Assembly (NCBI GenBank): GCA_026388545.1
Contig: JAPLJS010000026.1
Location: 1 to 32,792, forward strand
DNA length: 32,792 nt
Source of the DNA: Deltaproteobacteria bacterium
GTDB taxonomy: Bacteria; Desulfobacterota; Syntrophia; Syntrophales; UBA2185
Direction: 5' to 3'
The notes below the pieces were generated by a model. It saw only the letters and a list, made by a program, of their open reading frames with translations. It was not told the origin of the DNA and searched no databases. The translations under genes were made by a program, and so were the position numbers. Shown here piece after piece: positions 1 through 32,792 of the stretch. Positions within the stretch are counted from its first letter, which is position 1; every line of letters begins with the position of its first letter.

Positions 1-804
1 CTGGCCCCCTACGATGACACTCTTTCCAAGCTTTGTGCTCCCCGCGATGCCGACCTGTGATACAATCACGGCGTTTTCGCCAATCACTACGTTATGAGCA
101 ATCTGAACCAGATTGTCGATTTTTACACCTCTTTGTATCCATGTTTTTTCAATGGTGCCCCGATCAATGGTGGTGTTGGCTCCCACCTCAACGTCGTCGT
201 CTATTTGAACAATACCTACCTGGGGAATTTTTATATTTTCCCGTCCCGGCCTGGCAAAACCAAATCCATCACTCCCAACAACAACACCAGCGTGGAGGAT
301 GACCCTCTTTCCAATAATGCATTTCCTGTATACGGAAACGTTGGGATACAGAATGGAATCCTCACCGATGATGACATGACGACCGATAGTGACACCGGGA
401 TAAAGGATAACCCCTCGTTCAATTTTTGCCCCCCGGCCGATAGTGACGCCTGGATAGATCACGGCATCTTCTGAGACAATGGCGCCTTCTTCAACGAATG
501 TACCCTTACTAATTTCGGGGGGATCATGGTCTTCGGGATAAAAAAGGCCAAGAAGCTTCCCGAAGGCAATATAAGGATCGTCGACAATAATCAGATTCTT
601 ATCGGTACTTACTGCTCCGGACGACACCAGAACGGCGGATGCGCCGGTTGTCTCAAGTTTCTTCAGATATTTAGGGTTTGCAATGAAGGTTAGATCGCCG
701 TTTCCAGCTTCATCAATACCCCGGATATTTTCAATGGCTGCCTGAGAATCTCCGATGACTTCACCGTTTAAGAAAGATGCAATTTCCCTCAATGTTTTTT
801 TCAC
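1..804 (-). CDS. lpxD: UDP-3-O-acylglucosamine N-acyltransferase LpxD (C-terminus cut by window edge)
   Basis: LpxD adds the second, N-linked 3-hydroxyacyl chain to UDP-3-O-acylglucosamine in lipid A synthesis, in the cytoplasm. The first 268 codons are present and remain open at base 1. The N-terminal uridine-binding domain opens [19 protein letters not shown] and contains [11 protein letters not shown]. From about residue 100 come left-handed beta-helix hexapeptide repeats ([25 protein letters not shown]), then the LpxD hallmark [14 protein letters not shown] and the catalytic-His segment [13 protein letters not shown]. No ATG is available in frame. The GTG at 804 is chosen because GAGG lies 8 bases upstream and the family N-terminus aligns there. 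It is the last visible gene of the envelope operon after ompH; fabZ and lpxA often follow, but they would lie outside the window. Identity is secure. Confidence 0.95.
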
Positions 805-932
805 CTTGATGACCTCATAACCCTCAGTACATACTGCCCTCAGACTTGAATAAATATGTTACTTACAGGAGGCTTTTCCTGCAGAAAGAGAAGCTTTGCT
901 GAAAGCTGAAAGCAAATATCCGGATGCCTCTT

Positions 933-1469
933 TCAATTCTTCGGTTTATAGATTTTGTTGAATTCTTCAACAACCCGCTTTGTCAAGTCATTTTCCTTCG
1001 CATAGTAGGCGACAGGGACAGTGCTGATATCAATGATCAGCAAGTATTTTTCTCTATCTCCAATAGCGTTCACGACTTTCATAATCTCGGGCATCAACTG
1101 CTTTAAAATTCCTTGCCTTTTTGCCTGGAGCTCTTCATTGGCATCCTTGACCACTAACTGGTAATCCCTGAATTTTTTCTGGTAGGCCGTCTCCTTTTCT
1201 TTCATAGCGGCTTCGGTGAGAACTGTCCGCTGTTTTTCGAGGTCATCTTTGAGCTTCTTTAATTCTGTTTCTTTTTCCTGGATCTTAACTTTATCTTTTT
1301 CAAAGATCTTGAGAAATTCCGCATCTGCCTTTTTCCCAGGATCTGATTTGCTTAAAATTTCTTCAATGTTGATAAACCCCGTCTTTTCACCAGCGATTGC
1401 ATATGAGCCAGAGAAGATCAGCGACAAGACTATAAATGCAATTGAAATCAACAGACCACTTTTTTTCAT
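933..1469 (-). CDS. skp: OmpH/Skp-family periplasmic chaperone
   Basis: Predicted 178-residue secreted chaperone that holds unfolded outer-membrane proteins on their way to BamA. Residues 1-26 form a signal peptide with a cleavable AIA-G end. The start of the mature domain (KTGFINIEEILSKSDPGKKA) resembles the Skp beta-strand, and about residues 50-125 are a long charged helical hairpin (repeated KEKE/ELKKLKDDLEKQ), the tentacle of the Skp fold. The C-terminus (EKYLLIIDISTVPVAYYA) matches the OmpH pattern in which a strand returns to the body. AAGGGGG precedes the ATG. It sits 41 bp downstream of bamA and upstream of lpxD, the usual bamA-skp-lpxD order. The sequence diverges from enteric Skp, so the assignment rests on architecture plus context. 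Confidence 0.9.
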   Translation of the reverse strand: MKKSGLLISIAFIVLSLIFSGSYAIAGEKTGFINIEEILSKSDPGKKADAEFLKIFEKDKVKIQEKETELKKLKDDLEKQRTVLTEAAMKEKETAYQKKFRDYQLVVKDANEELQAKRQGILKQLMPEIMKVVNAIGDREKYLLIIDISTVPVAYYAKENDLTKRVVEEFNKIYKPKN

Positions 1470-1510
1470 AAAATTTCCCCCTTATAAAATTTGAAATGTC
1501 ATAACGTTAT

Positions 1511-4150
1511 TTACATGAACATACCGATTGTGAATTCCCACCGGCTTGCAGATTCACCTTCCTTTCGATCAAGGGCATAACCCCATTCGAGCCTCAACGG
1601 CCCGATCGGTGAGTACCAGCGTATGCCTGCTCCCGCCGTCTTCCTCATGTCGTTGATATGATAACCGCTTTCCCAGGCATTGCCTGTATCGTAAAATAAA
1701 ACCCCCTTCATCCCGGCGTTTTTAATCAGGGGGAAAATGAATTCAGCATTGAAACATAACATTGTATAGCCGCCGATAGGATCGTTCGTGTCCGGATCTC
1801 TTGGACCTACATCTCGAAGACCCCGGAGGGAACTTATGCCCCCCAGATAGTAACGCTCATAGATCGGTACATCCTTCCCCTCGTTACCGTGCACATATCC
1901 GGCTCGCCCGTACGCGCCGAGTACGGTTTCTAAGGGCAGGGGAAAAAACCATGAAGCTTTTGCCCCGTATCGGGTAAAACTTGTGTCGCCCTGAAGGATC
2001 CCACCTGTGTTTTCGATGGTAGCACTGTTTTTGGAGCCTTTTGATGGAAACATAATGTCGTCAGTCGTATCCCTTGTGAGAGTGACGGACACGGTGCTGG
2101 ATGTTGTTGTCCCTGCTTGTTCCTTTATGTACCGCGACGCCGTGTCCTTGATATCTTTGACGTCATTTGTCGTTAGTCTGTATCCAATATAACCGGTTAC
2201 ATACTCCCAGAGAGGATAACCTAACGTGGTTCCGATACCCTTTGACGATAAATTATAACTGTCATATTCCCGCGTATAATTCCAGATGTCGGATTTACTC
2301 CATAGAGGAATATCAAATAACCATGGTTCTATAAATGAGAGCTCGTACATTGATGATATGCTTCCAATTTGAGCCCTAAGGCTTAAAATCTGCCCCTTGC
2401 CAAAGAGATTTTGCTGGGAAATCTGGGCGGTTAAAATAGCATGGTCATAGGCACTGTATCCGGCGCCGACACTGAACATGCCCGTCGGTTTTTCCTTTAC
2501 ATTGATATTGACGTCGGTGAGTGTTTCATCGGGTCCCTTTTCTGTCTGAAAATTAATTTCTTCAAAGTATCTCAGGCGATTGAGCTCCATATAGCTCTTT
2601 TTCAGCTTGCTGCTGTTATACAGATCACCCTCAACAATGGCTAACTGCCTTCGTATCACCTTATCTCTTGTTTTTGTGTTGCCCGTAATGGTTATTCTGT
2701 TGAAGTAGACCTGATTACCTTTTTTAATTTGGTAAATAACATCTACCGTCTGGTCTTTTTCGTTGGGAACAGTGCGCGGAGTAATGTCGGCATAGGCATA
2801 ACCATCATCATTGCAGGCCTGGGTAAGATATTCGATATCTTTCATGATCGATTCTCTGTCATAATACTCTTTTTTGTTGATCTTCAATTTATCCAGGAGT
2901 TCAGGTCGGGGTACTGTTAACGTATCACCGGTAATATCTACCTTGCCTACTTTGAATTGTTTGCCTTCCACTACTGATATTTTTATATAAATTCCCTTCT
3001 TATCGGAGGTAATTTCCGGTTCGCCGACCTGAGCGTTGATAAAACCATGATTGAGGTAAAATGCACTCACTTTGTTGGCATCCTGTCTCAATTGTTCCTT
3101 TTTCAGAAGACCTGAGTCGGTGACGAAGTGGAAAATGCCCCATTCCGTAGCATCTATAATTTTTTTCAGTTCTTTATCGGTAAACGCCCTGTTTCCCTCA
3201 AAAGAGATGGTTTTGATATACAGTCTCTCGTTTTCGGTAATATCGATAGTGATGCGGGTATCTTTATCCCCTTCCTTATCAATCACATATTTGATCTCTG
3301 CATTGTTGTATCCCTTGTTGTCATAAAGGGACTTGATTTTTTCTATGCTGGCAACAATTTTTCCGGGGTTGAAAACCTCACGGACCTTGAAAGTCAGTGC
3401 ACTTTCTATTTCGCTCTTTTCGATGGCCTTATTCCCTTTGATCTTTATCTCTGTAATGAGGGCTTTTTCCTTCAAAATAAAAGTAATAATCTTTCCCTCA
3501 GACGTACCGGTGACATCTGTGGCTACATCATCGAAATAGCCCATCTTGTAAATAGCTTTGATGTCGGATGAGAGATCTGTTTCTGAAAAGAGGTTTCCCC
3601 TGGCACTTTTCACGACCTGATTGACGGCACTGCTTTCAATTTTCCGGTTACCCTTAAATTCAATTTTTGCTATCCTCATTTCCGCGGCGATTTGGATGAG
3701 TATATTTGTCCTTATTTTGGCAGATAGTGAGCCAATGCTTTCAAAGCCTTTACCTTGGGCGAAGACACCGGGCAGTGCTTTTTGCTCCTTTACATCAATG
3801 ACTCTTGCATCGACGCTGATGAGTTCTCCGAACTCTGACAGACTCCCCATGATGACATAATGAGCGCCCGTTTCTTTACCTACAGTGAGAGCAAGTTTTT
3901 CATCAATCCGTTTACCCTCAACAACTCCGGCAAGGATACCTCTTTCAATGAGCAGGATGTTTTTTGATTTAACCAGCTCTGTCGACAGTCCTTTGTAAAT
4001 AGCTTCCTGCAGTTTAGATACATTTGCCTTGCTGTGAATATCAAAGGGAAGGAGCGCGATTTTTTTTACATCTTCCGCGAAAGCTTTTTGATAGTTAATC
4101 AGCAGGAGCAAAGTCAGCAGAAAGACGAAGCTAATAACCTTTTTACTCAT
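1511..4150 (-). CDS. bamA: Outer membrane protein assembly factor BamA with extra N-terminal domain
   Basis: Core subunit of the BAM complex that inserts beta-barrel proteins into the outer membrane; 879 residues, compared with about 760-810 in well-studied BamA. Residues 1-25 are a signal peptide. Residues about 28-158 (KKIALLPFDIHS, LLIERGILAGVV, GAHYVIMGSLSEF) resemble the FlgO/TolB-N/CsgG-like fold and are not part of canonical BamA. Five POTRA domains follow from about residue 159 (RIAKIEFKGN, ITEIKIKGN, IKTISFEGN, KVGKVDITGD, FNRITITGN), then a C-terminal 16-strand-type barrel with the loop-6 motif SLRGL. The last residues are EFTIGMFM, so the usual terminal aromatic is at the penultimate position. 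ATG 4150 is chosen over one 30 bases upstream because it opens the signal peptide and overlaps the lolD stop by 8 bases (ATGAGTAA), indicating translational coupling. Confidence 0.95.
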   Translation of the reverse strand: MSKKVISFVFLLTLLLLINYQKAFAEDVKKIALLPFDIHSKANVSKLQEAIYKGLSTELVKSKNILLIERGILAGVVEGKRIDEKLALTVGKETGAHYVIMGSLSEFGELISVDARVIDVKEQKALPGVFAQGKGFESIGSLSAKIRTNILIQIAAEMRIAKIEFKGNRKIESSAVNQVVKSARGNLFSETDLSSDIKAIYKMGYFDDVATDVTGTSEGKIITFILKEKALITEIKIKGNKAIEKSEIESALTFKVREVFNPGKIVASIEKIKSLYDNKGYNNAEIKYVIDKEGDKDTRITIDITENERLYIKTISFEGNRAFTDKELKKIIDATEWGIFHFVTDSGLLKKEQLRQDANKVSAFYLNHGFINAQVGEPEITSDKKGIYIKISVVEGKQFKVGKVDITGDTLTVPRPELLDKLKINKKEYYDRESIMKDIEYLTQACNDDGYAYADITPRTVPNEKDQTVDVIYQIKKGNQVYFNRITITGNTKTRDKVIRRQLAIVEGDLYNSSKLKKSYMELNRLRYFEEINFQTEKGPDETLTDVNINVKEKPTGMFSVGAGYSAYDHAILTAQISQQNLFGKGQILSLRAQIGSISSMYELSFIEPWLFDIPLWSKSDIWNYTREYDSYNLSSKGIGTTLGYPLWEYVTGYIGYRLTTNDVKDIKDTASRYIKEQAGTTTSSTVSVTLTRDTTDDIMFPSKGSKNSATIENTGGILQGDTSFTRYGAKASWFFPLPLETVLGAYGRAGYVHGNEGKDVPIYERYYLGGISSLRGLRDVGPRDPDTNDPIGGYTMLCFNAEFIFPLIKNAGMKGVLFYDTGNAWESGYHINDMRKTAGAGIRWYSPIGPLRLEWGYALDRKEGESASRWEFTIGMFM

Positions 4151-4814
4151 AGTTATGTATCTTTCCATCTCGCAGGCCAATGCTTTGAGACATTCTGTCA
4201 GCCAGTGATTTATTGTGGGTTACAACGACAAGGGTGATTTGTTTGGTTCTATTGAGATCGAGCAGGATGTCTTCTATCTTCTTTCCCGTTTCACTATCAA
4301 GGTTTCCCGTGGGTTCATCAGCCAGAATAATTTCAGGTTCCATGATGAGTGCCCGTGCCACGGCGACTCGCTGTTGTTCCCCTCCCGAAAGCTCTCCAGG
4401 TTTGTGGGTCATCCTGTCACCAAGTCCTACCTCATTTAATATAGCTTCGGCCCGATCCTTCGCTTTTCGGTAGGATACGCCATGAATCAGAGCCGGCATC
4501 ATCGTATTTTCCAGACTGTTAAATTCCGGCAGGAGGTTATGGAATTGGAAAACAAAACCAATTGTTTTGTTTCTGAACTCTGCCAGTTTTTTATTGTCCC
4601 ACTCAAAGACATGAACGTCGTTAAAGAGCACAGTACCCGATGTGGGGTGATCCAGGGTTCCTAAAATATGGATTAAGGTGCTTTTTCCCGCCCCGGAAAC
4701 ACCGAGGATGGCCAATGAATGTCCTCGGGGGATGGTTAGATTCAGTTCTTTCAAAACTTCGATCTTGTTGCCGTCCTTGATGAAAGTTTTATTTAAATTA
4801 TTTACGGTTATCAT
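4143..4814 (-). CDS. lolD: Lipoprotein-releasing ABC transporter ATPase LolD
   Basis: ATPase of the LolCDE-type complex that extracts outer-membrane-destined lipoproteins from the inner membrane; 223 residues, the usual length. Visible motifs are Walker [11 protein letters not shown]-loop [10 protein letters not shown], signature [15 protein letters not shown], Walker [14 protein letters not shown] and switch His in VVTHNKSLA. The LolD-typical segment [16 protein letters not shown] separates it from generic MacB-like ATPases. Its ATG shares one base with the lolC stop (TAATG), and its own stop overlaps the bamA start, so lolC-lolD-bamA are tightly coupled. MacB-type efflux ATPases are the alternative, but the partner and context favour Lol. 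Confidence 0.93.
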
Positions 4815-6091
4815 TATTCATATCTCAGGGCCTCTGATGGGTCCAGTTTGGAAGCCTTCCGGGATGGATAAATCGTTGACAGGAAACATATCAGCATCGT
4901 TCCTATAATGATGATGAGCACATCACTGAAATTAACTTGGGAGGGCAGTTGATTCAGATAATATACGTCACCCGGCAGTATCTTGAAACCGAAAAGATTT
5001 TCGATGAATACGGAAAGCTTCTCAAGATTAAAAGCAACAGTAAGCCCGCCGATGCACCCGAGAAGAGTACCGATTGCACCGATTGTTATCCCTTGATAAA
5101 TAAATATCTTCATTATACTTTTTGACGTTGCACCCATGGATTTTAAAATGGCGATGTCCTTGCTTTTTTCCATTACTATCATGATTAACGTACAAATTAT
5201 GTTGAACGCAGCGACCAGCACGATGAGACTGAGGATGATAAACATGACCCGTTTTTCGAGTTTCAGGGCCGAGAAGAGGTTTTTATTCATTTCCATCCAG
5301 TGTCGGCCCCAGAAAGGGAATCCCAGTTTTTTCTCTATTGATTTAGCAATGAGATTCGCCTTATAAATGTCGTTAACTTTGATTTCAAGGCCGGTTACCT
5401 GTTCTCCCAGATTTAAGAATTCCTGACAGTCTTTCAGGGATATGTAGGCCAAAGTAGAGTCATATTCGTAGAATCCTGAATCGAAGACGCCCACAACAAC
5501 AAATTTTTTCATTTTGGGAACCATCCCCATAGGCGTTGAGACTCCCATAGGAGAGATGATGTTGACGGTTTCAAAGAGAAAGAGCCCCATGTTTTTTGCC
5601 AGTTCTTTGCCTACGACAATTCCGGGGAGCATCGAGGTATCTTTGCCGAGGTTGAGGGTACTCCGATGTTTTTCCGAAAGATAATGAATGTTCCCCTCCT
5701 GCATCTTTCCCAGATTGATGACTTTGAAGGCGTTATCTACCGACATTCCCCGCAAGATAACACCACTTGTGTGACCGCCGTTTTTCAGCATAGCCTGACT
5801 GTATATGAATGGTGTTGATGCGACGACACCGTCGACGTCCGTAATCTCGTTCATGACCTTCTGGTGGTCATTCATTGTCCCGCTATATTTCATAAGAACG
5901 ATGTGCGAATTGATACCCAGTATCTTACTACGGAGATCGTTTTCAAAACCGTTCATTACTGCCAGGACAATAATCAGTGCGGCAACGCCTAAAAAAATCC
6001 CGGCAATGGATAAAAATGTGATGATGGAGACGAAGACCTGCTTTCGCTTGGCCCGGAGGTATCTGAGACTGATAAAAAGTTCAAAGGACAT
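4814..6091 (-). CDS. lolC: Lipoprotein-releasing ABC transporter permease LolC/LolE
   Basis: Inner-membrane permease of the lipoprotein release system, 425 residues. It has an N-terminal membrane segment (about 20-47) after the family opening FELFISLRYLRAKRKQ. A large periplasmic MacB/PCD-type domain (about 50-270) follows, then three C-terminal membrane helices near 280-305, 325-350 and 380-405. The segment KDIAILKSMGATSKSIMKIF is the FtsX/LolCE cytoplasmic coupling motif. Only one permease gene is present, so the complex is probably a LolC/E homodimer (LolF-like) with LolD, as in many non-gammaproteobacteria. It starts 8 bp after lysS and its stop overlaps the lolD start. Confidence 0.93.
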   Translation of the reverse strand: MSFELFISLRYLRAKRKQVFVSIITFLSIAGIFLGVAALIIVLAVMNGFENDLRSKILGINSHIVLMKYSGTMNDHQKVMNEITDVDGVVASTPFIYSQAMLKNGGHTSGVILRGMSVDNAFKVINLGKMQEGNIHYLSEKHRSTLNLGKDTSMLPGIVVGKELAKNMGLFLFETVNIISPMGVSTPMGMVPKMKKFVVVGVFDSGFYEYDSTLAYISLKDCQEFLNLGEQVTGLEIKVNDIYKANLIAKSIEKKLGFPFWGRHWMEMNKNLFSALKLEKRVMFIILSLIVLVAAFNIICTLIMIVMEKSKDIAILKSMGATSKSIMKIFIYQGITIGAIGTLLGCIGGLTVAFNLEKLSVFIENLFGFKILPGDVYYLNQLPSQVNFSDVLIIIIGTMLICFLSTIYPSRKASKLDPSEALRYE

Positions 6092-6099
6092 GGCAGATT

Positions 6100-7581
6100 T
6101 TATTCTTCCTTGGTTCTCAAAAGCGGGAAAAGGATAACATCCCTTATGGATGCAGAGTCCGTAAAAAGCATGACCAGCCTGTCGATGCCGATTCCTTCCC
6201 CTGCTGTAGGAGGCATTCCATATTCGAGAGTCCGGATGTAATCCTCATCCATTTCATGTGCTTCATCATCCCCGGCCTCTCTTTCTTTGAGCTGCATCAT
6301 GAATCGTTCCCTTTGATCAACGGGGTCGTTAAGTTCGGAAAAGGCATTAGCAATTTCTTTTCCATAGATATAAAGTTCGAATCTATCGGTCAACTCGGGA
6401 TGAACAGGATTTTTCCTCGAAAGGGGAGAAACCTCAACAGGATAATGAGTTATAAAAGTGGGTTGAATGAGCTTTTCCTCCACATCTTCTTCAAATAGAG
6501 CCATCATCACCTTTCCTGGGGATTCGTTGTCTTTGATGGTCAGTCCCAGATTTCTTGCGTAGGCCGTAAGCCCGGCAGTATCCTCCAGCATATCGGAGGT
6601 TATATTGCCGTGCCGGACAAGCGCATCTTTGACAGAAATGCGCGACCATGGAGGAGTCAGGTCAATTTCTGTTCCCTGGTACTGAAACTTTAGAGAACCG
6701 AAAAGCTCCCGGGCGATGAAGGTCAGCATTTCCTCCGTCATTACCATCATGTCCTCATAGGTGGCGTAGGCCTGATAAAATTCCATCATCGTAAATTCGG
6801 GGTTATGGAATGTGGAGATGCCTTCATTTCTGAAGTTCCTGTTTATTTCGAAGACCCTCTCGAGGTCTCCGGTAATCAATCTTTTCAGATACAGTTCAGG
6901 GGCTATCCTCAAAAAAAAGTCCATTCCCAGGGCATTATGATGTGTCTTGAAGGGACGCGCCACAGCACCGCCGGCCTTGGGCTGCATCATGGGAGTTTCT
7001 ACTTCGAGGAAATCCCGTTCTTCCATAAAGTGACGCAGAAGCTGGATGATACGGTTCCGTTTTAAAAAGACCTCTTTGACTTGCGGATTAACGATAAGAT
7101 CGAGGTGTCGCTGGCGGTATCTTGTTTCAATATCCGTAAGACCATGCCATTTCTCCGGCAAAGGTCTTATCGCTTTTGACAGGAGCCTCAGTGCATCTGC
7201 GTCAATAGTCAGTTCATTTGTCCTGGTTCTGAATATTTTCCCTGCGATAAAAACGATATCTCCCACATCGAGTCTTTTAAATAATGAATAGGTAGTTTCC
7301 CCCACCTGATTCTTTCTGATAAAGGCCTGAAGTCTTCCCGCTCTGTCCTGGATCATGACAAAAGAACCTTTTCCGAAGTCTCGAATGGCCATCAGTCTTC
7401 CCGCAATGGCAAATCTCTCATCGATTGCGGCAAGGGCGTCATTGTCCATATGGATAAAGCGGGTAACGATAGATGCCGTCGTGTCCTTGACACGGACATC
7501 GTTAGGATACAGTTCAATGCCGTCGGCCTTCAGAGATTCTATTTTTTCTTTTTTCTTCCTTATGAGTTCGCTGTCTTCCAT
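6100..7581 (-). CDS. lysS: Lysine--tRNA ligase (class II)
   Basis: Charges tRNA-Lys with lysine in the cytoplasm; 493 residues, normal for bacterial class II LysRS. An N-terminal OB-fold anticodon-binding domain (about 55-150) precedes the class II catalytic core. Motif 2 is FRNEGISTFHNPEFTMMEFY and motif 3 is GIGIDRLVMLFTDSASIRDV. AAGG lies 5 bases before the ATG. It heads the envelope operon; lysS upstream of lolC recurs in several delta-class genomes, though no functional reason is evident. Confidence 0.97.
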   Translation of the reverse strand: MEDSELIRKKKEKIESLKADGIELYPNDVRVKDTTASIVTRFIHMDNDALAAIDERFAIAGRLMAIRDFGKGSFVMIQDRAGRLQAFIRKNQVGETTYSLFKRLDVGDIVFIAGKIFRTRTNELTIDADALRLLSKAIRPLPEKWHGLTDIETRYRQRHLDLIVNPQVKEVFLKRNRIIQLLRHFMEERDFLEVETPMMQPKAGGAVARPFKTHHNALGMDFFLRIAPELYLKRLITGDLERVFEINRNFRNEGISTFHNPEFTMMEFYQAYATYEDMMVMTEEMLTFIARELFGSLKFQYQGTEIDLTPPWSRISVKDALVRHGNITSDMLEDTAGLTAYARNLGLTIKDNESPGKVMMALFEEDVEEKLIQPTFITHYPVEVSPLSRKNPVHPELTDRFELYIYGKEIANAFSELNDPVDQRERFMMQLKEREAGDDEAHEMDEDYIRTLEYGMPPTAGEGIGIDRLVMLFTDSASIRDVILFPLLRTKEE

Positions 7582-7614
7582 AAATACCTTGTCCTATCTA
7601 AGTATAAATCGAAT

Positions 7615-7644
7615 TTGACTATATTTTTTTTCAGGATTAGTCAA
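7615..7644 (-). promoter_or_regulatory. Possible lysS operon promoter within a 7-bp inverted repeat
   Basis: On the minus strand TTGACT (7644-7639) and TATAGT (7623-7618) are each one mismatch from the sigma70 consensus, but the spacer is only 15 bases. The same stretch is bounded by TTGACTA and TAGTCAA, an exact 7-bp inverted repeat with a 16-base centre, so it could also be a repressor site. It lies 34 bases upstream of the lysS ATG. The rest of the thiC-lysS gap shows nothing else clear. Confidence 0.35.
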
Positions 7645-7819
7645 GCATGATTTAAACGTTTGTTAATGCAATGAGAATTTCGAAGAATTTGCAAGAGGGC
7701 TTTTAGTTGTGAATCCAAGGTCAAGATAGCTTCCCATGAACATGTCAATAGGTCGGATGACAGGCGCAAATAAATATCTTCGTTGCCGGGAAGATCTCTG
7801 AACTTCAATTTTTCTCAAT

Positions 7820-9112
7820 TCAGGATGGTTTTTTATGAGAGCTTGCTTTCCCCAGTTTGATGGCGCAAAACTCTCCGCACATTGTACAGCCCTCTTCTCC
7901 TGCGCTTTTGCTTTTCTCAAGAAGTTTTTCCGTTTTTTCCGGATCAATGGATGCTGCAATCTGGCCTTGCCAGTCGAATTCCTTCCTGTATTTCGCCATC
8001 ATGATGTCTTTTTTAATGGCACCGGGGATTTCCTTAGCAATGTCAGCAATATGAGCAGCAATCTTTGAGGCGATGATGCCTTCCCTGACGTCTTCGAGTG
8101 TGGGGAGGCGGAGGTGCTCTGAGGGCGTTACGTAGCAGAGAAAGTCTGCTCCGGCTGCTCCGGCAATTGCCCCGCCGATTGCTGAGGTGATGTGATCATA
8201 ACCGGGAGCGATGTCCGTTGGTAAGGGTCCCAGGACATAGAAAGGTGCGCCGTCACACAGACTCTTCTGTAACTGGATATTGGCCTGTATTTCATTGATG
8301 GGTACATGACCGGGACCTTCGATCATTACCTGAACGCCATAGTCTCTTGCTCTTTTTGCAAGTTCACCCAGAAGAATGAGTTCCTGTACCTGTCCACGGT
8401 CTGTGGCATCGGCAATACACCCCGGCCGCAGGCCGTCGCCAAGGCTGAGAACCATATCGTAACGCCTTGCTATTTCGAGCAGTCGGTCATATTCTTCATA
8501 CAGAGGATTTTCTCTGTCATTGAATGACATCCAGTTTCTCGTGATGGATCCACCCCTGCTTACGATGCCTAAAATGCGTCCTTCTTCATCAATACAGGAT
8601 ACGCTTCTCCTCGTTACACCGCAGTGTACAGTGATAAAATCAACGCCGTCCTCACCATTTTCTATGATAACCCTGAACATGTCTTCGCCGGTCATCTCCA
8701 TGATGGCTTTTTTCGCCTCAACCATATCGGCGGCAGCCTGGTAGAGAGGAACGGTCCCGATAGGAAGAGTAGACGCCTGGATGATCGCTTGCCTGATTTT
8801 TCTGATATCACCGCCTGTGGATAGGTCCATGATAGTATCTGCCCCTGCGGCAATAGACACTTTTACCTTTTCGAGCTCCAGAGCGAGATCTACGCGGTCT
8901 TTGGATGTTCCGATATTGGCATTTATCTTTGTCCTGAGCCCTTTCCCTACGGCAAGAGGTCCTATGGTAGTGTGTTTTTTATTACGGATCACCACGATTG
9001 TGCCTTTTGCGACACCATCGCGAATGAATTCAGTGGATACACCTTCCCCTTCGGCACATTGTCTCATCTCTTCAGATATCATGCCTTTACGTGCTCTCTC
9101 TAATTGTGTCAT
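7820..9112 (-). CDS. thiC: Phosphomethylpyrimidine synthase ThiC (short form)
   Basis: Radical SAM enzyme that rearranges aminoimidazole ribotide to hydroxymethylpyrimidine phosphate, the pyrimidine half of thiamin. It has 430 residues, the compact form lacking the long N-terminal extension of the roughly 630-residue E. coli enzyme. Core motifs are clear: GTVPLYQAAADMVEAK, FITVHCGVTRRSV, EGPGHVPINEIQANIQLQKS, PLPTDIAPGYDHI and AIGGAIAGAAGADFLCYVTP. The C-terminal cluster motif reads CTMCGEFC, spacing CX2CX3C; long-form ThiC has CX2CX4C. AGGAG precedes the ATG by 9 bases. It is a single-gene unit behind a TPP riboswitch, so expression should fall when thiamin pyrophosphate is plentiful. No other thiamin gene is nearby. 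Confidence 0.97.
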   Translation of the reverse strand: MTQLERARKGMISEEMRQCAEGEGVSTEFIRDGVAKGTIVVIRNKKHTTIGPLAVGKGLRTKINANIGTSKDRVDLALELEKVKVSIAAGADTIMDLSTGGDIRKIRQAIIQASTLPIGTVPLYQAAADMVEAKKAIMEMTGEDMFRVIIENGEDGVDFITVHCGVTRRSVSCIDEEGRILGIVSRGGSITRNWMSFNDRENPLYEEYDRLLEIARRYDMVLSLGDGLRPGCIADATDRGQVQELILLGELAKRARDYGVQVMIEGPGHVPINEIQANIQLQKSLCDGAPFYVLGPLPTDIAPGYDHITSAIGGAIAGAAGADFLCYVTPSEHLRLPTLEDVREGIIASKIAAHIADIAKEIPGAIKKDIMMAKYRKEFDWQGQIAASIDPEKTEKLLEKSKSAGEEGCTMCGEFCAIKLGKASSHKKPS

Positions 9113-9155
9113 GGCAAATACTCTCCTAACATATGTCGATTTCTATAAAATACAT

Positions 9156-9188
9156 GGGGCATACCCTTCACCCTTAAGGATATGCCCC
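9156..9188 (-). terminator. Expression-platform hairpin of the thiC riboswitch
   Basis: On the minus strand GGGGCATATCC and GGGTATGCCCC form an 11-bp stem (one G-U pair) around an 11-base loop, followed by the moderately U-rich TGTATTTTATAG. It lies between the TPP aptamer and thiC, 44 bases before the start codon. It most likely acts as a terminator (attenuator) controlled by the aptamer. The interrupted U tract leaves room for another mode of control. Confidence 0.6.
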
Positions 9189-9211
9189 AAAAGAAATGTA
9201 TTACAGATTAA

Positions 9212-9278
9212 GTTTCCTCCGCTGGCATTACCCAGATCAGGTTCAAAGGGTATCTTCTCAGCCTGGCCGGCACCCCTG
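9212..9278 (-). promoter_or_regulatory. TPP (THI-box) riboswitch aptamer upstream of thiC
   Basis: Reading the minus strand, the aptamer begins GGGGTGCC and contains the conserved CTGAGA pyrimidine-sensing bulge. This is followed by ATACCCTTTGAACCTGATC and TGGGTAATGCCAGCG, then GGAGGAA, in the canonical THI-box order. The next gene in this direction is thiC, and a stem-loop lies between them. This is a well-known family and the match is nearly to consensus. Confidence 0.96.
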
Positions 9279-9299
9279 AATAGCTTCTATATTTGATAA

Positions 9300-9328
9300 A
9301 TTTTACTTCAGTTTATTGAAAAAATCAA
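9300..9328 (-). promoter_or_regulatory. Sigma70-type promoter for the riboswitch-thiC transcript
   Basis: Minus-strand TTGATT (9328-9323), a 17-base spacer and TAAAAT (9305-9300). The predicted start falls about 15 bases before the aptamer, the expected arrangement. Confidence 0.65.
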
Positions 9329-9358
9329 GCATAAATTCATATCTTATCCAATTATACA

Positions 9359-9387
9359 TTGCTAAGCACTGTAAAGTTTTGTATGAT
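9359..9387 (+). promoter_or_regulatory. Probable ssb promoter
   Basis: TTGCTA (9359-9364), 17 bases, then TATGAT (9382-9387; one mismatch to the -10 consensus). It lies 36 bases before the ssb start codon. Confidence 0.5.
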
Positions 9388-9423
9388 CTTACAATGTAAC
9401 AGTTTTAAAAAGGGGGGACAAGA

Positions 9424-9840
9424 ATGGTGAATAGAGTTTTATTAATCGGCAGACTTGGAAAAGATCCGGAAGTTCGTTACACACCGGATGGAATGATGGT
9501 TACCAACTTCACTATGGCAACCGATGAACAAAGGAAGGATAAAAACGGCCAGAAGATCCAAAGGACTGAGTGGCACCGGATTGTCACCTTTGGAAAACTG
9601 GCAGAGATCTGCAGTAGTTATCTATCAAAGGGGAAATTGATCTTCATTGAGGGGAGAATCCAGACAAAATCCTGGGAAGATAAAGACGGTAATAAACGAT
9701 CGACTACGGAGATTATTGCAAACAATATGCAAATGCTGGATTCAAAGGGGCAGACGCGGAGCCAGGATACAGAAGCCGATGATCATGCTCCAACATATTC
9801 AGGGCTGGAACAGACACCCGAGGATGATGTTCCCTTTTAA
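9424..9840 (+). CDS. ssb: Single-stranded DNA-binding protein
   Basis: Binds single-stranded DNA in replication, repair and recombination; 138 residues. The N-terminal OB fold (1-105) carries [21 protein letters not shown], the [15 protein letters not shown] segment and [21 protein letters not shown]. After a short acidic linker it ends EDDVPF, the conserved tip that recruits SSB partners. AGGGGGG lies upstream of the ATG. The linker is short compared with E. coli SSB (178 residues). It faces tatA tail to tail with 12 bases between and no evident terminator. Confidence 0.97.
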
Positions 9841-9852
9841 CCTGATCTCGCC

Positions 9853-10041
9853 CTATTTCTTTTCATCCATCTTTTTAGAATCGGGCGTTACATCGATCTC
9901 ATCCGGTTCACGGACGGACTTCTTAAAATTTTTAATGCCCTTTCCAATGGCGCCGCCGATTTCCGGAAGCTTACCGGCGCCAAAGATGATCAAAACAATT
10001 ACGAGAATTATAATTAACTCAGGAATGCCTATGCCAAACAT
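9853..10041 (-). CDS. tatA: Twin-arginine translocase subunit TatA/TatE
   Basis: Forms the membrane-permeabilising oligomer of the Tat system that exports folded proteins. At 62 residues it is short but typical: [21 protein letters not shown] is the single membrane helix, followed by the conserved hinge [20 protein letters not shown], an amphipathic helix, and a charged tail ending KKMDEKK. AGAGG precedes the ATG and a strong promoter lies 47 bases upstream. No tatB or tatC is in the window, so its partners are encoded elsewhere. Confidence 0.95.
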
Positions 10042-10087
10042 GTTTCCATGACCTCTTCTGATTTTTTGGTAAATAATATTACAGTGT

Positions 10088-10116
10088 ATTGTAAAGTATC
10101 AAGATAGCTTTGTCAA
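10088..10116 (-). promoter_or_regulatory. Strong sigma70-type promoter for tatA
   Basis: Minus-strand TTGACA (10116-10111), a 17-base spacer and TACAAT (10093-10088): perfect -35 and one mismatch in the -10. It lies in the gap between the RodZ-like gene and tatA, so tatA need not depend on read-through. Confidence 0.7.
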
Positions 10117-10125
10117 ATTTATAAT

Positions 10126-10983
10126 CTATGGTAGTTTTAAGTGAACAACCTGTCCCCGTTCCCCCAAGTTCCCCAGGGACTTTCCTTTAAACTCAATGTC
10201 AATTCCGCCGGCGTTGCCAACGTCAATAACGAAGCTCGATGCGGATTTCTGGATTTTTTCACCTGGTTTCATTAAAATTTGGTAAGGGGGATTTTGATCT
10301 GCTGTAATTCTTAACCAGGTCAACTCCCTTGCCTCCATAGTGATTTGGTATGATTCTGCGATCTCCTTCCGCTCTCTCTTGATATTCTCAGATGCTGTAT
10401 CCTGCTCATTTTGAATATTCCGTTTGTCCTCAGCTTTATCTGTGGGTTGCACTGGTGGTACGGGGGCTAATTGAGCATCTCTCTCTTGAGGTTTAACAGC
10501 CAAATTTGTCTGATCAGCAGCTTCGCTTTTGACATCCGATTTACTATTATCGGCAGGATTCACATTGAATGTCTTCTGGCCGGGTTCACGAATCGTATTT
10601 TTCAAAATGTCAACGTCTGGTTTATTTGAAGACAGTGAAAAAGCGACAAGGCCACCAATAGCAAGAATGAATGTACCCCACAAAAATATCTTATAATTAA
10701 CCCTTGCGGGTTCAGGGATATTTTTGCTTTCAACATCCCGGCACGCAGTATTATGTGCTTCGAGGTATTGTTCATAGAGGGCAAGTGTTGAACTGCCGTC
10801 AACACCTAAGGTTTTGGCATAGATTTTAATAAACGATTTCGTAAAAACCGGCGGTGGAAGCTTGTGAAAGTTACCATTTTCAATAGCTTCAAGATTAGTC
10901 ACGCTAATTCGGGTGCGTTCGAATATATCTTTTAACGTAAGACCTTTGGATTCTCTGACAGATTTGAGATCGAGTTCTTTCAT
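10126..10983 (-). CDS. rodZ: RodZ-like HTH/transmembrane protein with C-terminal DUF4115 domain
   Basis: Predicted 285-residue single-pass membrane protein of the RodZ family, which links MreB to the cell envelope in rod-shaped cells. Residues 1-65 are a cytoplasmic Xre-like HTH (VRESKGLTLKDIFERTRISVTNLEAIENG). A membrane helix lies near residues 97-118 (KIFLWGTFILAIGGLVAFSL). A low-complexity Pro/Asp/Lys/Gln linker follows, then a C-terminal beta domain from about 210 (ELTWLRITADQNPPYQ, GNAGGIDIEFKGKSLG) that matches DUF4115. ATG 10983 is preferred to an in-frame TTG at 11010: the putative promoter would leave the TTG almost no leader, and no ribosome site is seen before it. Many RodZ-like proteins outside E. 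coli are unstudied, so the mre connection is inferred from the family. Confidence 0.85.
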   Translation of the reverse strand: MKELDLKSVRESKGLTLKDIFERTRISVTNLEAIENGNFHKLPPPVFTKSFIKIYAKTLGVDGSSTLALYEQYLEAHNTACRDVESKNIPEPARVNYKIFLWGTFILAIGGLVAFSLSSNKPDVDILKNTIREPGQKTFNVNPADNSKSDVKSEAADQTNLAVKPQERDAQLAPVPPVQPTDKAEDKRNIQNEQDTASENIKRERKEIAESYQITMEARELTWLRITADQNPPYQILMKPGEKIQKSASSFVIDVGNAGGIDIEFKGKSLGNLGERGQVVHLKLP

Positions 10984-11026
10984 AGTTAAATCTTCATAGG
11001 ACTTTTCCAAAGTATCCGTATTTTTT

Positions 11027-11054
11027 ATAGTATCGATTAATCAGGATATTTCAA
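11027..11054 (-). promoter_or_regulatory. Probable promoter of the RodZ-like gene
   Basis: Minus-strand TTGAAA (11054-11049), 16 bases, TACTAT (11032-11027). It would start transcripts near 11020, leaving about 37 bases before ATG 10983. Confidence 0.45.
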
Positions 11055-11228
11055 TGCGCTGAAAGCTGAAGAATTATATTATATGAGTCTGCAGTTTCGT
11101 AAAAACATATAAGTTAGATAATTATCACCAATTCAAGAGTCACGCAATAGAAAGATGCGGCTTTCAAAAAATGGAAAAACTTGGTATACGTTGCTTCATT
11201 CCTGCAAGTAAAAACAGGAGTAAGGAGT

Positions 11229-11284
11229 CAGGAGACAGAACAGGAATGAATGATCTTTTATTTTATTCTATATTCTGTCTCCTG
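11229..11284 (+). repeat. Perfect 12-bp inverted repeat (palindromic intergenic element)
   Basis: CAGGAGACAGAA (11229-11240) is mirrored exactly by TTCTGTCTCCTG (11273-11284), with partial pairing of the inner flanks (AGGAAT/ATTCTA) around an AT-rich centre. It lies between the divergently transcribed RodZ-like gene and suhB. No long T tract follows, so it looks like a dispersed palindromic repeat rather than a terminator. The rest of the 370-base gap holds only the RodZ promoter. Confidence 0.75.
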
Positions 11285-11355
11285 TATACTTCCATATGGC
11301 ATTTCGATACCCGGACATTGAATTTGAACTATCTTTTTATAGGAATTTATAACTT

Positions 11356-12159
11356 ATGGATACTTTTCGTGAATTTATAATATCTATAGCAAGAGAAGCG
11401 GGGATATTTCTCAAGGGAAGGCTCAATGATAAACACGTAATAGATTATAAGGGTGAGATTAATATTGTTACCGAAGGAGACCGGATTTCGGAAGAATTCA
11501 TTACGTCTTGTATTCACAAGAGATACCCCGATCATGACATCCTTGCAGAGGAATCAACGGGTACAGCAAAAGGTTCGGAATTTCGTTGGCTTATTGATCC
11601 TCTCGATGGGACGACGAATTATGCTCACGGTTATCCCGTATTCTGCGTATCCATTGCCTTAGAAAAAGAAAAAGAAGTTTGCCTCGGCGTTATTTACAAC
11701 CCCATGTTGGAAGAAATGTTCGTGGCAGAAAAAGGGGAAGGGGCTTTTTTGAATGGTCAAAGAATTTCCGTATCGAGTACTACTGATCTTTCCAAAAGTC
11801 TTCTGGCGACTGGTTTTCCCTATGATATCAGGAATGATGAGAATAACAACATCAATTACTTTAACGGAATGGCCAAGAGGGCCCAGGCTATTCGCCGAGC
11901 CGGCTCTGCAGCTCTTGATATGGCCTATATCGCGATGGGCCGTTTTGATGGTTTCTGGGAACTGAAGCTCATGCCCTGGGATACGGCTGCCGGGTGGCTT
12001 CTGATTTGTGAAGCCGGAGGAATGGTTACAGACCTTTCCGGAAGTCCTTATTTTCTTGAATCGCCCCATGTTCTGGCTACGAATGGAAAGATACATCAGG
12101 ACATGATTACTATTTTAACAAAGATTGACCAGGGGAAACTCCCCTATAGAGAACCTTGA
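11356..12159 (+). CDS. suhB: Inositol-1-monophosphatase family protein (SuhB-like)
   Basis: Mg-dependent sugar-phosphate phosphatase of the IMPase superfamily, 267 residues as usual. Metal-binding motifs are LAEES (first acidic pair), WLIDPLDGTTNYAHG (the D-P-L-D-G-T core) and WDTAAGWLLICEAGG near the C-terminus. Substrate cannot be told from sequence: myo-inositol phosphate, other polyol phosphates or fructose-1,6-bisphosphate are possible, and SuhB proteins also act in antitermination in enterics. AGGA lies 11 bases before the ATG. The gene stands alone. Confidence 0.93.
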   Translation: MDTFREFIISIAREAGIFLKGRLNDKHVIDYKGEINIVTEGDRISEEFITSCIHKRYPDHDILAEESTGTAKGSEFRWLIDPLDGTTNYAHGYPVFCVSIALEKEKEVCLGVIYNPMLEEMFVAEKGEGAFLNGQRISVSSTTDLSKSLLATGFPYDIRNDENNNINYFNGMAKRAQAIRRAGSAALDMAYIAMGRFDGFWELKLMPWDTAAGWLLICEAGGMVTDLSGSPYFLESPHVLATNGKIHQDMITILTKIDQGKLPYREP

Positions 12160-12209
12160 TATTCTCCTTACCGCAAACTCCATAATCCCCTATCACGAAA
12201 ATGGCCCCG

Positions 12210-12344
12210 CTAGAGGGATCGGATCATATGGTAGCGCAAACCTTCAGGGCTGCCTTCATCCACCAAATCTCCCCATGTTCTCTCTATAAACGGGAAGAGG
12301 AACCGGGGAATGATTGATTTGTAAATAATTGATTCTCTCGGTTC
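12210..12344 (-). pseudogene. Possible decayed coding fragment
   Basis: The minus strand is open for 44 codons without a conventional start at its head, ending FIERTWGDLVDEGSPEGL plus eight more residues and TAG. The composition looks protein-like, but no family was recognised. An overlapping frame from 12355 also starts with ATG and stays open for about 32 codons, which would fit a frameshifted relic or chance. It occupies most of the otherwise empty stretch between suhB and the GGDEF gene. Confidence 0.2.
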
Positions 12345-12438
12345 TCATGGTCATATAAAAAAACCTGCCAACTCACGCCTATAGCTATTCCACATCGAAT
12401 AATCGTTGAAGTAAAACCGCATTAAAGATTACTTCCAT

Positions 12439-12492
12439 AACCGCCACTTAATTTTCCCGAAAGGTGAGATTAAATGACGGTTGTTGTTTTTT
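12439..12492 (+). terminator. Rho-independent terminator
   Basis: AACCGCCACTTAATTTTCCC pairs imperfectly over about 20 positions with the segment ending GACGGTT, closed by a GAAA tetraloop-like centre, and is followed by TTGTTTTTT. It is oriented to end plus-strand transcription about 280 bases after the suhB stop and isolates the promoter at 12542. Confidence 0.7.
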
Positions 12493-12541
12493 AAGGAGGG
12501 CCCCGGTCGAGGTCAAATAGAGAAACGCCAAGAGTGCTTTC

Positions 12542-12570
12542 TTGACATACTGTAGTGTTTTGTTTATATT
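12542..12570 (+). promoter_or_regulatory. Strong sigma70-type promoter of the GGDEF/radical SAM unit
   Basis: TTGACA (12542-12547), exactly 17 bases, TATATT (12565-12570). The perfect -35 and one-mismatch -10 are among the best promoter matches in the window. It lies 55 bases before the start codon at 12626. Confidence 0.75.
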
Positions 12571-12625
12571 TACAAAATAGTATGGTGAACCGATTTTTAT
12601 TAATAATTAATGATTGGGGGATATA

Positions 12626-13585
12626 ATGAGCAATACGACATTTTATGTCGATGAAATGCAGCTTAAGCGTCTCCATCTGTTAAGCGGTGTGAATCTTGAA
12701 TCTATCAAAGGGTTGCTGGATCTCTGTACAATTCGAACGTTGCAGCCAGAGGAGATGCTTATTGCCCGCGACCAGTCAAATCGGACCGTTTATTTCCTTC
12801 TCAACGGCCGATTACGTATACACCTGGATTCCATTGATATTGCGCCGCATATTATTCTCGGTCCCGGTGAAAGTGTCGGGGAAATGTCTGTCGTTGACAA
12901 CAAGCCAGCTTCAGCTTTTGTCGTGGCGGATGATTTATGTACACTACTGGCCATGGATGAAGAAATACTCTGGTCTCTGGTTCAGTCATCACATGTGGCT
13001 GCCTGTAATTTATTATTCACTATCATTAAACGATTACGCCATACCGACTCCGTCATTTCTGCATATGCCGAAATGGGACTTCCGTATCAACAGTACGGCA
13101 GTGTTGACGCTCTGACGGGTTTGCATAACCGCTACTGGCTGGATAATATGCTGAAACGTCAATGTTTACGTTCTTCGACGAGTAAAAACCCCCTTTCCCT
13201 TATCATAATCAATATAGACAGTTTTGAAGAGTTCAACAATCAGCACGGACGCCTGTATGGAGATCGAGTTATCTATTCGGCCGCTCACACAATCAGCGAT
13301 CTTCTTCGTCCTACGGATATTATCGCCCGTTACAGAGGAGACGAATTTATTGTTGTTCTTCCGGATATTGATATCGTAACGGCAAGACATATCGCGGAAC
13401 GCTTGCACAGGGGTGTTATAGAAAAAGTTCCCGTCACGCCTGATGGGCAAAGTATTCCGTATCCGACAATATATATGGGTATTGCGGAGATCCAAGCCAA
13501 ACAAACGTCGGAAATGCTTATTGACGCGGCAGATAGGGCATTGTTCCGGGCAAAAAACAGTGACGGGAACTGTATTTCTGAGTAA
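12626..13585 (+). CDS. Cyclic-nucleotide-binding-fold protein with GGDEF diguanylate cyclase domain
   Basis: Predicted soluble 319-residue signalling protein. Residues about 15-135 are a cNMP-binding-type beta roll (YFLLNGRLRIHL, GPGESVGEMSVVDNKPASAF). The phosphate-binding cassette has lost its usual Arg (PAS where PR is expected at 94-96), so it may bind another ligand or none. Residues about 155-319 form a GGDEF domain (DALTGLHNR at 161). The active-site motif is RGDEF (237-241), and an inhibitory-site RPTD (228-231) sits exactly five residues upstream, as in product-inhibited diguanylate cyclases. RGDEF keeps the G-D-E-F residues, so c-di-GMP synthesis is plausible but unproven. ATG 12626 is chosen because GGGGGA lies 5 bases upstream; an in-frame TTG four codons earlier is less likely. 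The radical SAM gene follows after 20 bp. Confidence 0.88.
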   Translation: MSNTTFYVDEMQLKRLHLLSGVNLESIKGLLDLCTIRTLQPEEMLIARDQSNRTVYFLLNGRLRIHLDSIDIAPHIILGPGESVGEMSVVDNKPASAFVVADDLCTLLAMDEEILWSLVQSSHVAACNLLFTIIKRLRHTDSVISAYAEMGLPYQQYGSVDALTGLHNRYWLDNMLKRQCLRSSTSKNPLSLIIINIDSFEEFNNQHGRLYGDRVIYSAAHTISDLLRPTDIIARYRGDEFIVVLPDIDIVTARHIAERLHRGVIEKVPVTPDGQSIPYPTIYMGIAEIQAKQTSEMLIDAADRALFRAKNSDGNCISE

Positions 13586-13605
13586 TTCACCTATTTTCTA
13601 TTAAG

Positions 13606-15183
13606 ATGCTTCTTATTTATCCACCGATTGTCAAGCCCTGTGAAGCGCCTGCCGGATTGGCGAAACTCGCAGGTGTCATGAATCACCATACTATCCCGTG
13701 CACGGTCATTGATGCCAATAGGGAAGGTATATCGAGTTTCCTCGTAAAAGAGACAATGGGTATGAATTACCCACAAAGGGAGGAAAAAGAGGGTTACAAA
13801 GGGACAACTACTGAAAGGCTAATAAATACGTGGACCAGTCGCTCGTTTCGTTCTTTGGAAAACAACATCGCTGCTTTAACCTCCTGGGAAGCTTATAAGA
13901 ATATTGATCGCTATAAGCGGGCGGTAATTGATGTCAACCGGGTTCTTGAGGTATCGGCTTGTCATAGGAGTGTGCGCATAAGTCTGGTTAACTACCAGGA
14001 TCAAAAGCTCTCTCCGGTAAAAAGTATTGATCTGATCAGGGCCGCTGAGATGCCGGAGCACAATCCATTCTATCCGTATTTCAAAAGACGGCTTATGACT
14101 GCGTTGGAGCAGGAACAGCCTGCCGTTGTCGGCTTTTCATTGAACTATCTTAGCCAGGCACTGTGCACCTTTGCCATGATCGGCTTTTTAAAGAGGGAAT
14201 GTTTCGGCATCAGGGTAGTATTAGGTGGCGGACTGATAACATCGTGGGTACGGCGGCCCGGGTGGTCAAACCCATTCAGGGGTCTTGTTGATGATCTGGT
14301 TGCCGGACCGGGAGAGGATCCATTGCTTTCAATTCACGGTATAAATCATCACGATGGACACACGACGCCCGATTATGCCGCAGTTTCCATGAACGGCTAT
14401 CTGGCTCCAGGCCCTATATTATCGTATAGTGCTTCAAGTGGATGTTACTGGAACCAGTGCTCCTTCTGTCCGGAAAGGGCAGAGGGAAACCCCTATAAAC
14501 CCGTACCCCTCGACAGTGTCATTACAGATCTCCATAACCTTACGGAAAAAACAAAACCTGTTCTTGTCCATTTGCTGGATAATGCCCTCAGTCCTGTACT
14601 TCTGAAGGCCATCGCGGAGTCATCTTTCGGTTTTCCATGGTATGGATTTGCCAGAATATCCTCACATTTGACGGACCTGGATTTCTGTATGGCCCTGAAA
14701 CGATCGGGTTGTGTCATGTTACAGCTTGGCGTGGAATCAGGAGATCAAAAGATTCTCGACAGCATGCGTAAGGGGTTTGACCTCGATACAGCCTCCTCTT
14801 CCTTGAAAACCCTGAAAATGGCAGGGATTGCAACCTATGTCTACCTGCTTTTTGGAACTCCTTCAGAAACAGTTGCCGAAGCGCGTAAGACCCTTGAATT
14901 TATCGTCAAGCACAGCGATCAGATAGATTATCTCAATCTTGCTATCTTCAACCTTCCGGCTTATAGCCATGAGGTTCAGGAACTCGACACTGGTGATTTT
15001 TATGAAGGAGATCTGTCTCTTTACAGGAGTTTTTTGCATCCAAGGGGGTGGGAGAGGAAATTAGTGAGGCAATTCCTGGATAGGGAATTCAGGAGGCATC
15101 CCGCCGTTATCTCGATATTAAGGAAGACCCCTCCGATATTTACCTCCAATCATGCCCCCTTTTTTGTTATGCCCTCTCACTAA
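13606..15183 (+). CDS. Radical SAM protein with N-terminal B12-binding-like domain
   Basis: Predicted 525-residue radical SAM enzyme of unknown substrate. The N-terminal half opens like cobalamin-binding radical SAM proteins (LLIYPPIVKPCEAPAGLAKL). It contains a Rossmann-like segment (AVVGFSLNYLSQAL, IRVVLGGGLITSWV), but no DXHXXG cobalamin-ligand motif is visible. The cluster motif is SGCYWNQCSFC with cysteines at 280, 285 and 288, spacing CX4CX2C instead of CX3CX2C. The barrel continues with LQLGVESGDQKILDSMRKG and YVYLLFGTPSET, both typical of the Elp3/MiaB-like core. The final 60 residues are basic and unrecognised. It follows the GGDEF gene closely and is presumably cotranscribed. No clear ribosome site is visible before the ATG. 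A B12-dependent methyltransferase role is possible but speculative. Confidence 0.85.
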   Translation: MLLIYPPIVKPCEAPAGLAKLAGVMNHHTIPCTVIDANREGISSFLVKETMGMNYPQREEKEGYKGTTTERLINTWTSRSFRSLENNIAALTSWEAYKNIDRYKRAVIDVNRVLEVSACHRSVRISLVNYQDQKLSPVKSIDLIRAAEMPEHNPFYPYFKRRLMTALEQEQPAVVGFSLNYLSQALCTFAMIGFLKRECFGIRVVLGGGLITSWVRRPGWSNPFRGLVDDLVAGPGEDPLLSIHGINHHDGHTTPDYAAVSMNGYLAPGPILSYSASSGCYWNQCSFCPERAEGNPYKPVPLDSVITDLHNLTEKTKPVLVHLLDNALSPVLLKAIAESSFGFPWYGFARISSHLTDLDFCMALKRSGCVMLQLGVESGDQKILDSMRKGFDLDTASSSLKTLKMAGIATYVYLLFGTPSETVAEARKTLEFIVKHSDQIDYLNLAIFNLPAYSHEVQELDTGDFYEGDLSLYRSFLHPRGWERKLVRQFLDREFRRHPAVISILRKTPPIFTSNHAPFFVMPSH

Positions 15184-15225
15184 AGGTATGTAACATCCTG
15201 TTTATGTAGGACCTTAACTTTTATG

Positions 15226-15254
15226 TTGATTTATCTGAAACTGTTTATTAATAT
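15226..15254 (+). promoter_or_regulatory. Candidate promoter of the HTH/ATPase gene pair
   Basis: TTGATT (15226-15231), 17 bases, TAATAT (15249-15254). The -10 is only a 4/6 match. It gives a leader of about 105 bases containing the hairpin at 15321-15354. Confidence 0.4.
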
Positions 15255-15320
15255 CACAAAAGTTTAATTCAAATCAAAAGCACGACGTTTGGCAAAGGAC
15301 GACCCTTTACCTGACAGAAA

Positions 15321-15354
15321 ATGGGAAATGAATAGCCTCTTATTCGTTTCCCAT
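15321..15354 (+). promoter_or_regulatory. Leader hairpin next to the ribosome site of the HTH gene
   Basis: ATGGGAAATGAATA (15321-15334) pairs with TATTCGTTTCCCAT (15341-15354) over 14 bp with one T-G wobble and a 6-base loop. It ends just before AAAAGG, the probable ribosome site of the gene at 15368, and has no T tract, so it is not a terminator in this direction. A role in translation control or RNA stability is inferred only from position. Confidence 0.5.
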
Positions 15355-15367
15355 AAAAGGAATGACT

Positions 15368-15916
15368 ATGGAAAAGATTTCTATTGTTAAAAGGAGAAAG
15401 AAGGGCGCTTTGGAGCCTGGTGGAGAAGAACATTTTCAAATTATTGGTACTCAAGGACTGCAGGAACAGGATTTGATAGAAATTCCATCCAGCGCATTGA
15501 AACAAAGTCCCGGTAATGTGGAAAAAGAAACATTAACACTTGCGGAATCCGGTGGGGATATTAATGAGACGATTTCTATTAATTTGACTCCCGAGCAGTA
15601 TGAACTCGTTAAGTCAAGTCAATATATAAAATATTTCCTGGACGGCGAGTCGAGTGGTGTTTCTTTAGATATGCAAAAGCAGAGAGATGGGGATATTGTT
15701 TTCAATTTCCAGTTCAAAAAAGTAGATACTGTCAAAATGCTCAAGCCGGGGCACGTTTGTCAGATGCTTCTGATCAGCAGGAGTTCACTCATGAATCTCG
15801 TCAAGTCGAATAAGATGAGAAGCTATAAGATTGGCAGACTAAGGCGTTTCTTATTGCAGGATATTCTTGATTATCTCTCAAGGAGTGAAGAGTTATTTAA
15901 AAGTCCTGAGGTATAA
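15368..15916 (+). CDS. HTH (excisionase/MerR-like helix-turn-helix) protein, function unknown
   Basis: A 182-residue protein I do not recognise as a whole. The N-terminal 65 residues are polar and probably disordered. Residues about 68-120 (INETISINLTPEQYELVKS, then a stretch of alternating strands ending VFNFQFKKVD) look like a small alpha/beta domain. Residues about 122-172 (MLKPGHVCQMLLISRSSLMN through RRFLLQDILDYL) match the HTH_17/excisionase pattern: a helix that tests position, a Ser-rich turn and a KIGRLRRF wing. ATG 15368 is chosen over ATG 15362 because AAGGA lies 6 bases before the former and directly abuts the latter. The ATPase gene follows 53 bp later in the same direction, which suggests a shared operon and task. 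Confidence 0.75.
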   Translation: MEKISIVKRRKKGALEPGGEEHFQIIGTQGLQEQDLIEIPSSALKQSPGNVEKETLTLAESGGDINETISINLTPEQYELVKSSQYIKYFLDGESSGVSLDMQKQRDGDIVFNFQFKKVDTVKMLKPGHVCQMLLISRSSLMNLVKSNKMRSYKIGRLRRFLLQDILDYLSRSEELFKSPEV

Positions 15917-15969
15917 AACTTGCCAGGTTTCGATTGGTCGCATTGAAAAATTGAGGAGGTAATAAATTT

Positions 15970-17346
15970 ATGTATTACGATTATTGGGGTCTCAAAAAAC
16001 CGCCTTTTGATAATGTTCCTGATCCGACGATGTATGCCGAATGTCATGCTTCAATGGAGAATGCCATTGCCGAGACTCTGTTTGCCATAGAGGAAGGGAA
16101 TGAATGTATTGCGGTAATTGTAGGTGATGTTGGGCTCGGAAAAACCTTGTCTCTTCGAATAATTATCGATTCTCTGGATCATGAGAAATACAAAATTACA
16201 TTGGTTACCAATCCCGATATGTCTTTTATTGAGCTTGTAAGGGAAATCGTCGGTCAACTCACCGGAAAGCAGTGTGAAGAAAGAAGAAAGATTAATCTGC
16301 TGGAAATATTTAACAAAATTTTGTTCGAGACGATGGATGAAGGGAAGAAGGTTTTGATATTTGTTGATGAGGCAAATGCAATCTCTCCCGCTAATTTAGA
16401 AAGCCTGAGATTACTGACAAATATGCAGGACGATCAGAGGAATTTATTTACCATCGTGCTTGCGGGGCAGCTTGAACTGGCTCGAAGATTGGAACATCCC
16501 AAGCGTGCGAACCTCTTACAGCGGATCGGAACATTCAGCAGGATTGATAAAATAGAATCTGAGGATTTAGTAAGGGCTTATGTTGAAACCCGGCTGAAGC
16601 TTGCGGGAGGATCGACGCCCGTTTTTACCGACGAGGCGTACGGCTTTTTATGGGAGTACTCTGAACATGGTGTACCCCGCCTGATCAATAAGATATGTAA
16701 ATTGTCATTAAAGGCAGGTGAAACAAATCAATTCAATCAAATTTCCGGTGAGGTTGTTCGCCAAATCAGTGAGCGCTTTCGGCACCTTGCCGGACCCGCC
16801 GTCCAGAAAAGAAAACCAAGAAAAAGGCCCGAGAGTAAAGCCTTGGCGGAACCAGTTGAGGAAGAAACAATACAGGTTTCAGTCGATCCTGAAATTCTTT
16901 CGATAGAACCTTTTATGGATCGACGCCATCCCGCGGAGCCCTATGAGACAGCGAAGGCGGAGCCGGAAGTGAAAGTGGAAAAACCAGAACCGGTTGCCGA
17001 AGTACCCAAACCGGTCGCAGAAGCTTTCGTGGCAGTGCAAGTACCAGAACCTCCGGCAGAAGCGACAGGAGCTGCGGAAACACCAAAACCTCTTCCCGAA
17101 GCGCCTTCGATTAAAAAGGATATTTTGGAAGAAATGGAGATAGGAGGGGTAAAGGTTACAATAAATATTCCCTATCACATCGTTGAACAGGCACAGTCGT
17201 CTACTCATGAGCATCGGATTAAGGTAGCTGGGGCTCTGGCAGCGCAGGTTCTGAAAAAATATCCGGAACTGACATCGACACCGTCAGGTGATCCGATTTC
17301 CATATGGAGTGATATTCGGGAATTCGTTGCAAATAGACTCAAATAA
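15970..17346 (+). CDS. ExeA/GspA-type AAA ATPase with Pro/Glu-rich linker
   Basis: A 458-residue ATPase of the GspA/ExeA/MshM family. It opens with the family signature MYYDYWGLKKPPFDNVPDP. Walker A is GDVGLGKT (52-59), Walker B is VLIFVDEAN with D133-E134, and the sensor strand is TIVLAGQLELARRL. The AAA part ends near residue 270. Residues about 275-385 are a low-complexity linker of Pro-Glu-Ala-Val-Lys repeats (VPKPVAEAF, VQVPEPPAEA). The C-terminal 70 residues form a separate small domain (GGVKVTINIPYHIVEQA, then basic helices) that I cannot name. ExeA itself helps assemble the type II secretin through cell-wall binding; the peptidoglycan-binding domain of ExeA is not evident here. AGGAGG lies 9 bases before the ATG. 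No secretion operon is adjacent, so the substrate is unknown. Confidence 0.87.
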   Translation: MYYDYWGLKKPPFDNVPDPTMYAECHASMENAIAETLFAIEEGNECIAVIVGDVGLGKTLSLRIIIDSLDHEKYKITLVTNPDMSFIELVREIVGQLTGKQCEERRKINLLEIFNKILFETMDEGKKVLIFVDEANAISPANLESLRLLTNMQDDQRNLFTIVLAGQLELARRLEHPKRANLLQRIGTFSRIDKIESEDLVRAYVETRLKLAGGSTPVFTDEAYGFLWEYSEHGVPRLINKICKLSLKAGETNQFNQISGEVVRQISERFRHLAGPAVQKRKPRKRPESKALAEPVEEETIQVSVDPEILSIEPFMDRRHPAEPYETAKAEPEVKVEKPEPVAEVPKPVAEAFVAVQVPEPPAEATGAAETPKPLPEAPSIKKDILEEMEIGGVKVTINIPYHIVEQAQSSTHEHRIKVAGALAAQVLKKYPELTSTPSGDPISIWSDIREFVANRLK

Positions 17347-17380
17347 ATGTGTGAAGAGCAAATCCGATTCGTTTCCTGTA

Positions 17381-18286
17381 CTACATGTTTTCCTTTGTAA
17401 GTTCCTCCAGGAGGTGTTGCGCTCTTGTCTTTTGTGGATTTATGGAAAGAACGAAGTTAAGTCTACGAATAATATCCTCTTTTTTTACGCCATCCTGGTT
17501 TAAACGATACTGCTGGAACTGAATTTGCGCGAGATTAACGTTGGCTTCTTCCTGAAAAGGATTTAATGTAAGGGATTTTTGATAGGCATTGATTGCTTCC
17601 TCATACTGCTCAGTGCTTTCGTAAATAGAGCCAAGGTTATTCCATGCTTCCGCATTATTAGGGTCAAACGCCAGTAAGCGTTCAAAGAATCCGATGCTTT
17701 TTTTGAAGTCGCCTAACTGGACGTAAAGATTTCCCAGATTTAAGAGGGCCTTTTCATGGGAGGGATTTCTTTCCAAGACACCTTGATATTCCTGCATTGC
17801 TTCGTCAAACATATCGTGATGGTCGTAGAGTAGGGCCAAGAAAAAACGGGGTGACTCAGCATTAGGGTCTACTTCAATGGCTTTTTTGTACTGCTGAACG
17901 GCGCCGTGATAGTCTCCCTCCAATTCGGCGATGTGTCCTAAATTAAATATCGCTTCAACGTTTTCCGGATTCAGTGATAACGCCTGTTCGTACATTTGCC
18001 TTGCGCTTCCCAGTCTCCCCATTTTTTCGTAGACATAGCCAAGGTTGTTATACGCCTCAGGATTGTTCGGTTCCAGTTCAGTCACCCTTTGTAAACATAT
18101 CAGGGCCCATTCGTAATCATCTCTCTGGAGATAAATAAACCCCAGATTCACATATGCAGCAGTAAATGTCGGATCAAGGACAACACTTTTTTTGTAGGCT
18201 TCTATTGCTTTGTCGGATTGTGGATCACGAAGGTCATACCTGCATCCTTCCATGAACCATCCTCTTGCGGAATTTTTTTGATCCAT
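17381..18286 (-). CDS. Tetratricopeptide repeat protein
   Basis: A 301-residue soluble protein with no signal peptide, made almost wholly of TPR units, about seven in tandem from residue 18 to 250. They repeat the consensus AYVNLGFIYLQRDDYEWAL, AYNNLGYVYEKMGRLGSAR, AIFNLGHIAELEGDYHGAV, ALLNLGNLYVQLGDFKKSI and AWNNLGSIYESTEQYEEAI. Such arrays are scaffolds for protein contacts; partners cannot be predicted. AGGGG lies 9 bases before the ATG. It is downstream of ahbC and the cNMP-binding-domain gene on the same strand, 130 bp after the latter, and converges on the ATPase gene with 34 bp between. Confidence 0.9.
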   Translation of the reverse strand: MDQKNSARGWFMEGCRYDLRDPQSDKAIEAYKKSVVLDPTFTAAYVNLGFIYLQRDDYEWALICLQRVTELEPNNPEAYNNLGYVYEKMGRLGSARQMYEQALSLNPENVEAIFNLGHIAELEGDYHGAVQQYKKAIEVDPNAESPRFFLALLYDHHDMFDEAMQEYQGVLERNPSHEKALLNLGNLYVQLGDFKKSIGFFERLLAFDPNNAEAWNNLGSIYESTEQYEEAINAYQKSLTLNPFQEEANVNLAQIQFQQYRLNQDGVKKEDIIRRLNFVLSINPQKTRAQHLLEELTKENM

Positions 18287-18337
18287 TGAAACATACCCCT
18301 GTCATTAAATGAAGTTTGAACTAATATAAGAGAGAGT

Positions 18338-18367
18338 TACTTATCAACTATTATCATTTCCTGTCAA
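18338..18367 (-). promoter_or_regulatory. Candidate promoter of the TPR gene
   Basis: Minus-strand TTGACA (18367-18362), 18 bases, TAAGTA (18343-18338). The -35 is perfect but the -10 is poor. It sits about 50 bases before the TPR start codon. Confidence 0.35.
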
Positions 18368-18416
18368 GAGGAAAAGGCACTTGAATATCCCTCATGTTTT
18401 TGTAATTATAACGTGT

Positions 18417-18968
18417 TCACTTTTTCAGCCTTGAAATCTCCTCTTTTACACGTATGAGTTCTTCTTTCGCTTCTTTTAACCGGTTCGATAGAATCTCCTT
18501 CATGATCTGTTCCTGCACAAGTTCTTCGCTTGTTTCTCTTAATCGGCGTGCCAGAACTTCGGCTACAATCTGGTAAAATATTGCGCAGAAGGCGATTTGG
18601 TCGTCCGCGACAAGATTGTCAACAAAAGAAACGTCAGTTGCCAGGCAAACGACATCGTCGACGGCGCTTACTGAAGCAGACCGTGGACCTCCATCTATGA
18701 TGCACATCTCGCCAAAAATATCACCGGTCCGTTGAAATACATTAATTTCTTCACCGTGCTTTATGACATTTGCTTTTCCGGATATGAGGAAATAAACCCA
18801 TTTGTCGATGCTGCCCTCCTCTATAATCACTTCGCCCGGCTTATACCTTTTCAACTTGCTGAAACGGAGAATCTTTTTAAGGTCTTCTTTGCCGAAGAAT
18901 TGTAATACAGGAAGGCTCTTCAGCTGCTGGACCAATTCGATATTGTCTTTTAACGTTTCTTTGTCCAT
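18417..18968 (-). CDS. Stand-alone cyclic-nucleotide-binding-domain protein with C-terminal coiled coil
   Basis: A 183-residue cytoplasmic protein. Residues about 18-135 are a CAP_ED beta roll (YKPGEVIIEEGSIDKWVYFL, TGDIFGEMCIIDGGPRSASV). The phosphate-binding cassette keeps both FGE (85-87) and PR (95-96), so it is intact for cAMP or cGMP. There is no DNA-binding domain; residues about 138-183 form a charged helix with heptad-like spacing (LRETSEELVQEQ, KEAKEELIRVKEEISRLKK), probably a coiled coil for dimerisation. It resembles single-domain cNMP sensors that act through partners. AGGAGG lies 8 bases before the ATG. It follows ahbC by 65 bp and precedes the TPR gene, a possible partner. Confidence 0.88.
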   Translation of the reverse strand: MDKETLKDNIELVQQLKSLPVLQFFGKEDLKKILRFSKLKRYKPGEVIIEEGSIDKWVYFLISGKANVIKHGEEINVFQRTGDIFGEMCIIDGGPRSASVSAVDDVVCLATDVSFVDNLVADDQIAFCAIFYQIVAEVLARRLRETSEELVQEQIMKEILSNRLKEAKEELIRVKEEISRLKK

Positions 18969-19033
18969 ACTATTTTCCTCCTGGTATTCAGAGTAATATT
19001 TTTTTGTAACGATTCTTTCTCTCTATCCGATTT

Positions 19034-20179
19034 TTATTGAGCTATTTCCCTTTCCGTAAGATAACATGCGGGGTCAGGCGCCCATATATCTCCCGTGACT
19101 GCCTCTGCTCTGGCCCGAAAATTTCCACCGCATATATCGAGCCACCGGCATGTGGAACATCTTCCCGTTACATATTTCTTTTTATCTTTCAGCCGAACTA
19201 TCAACTCATTTGATGTATCCACCCATATCTCGCTGAAAGGACGTTTTCTCACATTGCCGAATGATATACCCCTCCAGAACTGATCGGCATATACTTCACC
19301 ATCCCAGCTCACACAGCCGATACCGTTTCCGGAACTATTACCCTCATTTACCATGAGGAGAGACAAAGCCTCCGCTGCCCTCGCGGGATCTTCCCTCGAC
19401 AGACGCATATAGACGTATGGTCCGTCGGCATGGTTATCCACGGTAAGCAATTCTTTGGGTTTGCCCCGTTCAAAAAGATCACGGGTCCTGTCCATAATGA
19501 GATCAACAACCTTCCGGGTTTCTCCGTGAGAAAGGTCTTCATCAATCAATAGAGACCCACGCCCTGAGTAGACCAGATGATAAAAACATGCACGGGGTAT
19601 ATTTTCCTTTTCGATGAGTTCAAAAAGGGCAGGAATATCGGAAAAATTTTTCCTGTTTATGGTAAAACGGATACCTACCTTGATTCCTTCATCCCGGCAG
19701 GTTCTGATTCCCTTCAGGGTCATGTCAAAGGCTCCCTCGACGCCCCTGAACCGGTCATGGCTCTTTTGCATCCCGTCAAGGCTTACACCTGCATAAGAAA
19801 TACCGGTCTTTTTTAAGGTTTCCGCGGTTTTTTTTGTCAATAATGTTCCATTGGTTGATATGACGGCTCTTATGCCCCGATCCACGGCGTACTTTACCAG
19901 TTCGGGGAGATCTTCTCTCATCAACGGCTCGCCGCCGGAAAAAAGAATAACGGGAGATCCGAAGGCGGCAAGATCGGATATCAGTTTCTTCCCCTCATCC
20001 GTGGTCAATTCGTTCCTATATCTGATGTTCCGGGAGCTGGAGTAGCAGTGTATGCACTTAAGATTACATCTTCTCGTCATGTTCCAGACGACCACCGGCC
20101 GTTTATGCTTTTCGCTTCCATAGCGGAGCGCATCCATGGTTTCTGCCTGGCCGCAGTATAGTCTTGAGATACTTATCAT
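19034..20179 (-). CDS. ahbC: Radical SAM 12,18-didecarboxysiroheme deacetylase AhbC-like
   Basis: Predicted enzyme of the alternative heme pathway: AhbC removes two acetate side chains from 12,18-didecarboxysiroheme to give iron-coproporphyrin III in the cytoplasm. At 381 residues it has the AhbC/NirJ length. The N-terminus ISISRLYCGQAETMDALRYG is the AhbC-type opening. The radical SAM cluster motif is TRRCNLKCIHCYSS with Cys 38, 42 and 45 (CX3CX2C), followed by LFSGGEPLMREDLPE and ISTNGTLLTKKTAE. A C-terminal SPASM/twitch region holds GCVSWDGEVYADQFW, GRCSTCRWLDICGGNFRARAE and a last Cys in DPACYLTE for auxiliary clusters. GAAGG lies 8 bases before the ATG. No ahbA, ahbB or ahbD is present here, so the pathway must be scattered. 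NirJ-type heme d1 enzymes are the close alternative. Confidence 0.85.
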   Translation of the reverse strand: MISISRLYCGQAETMDALRYGSEKHKRPVVVWNMTRRCNLKCIHCYSSSRNIRYRNELTTDEGKKLISDLAAFGSPVILFSGGEPLMREDLPELVKYAVDRGIRAVISTNGTLLTKKTAETLKKTGISYAGVSLDGMQKSHDRFRGVEGAFDMTLKGIRTCRDEGIKVGIRFTINRKNFSDIPALFELIEKENIPRACFYHLVYSGRGSLLIDEDLSHGETRKVVDLIMDRTRDLFERGKPKELLTVDNHADGPYVYMRLSREDPARAAEALSLLMVNEGNSSGNGIGCVSWDGEVYADQFWRGISFGNVRKRPFSEIWVDTSNELIVRLKDKKKYVTGRCSTCRWLDICGGNFRARAEAVTGDIWAPDPACYLTEREIAQ

Positions 20180-20284
20180 TTATTTGCCTTCAATCGTGAG
20201 CCCATATTTCCTGCCGGCGACGAATCCATACCTGTCTCTTGTCGGATAAATGAAAGAAGTTGAAAATGGGCATGGAAATGTATT
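20180..20284 (-). pseudogene. Possible C-terminal gene remnant abutting ahbC
   Basis: The minus strand is open for 34 codons and ends DRYGFVAGRKYGLTIEGK followed by TAA, which directly touches the ahbC start (TAAATG), as expected of a former operon neighbour. No start codon exists and the upstream half is not protein-like. The family is not recognised, and it may be only the leader that carries the ahbC ribosome site. Confidence 0.2.
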
Positions 20285-20311
20285 TTATTATTTTTTAACG
20301 ATTAAGGTTGT

Positions 20312-20340
20312 ATATTACTCCATCGGTAAAATAGTTACAA
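20312..20340 (-). promoter_or_regulatory. Candidate ahbC promoter
   Basis: Minus-strand TTGTAA (20340-20335), 17 bases, TAATAT (20317-20312); both boxes are 4/6 matches. It would give a leader of about 125 bases to ahbC. Confidence 0.35.
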
Positions 20341-20464
20341 CAAGTCTTTGTCATGAGCTGCTTTTTTTGTGGTGATGAATAGCAAAATCCTTTCATTGCG
20401 ACAACCTGTGTGATAACATTTTCCACCCCCGAATAATGTACGTGACGAAAAGGACGATATTACC

Positions 20465-21859
20465 ATGAGAAAAACCAAAATAGTCTGTACCATTGGGCCT
20501 TCCAGTGCAAAAGAATCTGTCATTGAAGCGATGATAGAAAACGGCATGAATGTGGCCCGGCTCAATTTTTCCCACGGTGAACACAAGGATCATGAAGAGA
20601 AGATAACGATGATCCGGCGTATATCCGCAAAGATCGGCGCCCCGGTAGCTATCCTGCAGGACCTCGCAGGGCCAAAAATCAGGGTAGGTTCTATTCCTGA
20701 ACCAGGCGTGCTGCTTGAAGCCGGACAGGATTTTATACTTACTGCCCGTGATATTGCGGGTACCCGTGAGATGGTTTCCGTCTCTTACCCGGATCTTCCC
20801 AGAGAGGTAAAAGCCGGAGACAGGCTTCTCCTTGCAGATGGTTTGATGGAACTTGTGGTTGTGAACACAAACGCCGCCGAGATTCAGTGCAGAGTCATCA
20901 CGGGCGGTATACTTACTTCTCACAAGGGGATCAACCTGCCGACAGGGACAATAAAGGCTCCGTCCCTCACCGATAAAGACCGGGAAGACCTCATCTTTGG
21001 CTTGGAACATGATGTAGATTATATCGCGTTATCATTTGTGAAGACAGCGGATGATATCAAGGCAGTCAAAGACATCATCCGGCAAAAAGGGATGAACACT
21101 CCAGTCATTGCCAAGATCGAGAAGCATGAGGCCCTTGACCATTTAGAAGATATCGTGGATGTCTCAGACGGCATTATGGTGGCCCGTGGCGACCTGGGTG
21201 TGGAAATACCGCTGGAGGAAGTGCCGCTCATTCAAAAAAGACTTATCCGGAAGGCGAACGCATCGGGCAAACCGGTCATTACGGCAACCCAGATGCTCCG
21301 TTCCATGGTCACTTCCCCCCGGCCAACCCGTGCCGAAGCGGCGGATGTTGTAAACGCCGTTCTTGACGGTACCGACGCGGTAATGCTGTCCGAAGAAACG
21401 GCTTCAGGCGATTATCCCGTTGAAGCCGTCGGAATTATGCACCGCCTTGCCGTAAATGCGGAAGCGGGATTTCCCTATGAATCATATCTCAATGTTATTC
21501 CCGGAAAAGACATCGCCCAATCCGTCGCCCATGCCTCCTGTATCCTGGCCGATCACCTCGACGCTAAAGCCATTGTAACCTATACCACGACAGGGCTGAC
21601 AGCCATGCACATATCACGCTTCAGGCCGAAACACCCCGTAATCACTCTGTCTGCCGATGTTAGGACGGTGCGCAGGTTGACCCTCTTCTGGGGTTGTCGA
21701 CCCTGTCTGATCAACGCTCCCCTGGGTACGGATGACATGATTGAGGGGGCAGCACTGGAAACGGGCGAGGTATCCCATGGGGACCTAGTGGTTATCGTTG
21801 CCGGCCACCCGCTGCTTGTGGCCGGCGCCACCAATACGCTGCGGGTAAAGATACTTTGA
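20465..21859 (+). CDS. pyk: Pyruvate kinase
   Basis: Converts phosphoenolpyruvate and ADP to pyruvate and ATP, the last step of glycolysis; 464 residues, the usual length without a C-terminal PEP-utiliser extension. Motifs include RKTKIVCTIGPSS, NVARLNFSHGEHKDH (ADP/K+ region), the active-site segment IMVARGDLGVEIPLEEVPL with upstream VIAKIEKHEAL, and KPVITATQMLRSM. The C-terminal allosteric domain begins near residue 345 (AQSVAHASCILADHLDAKAIV) and is somewhat divergent, so the effector is not predictable. AAGGA precedes the ATG by 9 bases. It stands as a single gene, divergent from ahbC and converging on the YihY-fusion gene. Confidence 0.97.
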   Translation: MRKTKIVCTIGPSSAKESVIEAMIENGMNVARLNFSHGEHKDHEEKITMIRRISAKIGAPVAILQDLAGPKIRVGSIPEPGVLLEAGQDFILTARDIAGTREMVSVSYPDLPREVKAGDRLLLADGLMELVVVNTNAAEIQCRVITGGILTSHKGINLPTGTIKAPSLTDKDREDLIFGLEHDVDYIALSFVKTADDIKAVKDIIRQKGMNTPVIAKIEKHEALDHLEDIVDVSDGIMVARGDLGVEIPLEEVPLIQKRLIRKANASGKPVITATQMLRSMVTSPRPTRAEAADVVNAVLDGTDAVMLSEETASGDYPVEAVGIMHRLAVNAEAGFPYESYLNVIPGKDIAQSVAHASCILADHLDAKAIVTYTTTGLTAMHISRFRPKHPVITLSADVRTVRRLTLFWGCRPCLINAPLGTDDMIEGAALETGEVSHGDLVVIVAGHPLLVAGATNTLRVKIL

Positions 21860-21873
21860 AAACATGTGTTTTG

Positions 21874-21983
21874 TGTCATTCCGAGGGTGAGCCGAAGCCC
21901 TGAACGAAGTGAAGGGTCATCGAAGGGGCAGCGACGAGTAATCTTATGTGCTGTTAAGATTTCTCCCTTCGGTCGAAATGACA
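21874..21983 (+). repeat. 110-bp palindromic repeat-like element between convergent genes
   Basis: The element opens TGTCATTCCGAGGG and closes CCTTCGGTCGAAATGACA, so the ends are inverted (TGTCATT/AATGACA), with internal short palindromes (GAACGAAGTGAAGGGTC). It fills the gap between pyk and the YihY-fusion gene. The TGTCATTCCGAG type of element is familiar as a high-copy non-coding repeat in delta-class and related genomes. It codes for nothing and may act as a bidirectional transcript end. Confidence 0.7.
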
Positions 21984-22006
21984 GGAATAGTATTTTTCAA
22001 AGCCTC

Positions 22007-23587
22007 CTATATGTGAATGCCCACCTCTCGTCTCTCTGAGCGTCTTTCTGTGAAGAAAACCTGCGTATTCAGCAAATCCCAGGCACGGTCCTTCCTGAAT
22101 TCGGAAATCTGCCCGTCACGGATGTTTATGACGTCCTGATCTTTGAGATCCTTCAGTACCTGTTGAATTTCTCCGGGTTCTTTTCTGGTGTACCGGCATA
22201 GTTCCTCCACGGGATTCCGGTCGGGCGGGAGCGGCCATTCATTGAGAAAATAGAGAACAGCAATCAACCTGATCCAGGATCGGGTAAGTTCTTCAAGTGC
22301 GAGATTTGTATGTTTGATCCTGTTCGAAAATTCTTTGAGCATAAAAAGGGACACATCACCGCTTTCTTGCAGCAGATTGCGAAAGGTGTTCCCGTCAATG
22401 ACGGCCACATTGCTGTCTTCCGTGGCTAGCGCTGAAGCGGTACGCGGTGCTTCAATCAACGCAGCCATTTCTCCAAAGTACTCCCCCGGCCCCATTTCGG
22501 CCAGGACCTTTTTTACCTGGCCGGCGCTTTTCTCCACCCGCACATTACCCGTGAGGATATAGTACATTTCCTGTCCGGTGTCCCCCTCTCTGAAAATATA
22601 GGCGCCTTTGGTGTACATACGTCCGAATTTTTTAAACATGCGTTCTTCGATTCTCATAACTTTTTTTCTGGGCTTCAAAAAAGCCTTTTCAAGGAGGATT
22701 AGATTTCTTCTCCGGTGAGAAGAAATGAGCTCCGCACAGAAGAGGAGGATCAATGCCATATAGAAAACCCAGATCACGAGGATGACCACGGTTTCCAGAG
22801 AACCGAATATCACATTATATCGTGTATAATTGGTCACATACCAGGTGAAAAAGTGTTTCGCAATTTCCATTAATGCTGAAAAGATAGCGGCGCCCGTGAT
22901 TGCACTGCCCAGGCTGACCTTTATGGTGGGGGTGATTTTATAAACAAGCGTAAAAAATGCCACTGTCAGCAGGTAAGGCAAAACAAAGCGAAACAGAGCA
23001 CCGTGTAAGAAAGGAAGGATTATGAACTCTTTACCGGAAAGCAAGGGTTGTTTTGCAAGGATTGTTGAGATATAGGTAATTCCCACACTAATAACGCCGA
23101 CAGCCCACCCCATAGGAATCATGGAAATTGCGAGGAGCTTGGAGACAATATAGTTTCGGTTTTTTCTTGAGCGGAAAATAATATTCATGGCGGTCTCGAT
23201 GGCGCTGAAAATCATTGCGGAAAACCATACAAGACTGATGATTCCGACCCAGCCAAGAACACGTTTTTTTTGCTCGATCTGGCCCAGTTGGCCAAGCAGG
23301 GATTCTGAGAAGTATGGATGAAACTCCCGGATCGCTTCGATAAGCTCTTTCTGGATATTCGGGTGAGAACCAAAAATGTAGTTTGCCAACAGCAGGGTTA
23401 ATATAAACAGGGGAATAAAAGAAAGAATCGCGTAGAGAGAAATAGCCGCAGCTTGATTAACATTACCGTTATTCTGGTAATTTTTGATCGCATTCCACAG
23501 GATATCCCATATGGTGGCGAAGAGAAGATGAGGCCGTTCCATATGATATTTCAAGTGATGATATTTCTGTTTCATTTTACCGGGCAT
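22007..23587 (-). CDS. YihY/BrkB-family membrane protein fused to cNMP-binding domain and winged helix
   Basis: A 526-residue three-part protein. Residues about 20-300 are a YihY/BrkB (formerly RNase BN) membrane domain with about six helices: NQAAAISLYAILSFIPLFIL, WVGIISLVWFSAMIFSAIET, FRFVLPYLLTVAFFTLVYKI and VVILVIWVFYMALILLFCAE. Residues about 318-425 are a cAMP/cGMP-type beta roll with an intact cassette (FGEMAALIEAPRTASAL: FGE 371-373, PR 381-382). Residues about 435-500 (WIRLIAVLYFLNEWPL, EELCRYTRKEPGEIQQVLKD) look like the winged helix of CRP/FNR proteins, recognition helix near 471-482. The result resembles a membrane-tethered CRP-like regulator. The role of YihY domains is unknown despite their former RNase BN label. 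A strong promoter lies 84 bases upstream. No convincing ribosome site precedes ATG 23587; a second ATG is four codons on. Confidence 0.9.
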   Translation of the reverse strand: MPGKMKQKYHHLKYHMERPHLLFATIWDILWNAIKNYQNNGNVNQAAAISLYAILSFIPLFILTLLLANYIFGSHPNIQKELIEAIREFHPYFSESLLGQLGQIEQKKRVLGWVGIISLVWFSAMIFSAIETAMNIIFRSRKNRNYIVSKLLAISMIPMGWAVGVISVGITYISTILAKQPLLSGKEFIILPFLHGALFRFVLPYLLTVAFFTLVYKITPTIKVSLGSAITGAAIFSALMEIAKHFFTWYVTNYTRYNVIFGSLETVVILVIWVFYMALILLFCAELISSHRRRNLILLEKAFLKPRKKVMRIEERMFKKFGRMYTKGAYIFREGDTGQEMYYILTGNVRVEKSAGQVKKVLAEMGPGEYFGEMAALIEAPRTASALATEDSNVAVIDGNTFRNLLQESGDVSLFMLKEFSNRIKHTNLALEELTRSWIRLIAVLYFLNEWPLPPDRNPVEELCRYTRKEPGEIQQVLKDLKDQDVINIRDGQISEFRKDRAWDLLNTQVFFTERRSERREVGIHI

Positions 23588-23671
23588 GGGCTGCTGGTTT
23601 TTAAGGAAGCTGTGTCAGGGATACTTTTGCAATGGTTTTCTGCGGAAAATACTCACGCGAACCGAGGCAGA

Positions 23672-23700
23672 AGTATAGGGGAGCAGTAGGGGTGTGTCAA
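23672..23700 (-). promoter_or_regulatory. Strong sigma70-type promoter of the YihY-fusion gene
   Basis: Minus-strand TTGACA (23700-23695), exactly 17 bases, TATACT (23677-23672). Its -35 covers the GTG at 23694 that could otherwise extend the next gene upstream, which supports the later start at 23760 for that gene. Confidence 0.7.
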
Positions 23701-23759
23701 GTTTAAATGTGTGCAGAATTTCATTGAAAAGGCATTGTGTATCCTGTAATCTCCCTGCC

Positions 23760-25394
23760 ATGAGGATTATAAAATATGTCATTCTCTTAATTATTGTTCC
23801 TATTGCGTTATGGGGTTGCAGCCAGAAGGAACAGGGCACCGCCGCCGGAAACCTTTCCGACTCGGGACCTGCCTATGGGGACATTGTCGTTTCTGGTTCC
23901 ATAGGAGACGCCAGTAACTTAATTCCCCTCCTCTCCTCGGACAGCACATCCCATGAAATTTCTTCCATGGTTTTCAACGGCCTCGTCAAGTATGACAAAA
24001 ACCTCAATATTGTCGGTGATCTTGCCGAATCATGGGAGTTGTCGAAAGGTGGGCTGGTGATTACCTTCCGCCTGAGAAAGGGTATTACATGGCATGACGG
24101 TCGTCTCTTTACCGCCCAAGACGTCCTCTTTACGTATCAGGTTACAATAGACCCTAAAACCCCCACCGCATATTCCGGTGACTTTCTCAAGGTCAAGAAG
24201 GCGGAAGTCCTTGATGACTGCACCTTCCGGGTTACCTATGATAAACCGTTCGCCCCCGCCCTCATGAGTTGGGGGAGCGCCATTCTTCCCAAACATCTTC
24301 TTGCGGGCAAAGATATTACAGCATCCCCCCTGGCGCGTCACCCCATAGGCACCGGGCCGTACATGTTCAAAGAGTGGGTTCCCGGCCAGAAGATTGTCCT
24401 CATCTCCAACCCGGACTATTTTGAAGGGCGACCGTATATTGATGGCAATATCATGCGCATCATTCCCGATACGGCCACCATGTTTTTAGAATTGCGCGCA
24501 AACGGCATCGACCGGATGAATCTGACACCCCTTCAGTACACAAGGCAAACGGAAAACAATTTGTTTCGCAATAATTACAACAAGTATCGGTATCTTTCCT
24601 TTTCCTATACCTACCTTGGCTACAATCTGATAAACCCCTTGTTTTCGGACAAACGGGTGCGGCAGGCCATCGCGTATGGGATTAACAAGGATGAGATTAT
24701 TCAGGGTATTCTCCTGGGATTAGGAAAGGCGGCTACAGGCCCCTACAAGCCCGGCACCTGGGTCTATAATCCCAATGTCAAAACGTATTCATACGATCCC
24801 CGGAAGGCGAGGGAACTTCTTGCAGAAGCGGGATGGAAAGACACAAACGGTGATGGTATTCTGGAAAAGGATGGCCAGCCCTTTGTTTTTGAGATAATCA
24901 CGAATCAGGGGAACGATATCCGGGCAAAGTGTGCCGAGATTATTCAGAGGCATCTTGCCGAACTGGGTATTAAGGTGAAAATCAGGGTCCTCGAATGGGC
25001 AGCTTTTGTTAATGATTTTATTAACAAGCGGCGTTTTGACGCGACGATCCTCGGATGGACGATACCTCTTGATCCCGACATATATGATGTCTGGCATTCG
25101 AGTAAGACGGGGGCGCAGGAACTGAACTTCATATCCTACAAAAACGAAGAGGTTGATAAACTGATAGAAAAGGGAAGGGGCACGTTCGACCAGCAAGAAA
25201 GAAAAAAATATTATGACAGGATCCAGGAGATATTGGCTGAGGAACAACCCTATACATTCCTCTATGTTCCCGATGCCTTGCCCATAGTTCATGCACGATT
25301 TCGCGGCATTGAACCGGCGCCTCTGGGGATCGGACACAATTTCATCAAGTGGTATGTTTCTAAAGAAGAACAAAAACTGGTCATGACGAGATAA
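23760..25394 (+). CDS. Peptide/oligopeptide ABC transporter substrate-binding lipoprotein (SBP family 5)
   Basis: A 544-residue periplasmic lipoprotein of the DppA/OppA family (SBP_bac_5). The signal ends in lipobox LWGC with the lipidated Cys at residue 20, which fixes the start at ATG 23760; an in-frame GTG at 23694 would put 22 extra residues before the signal. Family features are SSMVFNGLVKYDKNLNIVGD, LAESWELSKGGLVITFRLRKG, ITWHDGRLFTAQDV, the HPIGTGPYMFKEWVPGQ segment and KRVRQAIAYGINKDEI. Typical ligands are peptides, nickel or sugars; the sequence does not decide. No permease or ATPase genes adjoin it, so it is an orphan component served by a transporter elsewhere. No good ribosome site precedes the ATG. 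Confidence 0.92.
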   Translation: MRIIKYVILLIIVPIALWGCSQKEQGTAAGNLSDSGPAYGDIVVSGSIGDASNLIPLLSSDSTSHEISSMVFNGLVKYDKNLNIVGDLAESWELSKGGLVITFRLRKGITWHDGRLFTAQDVLFTYQVTIDPKTPTAYSGDFLKVKKAEVLDDCTFRVTYDKPFAPALMSWGSAILPKHLLAGKDITASPLARHPIGTGPYMFKEWVPGQKIVLISNPDYFEGRPYIDGNIMRIIPDTATMFLELRANGIDRMNLTPLQYTRQTENNLFRNNYNKYRYLSFSYTYLGYNLINPLFSDKRVRQAIAYGINKDEIIQGILLGLGKAATGPYKPGTWVYNPNVKTYSYDPRKARELLAEAGWKDTNGDGILEKDGQPFVFEIITNQGNDIRAKCAEIIQRHLAELGIKVKIRVLEWAAFVNDFINKRRFDATILGWTIPLDPDIYDVWHSSKTGAQELNFISYKNEEVDKLIEKGRGTFDQQERKKYYDRIQEILAEEQPYTFLYVPDALPIVHARFRGIEPAPLGIGHNFIKWYVSKEEQKLVMTR

Positions 25395-25501
25395 GTAATG
25401 ACGCTTTCCCTGGAGTAATTTATGGTGATAAATCTGAACCGCATGAGGATAATAAAGAATGATATGTTCCTTAAAAAAAATAGATTGGGAGAAGGCTTGA
25501 G

Positions 25502-25945
25502 ATGAAAACACTGAAAAGTTTAACCGCATCCGATTTTCCTGGAGTTGACCCTAAAAAGTTTAGCGAGTGGAAACAAACGGCCATGAGAACCAGGGGCAAT
25601 ATTTACATAGTCCTTGCCATATACCTTGTAATGAACATCAAATCATACGGTGTAACCGGTCATATAATCTATGACACACCAGTAGTCATGCTCATAGGGT
25701 TTCTGCTCGCAAGCCAGTACACCCGGTACGCCATAAGCAGACATACACTCTATGTAATCATTTCGCTGTGTTTTCTGATAGTATTCAACATCGTTTTAGT
25801 ATTAAATACCGGACTTTACGTTGGAGAAAGTTTAATAGCTATCGTGGTATTATTCTGGCTGTTTTATCAGAGTGAAAAAAACAATAAGTCAGCGATTGAA
25901 CTGGGTATTGACAGCGCAACACTTAAACGTGCTTTATCGAAGTGA
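25502..25945 (+). CDS. Small multi-pass membrane protein, function unknown
   Basis: A 147-residue protein I do not recognise. A polar N-terminal 30 residues precede hydrophobic segments near 34-48 (IYIVLAIYLVMNI), 58-75 (YDTPVVMLIGFLLASQY), 82-102 (LYVIISLCFLIVFNIVLVL) and 106-122 (LYVGESLIAIVVLFWLF), giving about four membrane helices. A basic C-terminal tail contains ELGIDSATLKRALSK. GGGAGAAGG lies about 7 bases before the ATG. It stands 107 bp after the solute-binding protein gene and 119 bp before the crotonase gene on the same strand. Confidence 0.8.
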   Translation: MKTLKSLTASDFPGVDPKKFSEWKQTAMRTRGNIYIVLAIYLVMNIKSYGVTGHIIYDTPVVMLIGFLLASQYTRYAISRHTLYVIISLCFLIVFNIVLVLNTGLYVGESLIAIVVLFWLFYQSEKNNKSAIELGIDSATLKRALSK

Positions 25946-26064
25946 AGGAACATTCATCTTTTTTATCCATCACCTGTCAGTAGATTGTTGCACGAGTGAT
26001 TTGTGATAATCATAGTTAAGATTCACTATTTCCTGCAATTTACCTGGGATTAAGGAGGGAACAA

Positions 26065-26841
26065 ATGGACTACAGGCTTATACAATTTGATCAGAGGAAC
26101 GCTCTAGGGACCATCACATTAAATCATCCGGAAAAAAGAAATGCTCTTTCTCTTTCCATGCTGAAAGAACTCAATGATCTTTTAGAAAAACTCAAGAAAA
26201 ACAATGATGTAAAAGTTGTCATTGTCAGAGGCGCGGGTAAGATTTTTTCGTCCGGTCACGACCTTTCGGAAATGATCAATCGGGGACTGACGGATTACAC
26301 GGAGGTTTTTCATACGTGCAGCACTTTCATGCAGAAAATACAGGATATGCCGCAACCCTTTATCGCACAGGTGCACGGCATAGCCACTGCCGCCGGATGT
26401 CAGTTGGTAGCTGCATGTGACCTTGCTATTGCGGAGGAAGGGGCTCTTTTTGGGACTCCCGGTGTCAGGCTCGGTATCTTCTGCTCGACTCCGGCGATTC
26501 CCTTAGTCCGTGCTGTGGGAAGAAAACGTGCCCTGGAAATGCTCTTTACGGGACGAATGATTTCAGCAAAGGAAGCGGAACGGTTCGGTCTTGTAAACAG
26601 GGTTGTCCCCTTTGAGAAACTGGAAGGAGAAACAAAAGCGATGGCGGAAACAATTGCCGAGGCCAGTTCGTTAACGCTCCGGATCGGTAAAGGGGCTTTT
26701 TATGCCCAGGTGAACCTGAACGATGCCCAGGCATATGATCTCGGCAATGAAGTGATGGTAAACAATCTCTTTGCGGAAGATGCCAAAGAGGGCATTAGTG
26801 CCTTTATCGAGAAACGTAAACCCTTATGGATGGGGAAATAA
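26065..26841 (+). CDS. Crotonase-fold protein of the ECHDC3 type, lacking both hydratase glutamates
   Basis: A 258-residue member of the enoyl-CoA hydratase/isomerase superfamily. CoA-binding and oxyanion-hole segments are normal (HPEKRNALSLSML, GKIFSSGHDLSEM, AQVHGIATAAGCQ). The two acid/base residues of enoyl-CoA hydratase, Glu144 and Glu164 of the rat enzyme, are replaced by Gln113 (GCQL) and Gly133 (TPGV). The downstream segment VRLGIFCSTPAIPLVRAVGR and the end FIEKRKPLW resemble animal ECHDC3 and its bacterial relatives. A standard beta-oxidation hydratase role is therefore unlikely; the reaction is unknown. AAGGAGGG lies 6 bases before the ATG. No acyl-CoA dehydrogenase, thiolase or ligase genes adjoin it. 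Confidence 0.88.
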   Translation: MDYRLIQFDQRNALGTITLNHPEKRNALSLSMLKELNDLLEKLKKNNDVKVVIVRGAGKIFSSGHDLSEMINRGLTDYTEVFHTCSTFMQKIQDMPQPFIAQVHGIATAAGCQLVAACDLAIAEEGALFGTPGVRLGIFCSTPAIPLVRAVGRKRALEMLFTGRMISAKEAERFGLVNRVVPFEKLEGETKAMAETIAEASSLTLRIGKGAFYAQVNLNDAQAYDLGNEVMVNNLFAEDAKEGISAFIEKRKPLWMGK

Positions 26842-26880
26842 TAAAGTTCTGATGAAGGAATCAATAATTGGGGAGGAAGG

Positions 26881-27849
26881 ATGATGAAACGACTTTTTTC
26901 ATACCTGATGATCGCAGCCGCAGTCATGGCGCTCTCAGGCTGCCGGACAACTCTGGTTAATGCCATCCTTTCTGACCAGACGGAAACCGTAAAGCTGTTG
27001 ATTGACCAAGGCGCCGATGTGAACGAAAAAGGCAGCGATAATTTTACCCCCCTGCATTGGGCTGCTTATTACGGGAAGGCGGAGATGGCGAGAATTCTGT
27101 TGAATAAGGGCGCTCAGGTCAATGCCAGATCGGAGGCTTATGGCACCCCTTTGACGCTGGCTGCACAGTATGGCTTTACAGATACCGTTAAGGTTTTACT
27201 TGAAAAAGGCGCTGACATAAACATAGCTGATTCTTATGGCCGCACGGCCCTGAGTTATGCCGAGGCTGAAAAAAACACTTATCTTATTCAATTGTTGAAG
27301 AGAACCGACACCGCCACGCTCGTAAGCGTTCCCCCTCCGGCAGAATCAGAAAAGGCGGCCCCTGCCGAGTTCCGTCCGGGCGCCGAGAAATTAAAAACCG
27401 TGGAAAAACCAGCGAGATCAGCTCGTTCAAAAGATATCTCTCATAGCAACGTTTCTGTTTTTCATTTTACGCCCCTCAACATGGATGCTTCCAGTTATGG
27501 CATCACAGCCACCAACACCTTGATTAATGCCCTGAAAATGGAACCATCGTTTGTCATGCTTGACCGGAAGGACCTTGAGACTTTCCTGGCTATCAACGAT
27601 CTTCAACAAAATGATCAGATGGAGAACGTGGTCAACATCGGTACAAGGATGGGACTCAATTTTGTGATTGCAGGCAACATTGAAAAAAAAGGATCACTGA
27701 TTGTTACAAACTGCAAAGTGATCAGCATTGACCAGAAGAAGATCATCTTCACAAAACAGTCCATATCCATAGGCGAAGCCAGCCTGGTCAGCGATTTCAG
27801 GAAACTGAGCGACTCCATTATCGAGGCCATCCTGCGTACTGCCTCATGA
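26881..27849 (+). CDS. Ankyrin-repeat lipoprotein with C-terminal FlgO/TolB-N-like domain
   Basis: A 322-residue predicted lipoprotein: signal peptide with lipobox LSGC, Cys 21. Residues about 25-140 are three to four ankyrin repeats (TVKLLIDQGADVNEKGSDNF, TPLHWAAYYGKAEMARILLN, TPLTLAAQYGFTDTVKVLLE). After a Pro/Glu/Lys-rich linker, residues about 178-322 form an alpha/beta domain (NVSVFHFTPLNMDASSYG, MLDRKDLETFLAINDLQ, GTRMGLNFVIAGNIEKKG). It resembles the FlgO/TolB-N/CsgG-like fold and the extra N-terminal domain of BamA in this window. Its likely place is the inner face of the outer membrane. GGGGAGGAAGG sits before the tandem ATG codons at 26881 and 26884. Function is unknown. Confidence 0.85.
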   Translation: MMKRLFSYLMIAAAVMALSGCRTTLVNAILSDQTETVKLLIDQGADVNEKGSDNFTPLHWAAYYGKAEMARILLNKGAQVNARSEAYGTPLTLAAQYGFTDTVKVLLEKGADINIADSYGRTALSYAEAEKNTYLIQLLKRTDTATLVSVPPPAESEKAAPAEFRPGAEKLKTVEKPARSARSKDISHSNVSVFHFTPLNMDASSYGITATNTLINALKMEPSFVMLDRKDLETFLAINDLQQNDQMENVVNIGTRMGLNFVIAGNIEKKGSLIVTNCKVISIDQKKIIFTKQSISIGEASLVSDFRKLSDSIIEAILRTAS

Positions 27850-27910
27850 GTAAGAAATATGGATTGAACAACAAAATAACCAACTTACAAACCTACACGT
27901 TACCCTTCCC

Positions 27911-27937
27911 ATAATACGGGTATTACCCTCGTATTAT
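27911..27937 (+). terminator. Weak terminator-like hairpin after the ankyrin gene
   Basis: ATAATACG (27911-27918) pairs exactly with CGTATTAT (27930-27937), followed by TCTTATATTTTT. The stem is AT-rich and the T tract is interrupted, so terminator function is only probable. The rest of the 460-base gap to the pseudopilin gene is repeats. Confidence 0.45.
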
Positions 27938-28025
27938 TCTTATATTTTTCCAATATTGCTTTTTTAAAAATACGTATTATAAATTATCCGCGCATCAGTA
28001 TTGATGAACTTGTAAAAAGGCAAAA

Positions 28026-28112
28026 ACCCTGTCACTCAGGTTCCCGCCTTCGCGGGGATAAACTGCGGCGGGAGTCCAGACGCTGTTCTCGCGCAAGCGG
28101 GGAACCAGGATG
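28026..28112 (+). repeat. GC-rich palindromic repeat cluster
   Basis: Three short GC-rich pieces occur here: TTCCCGCCTTCGCGGGGA, the segment GGCGGGAGTCCAG, and TCTCGCGCAAGCGGGGAACC. The TTCCCGC/GCGGGA units pair with each other and resemble the widespread extragenic GTCATTCCCGC-type palindromes. Nothing here is coding. Confidence 0.65.
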
Positions 28113-28125
28113 AATACCTGATAGG

Positions 28126-28209
28126 TCCCCCTTTGCAAAAGGGGGATACAGGGGGATTTTCCACGCGATTATCAAATCCCCCCTCTCCCCCCTTTTCTAA
28201 AGGGGGGAA
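28126..28209 (+). repeat. 84-bp inverted repeat built on CCCCCTTT/AAAGGGGG
   Basis: Two inner hairpins (TCCCCCTTTGCAAAAGGGGG and CCCCCCTTTTCTAAAGGGGG) flank a second nested pairing of GGGGGATTTT with AAATCCCCCC. The whole is a large imperfect palindrome centred near 28167. A shorter relative (TCTCCCTTTTGTAAAGGGAG) begins at 32741, so this is a dispersed family with at least two members in this window. Confidence 0.8.
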
Positions 28210-28309
28210 TATATGGAATCTATTTTCGTAGTAATGACAATGTGAGACGAAATCTGTTTTTTTTACGAAACTGTCAGTATTTAGGAACTCATAGTATTGA
28301 GTGAAAACC

Positions 28310-28765
28310 ATGATGAAATCAAGGAAGGGATTTACACTCGTTGAGTTGATCATCACCATTGCAGTATTGGCAGTCATTGCTGCCGTTGCGGGAGTGAATT
28401 GGTACGCCTATACATTAAATAGAAATCTCAAGTTGGCAGCAAGAGATATCGCATCTGACTTTTTTGTATACAAGGAAAGGGCGGTTTCTGAGAATACAAC
28501 ATATCAAATCACGTTTGACGTTGCCGGAAGAAGCTATACCATCCAGCCGGGTACACCGAAAGCTATCACCAAACATATCTCGTCATTCGGACCGGACATT
28601 GAAATTCTTAATGCCAGTTTCGGCGGGGGACATACGGTTCATTTTCAGACGAGGGGCACCATATCACCGTTCGGGAATATTAAATTGAAGAATAGCAGGG
28701 AATCCAATGCGACAATAAAGGTCAATATAACCGGGAAAACGTACGTAAAGTTCGATATCAAATAA
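28310..28765 (+). CDS. Type II/IV pseudopilin, GspH/FimT-like
   Basis: A 151-residue prepilin-like protein. The leader MMKSRKG is followed by the processing site and helix G-FTLVELIITIAVLAVIAAV, with Gly at -1, Phe at +1 and Glu at +5, as prepilin peptidase requires. The rest (LKLAARDIASDFFVYKERAV, TYQITFDVAGRSYTIQPG) matches the GspH/FimT group of minor pseudopilins with a helix and an antiparallel beta domain. ATG 28310 is preferred to GTG 28301 because GAG lies 8 bases before it and the leader length fits. No other pilin or secretion gene is nearby. It may serve a pilus or type II secretion system encoded elsewhere. Confidence 0.88.
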   Translation: MMKSRKGFTLVELIITIAVLAVIAAVAGVNWYAYTLNRNLKLAARDIASDFFVYKERAVSENTTYQITFDVAGRSYTIQPGTPKAITKHISSFGPDIEILNASFGGGHTVHFQTRGTISPFGNIKLKNSRESNATIKVNITGKTYVKFDIK

Positions 28766-28829
28766 GACAGGGTACCTTCGGTGTTCTTTCGAATTTCTGC
28801 GGGATTCTATGACACTGGGGATAATGAGT

Positions 28830-30221
28830 TCACGACGTAACCTTCAGGCACCTGCGCAGATATTCTTTTAAATCTTCATAGTGTGCGGATAATTTGAAAG
28901 GTTCTCCACTCCGCTGATCTATATCTTTCATGCTCTGCGGAAGATCAGGGGTAATGCCCAGGAGGTCTTTTATCTCATCAGGAAACTTTGCCGGATGAGC
29001 CGTTTCGAGGGACACACATAAGGGGGAATCACCTGATTGTTCGAGATAGGTCTCAAGGCCCCTCCATCCCACCGCTCCGTGCGGTTCCAGAAGAACCCGG
29101 TACTGATCGTAGACCCTTTTAATCGTTTTCTTTGTGTCCTCATCAGAAATGCTTACGGAAAAAATGTATCGTCGCATTTCTTCTCTATCGGGGTATCTGT
29201 GGACAGTGCCACTGCGATCTACCGTTCCCCCGTATAAATCAAAAAAGCGGGCGAGGTTGCTCGGATGACCCACATTCATTGCGTTGGAAAGGCATGCTTT
29301 TGAAGGGGATATCTTCTCATAGGTTCCTGTGGCAAGAAACCGTGGAAATTCGTCGTTTTCATTCGTAGGCATGACGAGCTTTTTCACGGGGAGTCCCATC
29401 CTTCTTGCATACTCGCAGCCGAGGGCATCACCGAAATTTCCGGAAGGAACGGAAAACACGATTTCTTCACCCGCCGCGGCAAGTTGTGAATAGGAATATA
29501 CGTAGTAAATGATCTGGGGAAGAATCCGCCCGAAATTGATGGAATTGGCAGAGGTGAGATTGAACTCATTGAGAGAGGGATCAGAAAAAGCCTGCTTTAC
29601 CAGATTCTGACAGTCGTCAAATTTGCCATGGACGGAAATGGCTTGGACATTGCCGCCGATCGTGTCCAGTTGTTTCTTCTGTATGCCGCTGACTTCACTT
29701 GCAGGATAAAGAATGGTGACATCGATCCCTTCAACGCCCTTGAATGCCTCACCGACGGCGCTTCCCGTGTCTCCCGATGTTGCAACTAAGACATTCAGCA
29801 TTTTCCCCGGATCACGAAAATGGCTCATCAGACGGGCCATCATCCGGGCGGCAAAATCCTTGAAAGAGGCGGTTGGCCCCTGATCAAGTCTCATAATGTA
29901 TTTACGCTCTATCACTTTTTCCAGCGGGACCGTGTAATTATATGAATCGGAAATTATTTTTTTCAAAACCTCATCAGTGATTTCATCGGCCAGAAAGGCT
30001 TTTGCCACAAGCATCGCCGCTTTGGTGTAAGGTGCTCCTTTTAATGACAGGATCTTATGGTAAGGCAGGAGCGGGATGGGATCAGGCATGAAAAGCCCTT
30101 CATCAGGCGCCTGACCTTGCAGGAGCGCCTCTTTGAAGGTAACCATTCCCTTGAATGGGATAATTCCGAAATCACCGTCAATATTCCTATTTGTGCTGTA
30201 ATAACGAATCATTCGCGACAT
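28830..30221 (-). CDS. thrC: Threonine synthase
   Basis: PLP enzyme that turns O-phosphohomoserine into threonine. At 463 residues it has the fungal/gammaproteobacterial-type length. The opening MIRYYSTN and the segment DEGLFMPDPIP are typical. The PLP lysine is K121 in DQGPTASFKDFAARMMARL, and the phosphate loop reads ATSGDTGSAVGEAF. ATG 30221 is chosen because AAGGA lies 13 bases before it; an in-frame GTG at 30254 would add 11 unrelated residues, and the next ATG at 30212 has no better site. It is a single gene, divergent from iscR, with 177 bp between. Confidence 0.94.
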   Translation of the reverse strand: MSRMIRYYSTNRNIDGDFGIIPFKGMVTFKEALLQGQAPDEGLFMPDPIPLLPYHKILSLKGAPYTKAAMLVAKAFLADEITDEVLKKIISDSYNYTVPLEKVIERKYIMRLDQGPTASFKDFAARMMARLMSHFRDPGKMLNVLVATSGDTGSAVGEAFKGVEGIDVTILYPASEVSGIQKKQLDTIGGNVQAISVHGKFDDCQNLVKQAFSDPSLNEFNLTSANSINFGRILPQIIYYVYSYSQLAAAGEEIVFSVPSGNFGDALGCEYARRMGLPVKKLVMPTNENDEFPRFLATGTYEKISPSKACLSNAMNVGHPSNLARFFDLYGGTVDRSGTVHRYPDREEMRRYIFSVSISDEDTKKTIKRVYDQYRVLLEPHGAVGWRGLETYLEQSGDSPLCVSLETAHPAKFPDEIKDLLGITPDLPQSMKDIDQRSGEPFKLSAHYEDLKEYLRRCLKVTS

Positions 30222-30324
30222 AATGAAAAAGGTGTCCTTTTGAAATAATTCCACTGTTTAGTGGGTATGAGTAAGCGACTACTATCATAATCGCATTATT
30301 CAATCAAACATGTAATATTTTTTC

Positions 30325-30383
30325 TTGACAAGATTGTTTCGATGGTTTAATTACTATCTAAACGATAGCGATAGTAGTAATTA
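30325..30383 (+). promoter_or_regulatory. iscR promoter with overlapping imperfect palindrome (candidate operator)
   Basis: TTGACA (30325-30330) is followed after 17 bases by TAATTA, a poor -10. That -10 opens an inverted repeat: TAATTACTATC (30348-30358) against GATAGTAGTAATTA (30370-30383), with an inner CTATC-TAAAC-GATAG. The Rrf2-type regulator gene starts 16 bases later, so autorepression through this site is likely by analogy with IscR. Confidence 0.6.
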
Positions 30384-30398
30384 CCTCCGAGGTTTGAT

Positions 30399-30839
30399 AT
30401 GAAACTTTCAACAAGAGCGCGGTACGGAGTCAGATTGATGGTGGCGCTGGCGCTTAATTATGGCAAAGGCACGGTATTTCTCAAAGATATCGCAAAAGGG
30501 GAGAATATTTCCGAGAAGTACTTGAGTTTGATTATTATACCGTTGAGAAGGGTCGGCTTGGTGAACTCTATCCGGGGGGCGTATGGAGGATACAGCCTTG
30601 CGAAAGAACCGTCACAGATTACCATGAAAGAGATTGTAGATGTTTTGGAAGGAGATTGCTCTCTTGTTGACTGTGTCAAGAATCCTTCCACTTGTCCAAG
30701 GGTGCCAATCTGTGCGAGCCATGACATCTGGGCGATTATAGGCGGGAAAATTTCAGAGACCTTAAGTTCGATTACCCTGGATATGCTGGTCAAAATGAAT
30801 CAGGAAAAAGCGGGAAAGGCAATGATGCATAATATTTGA
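30399..30839 (+). CDS. iscR: Rrf2-family Fe-S regulator IscR
   Basis: A 146-residue winged-helix regulator of the Rrf2 family. The N-terminal part (KLSTRARYGVRLMVALALNY, KDIAKGENISEKYLSLII) is the DNA-binding domain, and GAYGGYSLAKEPSQI is the family wing. Likely cluster ligands are C92, C99, C105 and H108; the spacing is close to the C92/C98/C104/H107 set of E. coli IscR, with an additional C87 nearby. That argues for a [2Fe-2S]-sensing IscR rather than CymR or NsrR. It precedes the cysteine desulfurase and scaffold genes, with a 215-bp gap containing a long hairpin. It probably represses the downstream genes and itself when cluster supply is sufficient. Confidence 0.92.
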   Translation: MKLSTRARYGVRLMVALALNYGKGTVFLKDIAKGENISEKYLSLIIIPLRRVGLVNSIRGAYGGYSLAKEPSQITMKEIVDVLEGDCSLVDCVKNPSTCPRVPICASHDIWAIIGGKISETLSSITLDMLVKMNQEKAGKAMMHNI

Positions 30840-30904
30840 AGAGCGGTTAATGAGAACCTGCTCTCGAAGAAAAGGATTATTTGTTAAGGTTCATCTCCGA
30901 AAAA

Positions 30905-31000
30905 GTTGCTATCCTTTTCAGGATTCAAGGGGTCGAGGATTTGAGTGGATATGGGAAACTAAACACTTGAACCCTTGAATCCTTGAATCCTTTTTGCAAC
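30905..31000 (+). repeat. Long imperfect inverted repeat in the iscR-iscS gap
   Basis: The 28-base arms at 30920-30947 and 30964-30991 are imperfect inverses (AGGATTCAAGG against CCTTGAATCCT at the outer ends). Outer GTTGC/GCAAC (30905 and 30996) extend the pairing. The right arm repeats CCTTGAATCCTTGAATCC in tandem. The transcript would fold into one long stem followed by TTTTT, so it may be a dispersed repeat, a partial terminator or an RNA processing site between iscR and iscS. Confidence 0.75.
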
Positions 31001-31054
31001 AAAATGGGAGAAGGGCATACTGATTTTTAGATCATTAGTATCAAGGAATATACA

Positions 31055-32224
31055 ATGAAGAAAATATACCTGGATAATGCGGCGACAACTCTGACAGATA
31101 CACGGGTGCTACAAGCTATGTTGCCTTACTTTACGGAAGTTTATGGGAATCCCTCGAGTCTCCATGCCTTCGGTCAGGAAGCGAAGCATGCCATAGAAGA
31201 TGCACGATATACTGTTGCTTCGTTTATCGGGGCAAAACCGGAAGAAATTATTTTTACGAGCGGTGGGACGGAGAGCAACAATTGTGCGATTAAGGGCATA
31301 GCATACGCGAGGCGTGATAAGGGGAACCACATTATAACCTCGAAGATAGAACACCACGCAATCCTGGAACCATGCCATTTTCTGGAGAAACAGGGGTTTG
31401 AAATTACCTGCCTCCCCGTTGATGAATACGGCCTCGTTGATCCCGCCGATGTAGAGAAGGCAATTACGGACCAGACAATACTGATTTCCATCATGCATGC
31501 CAATAATGAAATCGGAACAATTCAGCCCATTAACGAGATCGGAAAAATTGCCAGGAGAAAAGGCATATATTTTCATACCGACGCAGTGCAGACGCTCGGT
31601 CACCTCCCGATAGATGTGAATGAGTTGAATGTGGATATCCTCATCGCCTCCGGGCATAAGCTCAACGGCCCAAAGGGTGTGGGAATCCTCTACGTAAAAA
31701 AAGGGATACGGATGCTCCCCTTCATGCATGGCGGTGATCAGGAACAGCAGCGCCGGGCATCAACACACAATGTGCCGGGAATCGTCGGTTTCGGAAAAGC
31801 TGTGGAACTGGCCAAGGAGAAGATGGAGACGGAAATTGAGAAGCTTACTTACCTGCGTGATACGTTAATCGAGGGTATTCTCAGCACAATTGAATTTACC
31901 CGCGTGAATGGTCATACTGTACAGAGGCTCCCGAATAACGTCAATGTTTCTATTGCCTATGTGGAGGGTGAATCTATGATTTTGAATCTCGATATGGAGA
32001 GGATCGCCTGTTCAACAGGCTCGGCTTGTACCTCATCGTCACTGGAGCCGTCCCCTGTCCTGGTGGCTATCGGTCTTTCCCATGAGCTTGCGCATGGATC
32101 ACTGAGATTTTCCCTGGGAAGGCAGACTTCAGAGGACGACATTAACCATGTCATCACGGTACTGCCCGGCATTGTCGCTAAATTGCGTTCCATGTCTCCT
32201 CTTTACAAAAAGGAGGTCAAGTAG
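31055..32224 (+). CDS. iscS: Cysteine desulfurase (NifS/IscS type)
   Basis: PLP enzyme that takes sulfur from cysteine and passes it as persulfide to the Fe-S scaffold; 389 residues. It opens KKIYLDNAATTLTDTRV. The PLP lysine is K202 in ASGHKLNGPKGVG, with TSGGTESNN and HTDAVQTLG as cofactor motifs. The catalytic Cys is C325 in ACSTGSACTSSSLEPS, on the extended loop of group I enzymes, so it is NifS/IscS rather than SufS. The scaffold gene begins immediately after its stop codon. Because the set lacks hscA, hscB and fdx here, NifS-like naming would be equally fair. Confidence 0.95.
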   Translation: MKKIYLDNAATTLTDTRVLQAMLPYFTEVYGNPSSLHAFGQEAKHAIEDARYTVASFIGAKPEEIIFTSGGTESNNCAIKGIAYARRDKGNHIITSKIEHHAILEPCHFLEKQGFEITCLPVDEYGLVDPADVEKAITDQTILISIMHANNEIGTIQPINEIGKIARRKGIYFHTDAVQTLGHLPIDVNELNVDILIASGHKLNGPKGVGILYVKKGIRMLPFMHGGDQEQQRRASTHNVPGIVGFGKAVELAKEKMETEIEKLTYLRDTLIEGILSTIEFTRVNGHTVQRLPNNVNVSIAYVEGESMILNLDMERIACSTGSACTSSSLEPSPVLVAIGLSHELAHGSLRFSLGRQTSEDDINHVITVLPGIVAKLRSMSPLYKKEVK

Positions 32225-32620
32225 ATGGAGTATAGTGAAAAGGTTATGGAGCATTTCCGGAATCCGAGAAATGTCGGAGAAATTGAAAATCCCGATGGGG
32301 TCGGGAAGGTAGGAAACCCCGTATGCGGTGATATCATGGAACTCCATATCAAGGTTGACGGCGGCATTATCACTGATGCAAAGTTCAAGACCTTCGGCTG
32401 CGGTGCTGCGATTGCCACGAGTTCCATGGTTACGGAACTGGTGAAGAACAAGACAATTGAAGATGCCTTAAAGATATCCAACCGGGCCGTTGCGGAGGCC
32501 CTTGGGGGGCTACCGCCCATTAAGATGCACTGTTCTGTTCTGGCGGAAGAGGCGTTAAAAAGGGCTCTCGATGATTATCGGCTGCGGTCTGCAAAATCCG
32601 CAACCGGCAAGGCTGCGTAG
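32225..32620 (+). CDS. iscU: Fe-S cluster assembly scaffold IscU/NifU N-terminal type
   Basis: A 131-residue scaffold on which [2Fe-2S] and [4Fe-4S] clusters are built. The three ligand cysteines are C34 (NPVCGD, with the labile-cluster Asp at 36), C59 (FGCGAAIA) and C103 (MHCSVLAEEA). LPPIK at 96-100 corresponds to the LPPVK site bound by the HscA chaperone. The C-terminal Nfu domain of full NifU is absent. AAGGAGG lies within the end of iscS, 8 bases before the ATG, which directly follows the iscS TAG. A short basic tail (SAKSATGKAA) ends the protein. Confidence 0.95.
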   Translation: MEYSEKVMEHFRNPRNVGEIENPDGVGKVGNPVCGDIMELHIKVDGGIITDAKFKTFGCGAAIATSSMVTELVKNKTIEDALKISNRAVAEALGGLPPIKMHCSVLAEEALKRALDDYRLRSAKSATGKAA

Positions 32621-32683
32621 AGGTGCAGGAACGCACCGCCTATCGATAGACGGGTTCCCCCCGTCCGATGTTATTTTCGTAGG

Positions 32684-32725
32684 AATTGCCATGACCCCGT
32701 GGGGACGCCACGAGGCATGAAAATT
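32684..32725 (+). repeat. Short nested hairpin after iscU
   Basis: AATTGCCATG and CATGAAAATT form imperfect outer arms around an exact inner stem CGTGG/CCACG. No T tract follows, so terminator function is doubtful. Smaller stems (GGTGC/GCACC and GACGGG/CCCGTC) lie just upstream. Confidence 0.45.
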
Positions 32726-32740
32726 TTCGATTCTATTAAG

Positions 32741-32792
32741 TCTCCCTTTTGTAAAGGGAGTTTTAGAGGGATTTTCAAAGGGAATATAAAAT
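32741..32792 (+). repeat. Palindromic TCTCCCTTT/AAAGGGAG repeat, cut by window edge
   Basis: TCTCCCTTTTGTAAAGGGAG forms a hairpin followed by TTTTAGAGGGATTTTCAAAG. It is the left half of the same kind of element as the one at 28126-28209; the right half would lie beyond the window. Confidence 0.65.

What the first reader, a model, noticed from the sequence alone, without database searches (positions are those of the whole stretch)
22007..23587. Membrane-anchored CRP-like protein: YihY domain fused to cNMP-binding domain and winged helix
The protein joins a six-helix YihY/BrkB membrane domain, a cNMP-binding domain with an intact phosphate cassette (FGE...PR), and a C-terminal stretch that looks like a CRP winged helix. 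YihY proteins have no agreed function. The fusion suggests that cyclic nucleotide state gates a membrane activity, or that a DNA-binding module is tethered to the membrane. The gene has its own near-consensus promoter. The winged-helix reading is by eye and is the weakest part.
Basis: partly seen in the sequence, partly recalled or inferred. Interest (0 to 1): 0.62.

Follow-up and report, generated by a model that had tools for sequence, protein, structure and literature searches.

The report
Cyclic-nucleotide-sensing YihY membrane protein
A bacterial inner-membrane protein of poorly understood function (YihY/BrkB) is built as one piece with a CRP-like sensor for cyclic nucleotides; the fusion is real and conserved across one order of bacteria, and it most likely lets cAMP or cGMP control the membrane part rather than tying a DNA-binding regulator to the membrane.

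Summary
The minus-strand ORF 22007-23587 (526 aa) has a six-helix YihY/BrkB domain, a cNMP-binding domain (CNB) with an invariant ligand pocket, and a C-terminal winged helix. The model of residues ~300-510 matches CRP-family proteins end to end (4ev0, TM 0.70). At least 65 loci, almost all titled Syntrophales/Deltaproteobacteria, carry the same three-domain ORF. In the sister lineage the halves are two overlapping genes. A more distant lineage has YihY followed by a separate CNB-only gene; another has YihY-CNB without the winged helix. So YihY and CNB are repeatedly paired, and the winged helix is optional. Its DNA-facing recognition-helix positions are variable and mostly acidic, and the CRP DNA contacts R180 and R185 are replaced. 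Pocket residues E373, R382 and R423 (CRP E72, R82, R123) are 57/57 conserved. I therefore favour cyclic-nucleotide gating of YihY (probably lipid/LPS-precursor handling, by analogy with E. coli YhjD) over a membrane-tethered transcription factor. Many other YihY proteins in the phylum carry a different, Rrf2-like winged-helix tail, so transcription-factor-derived tails are common on YihY; the CNB is what is distinctive. Function is inferred, not shown.

The parts
22007..23587 (-). gene for the 526-aa YihY-CNB-winged-helix protein
   Evidence: ORF and translation; same three-domain ORF in at least 65 other loci
22710..23455 (-). YihY/BrkB six-helix membrane domain, residues 45-292
   Evidence: PF03631 E 6e-43; helices in the model; hydropathy
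22310..22620 (-). cNMP-binding domain with start of C-helix, residues about 323-426; pocket residues E373, R382, R423, and T427 just beyond
   Evidence: PF00027 E 1.5e-23; E373, R382, R423 57/57 and T427 T/S 53/57
22091..22291 (-). winged-helix domain, residues 433-499, with degenerate recognition helix
   Evidence: model secondary structure and Foldseek to CRP; DNA-facing positions variable and acidic
23672..23700 (-). sigma-70-like promoter TTGACA-N17-TATACT
   Evidence: 11 of 12; hexamers largely conserved in close relatives
23760..25394 (+). divergent gene for a family-5 solute-binding lipoprotein (start chosen at the lipoprotein signal), a conserved neighbour but not necessarily part of the mechanism
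   Evidence: PF00496; divergent within about 3 kb in 32 of 87 loci and immediately adjacent in 21

Best explanation
It is a cyclic-nucleotide-regulated YihY-family inner-membrane protein. Shown: a six-TM YihY domain is fused to a CRP-fold cytosolic module whose CNB keeps the ligand pocket and whose winged helix has lost the CRP-type DNA-readout residues. Inferred: cAMP (or cGMP) made by the cell's class III cyclases binds the CNB. The C-helix and winged helix, probably across a dimer as in CRP, then move the linker after TM6 and switch the YihY domain on or off. The YihY domain most likely handles lipid or LPS-precursor movement, by homology to E. coli YhjD. The winged helix serves as a dimerisation or protein-contact part, not as a DNA reader.
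For: Pocket residues are invariant: E373, R382, R423 57/57; T427 T/S 53/57; pocket entropy 0.42 bits. DNA-facing recognition-helix positions are far more variable (2.52 bits, against 0.94 for the helix core); the CRP R180 position is mainly P and the R185 position is acidic in 40/57 and basic in 3/57. The YihY-CNB pairing recurs in several forms: fused with winged helix; split with ATGA or TAATG overlap in L115/L116; adjacent CNB-only gene in L119/L120 (and, as a shorter ORF, L124); fused without winged helix in L118/L125/L126. The tree puts L115/L116 as sister to the fused clade (99/87) and the L118/L125/L126 lineage far away, so the pairing probably arose more than once. The own genome has six class III cyclases, and all 29 relatives with the three-domain protein have at least one. 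E. coli YhjD is a BrkB-family protein and was reported to bind rough LPS and co-purify with LptB (PMC3219608).
Against: No ligand, activity or substrate has been measured for this family. An intact pocket does not prove cAMP/cGMP binding. The cyclase co-occurrence is weak because 56 of 60 relatives have one. The YhjD link is 21% identity to one paralogue, resting on one study. The winged helix is kept in nearly every fused protein, which suggests it does something. Two Smithella-type genomes kept YihY without CNB and winged helix (L103, L117), so the regulation is dispensable there.
Confidence: 0.55

Rival explanations
1. Membrane-tethered transcription factor: cyclic-nucleotide binding lets the winged helix bind DNA near the membrane, for example the shared upstream region with the divergent solute-binding lipoprotein gene, with YihY as anchor or sensor.
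For: CRP-like winged-helix fold; divergent arrangement with the lipoprotein gene in 32 loci; 25 of 57 members have a basic residue at position 475.
Against: The recognition-helix surface is variable and acidic; the domain is net negative on average; no CRP-like site was seen in the intergenic regions, only the promoter (a limited pattern search); the lipoprotein adjacency persists in L103/L117, which lack the CNB and winged helix; other YihY-CNB forms have no winged helix.
Confidence: 0.2
2. Cyclic-nucleotide-gated transport of something other than lipids (ion or small-solute channel or transporter), like bacterial CNB-bearing channels.
For: Several solved bacterial membrane proteins with a CNB are channels, such as SthK, which is among the sequence matches.
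Against: The membrane domain matches only BrkB in the family scan; the one studied relative points to LPS.
Confidence: 0.15
3. The CNB no longer signals by ligand and is a scaffold: the CRP-like module only dimerises or localises YihY.
For: CNB folds can lose ligand binding (general knowledge); some Smithella-type genomes have lost the module altogether.
Against: The ligand-contact residues are the most conserved part of the soluble half.
Confidence: 0.1

Closest known systems
YihY/BrkB family (PF03631, TIGR00765), including E. coli YihY and YhjD
   Same: Membrane domain matches over its full length; six membrane helices
   Different: E. coli YhjD (337 aa) shows only the BrkB domain, with no CNB or winged helix
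PRK04214-type 'ribonuclease BN/unknown domain fusion' YihY proteins
   Same: YihY domain followed by a soluble tail with a winged helix; 102 of 150 listed YihY reading frames in the phylum are 380 aa or longer
   Different: Their tail is Rrf2-like (Rrf2 over cut-off in L146 and L149, HTH_24 in L160) and has no CNB
CRP/FNR transcription factors (for example 4ev0, E. coli CRP)
   Same: Residues about 300-510 match the whole CRP fold; CRP pocket residues E72, R82, R123 kept, T127 mostly T or S
   Different: Membrane-anchored; DNA-contact residues R180 and R185 not kept
Cyclic-nucleotide-gated membrane proteins such as SthK
   Same: Membrane domain followed by a cytosolic CNB
   Different: Unrelated membrane domain; those I know lack a winged helix after the CNB (own knowledge)

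Membership tests
YihY/BrkB | PF03631/TIGR00765 match over cut-off along the whole domain | tested here: met
   PF03631 147.7 bits against 33.7; TIGR00765 110.4 against 73.15
YihY/BrkB | six transmembrane helices | tested here: met
   model helices and hydropathy
cNMP-binding domain proteins | CNB fold with phosphate-binding cassette (G-E and R) | tested here: met
   PF00027 83 bits against 27.5; E373 and R382 57/57
cNMP-binding domain proteins | binds cAMP or cGMP | not testable with these tools
   pocket residues only
CRP/FNR transcription factors | CNB, long C-helix and winged helix in CRP order and fold | tested here: met
   Foldseek to 4ev0 TM 0.70; hhalign to CRP prob 99.7
CRP/FNR transcription factors | recognition-helix DNA contacts (CRP R180, E181, R185) | tested here: not met
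   R180 position mainly P, R185 position acidic in 40/57, surface variable
CRP/FNR transcription factors | sequence-specific DNA binding | not testable with these tools
   needs gel shift, SELEX or ChIP
lipid or LPS-precursor transporter like YhjD | same Pfam family as YhjD | tested here: met
   YhjD is PF03631; 21% identity
lipid or LPS-precursor transporter like YhjD | moves or binds lipid | not testable with these tools
   only literature on YhjD (PMC3219608)

The most novel reading that the evidence does not exclude
A second messenger directly gates envelope lipid (or LPS-precursor) transport: cAMP/cGMP binding to a CRP module captured from transcription switches a YihY flippase-like protein, and the Rrf2-like tails on other YihY proteins are a parallel case of transcription-factor modules recruited to control the same membrane domain.
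Probability: 0.25. Interest if true: 0.8.

Novelty: new variant of a known kind. Interest (0 to 1): 0.5.

Why it matters
YihY/BrkB proteins are widespread (169 of 198 genomes sampled in this phylum, and 10 of 14 control genomes), yet have no agreed activity. A natural version with a built-in ligand switch gives a handle: add a defined nucleotide and look for what changes. The split gene pairs also offer a soluble partner that can be purified. The wider pattern of Rrf2-like and CRP-like tails suggests that YihY activity is tied to metabolic sensing in many bacteria.

Tried and rejected
Error or frameshift joining two genes: rejected, one ORF in at least 65 loci. L101 is a break inside the YihY part and was treated as a likely sequencing error, not a split. 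CRP-type operators (TGTGA-N6-TCACA and variants) in 22 divergent intergenic regions: none, only promoters; the search was by simple patterns and two small alignments. Alone it aligns somewhat better with the Rrf2-like tails (prob 42) than with a three-sequence CRP profile (prob 5), so its origin, CRP or an older YihY tail, is unsettled. VIA-align of the fragment model mostly rated the CNB part; its rank 1 row (4ev0_D) spans the winged helix with rmsd 16.3, that is, a different domain orientation. Papers on YihY or BrkB with cyclic nucleotide binding: none found in the library. Papers on YihY/BrkB as flippase or scramblase: nothing relevant listed. A phylum search around the Holophagaceae-titled loci L087/L098: not possible; whether these are transfers or mislabelled bins is open.

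Full report
WHAT IS THERE. The gene lies on the minus strand, 23587 down to 22007, 526 codons. Pfam gives BrkB at residues 45-293 and cNMP_binding at 324-408, both far over cut-off. The full-length AlphaFold2 model (57 sequences, mean pLDDT 78, pTM 0.69) shows six long membrane helices, then the CNB beta roll, a long C-helix (410-450 in this model; broken into 410-425 and 433-450 in the fragment model) and a winged helix: helices 459-467 and 471-483, strands 487-490 and 493-497. Foldseek places residues ~300-510 on the whole chain of 4ev0_A, a Thermus CRP-family protein (TM by target 0.70, rmsd 4.8). The fragment model gives the same family at E 2.7e-13, but with a different domain orientation (rmsd 14-17), so the relative placement of CNB and winged helix is uncertain. 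By sequence, a profile of the soluble half runs through the winged helix of 4ev0, mycobacterial CRP and E. coli CAP. Six membrane helices and a strongly positive stretch after the last one put the soluble half in the cytoplasm.

IT IS CONSERVED. Of 60 related genomes, 29 besides the own one carry a full-length homologue (43-80% identity). A scan of named genomes returned 78 loci, nearly all titled Syntrophaceae, Smithella, Syntrophus or Deltaproteobacteria; 65 have all three domains in one ORF with a near-complete YihY part. Some of these named records are the same genomes as the unnamed ones. Two are titled Holophagaceae (L087, L098) and group inside the clade; transfer or mislabelled bins cannot be told apart here.

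THE PAIRING RECURS IN OTHER FORMS. In two genomes (L115, L116) the YihY gene ends in an ATGA or TAATG overlap with a separate gene for the CNB(-winged helix) protein. L115's partner is 203 aa with CNB and winged helix; L116's runs off the contig after the CNB. These two are sister to all fused proteins (99/87), consistent with fusion of an older two-gene operon, although they sit on longish branches. In another family (L119, L120) a 292-aa YihY gene is followed within a few bases by a 141-143-aa CNB-only gene; in L124 the downstream CNB ORF is shorter, 106 aa. In L118, L125 and L126 YihY and CNB are fused without a winged helix, and their YihY domains are very distant from ours. L127 is also fused without the winged helix; its place in the tree is uncertain. 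Smithella SCADC (L103) and L117 kept YihY only, from within the fused clade, a secondary loss. So CNB goes with YihY repeatedly; the winged helix is a feature of one lineage.

LIGAND POCKET AGAINST DNA SURFACE. Over 57 fused proteins, E373 (CRP E72, ribose), R382 (CRP R82, phosphate) and R423 (CRP R123) never vary, and T427 (CRP T127, adenine contact) is T or S in 53. Residue roles are from established CRP structures; the column mapping is from the profile alignment. Mean column entropy is 0.42 bits in the pocket, 1.21 over the CNB, 2.1 over the winged helix and 2.52 at the six recognition-helix positions that face DNA in CRP; the buried core of that helix is 0.94. The position of CRP R180 is mostly proline; that of R185 is acidic in 40 of 57 and basic in 3. 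The fold has been kept while the DNA-reading face has not. This is the main reason to prefer gating over a tethered transcription factor. A non-CRP mode of DNA binding is not excluded.

UPSTREAM REGION AND NEIGHBOURS. The promoter TTGACA-N17-TATACT lies at 23700-23672, and its hexamers are largely kept in close relatives. The gene is divergent from a family-5 solute-binding lipoprotein in 32 of 87 loci, immediately so in 21. The arrangement also holds in L103 and L117, which lack the CNB and winged helix, so it does not depend on them. No CRP-like operator was found in 22 intergenic regions.

SIGNAL SUPPLY. The own genome has six class III cyclase genes. All 29 relatives with the three-domain protein have at least one, but so do 56 of all 60, so this is permissive, not strong, evidence.

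WHAT YIHY MAY DO. E. coli YhjD belongs to the same Pfam family. A genetic-interaction study reported that YhjD binds rough LPS, co-purifies with LptB, and that strains lacking yhjD accumulate lipid A precursors (PMC3219608). At 21% identity this is a lead, not a test. I take lipid or LPS-precursor handling as the likeliest substrate class.

A WIDER PATTERN. PF03631 was found in 169 of 198 genomes of the phylum, and 102 of 150 listed reading frames are 380 aa or longer. I fetched 20 of these; most tails look like a winged helix of Rrf2 type (Rrf2 over cut-off in L146 and L149, HTH_24 in L160, sub-threshold HTH matches in others). The 'unknown domain' of the NCBI model PRK04214 is therefore probably this winged helix: PRK04214 matches run into it. 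Winged-helix tails on YihY are thus common, and what sets the present protein apart is the CNB.

VERDICT. Most likely a YihY protein under direct cyclic-nucleotide control. No mechanism step beyond anatomy and conservation has been shown. I found no paper describing the architecture in the library searched, which holds open-access papers only; domain databases may already list it.

Noticed in passing
window 12614-13585 +, 18417-18968 -, 22007-23587 -: Three of the genome's 11 cNMP-binding matches lie on this one 32.8-kb contig (Poisson chance about 2e-4): a CNB-GGDEF diguanylate cyclase, a CNB plus helical-tail protein, and the YihY fusion. L037 and L040 also have a small CNB gene within about 1.5 kb.
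   Followed up: partly
L146, L149, L160 and other loci L146-L165: Most long YihY proteins in the phylum carry a C-terminal Rrf2-like or other winged helix, probably the 'unknown domain' of PRK04214.
   Followed up: partly
window 23760-25394 +: Orphan family-5 solute-binding lipoprotein gene divergent from the YihY fusion, conserved in 32 loci; no ABC permease is seen next to it in the window.
   Followed up: partly
L087, L098: Contigs titled Holophagaceae (Acidobacteriota) carry the fusion and group inside the Syntrophales clade: transfer or mislabelled bins.
   Followed up: no
L107-L111, L121-L123: YihY-only proteins of another family followed by a conserved ~420-aa gene (cluster 7), annotation not checked.
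   Followed up: no
window 19034-20179 -: Radical SAM gene matching AhbC (12,18-didecarboxysiroheme deacetylase) over cut-off, pointing to the siroheme-dependent haem route.
   Followed up: no
window 1511-4180 -: BamA-like Omp85 gene with five POTRA matches on the same contig.
   Followed up: no
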